From assembly GCA_021780415.1 (NCBI GenBank), contig JAJXYW010000110.1, positions 1 to 7,100 on the forward strand: DNA of 7,100 bases, given 5' to 3'. Under the pieces are notes generated by a model, which saw only the letters and a list, made by a program, of their open reading frames with translations, had not been told where the DNA came from and did no database searches. The DNA comes from Acidobacteriota bacterium (GTDB taxonomy: Bacteria; Acidobacteriota; Terriglobia; Terriglobales; Acidobacteriaceae). Shown here one piece after another: positions 1-7,100 of the stretch (position 1 is the first letter of the stretch; each line of letters opens with the position of its first letter). The translations under genes were made by a program, and so were the position numbers.

Positions 1-192
1 CGTCACATACATCGGCGTGTTAAAGTTCTCCAGCAACACATCATCCGAGTAGTTAATGAACACCTGCGCACCCTGCTCCTTCACCCCATCGCGCCTCACC
101 ACCCCCAGCGGATCCCGCACATACACCCGCTGCCGACTCCACACCCCCCACACCGCAACAACCACTACCACCAACAAAATCAACTTCCTCAA
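1..192 (-). CDS. Unrecognised membrane-anchored or secreted protein, N-terminal part (partial)
   Basis: I do not recognise this protein; only its first 64 codons lie in the window and it continues beyond position 1. The visible part starts with MRKLILLVVVVVAVWGVW, a short basic end followed by one strongly hydrophobic stretch of about 15 residues, as in a signal peptide or N-terminal signal anchor. The remainder (residues 19-64) is hydrophilic and would face the periplasm; it includes VYVRDPLG and VFINYSDDVLLENFN. The start is inferred: a TTG codon at 192-190 lies 5 bases after a strong GGGAGG ribosome binding site, and the hydrophobic segment begins directly after it. The frame is open to the window edge and uses G-ending codons like the two upstream minus-strand genes. 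It lies 60 bases downstream of the flavoprotein stop and may be cotranscribed with it. That it is a real gene is fairly sure; its function is unknown. Confidence 0.72.
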   Translation of the reverse strand, partial: MRKLILLVVVVVAVWGVWSRQRVYVRDPLGVVRRDGVKEQGAQVFINYSDDVLLENFNTPMYVT

Positions 193-197
193 AGCAA

Positions 198-203
198 CCT
201 CCC
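198..203 (-). promoter_or_regulatory. Ribosome binding site deciding a TTG start
   Basis: On the minus strand GGGAGG sits 5 bases before the TTG at 192-190. It is a near-perfect Shine-Dalgarno match. No ATG or GTG lies between it and the hydrophobic segment, so it is the main reason to accept TTG as the initiation codon. Confidence 0.6.
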
Positions 204-220
204 AAACAGTAGCAATCTAA

Positions 221-247
221 AGCTAGAAGCTAGAAGCTAGAAGCTAG
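221..247. repeat. Tandem heptamer repeat, AGCTAGA unit, about 3.9 copies
   Basis: Three exact copies of AGCTAGA are followed by a fourth that keeps six of its seven bases before the match ends. On the minus strand this reads TAGCTTC three times and then TAGCTTT. The array fills about half of the 60-bp gap between the flavoprotein stop codon (253-255) and the start of the downstream gene. The unit contains the palindromes AGCT and CTAG, so TAG occurs on both strands. Because the period is 7, successive TAGs step through all three reading frames, giving stops in all six frames. It does not form a typical hairpin plus T-run terminator. Slippage-generated microsatellite is the simplest explanation; a dispersed genome-wide repeat family is possible but cannot be tested here. 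Confidence 0.9.
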
Positions 248-252
248 TAAAT

Positions 253-1944
253 CTAACTCGCCTTCTCCTCGTGATACTCCTGCTCCGAATTAATCCCCCA
301 CACCGCATCTTTATCGACATATCCCGCAGCAATCCCATCCACCACCGCCATCGCCGTCAGCATCGAGTGGTCCTGATTGTTGTACTTATGCATTCCATTC
401 CGTCCCACCAGAAACAGGTTCTCAAACCGGTCCATCCACGCGCGCAACTCCTCAAAGCGGTCATACGTTCCAAAGTAGGCCGGATACGTCTTCGGCACGC
501 GCACCACATGCGCATCCAGCACCTCAGCCGTCTTCAGAATCCCGATCTTCTCCAACTCCCCCGCCGCAAACTTCTTCAACTCCTCATCCGGCATCGACCA
601 CAGCGCATCCGTCTCATAGCAGAAATACTCCAGCCCAATCCAGACCTTTGTCGGATCGGCCACCATATACGGGCTCCAGTTATTAAAAATCTGCAGCCGC
701 CCCAGCAGCACATCCGGCTCCTGAATATAAATCCACGTGTCCTTGATCAGCGTCTTATCCGACTCCGTAACATCCAGCTTATTCGCCAGCACCCCCACCG
801 TAATAAAGTCCCGATACTGTAACCCTTCGCTCACCTCGCGCACGTTCTCCGGAACCTCCACCTTCAGCGCCCGCACCAGATCCCGCATCGGCATCGTCGA
901 AAGAAAATAATCCCCCTCAAAACGCCGCAACTCTCCCGTCTCATTCACCGCCTCCACCGCCACCACCCGCGCACTCTCAACCTCCACCCCAACCACCTTC
1001 CACCCCATGTGGATCTCGCCGCCCATCGCGGCCACCTTCTCCGCAACATGCTCCCACAACTGCCCCGGCCCGAACTTCGGATACAGAAACCTCTCAATCA
1101 GCGAAGTGTCCGTTCCCTTTTGCGCAATATCTTTCCCACCTTCACCCTTCGGACTCCGCGAAAACATCTTCTTCACAAAATGTTTCAGCGCAGTCGTCAA
1201 GCTCAGCCCTTTAATTCTCTGCGCCCCCCACTCCGCCGAAATCGTATCGCAAGGCGTCCCCCACACCTTCTCCGTATAGCTCTTGAAGAACGTCAAATAC
1301 AACTCGTGCCCAAAACGGTTAATCAAAAAATCCTCAAGGCTCTTCTCTTCCCTGATCGGCTTCACGCGGCTCATCGCATAACTCACGCCGATCTTCACCA
1401 TCCGCACCATCCCCAGGTTTGAAATGGTCGCCCCACCCAGCTTGATCGGATAATCGAAAAATTTCCGCAGATAATAAATCCTGCTCTTGCGCGGCCGCAC
1501 CAGCATCACCAGGTCATCGCTGGCCGGCGCAACCTCCCCCACCACCGTTACCGTCGGCACATGTTCCGCCAACTCCTCCGCACTCACCTCGTCCTGCGCG
1601 TCCACCACCTTCAGCGGCCCCATCCCGCGCAGCGGAGGCTCTTCCTCCACCCCCACCGGCACCGCCACCGTCCTCTGCTGCCCCTGATAGCTGATCTTCG
1701 CGTCACCATCGCCCGACACCACCGGCATCAGGTCCATCCACCACTGCATCACGCGGTCGCTCTTGGAAAAAAATCGGTGCCCGCCAATATCCATCCGGTT
1801 GCCCTTATACCGGATCGTCCGCGAGATCCCGCCAATCTCACCCGACGCCTCCAGCACAATCGGCTGCACGCCCGTCTTGCGCAGAAACTCCAGCGCCGCC
1901 GTCAACCCCGCCGGTCCCGCCCCAATCACAATCGCCTTCTTCAT
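253..1944 (-). CDS. FAD-dependent oxidoreductase (amine oxidase / UDP-galactopyranose mutase superfamily)
   Basis: Predicted cytoplasmic flavoprotein; its substrate is unknown. Counted from the ATG at 1944-1942 it has 563 residues. It opens with the Rossmann FAD motif [14 protein letters not shown] (residues 4-17), then IVLEAS with the ribose-binding Glu (about 32), the GGIS loop, and [13 protein letters not shown] (about 49-61). Conserved central blocks follow, such as [13 protein letters not shown] and [19 protein letters not shown] (about 225-243). The C-terminal FAD/substrate segment (about 511-540) contains [18 protein letters not shown], which resembles the GR...Y...D segment of UDP-galactopyranose mutase. 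Relatives are often labelled protoporphyrinogen oxidase or NAD(P)/FAD-dependent oxidoreductase and tend to occur among surface-polysaccharide genes, so a sugar- or lipid-modifying role is plausible but inferred. Residues about 74-144 form an acidic, poorly conserved-looking insertion. TTG at 1956 or GTG at 1953 would also be in frame, but no start has a good ribosome binding site; ATG was chosen because family members begin just before the Rossmann motif. It follows the GT-C gene on the same strand after 146 bases. Confidence 0.88.
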
Positions 1945-2090
1945 CCAGCGCACCAACTCAGCGAGCCAGCACCTCGGCCCGCACCTCTCTCTTCATCATG
2001 CATCACAGAACCGCGCCCACGCTCGATCCATCCCGCTCTCCCCCCCTCTGCACGGCAACACGCACTCAAGCAACTCTCACCTCATGGCTC

Positions 2091-3692
2091 TCATTGTCCT
2101 TGGCCAGCAACCGGTGTCTTTACCATCATCACCTCACCGCCAAACGCCTGCCCAACCGGAGTCACCTTTATCTGTCCGTTCGCAAAGGCCAGTTCCAGCC
2201 AGTTCCAGCCTCCATGCGTCACCACAAACAGGTGTTCTCCCGGCGCGCGGATCACACTCTCGTAGGGCACGATCGTGTACGGAGTGAACGTCTTTAAATC
2301 TTCAATAATCCTTGAGTCCGTCTCGGATTGAAGCCACCGCATCTCCTCGGCCTCCGAGTACACCAGCCCAAGGTGCTGCAGCGCATCCGTATCGGCGCCA
2401 TGGAATGCCACAGCTGCGAAGAGGTCTAAATCCTGCGTATAGAGCCTCTGCGTTGGACTCGCGAGGATGGCCTCCTTCACCTGCGGCGAAATCACCAGGA
2501 CCTCCCGAGCATACGCTCGATATGCGCGTTCCGCTCGCGCCACCTGCGCGCCCTTCCAAACAAATCCCACCACCAGCGAACCCAGAATCAACCAGCCCAC
2601 AACGCGAGACTCCAGCACCGGTAAAAGCGCAATCGCAAGCAGTGCTGCCATCCCAATCACGGCACCCAGCGCGTAACGTGGCTCCATTGCATGGGTCACA
2701 AAGTGGCCCAGAAGGAATACGAAAACCGGCAGTGCCGCGAGCACAAGGAGACATACGAACTCTGCATCCGGTAACCGCAGGCTTCCGCTATGCCACAAAC
2801 GAATGCACCTCCACAAAACGATCACCGTCAGCAGCAGCAACGCCAGTGCCAACACATGATTCGTCCGAACATCGAAGGCCTCCCGCCCGAACACAAAAAA
2901 GTTGTACGTCCGCGTGATCGACCGGTACGGAACATTCCCCGCCTTGTAATGCCCGCGAAACTGCAGCGCCCCCTTCAGAAACGGAATCACGAACACAATT
3001 CCCGCCACGCCTACCCCCATCGACAGCAGCATCGCAACATCCAGCCGTCGTCGCTCCCACACCCGTACGGCCTCTCCCATACACAGCGGCAACATCACCA
3101 GAACCCCGTAGTACTGCGCATTCGCCACGGCTGCAATGCTCAGTGCCAGCACCACCAACGACGCTGTACGTCCATCTTCACGCCGCGCAGCCGTCTGCCA
3201 GCTCAACATTGCCAGACCGAAAAGTCCCAGCATCACTCCATAAGGACGAATCTGGAGCGTATACCCAAAGGCAACTGTCAGCGCAGGAATCGCCATCGCA
3301 AACATCGCTGCGCGCTCCGTCGCAATGCGCCGCACAAAATAAAACAGGCAAACCTGCATCAGCAGGAAGCCGCCAATAGAAGGAAGCCTGAGAAAAAACG
3401 GCTTGATCCCAAAGATCCGAATGTTTGCGAACGTCAGGCCATGATAGAAAAATGGATCGATCACTAGCGGCGTCGTTCGTTGAATGTGTATCAACTGTGC
3501 AAGGCTTCCCACCCGGTCGCACCACAACTCCAGCAGATCATCCCCGTCCATCAACTTGTAGTGTCCCTGCACTGCCCACACCCCCGCCGTCAGCGCAAGG
3601 AACGCAACCGCCCACCACGGGAGACCCGCGATCTCAAATCGCCGATCTCTCTCGGGCCCCTCGGAAGCTTCAGATTCCAGCGGTACACTCAT
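2091..3692 (-). CDS. GT-C family glycosyltransferase, ArnT/PMT-like, polytopic membrane protein
   Basis: Predicted inner-membrane glycosyltransferase of the GT-C fold, which moves a sugar from a polyprenyl-phosphate carrier to an acceptor on the periplasmic side. The protein has 533 residues. After a hydrophilic N-terminus (1-22), the first membrane helix (about 24-42) leads into a periplasmic loop with the acidic motif DGDDLLELWCD (49-59), the place where GT-39-type enzymes carry their catalytic Asp/Glu. About nine more hydrophobic segments follow to residue 380, with conserved-looking blocks FYFVRRIA (117-124), IRPYG (148-152), QYYGVL (193-198) and FVTHAMEPRY (331-340). A soluble tail (about 390-533) contains GWNW (495-498). 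It is clearly paralogous to the plus-strand gene at 4959-6518, which shares all these blocks. ATG at 3692-3690 is preceded by GAAGGA with about 6 bases of spacing. It is transcribed away from the UbiA gene, toward the flavoprotein. Sugar and acceptor are unknown. Confidence 0.87.
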   Translation of the reverse strand: MSVPLESEASEGPERDRRFEIAGLPWWAVAFLALTAGVWAVQGHYKLMDGDDLLELWCDRVGSLAQLIHIQRTTPLVIDPFFYHGLTFANIRIFGIKPFFLRLPSIGGFLLMQVCLFYFVRRIATERAAMFAMAIPALTVAFGYTLQIRPYGVMLGLFGLAMLSWQTAARREDGRTASLVVLALSIAAVANAQYYGVLVMLPLCMGEAVRVWERRRLDVAMLLSMGVGVAGIVFVIPFLKGALQFRGHYKAGNVPYRSITRTYNFFVFGREAFDVRTNHVLALALLLLTVIVLWRCIRLWHSGSLRLPDAEFVCLLVLAALPVFVFLLGHFVTHAMEPRYALGAVIGMAALLAIALLPVLESRVVGWLILGSLVVGFVWKGAQVARAERAYRAYAREVLVISPQVKEAILASPTQRLYTQDLDLFAAVAFHGADTDALQHLGLVYSEAEEMRWLQSETDSRIIEDLKTFTPYTIVPYESVIRAPGEHLFVVTHGGWNWLELAFANGQIKVTPVGQAFGGEVMMVKTPVAGQGQ

Positions 3693-3775
3693 GCAGATCC
3701 TTCATTACCATTCGATGTGCGCGCATCATCCCACTCTAGCCAAACGCCCTCGCTGAATGCACCGGGAGAATGGTC

Positions 3776-3799
3776 AGTATAACTTCCGCCGTTAGTCAA
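3776..3799 (-). promoter_or_regulatory. Candidate promoter elements for the minus-strand glycosyltransferase
   Basis: Reading the minus strand, TTGACT (3799-3794) is followed by TATACT (3781-3776), both good matches to sigma-70 boxes. The spacer is only 12 bases, well short of the usual 17, so the two cannot work as a normal pair. The TATACT box alone, about 84 bases upstream of the ATG, may still be the -10 element. This is a weak call. Confidence 0.3.
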
Positions 3800-3839
3800 G
3801 ATCACCTCACATATCTCCCCGAGCCCTGATCACACTCCC

Positions 3840-3866
3840 TTTGGACCTGTCCCCGCACGCTATACT
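3840..3866 (+). promoter_or_regulatory. Candidate sigma-70 promoter of the UbiA operon
   Basis: TATACT at 3861-3866 matches five of six bases of the -10 consensus. TTTGGA at 3840-3845 is the nearest -35-like sequence, with a short 15-base spacer. A transcript would begin near 3873, about 40 bases before the ATG at 3913. If this promoter is used, the longer reading frame from TTG at 3841 would be excluded because that codon would not be transcribed. Confidence 0.4.
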
Positions 3867-3898
3867 GTTGCTGCCAGATGCACCCACCACCACTACCC

Positions 3899-3902
3899 GG
3901 AG
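3899..3902 (+). promoter_or_regulatory. Ribosome binding site supporting the start at 3913
   Basis: GGAG lies 10 bases before the ATG at 3913. The alternative in-frame TTG at 3841 has only CCCT-type sequence ahead of it and no Shine-Dalgarno match, so this site helps decide the start. Confidence 0.45.
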
Positions 3903-3912
3903 CCCACTCCCG

Positions 3913-4962
3913 ATGCCTCACCGCGATAGCCCCAGCGTACCATTCGGCGTTCGGCTCCGTGCCCACATCGCCATCGCCCGGCTCGACCACTCCATCAAGA
4001 ATCTCTTCGTCCTGCCCGGCGTCATCATACCTCTCAGCGTCGACCCGGCACTCTTCAATCTCCACCTCGTCCGCACCCTCGTCCTGGCTTTCATCTCCAT
4101 CACGCTCGTAGCCTGCAGCAACTACGTCATCAACGAAGTCCTCGACGCCCCCTTCGACCGCCTCCACCCCATCAAGAAGAATCGTCCCGCCGCCCGCGGC
4201 CTCGTCAGCATCCCGGCGGCCTACATTCAATGGCTGCTCATGATGGTCGCCGGCATCGCCATCGGCCTCACCATCTCCAAAATGTTTGCCCTCATGGCGC
4301 TTGTCCTCTGGATCATGGGCTGTGTCTACAACTTCCCGCCCATCCGCACCAAGGACGTCCCCTACCTCGACGTACTCACCGAATCCATCAACAACCCGCT
4401 CCGCATGTTGCTCGGCTGGTACGCCGTCACCATCGTCCTCATCCCGCCCGTCTCGCTCCTCATCGCCTACTGGATGATCGGCTGCTACTTCATGGCCCTC
4501 AAGCGCTTCAGCGAACTCTCCGAGCTCCAACGCTCCGGCGACCACGCCCTCGCCGGCTCCTACCGCGCCTCCTTCAAGCGCTACACCTCAGAGTCCCTCC
4601 TCGTCTCCGTCGTCTTTTACGCCTCCACGGCCATGCTCTTCCTCGGCGCCTTCATCATCCGCTACCGCATCGAGCTCATCCTCGCCTTCCCCTTCGTCGC
4701 CTTCACCATGGCCATCTATCTCAAGCTCTCCTTCAAACCCGAAAGCGCCGTCCAGAACCCCGAGAAGCTCTACCGCGAGCCACTCCTCATGGCCTCCTTT
4801 CTCTCCACCGTTCTCGTCATGGGACTGCTCCTCTTCATCCGCATGCCGCGCCTCGAAGAGTTCTTCATGCCCACCATCCCCACCTCAACGTCCTCTCCGA
4901 CATCGCACCTGCAGCCTGGTCCACTCCACACGCCGCTCTCATCGGAGAAACTCCCTGCATGA
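3913..4962 (+). CDS. UbiA-superfamily prenyltransferase, decaprenyl-phosphate phosphoribosyltransferase-like
   Basis: Integral membrane protein of 349 residues. Its closest recognisable relatives are decaprenyl-phosphate phosphoribosyltransferases (mycobacterial Rv3806c/UbiA), which join phosphoribosyl pyrophosphate to a polyprenyl phosphate to begin making a lipid-linked pentose donor. The first polyprenyl/Mg-binding motif is clear: NYVINEVLDAPFD (70-82), followed by HPIKKNRPAARG (85-96), the HPxKxxRPxxxG pattern of this subfamily. The second acidic region is YNFPPIRTKDVPYLDVL (139-155). The block MALKRFSEL (194-202) matches the xALxKRxxEL signature I associate with phosphoribosyltransferase members rather than quinone-type UbiA enzymes. 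About eight or nine hydrophobic helices are visible between residues 31 and 310. The tail after about residue 318 is rich in Ser, Thr and Pro and is probably disordered. A start at TTG 3841 would add 24 unlikely-looking residues; ATG 3913 has a GGAG site. Its stop overlaps the next start by 4 bases. Another UbiA substrate cannot be excluded. Confidence 0.85.
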   Translation: MPHRDSPSVPFGVRLRAHIAIARLDHSIKNLFVLPGVIIPLSVDPALFNLHLVRTLVLAFISITLVACSNYVINEVLDAPFDRLHPIKKNRPAARGLVSIPAAYIQWLLMMVAGIAIGLTISKMFALMALVLWIMGCVYNFPPIRTKDVPYLDVLTESINNPLRMLLGWYAVTIVLIPPVSLLIAYWMIGCYFMALKRFSELSELQRSGDHALAGSYRASFKRYTSESLLVSVVFYASTAMLFLGAFIIRYRIELILAFPFVAFTMAIYLKLSFKPESAVQNPEKLYREPLLMASFLSTVLVMGLLLFIRMPRLEEFFMPTIPTSTSSPTSHLQPGPLHTPLSSEKLPA

Positions 4963-6518
4963 CACCGCAGTCCAGCTCTGCTCCAACTGAGTCGACGCGC
5001 TCCTATCTCCTGCTGGCCTTCTTTCTTCTCCTCACCGCCGCGCTCTCGCTCCTCTGGTCGCACGCCCGCCTCATGTGGAACGACGAGTTCCTCTCCTTCT
5101 ACACCGACGGCGTCGCCACCTTCCGCCAGGTCATCCTCGTCCAGCTCCACCACCCCATCTCGCTCGACCCGCCCACCTACCACCTCCTCTCGCATCTCAG
5201 CATGGACCTCCTCGGCCGCAACGCCATCGCCCTGCGCCTGCCCGCGCTCGCCGGCTTTCTCCTCTTCCAGCTCTGTCTCTACTTCTTCGTCCGCCGCATC
5301 GCCGGCCCCCGCGCCGCGGTTATCGCAGCCGCCGCACCTCTCCTCACCGCCAGCTTCCGCTACTCCGTCGAAGGCCGTCCGTACGGCCTCCTCCTCGGCC
5401 TCTACGCCCTCTCACTCCTCTGCTGGCAGATCGCCGCACAAGACGACAACATCCCCCGCTCACGCATCCTCCCCCTCACCGGCCTCACTCTCTCCATCGC
5501 GCTCGCCATCACCAGCCACTACTTCGGCGTCCTCATCCTCATCCCCGTCTCGCTCGGCGAGCTCTCCCGCATCTACATCCGCAAGCGCCTCGACCTCGGC
5601 GTCCTCACCGCCCTCGCGCTAGGCCTCGCCTCCGTCGCCCTCATCCTGCCCTTCAAGCGCGCCCTCATGGTCTACCGCCAGCACTACTACATCACCGGCG
5701 TCAACCTCCACGACATCAGCCAGGGTTATCGCGAGCTCTTTCTCCGCTACACCACCTGGTCCATCCCGCTGCAAAAATTCGCTGCGGCCATCATGGTCGT
5801 CCTCGCACTGTCGCTCGCCATCGCTGGATACAAACGCTTCAAGCGCCGCCCCGCCACCGAGCCCGCCTGCACCTGGGTCGCACTCTTCGCCATGGCCCTC
5901 CTGCCCTTCTTCGGATACCTCTTCGGACGCTTCGTCACCCACACCATGGAGGTCCGCTACGTCATCGCGGCTCTCATCGCCTTCGCCGCCACCTTCGCCA
6001 TCGTCCTCGAGCGCAGGCTCCGCAGCAACACCTTCTACTTCATCGCCCTCGGCGTCCTCTTCCTCGCCGCCATCGACATCAACACCTGGAACATCCTTCA
6101 AGAGCGCCGCGCCTCCAACGCCATCCTCGCCAGCCTCCACCCCTCCCCCGCATTAGCCGCAGCACTAGACGCCAATCCCACCGCACCCCTCTACGAACAA
6201 AGTCTCGGCACTTTCTTCGTCGACTCCTTCTACACCCCTGACCCCGCTCTCCGCGCCCGCATCACCCTCCTCTATAACGCCCAGCGCGAACTCTTCTTCC
6301 TCCAGCACGACACCTACTCCATCGCCGCGGTAAACCTCCACCACTTCACCACCCTGCCCATCGCCGACTACGACCACATGCTCTCTCAACCAGGCCCACA
6401 TCTCCTCATCCAGTTGCAGGACGGCTGGAACTGGACCGACAAAGCCGCCGAGCTCGAGCACGCAACCGTGACCCCACTCGGCCCCTCCTTCGGCGCCCAG
6501 GCCGTAGCTGTCCAATAG
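4959..6518 (+). CDS. GT-C family glycosyltransferase, ArnT/PMT-like, paralogue of the divergent gene
   Basis: Predicted 519-residue inner-membrane enzyme using a polyprenyl-phosphate sugar on the periplasmic face. The first helix (about 15-33) is followed by HARLMWNDEFLSFYTD (35-50), holding the Asp-Glu pair typical of the catalytic loop of GT-39-like enzymes. Further blocks are YFFVRRIAG (108-116), GRPYGLLLG (139-147), SHYFGVL (186-192) and GRFVTHTMEVRY (323-334). A soluble C-terminal part (about 385-519) includes DGWNW (488-492). All of these align with the minus-strand protein at 2091-3692. The start is ATG 4959, within ATGA that also holds the UbiA stop; GGAGAA at 4944-4949 gives a 9-base spacing. 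The same frame is open back to 4230, but that part only shadows the UbiA gene. The overlap implies translational coupling and suggests that this enzyme uses the lipid donor pathway started by the UbiA protein, an inference from context. Its sugar and acceptor are unknown. Confidence 0.9.
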   Translation: MTPQSSSAPTESTRSYLLLAFFLLLTAALSLLWSHARLMWNDEFLSFYTDGVATFRQVILVQLHHPISLDPPTYHLLSHLSMDLLGRNAIALRLPALAGFLLFQLCLYFFVRRIAGPRAAVIAAAAPLLTASFRYSVEGRPYGLLLGLYALSLLCWQIAAQDDNIPRSRILPLTGLTLSIALAITSHYFGVLILIPVSLGELSRIYIRKRLDLGVLTALALGLASVALILPFKRALMVYRQHYYITGVNLHDISQGYRELFLRYTTWSIPLQKFAAAIMVVLALSLAIAGYKRFKRRPATEPACTWVALFAMALLPFFGYLFGRFVTHTMEVRYVIAALIAFAATFAIVLERRLRSNTFYFIALGVLFLAAIDINTWNILQERRASNAILASLHPSPALAAALDANPTAPLYEQSLGTFFVDSFYTPDPALRARITLLYNAQRELFFLQHDTYSIAAVNLHHFTTLPIADYDHMLSQPGPHLLIQLQDGWNWTDKAAELEHATVTPLGPSFGAQAVAVQ

Positions 6519-6574
6519 CCACAATCTACCCGTACTATGGAATAAAGCGCGGCTCATTGAGCGAGAGGGTTGGA

Positions 6575-7100
6575 ATGGATCACATCGGAAAGCGCCGCCT
6601 CGTCAACATCGCAGCCGCGTTGCTCCTCGCCGAGGCCGCCGCAACCTCCATCATGAAGTTCATGGCCGTGCGACGCGATCCGCTCGCCTTCGACGACGCC
6701 TACATGTTCCTGCGCTACGCGCACAACATCCGCCACGGCCTCGGCTTCTCCTGGAACCTCGACGGCGTCCACACCTACGGCCCCACCTCGCTCCTCTGGA
6801 GCTTCTGCGTCCTCCTCTTCAGCTATCTCCCCACCGACCCCTGGACGCAGCTCCTCATCGGCACCTGGCTCTTCTCCATCGCCGCGCTCATCGCCACCGC
6901 CTGGGCAGTCTCCGCCAACGCCCAAAGCGACTGGATGCGCAGCCCTCTCCGCGTCCTCGCGCTCATCGTCGTTCCCCTCGCCGGCACCGCCCTCTTTCAA
7001 GGCAATCAGTTCAACGGCATGGAAACCATGCTCGCCACCATGCTCTGCGCCTTCTTTGTCGGACTCGCTCTCCTCTGGCGCGCCGGCCGCATCTCCCCCG
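6575..7100 (+). CDS. AftB-like GT-C membrane glycosyltransferase, N-terminal part (partial)
   Basis: The first 175 codons of a polytopic membrane protein are visible; it runs off the window. A hydrophobic N-terminal segment (about 9-31) precedes FDDAYMFLRYAHNI (39-52), GLGFSWNLDG (55-64) and YGPTSLLW (68-75). This order, DDAYxxxRYAxN, then GxGxxxN, then a GxTSxLW-like block, followed by an NGMETMLA block (148-155), is the N-terminal pattern of AftB and related bacterial membrane proteins. Mycobacterial AftB is a terminal arabinofuranosyltransferase that uses decaprenyl-phosphoryl-arabinose. The adjacent Asp pair (40-41) is the expected catalytic loop of the GT-C fold. ATG 6575 is preceded by GAGAGGG at 6563-6569 with 5 bases of spacing. 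It follows the previous stop by 56 bases with no terminator, so it probably belongs to the same operon. Family resemblance is good; arabinose as its sugar is not shown, since many relatives outside actinobacteria are uncharacterised. Confidence 0.82.
   Translation, partial: MDHIGKRRLVNIAAALLLAEAAATSIMKFMAVRRDPLAFDDAYMFLRYAHNIRHGLGFSWNLDGVHTYGPTSLLWSFCVLLFSYLPTDPWTQLLIGTWLFSIAALIATAWAVSANAQSDWMRSPLRVLALIVVPLAGTALFQGNQFNGMETMLATMLCAFFVGLALLWRAGRISP

What the first reader, a model, noticed from the sequence alone, without database searches (positions are those of the whole stretch)
3913..7100. Mycobacterial-like UbiA plus AftB-type gene set in a non-actinobacterial-looking genome
A UbiA protein with phosphoribosyltransferase-type motifs (NxxxNExxDxxxD, HPxKxxRP, ALKRFSEL) is translationally coupled to one GT-C enzyme and followed by an AftB-like one. 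In mycobacteria ubiA (Rv3806c) and aftB (Rv3805c) are neighbours in arabinogalactan synthesis. Here the same pairing has an ArnT/PMT-like GT-C inserted between the two, with no other mycobacterial wall gene visible. This suggests an uncharacterised polyprenyl-phosphate pentose pathway decorating a surface glycan, lipid or protein.
Basis: partly seen in the sequence, partly recalled or inferred. Interest (0 to 1): 0.7.

Follow-up and report, generated by a model that had tools for sequence, protein, structure and literature searches.

The report
Acidobacterial pentose-lipid donor gene cluster
A soil bacterium of the Acidobacteria carries a distant relative of the enzyme that tuberculosis bacteria use to load a five-carbon sugar onto a membrane lipid, paired with enzymes that probably pass that sugar to something outside the cell, which points to an undescribed sugar decoration in a common group of soil bacteria.

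Summary
The window is Acidobacteriaceae (Granulicella-like). UbiA and its ATGA-coupled GT-C partner are real and conserved. UbiA is not a quinone or heme enzyme: it keeps 9 of 12 PRPP-contacting residues named for Rv3806c, including the 5'-phosphate ligands K28 and Y70, which no sampled quinone or heme UbiA keeps. It is no Rv3806c orthologue either: it forms its own starred clade (98/99) and misses every curated cut-off. Distant members on Rhizobium plasmids sit in UbiA-HAD-GtrA operons, the logic of the 2024 three-component pentofuranose systems. Most relatives' genomes also carry a HAD-UbiA fusion and DprE1; these are contiguous with DprE2 in two genomes lacking this UbiA, and at least 217 kb away in eight genomes where distance is readable. 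So two polyprenyl-phosphate-pentose routes probably coexist, this one perhaps delivering unepimerised ribofuranose. 'AftB-type' is weakly supported: Foldseek ranks AftB first, but the AftB profile does not match and the gene is in 6 of 37 loci. The coupled GT-C is ArnT-like. Product, phosphatase, flippase and acceptor are not shown. New variant of a known kind.

The parts
3913..4962 (+). UbiA-fold protein, predicted PRPP-dependent polyprenyl-phosphate phosphoribosyltransferase of a separate subfamily, no HAD domain
   Evidence: PF01040; PRPP-site residues; tree
4959..6518 (+). GT-C glycosyltransferase, ArnT-like fold, start overlaps the UbiA stop (ATGA)
6575..7100 (+). 5' part of a second kind of GT-C protein (about 560 aa in its homologue; ORF opens at TTG 6557), cut by the window end
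2091..3692 (-). second GT-C gene, paralogue of the coupled one (34% identity), opposite strand
   Evidence: a minus-strand GT-C upstream of UbiA also in L005, L006 and L007
253..1956 (-). FAD-dependent UDP-galactopyranose-mutase-like protein (PRK07208.1-2 equivalog); neighbour, membership in the pathway not shown
   Evidence: 831 bits, cut-off 418; best PDB match UDP-galactopyranose mutase 4dsg, 5.6e-13; its cluster occurs in 19 of 37 loci

Best explanation
The window encodes the donor-making and donor-using parts of an extracytoplasmic pentofuranosylation system. Step 1 (inferred from residues, fold family and gene company): the UbiA protein transfers 5-phosphoribose from PRPP to polyprenyl phosphate on the cytoplasmic face. 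Step 2 (inferred, enzyme not found in the locus): a phosphatase removes the 5'-phosphate; distant members of the subfamily have a HAD gene beside them, and in most acidobacteria examined it could be the HAD domain of the separate HAD-UbiA fusion acting in trans. Step 3 (inferred, gene unknown): the lipid is flipped, as GtrA would do in the Rhizobium version. Step 4 (inferred from fold and translational coupling): the ArnT-like GT-C, and in some strains further GT-Cs, transfers the pentofuranose to a periplasmic or surface acceptor. The likeliest sugar is unepimerised ribofuranose, because the epimerase pair DprE1/DprE2 goes with another UbiA; arabinofuranose is not excluded.
For: Of the 12 PRPP-contacting residues named for Rv3806c (PMC10994848 section 10), 9 are kept in 21 of 21 subfamily members: R22, K28, Y70, N73, D77, K87, R90, Y138, K143. 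Among seven quinone, heme or AfUbiA rows, Y70 and K87 are in 0 of 7 and K28 in 0 of the 6 that have a letter there. Best profiles are PRK08238 at 88.9 and PRK12324 at 80.5 bits; the next family is at 39.4. Best PDB match is Rv3806c, 2.2e-11. Distant members: UbiA-HAD-GtrA in 3 of 3 Rhizobium plasmids opened, of 19 Rhizobium records matched; [HAD plus degenerate UbiA plus long membrane region]-UbiA-GtrA in Rhodobacter; membrane protein-UbiA-HAD in Subdoligranulum. A long membrane ORF flanks UbiA in 34 of 43 loci against 237 of 1512 random positions; the scan missed the coupled GT-C of L001 and of the window, which scored only through its minus-strand GT-C. HAD-UbiA, DprE1 and DprE2-like genes are contiguous in G029 and G059, genomes without this UbiA. 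Where this UbiA shares a contig with HAD-UbiA or DprE1 (8 genomes: 7, G035), the distance is at least 217 kb.
Against: No biochemistry. Q135 becomes G and Y157 becomes N in 21 of 21, so the pocket differs; K208 becomes Y where the alignment is unsure. All curated cut-offs are missed. With three clades the tree cannot by itself say that this one is nearer to the PRPP enzymes than to the others; the split from other UbiA has support 80/36. No phosphatase or flippase was seen in the acidobacterial loci read; GtrA is in 1 of 6 genomes. The Rhizobium HAD shows no detectable similarity to HAD-UbiA. 26 of 30 subfamily-positive genomes also have a DprE1 homologue, and in the 60-genome set the two co-occur more than expected (Fisher 0.007, uncorrected for kinship), so an arabinose product stays open. 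Not every member has a GT-C neighbour (L019, L030, L036).
Confidence: 0.6

Rival explanations
1. The UbiA protein is a redundant phosphoribosyltransferase that feeds the DprE1/DprE2 pair, so the GT-Cs here add arabinofuranose, as in mycobacteria.
For: DprE1 homologue in 26 of 30 subfamily-positive genomes (15 of 17; 11 of 13); positive association in the 60-genome set. GT-Cs here match ArnT, AftA and AftB folds.
Against: Four positive genomes lack a DprE1 homologue: G004, G006, G028, G068 (assemblies may be incomplete). In the 8 genomes where it shares a contig with HAD-UbiA or DprE1, this UbiA lies at least 217 kb away. All 36 DprE1-positive genomes of 60 have the HAD-UbiA fusion, which is contiguous with DprE1-DprE2 in G029 and G059.
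Confidence: 0.22
2. The UbiA protein moves a different phosphorylated sugar from its pyrophosphate donor onto polyprenyl phosphate; the changed ribose-side residues mark a new donor.
For: Q135 to G and Y157 to N in 21 of 21; N at position 157 and E at position 74 are in no row outside this clade. HAD neighbours fit any phosphosugar.
Against: 5'-phosphate and pyrophosphate ligands K28, Y70, R22, K87, R90, Y138 and K143 are kept in 21 of 21. Position 135 is T in all 21 HAD-UbiA rows, the architecture of the proven Citrobacter enzyme (whose own residue I did not see), so it seems not fixed in PRPP enzymes.
Confidence: 0.12
3. An ordinary aromatic or lipid prenyltransferase (quinone, heme or archaeal-lipid type) that happens to lie beside GT-C genes.
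For: UbiA fold; the stretch around YNFPPIRTKDVPYLDV resembles AfUbiA (4tq3 is a weak PDB hit).
Against: Relatives' genomes already have MqnP-type and CtaB paralogues. The Y70, K87 and R160 equivalents are absent from 7 of 7 such proteins, and K28 from the 6 with a letter there, and all are present in 21 of 21 here. Heme o synthase scores 31.3 and chlorophyll synthase 32.3 bits on the window protein.
Confidence: 0.06

Closest known systems
Three-component pentofuranose systems, Citrobacter youngae O1/O2 (Kelly et al. 2024, PMC11127046; abstract, sections 5, 7, 12 part 1 and passages read)
   Same: PRPP-type UbiA enzyme making a polyprenyl-phosphate-pentose used by a GT-C enzyme outside the cytoplasm
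   Different: Theirs has the phosphatase fused to UbiA and a MATE flippase in the locus; here UbiA is single-domain from another clade and no phosphatase or flippase is in the window. Their GT136 enzyme was not compared here
Rv3806c decaprenyl-phosphate phosphoribosyltransferase (8j8j; PMC10994848, passages and section 10 read)
   Same: UbiA fold, 9 of 12 named PRPP contacts, a GT-C gene nearby
   Different: Separate clade; Q135 and Y157 changed; no PAP2 gene in the window, unlike the Rhodococcus plasmid cluster L141
HAD-UbiA fusion PRK08238 (NF006088), a paralogue in relatives' genomes
   Same: same inferred chemistry
   Different: has its own phosphatase domain and sits with DprE1/DprE2 in some genomes; the window protein scores 88.9 against a cut-off of 351
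AftB, GT89 (NF041481; PDB 9dlh)
   Same: third gene's full-length homologue has AftB as its best Foldseek match and a similar N-terminal DDxxxxxRxxxN stretch
   Different: no NF041481 match reported with the limit at E 10
ArnT (PDB 5ezm, 5f15)
   Different: 14% identity; donor and acceptor unknown

Membership tests
Decaprenyl-phosphate phosphoribosyltransferase equivalogs (PRK12324 models) | score above the curated cut-off | tested here: not met
   80.5 against 234; 73.9 against 207; 63.4 against 474
PRPP-dependent polyprenyl-phosphate phosphoribosyltransferases (broad) | PRPP-contacting residues of Rv3806c | tested here: met
   9 of 12 named residues in 21 of 21 members; Q135, Y157 and K208 differ
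PRPP-dependent polyprenyl-phosphate phosphoribosyltransferases (broad) | placed inside the known enzymes in a tree | tested here: not met
   separate clade 98/99 beside HAD-UbiA + NoeC-like + DPPR 98/96; not inside the quinone or heme rows sampled either
PRPP-dependent polyprenyl-phosphate phosphoribosyltransferases (broad) | activity with PRPP and polyprenyl phosphate | not testable with these tools
   needs an in vitro assay
HAD-UbiA PRK08238 | HAD domain and score over 351 bits | tested here: not met
   single-domain UbiA, 88.9 bits
Three-component pentofuranose system | GT-C enzyme with the UbiA enzyme | tested here: met
   ATGA-coupled GT-C, ArnT-like model
Three-component pentofuranose system | phosphatase domain or gene | tested here: inconclusive
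   none seen in the window or in acidobacterial loci read; HAD neighbour in Rhizobium, Rhodobacter and Subdoligranulum
Three-component pentofuranose system | flippase gene | tested here: inconclusive
   GtrA in 1 of 6 genomes; MATE and EamA not searched genome-wide
AftB / GT89 | match to NF041481 | tested here: not met
   no match reported with the limit at E 10 for 3 of 3 full-length homologues scanned (filters drop most weak matches); the window's own copy is cut and gave none at 0.001
AftB / GT89 | AftB-like fold | tested here: inconclusive

The most novel reading that the evidence does not exclude
Many Acidobacteriaceae run two parallel polyprenyl-phosphate-pentose pathways: a HAD-UbiA/DprE1/DprE2 route to a D-arabinofuranose donor, and the window's separate UbiA clade making a D-ribofuranose (or other pentose) donor for a variable set of ArnT-like and AftB-like GT-C enzymes, giving pentofuranosylated envelope glycans, lipids or proteins not described for this phylum in the papers I could search. 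The window's UbiA clade would be a second, separately diverged PRPP lipid-phosphoribosyltransferase family, reaching from Acidobacteria to Rhizobium and Rhodobacter plasmids and one clostridial record.
Probability: 0.45. Interest if true: 0.7.

Novelty: new variant of a known kind. Interest (0 to 1): 0.5.

Why it matters
The mycobacterial enzyme is called an attractive drug target (abstract of PMC10994848), and lipid-linked pentofuranose donors were put on a general footing only in 2024 (PMC11127046). A separate clade of the first enzyme in a common soil phylum, tied to ArnT-like transferases and usually present beside a DprE1/DprE2 route, makes it directly testable whether Acidobacteria make ribofuranose- or arabinofuranose-containing envelope glycans. 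It also shows a gap in curated families: where a source named the listed homologues, the names are mostly 'decaprenyl-phosphate phosphoribosyltransferase' or '4-hydroxybenzoate polyprenyltransferase'.

Tried and rejected
Whole genome of the window: not available, so genome statements are about relatives.

PF04030 as a DprE1 probe gave proteins that I judged from their sequence to be other oxidases (recalled family features); replaced by PF01565 plus NCBIfam and NF053785. 'DprE1 homologue' in the genome counts means a match with E under 1e-90 (322-464 bits); none of the 60 or 13 genomes reaches the 500-bit cut-off. The threshold is mine; the next matches listed are at about 1e-15 or weaker.

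HAD of Rhizobium against HAD-UbiA: no significant similarity. GT-C profiles against each other: none; coupled GT-C profile against Rhodococcus AftB: none. Profile of the third gene against PDB sequences: nothing meaningful up to E 10. VIA-align listings without a family are not counted as absence.

Viral contigs: 56 stretches matched a pattern, 0 encoded a relative. A first neighbour scan with a stricter threshold gave 25 of 46 against 107 of 1032; the version used (34 of 43 against 237 of 1512) left out three short truncated loci (L002, L007, L008) and lowered the threshold after I saw that the first had missed known GT-C genes, so it is descriptive.

Tree rows: 56 sequences collected (one HAD-UbiA locus, L132, gave none), 7 dropped as near-copies, degenerate or odd before the tree of 49; 2 dropped for the residue table of 54. 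Long branches meet in that tree, and E. coli UbiA and AfUbiA are poorly placed.

Acceptor clues from neighbours: alaS, recX, an amidase, lpxC and clpB homologues, taken as housekeeping and not informative. Papers: no held paper combined decaprenyl-phosphate phosphoribosyltransferase, UbiA and Acidobacteria; one search gave one paper on sulfatases and one on a fungus (listings only); only PMC11127046; two searches were read as listings only.
Full report
What is there. The window holds five genes of interest: an FAD gene (253-1956, -), a GT-C gene (2091-3692, -), UbiA (3913-4962, +), a GT-C gene (4959-6518, +) whose start overlaps the UbiA stop as ATGA, and the first part of another GT-C gene (from 6557 or 6575, +) cut by the window end. 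No tRNA was found. The source is an acidobacterium close to Granulicella: the UbiA is 88% identical in Granulicella sp. L46, and named protein hits are Acidobacteriaceae.

Conservation. A scan of genome contigs gave 36 loci, 33 with acidobacterial record titles. By called ORF ends, UbiA and the GT-C overlap by four bases in 17 of 37 loci (36 plus the window, truncated ones included). In a crude scan a long membrane ORF lies directly beside UbiA in 34 of 43 loci (38 loci of the acidobacterial kind and 5 plasmid loci) against 237 of 1512 random positions in the same loci. The scan missed the coupled GT-C of L001 and of the window because of open frames running far upstream; the window was counted only through its minus-strand GT-C. 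Loci without such a neighbour by eye are L019, L030, L034 (a family-2 glycosyltransferase next door), L036 and the three Rhizobium plasmids. The neighbour is not always the same family: ArnT-like in the window's kin; a family with DUF6798 matches at or just under the cut-off in L033, L151 and L154 (L151 and L033 46% identical); membrane proteins without a Pfam match in L152, L023 and L146, whose GT-C nature is not shown. The AftB-like third gene is in 6 of 37 loci.

What UbiA is. Profile scores point to the PRPP enzymes: PRK08238 88.9 and PRK12324 80.5, 73.9 and 63.4 bits, then 39.4 and below; PDB best match Rv3806c at 2.2e-11. All are below the curated cut-offs. PMC10994848 (section 10) names R22, K28, Y70, N73, D77, K87, R90, Q135, Y138, K143, Y157 and K208 of Rv3806c around PRPP. 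In the alignment of 54 proteins nine of these are identical in 21 of 21 window-type, 21 of 21 HAD-UbiA, 4 of 4 DPPR-type and 1 of 1 NoeC-like rows. Of seven MqnP, CtaB, E. coli UbiA and AfUbiA rows, none has Y70 or K87, none of the 6 with a letter there has K28, and none has R160, a further arginine shared by the other groups that is not a named contact. Q135 is G and Y157 is N in all 21 window-type rows; position 135 is T in all 21 HAD-UbiA rows, so that site seems to vary among PRPP enzymes. K208 aligns to Y, unsurely. The tree of 49 proteins gives a starred window-type clade (98/99) and a starred clade of HAD-UbiA, NoeC-like and DPPR proteins (98/96); the split of these two from the other UbiA is 80/36. 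Three clades meet in one node, so nearness to the PRPP enzymes rests on the residues and scores, not on the tree. The tree does keep it outside the quinone and heme rows sampled.

Gene company of distant members. A plasmid search found relatives in 55 records; of the 30 listed in spread order, 11 cover at least 79% of the query at 38-43% identity: 9 Rhizobium, 1 Rhodobacter, 1 Subdoligranulum. Three of three Rhizobium records opened show UbiA, HAD hydrolase and GtrA overlapping or 2 bases apart. Rhodobacter sp. CZR27 has an 885-aa protein (HAD, a UbiA region under the Pfam cut-off that matches PRK08238 at 275.8 bits, and a long membrane region), then the UbiA, then GtrA. A Subdoligranulum record has a 595-aa membrane protein, the UbiA, then a HAD protein. 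Phosphatase plus flippase plus membrane transferase is what the published pathway needs after a phosphoribosyl transfer (PMC11127046: abstract, sections 5, 7 and 12 part 1, and passages). The Rhizobium HAD is not detectably similar to HAD-UbiA. In the acidobacterial loci read no phosphatase is beside the gene, and GtrA was found in 1 of 6 genomes searched.

The rest of the genome. The window's own genome is not held. In four relatives (genomes of L001, L010, L013 and L036) PF01040 finds four UbiA genes each: MqnP-type, CtaB, window-type and HAD-UbiA (one MqnP-type and one CtaB scanned, the rest by sequence); three of the four HAD-UbiA were scanned and are over the PRK08238 cut-off at 567-587 bits. 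DprE1 homologues (335-355 bits, cut-off 500; one compared with PDB, DprE1 at 1e-73) are in three of the four, each followed by an SDR; the two scanned score 206-209 against the DprE2 cut-off of 250 and over the cut-off of PRK07102. In 60 genomes of the order, a DprE1 homologue (322-464 bits, none over the cut-off) is in 36, HAD-UbiA in 38 and window-type in 17. All 36 DprE1 genomes have HAD-UbiA (Fisher 2e-14); window-type is also associated with HAD-UbiA (0.017) and DprE1 (0.007); none of these is corrected for kinship. HAD-UbiA, DprE1 and a DprE2-like gene are contiguous in G029 and G059 and HAD-UbiA lies 1.4 kb from DprE1 in G017; these three lack the window-type gene. In the 8 window-type genomes where it shares a contig with HAD-UbiA or DprE1 it is at least 217 kb away. 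Of 30 window-type genomes (17 here, 13 more), 28 have HAD-UbiA and 26 have DprE1; G006 and G028 have neither, G004 and G068 have HAD-UbiA only. So arabinofuranose donor synthesis looks like the job of HAD-UbiA with DprE1/DprE2, and the window UbiA is a second enzyme that usually co-occurs with it. Incomplete assemblies could explain some absences.

Verdict. Best reading: a donor-synthesis and transfer cassette of the three-component type with a UbiA from a new clade. Shown: genes, coupling, residues, clade, co-occurrence. Inferred: PRPP as donor (about 0.8 in my judgement), dephosphorylation, flipping, ribofuranose as the sugar (about 0.45), and an extracytoplasmic acceptor (about 0.85). Not found in print for this phylum in searches and the listing of 106, which cover only the held open-licence papers.

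Noticed in passing
window 253-1956: FAD protein whose best solved relative is UDP-galactopyranose mutase (4dsg, 5.6e-13); its cluster is in 19 of 37 UbiA loci. In the Rhodococcus plasmid cluster a glf gene also lies near the DPPR gene.
   Followed up: partly
L006 14678-21023, L009 5269-11709, L004 9502-13073: Tandem arrays of further genes of one GT-C-like cluster (two members scanned match PMT_2) beside the UbiA operon; L012 11067-15975 has several paralogues of the coupled GT-C in a row. The GT-C content of this island varies strongly between relatives.
   Followed up: no
L025 10001-12007: UbiA and GT-C read as one 668-aa open frame in a metagenome assembly with ambiguous bases; a frameshift error is as likely as a fusion.
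   Followed up: no
L138 7275-9932: 885-aa Rhodobacter protein joining a HAD domain, a UbiA region scoring under the Pfam cut-off and a long membrane region, directly upstream of a window-type UbiA and GtrA.
   Followed up: partly
L155 9181-12883 and L156 6718-10404: Contiguous HAD-UbiA, DprE1-like and DprE2-like genes in acidobacterial genomes: a complete predicted polyprenyl-phosphate-arabinofuranose route outside Actinobacteria (L156 by ORF sequence).
   Followed up: partly
L148 1046-6124: Cyanobacterium Kovacikia minuta plasmid: DPPR-type UbiA followed by DprE1-like and DprE2-like genes, with a large membrane protein upstream (the two Dpr names judged from sequence).
   Followed up: no
L141 5881-7752: Rhodococcus AftB homologue (NF041481, 785.7 bits against a cut-off of 1050) is annotated in its record as 'flagellar motor control protein ZomB'.
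   Followed up: no
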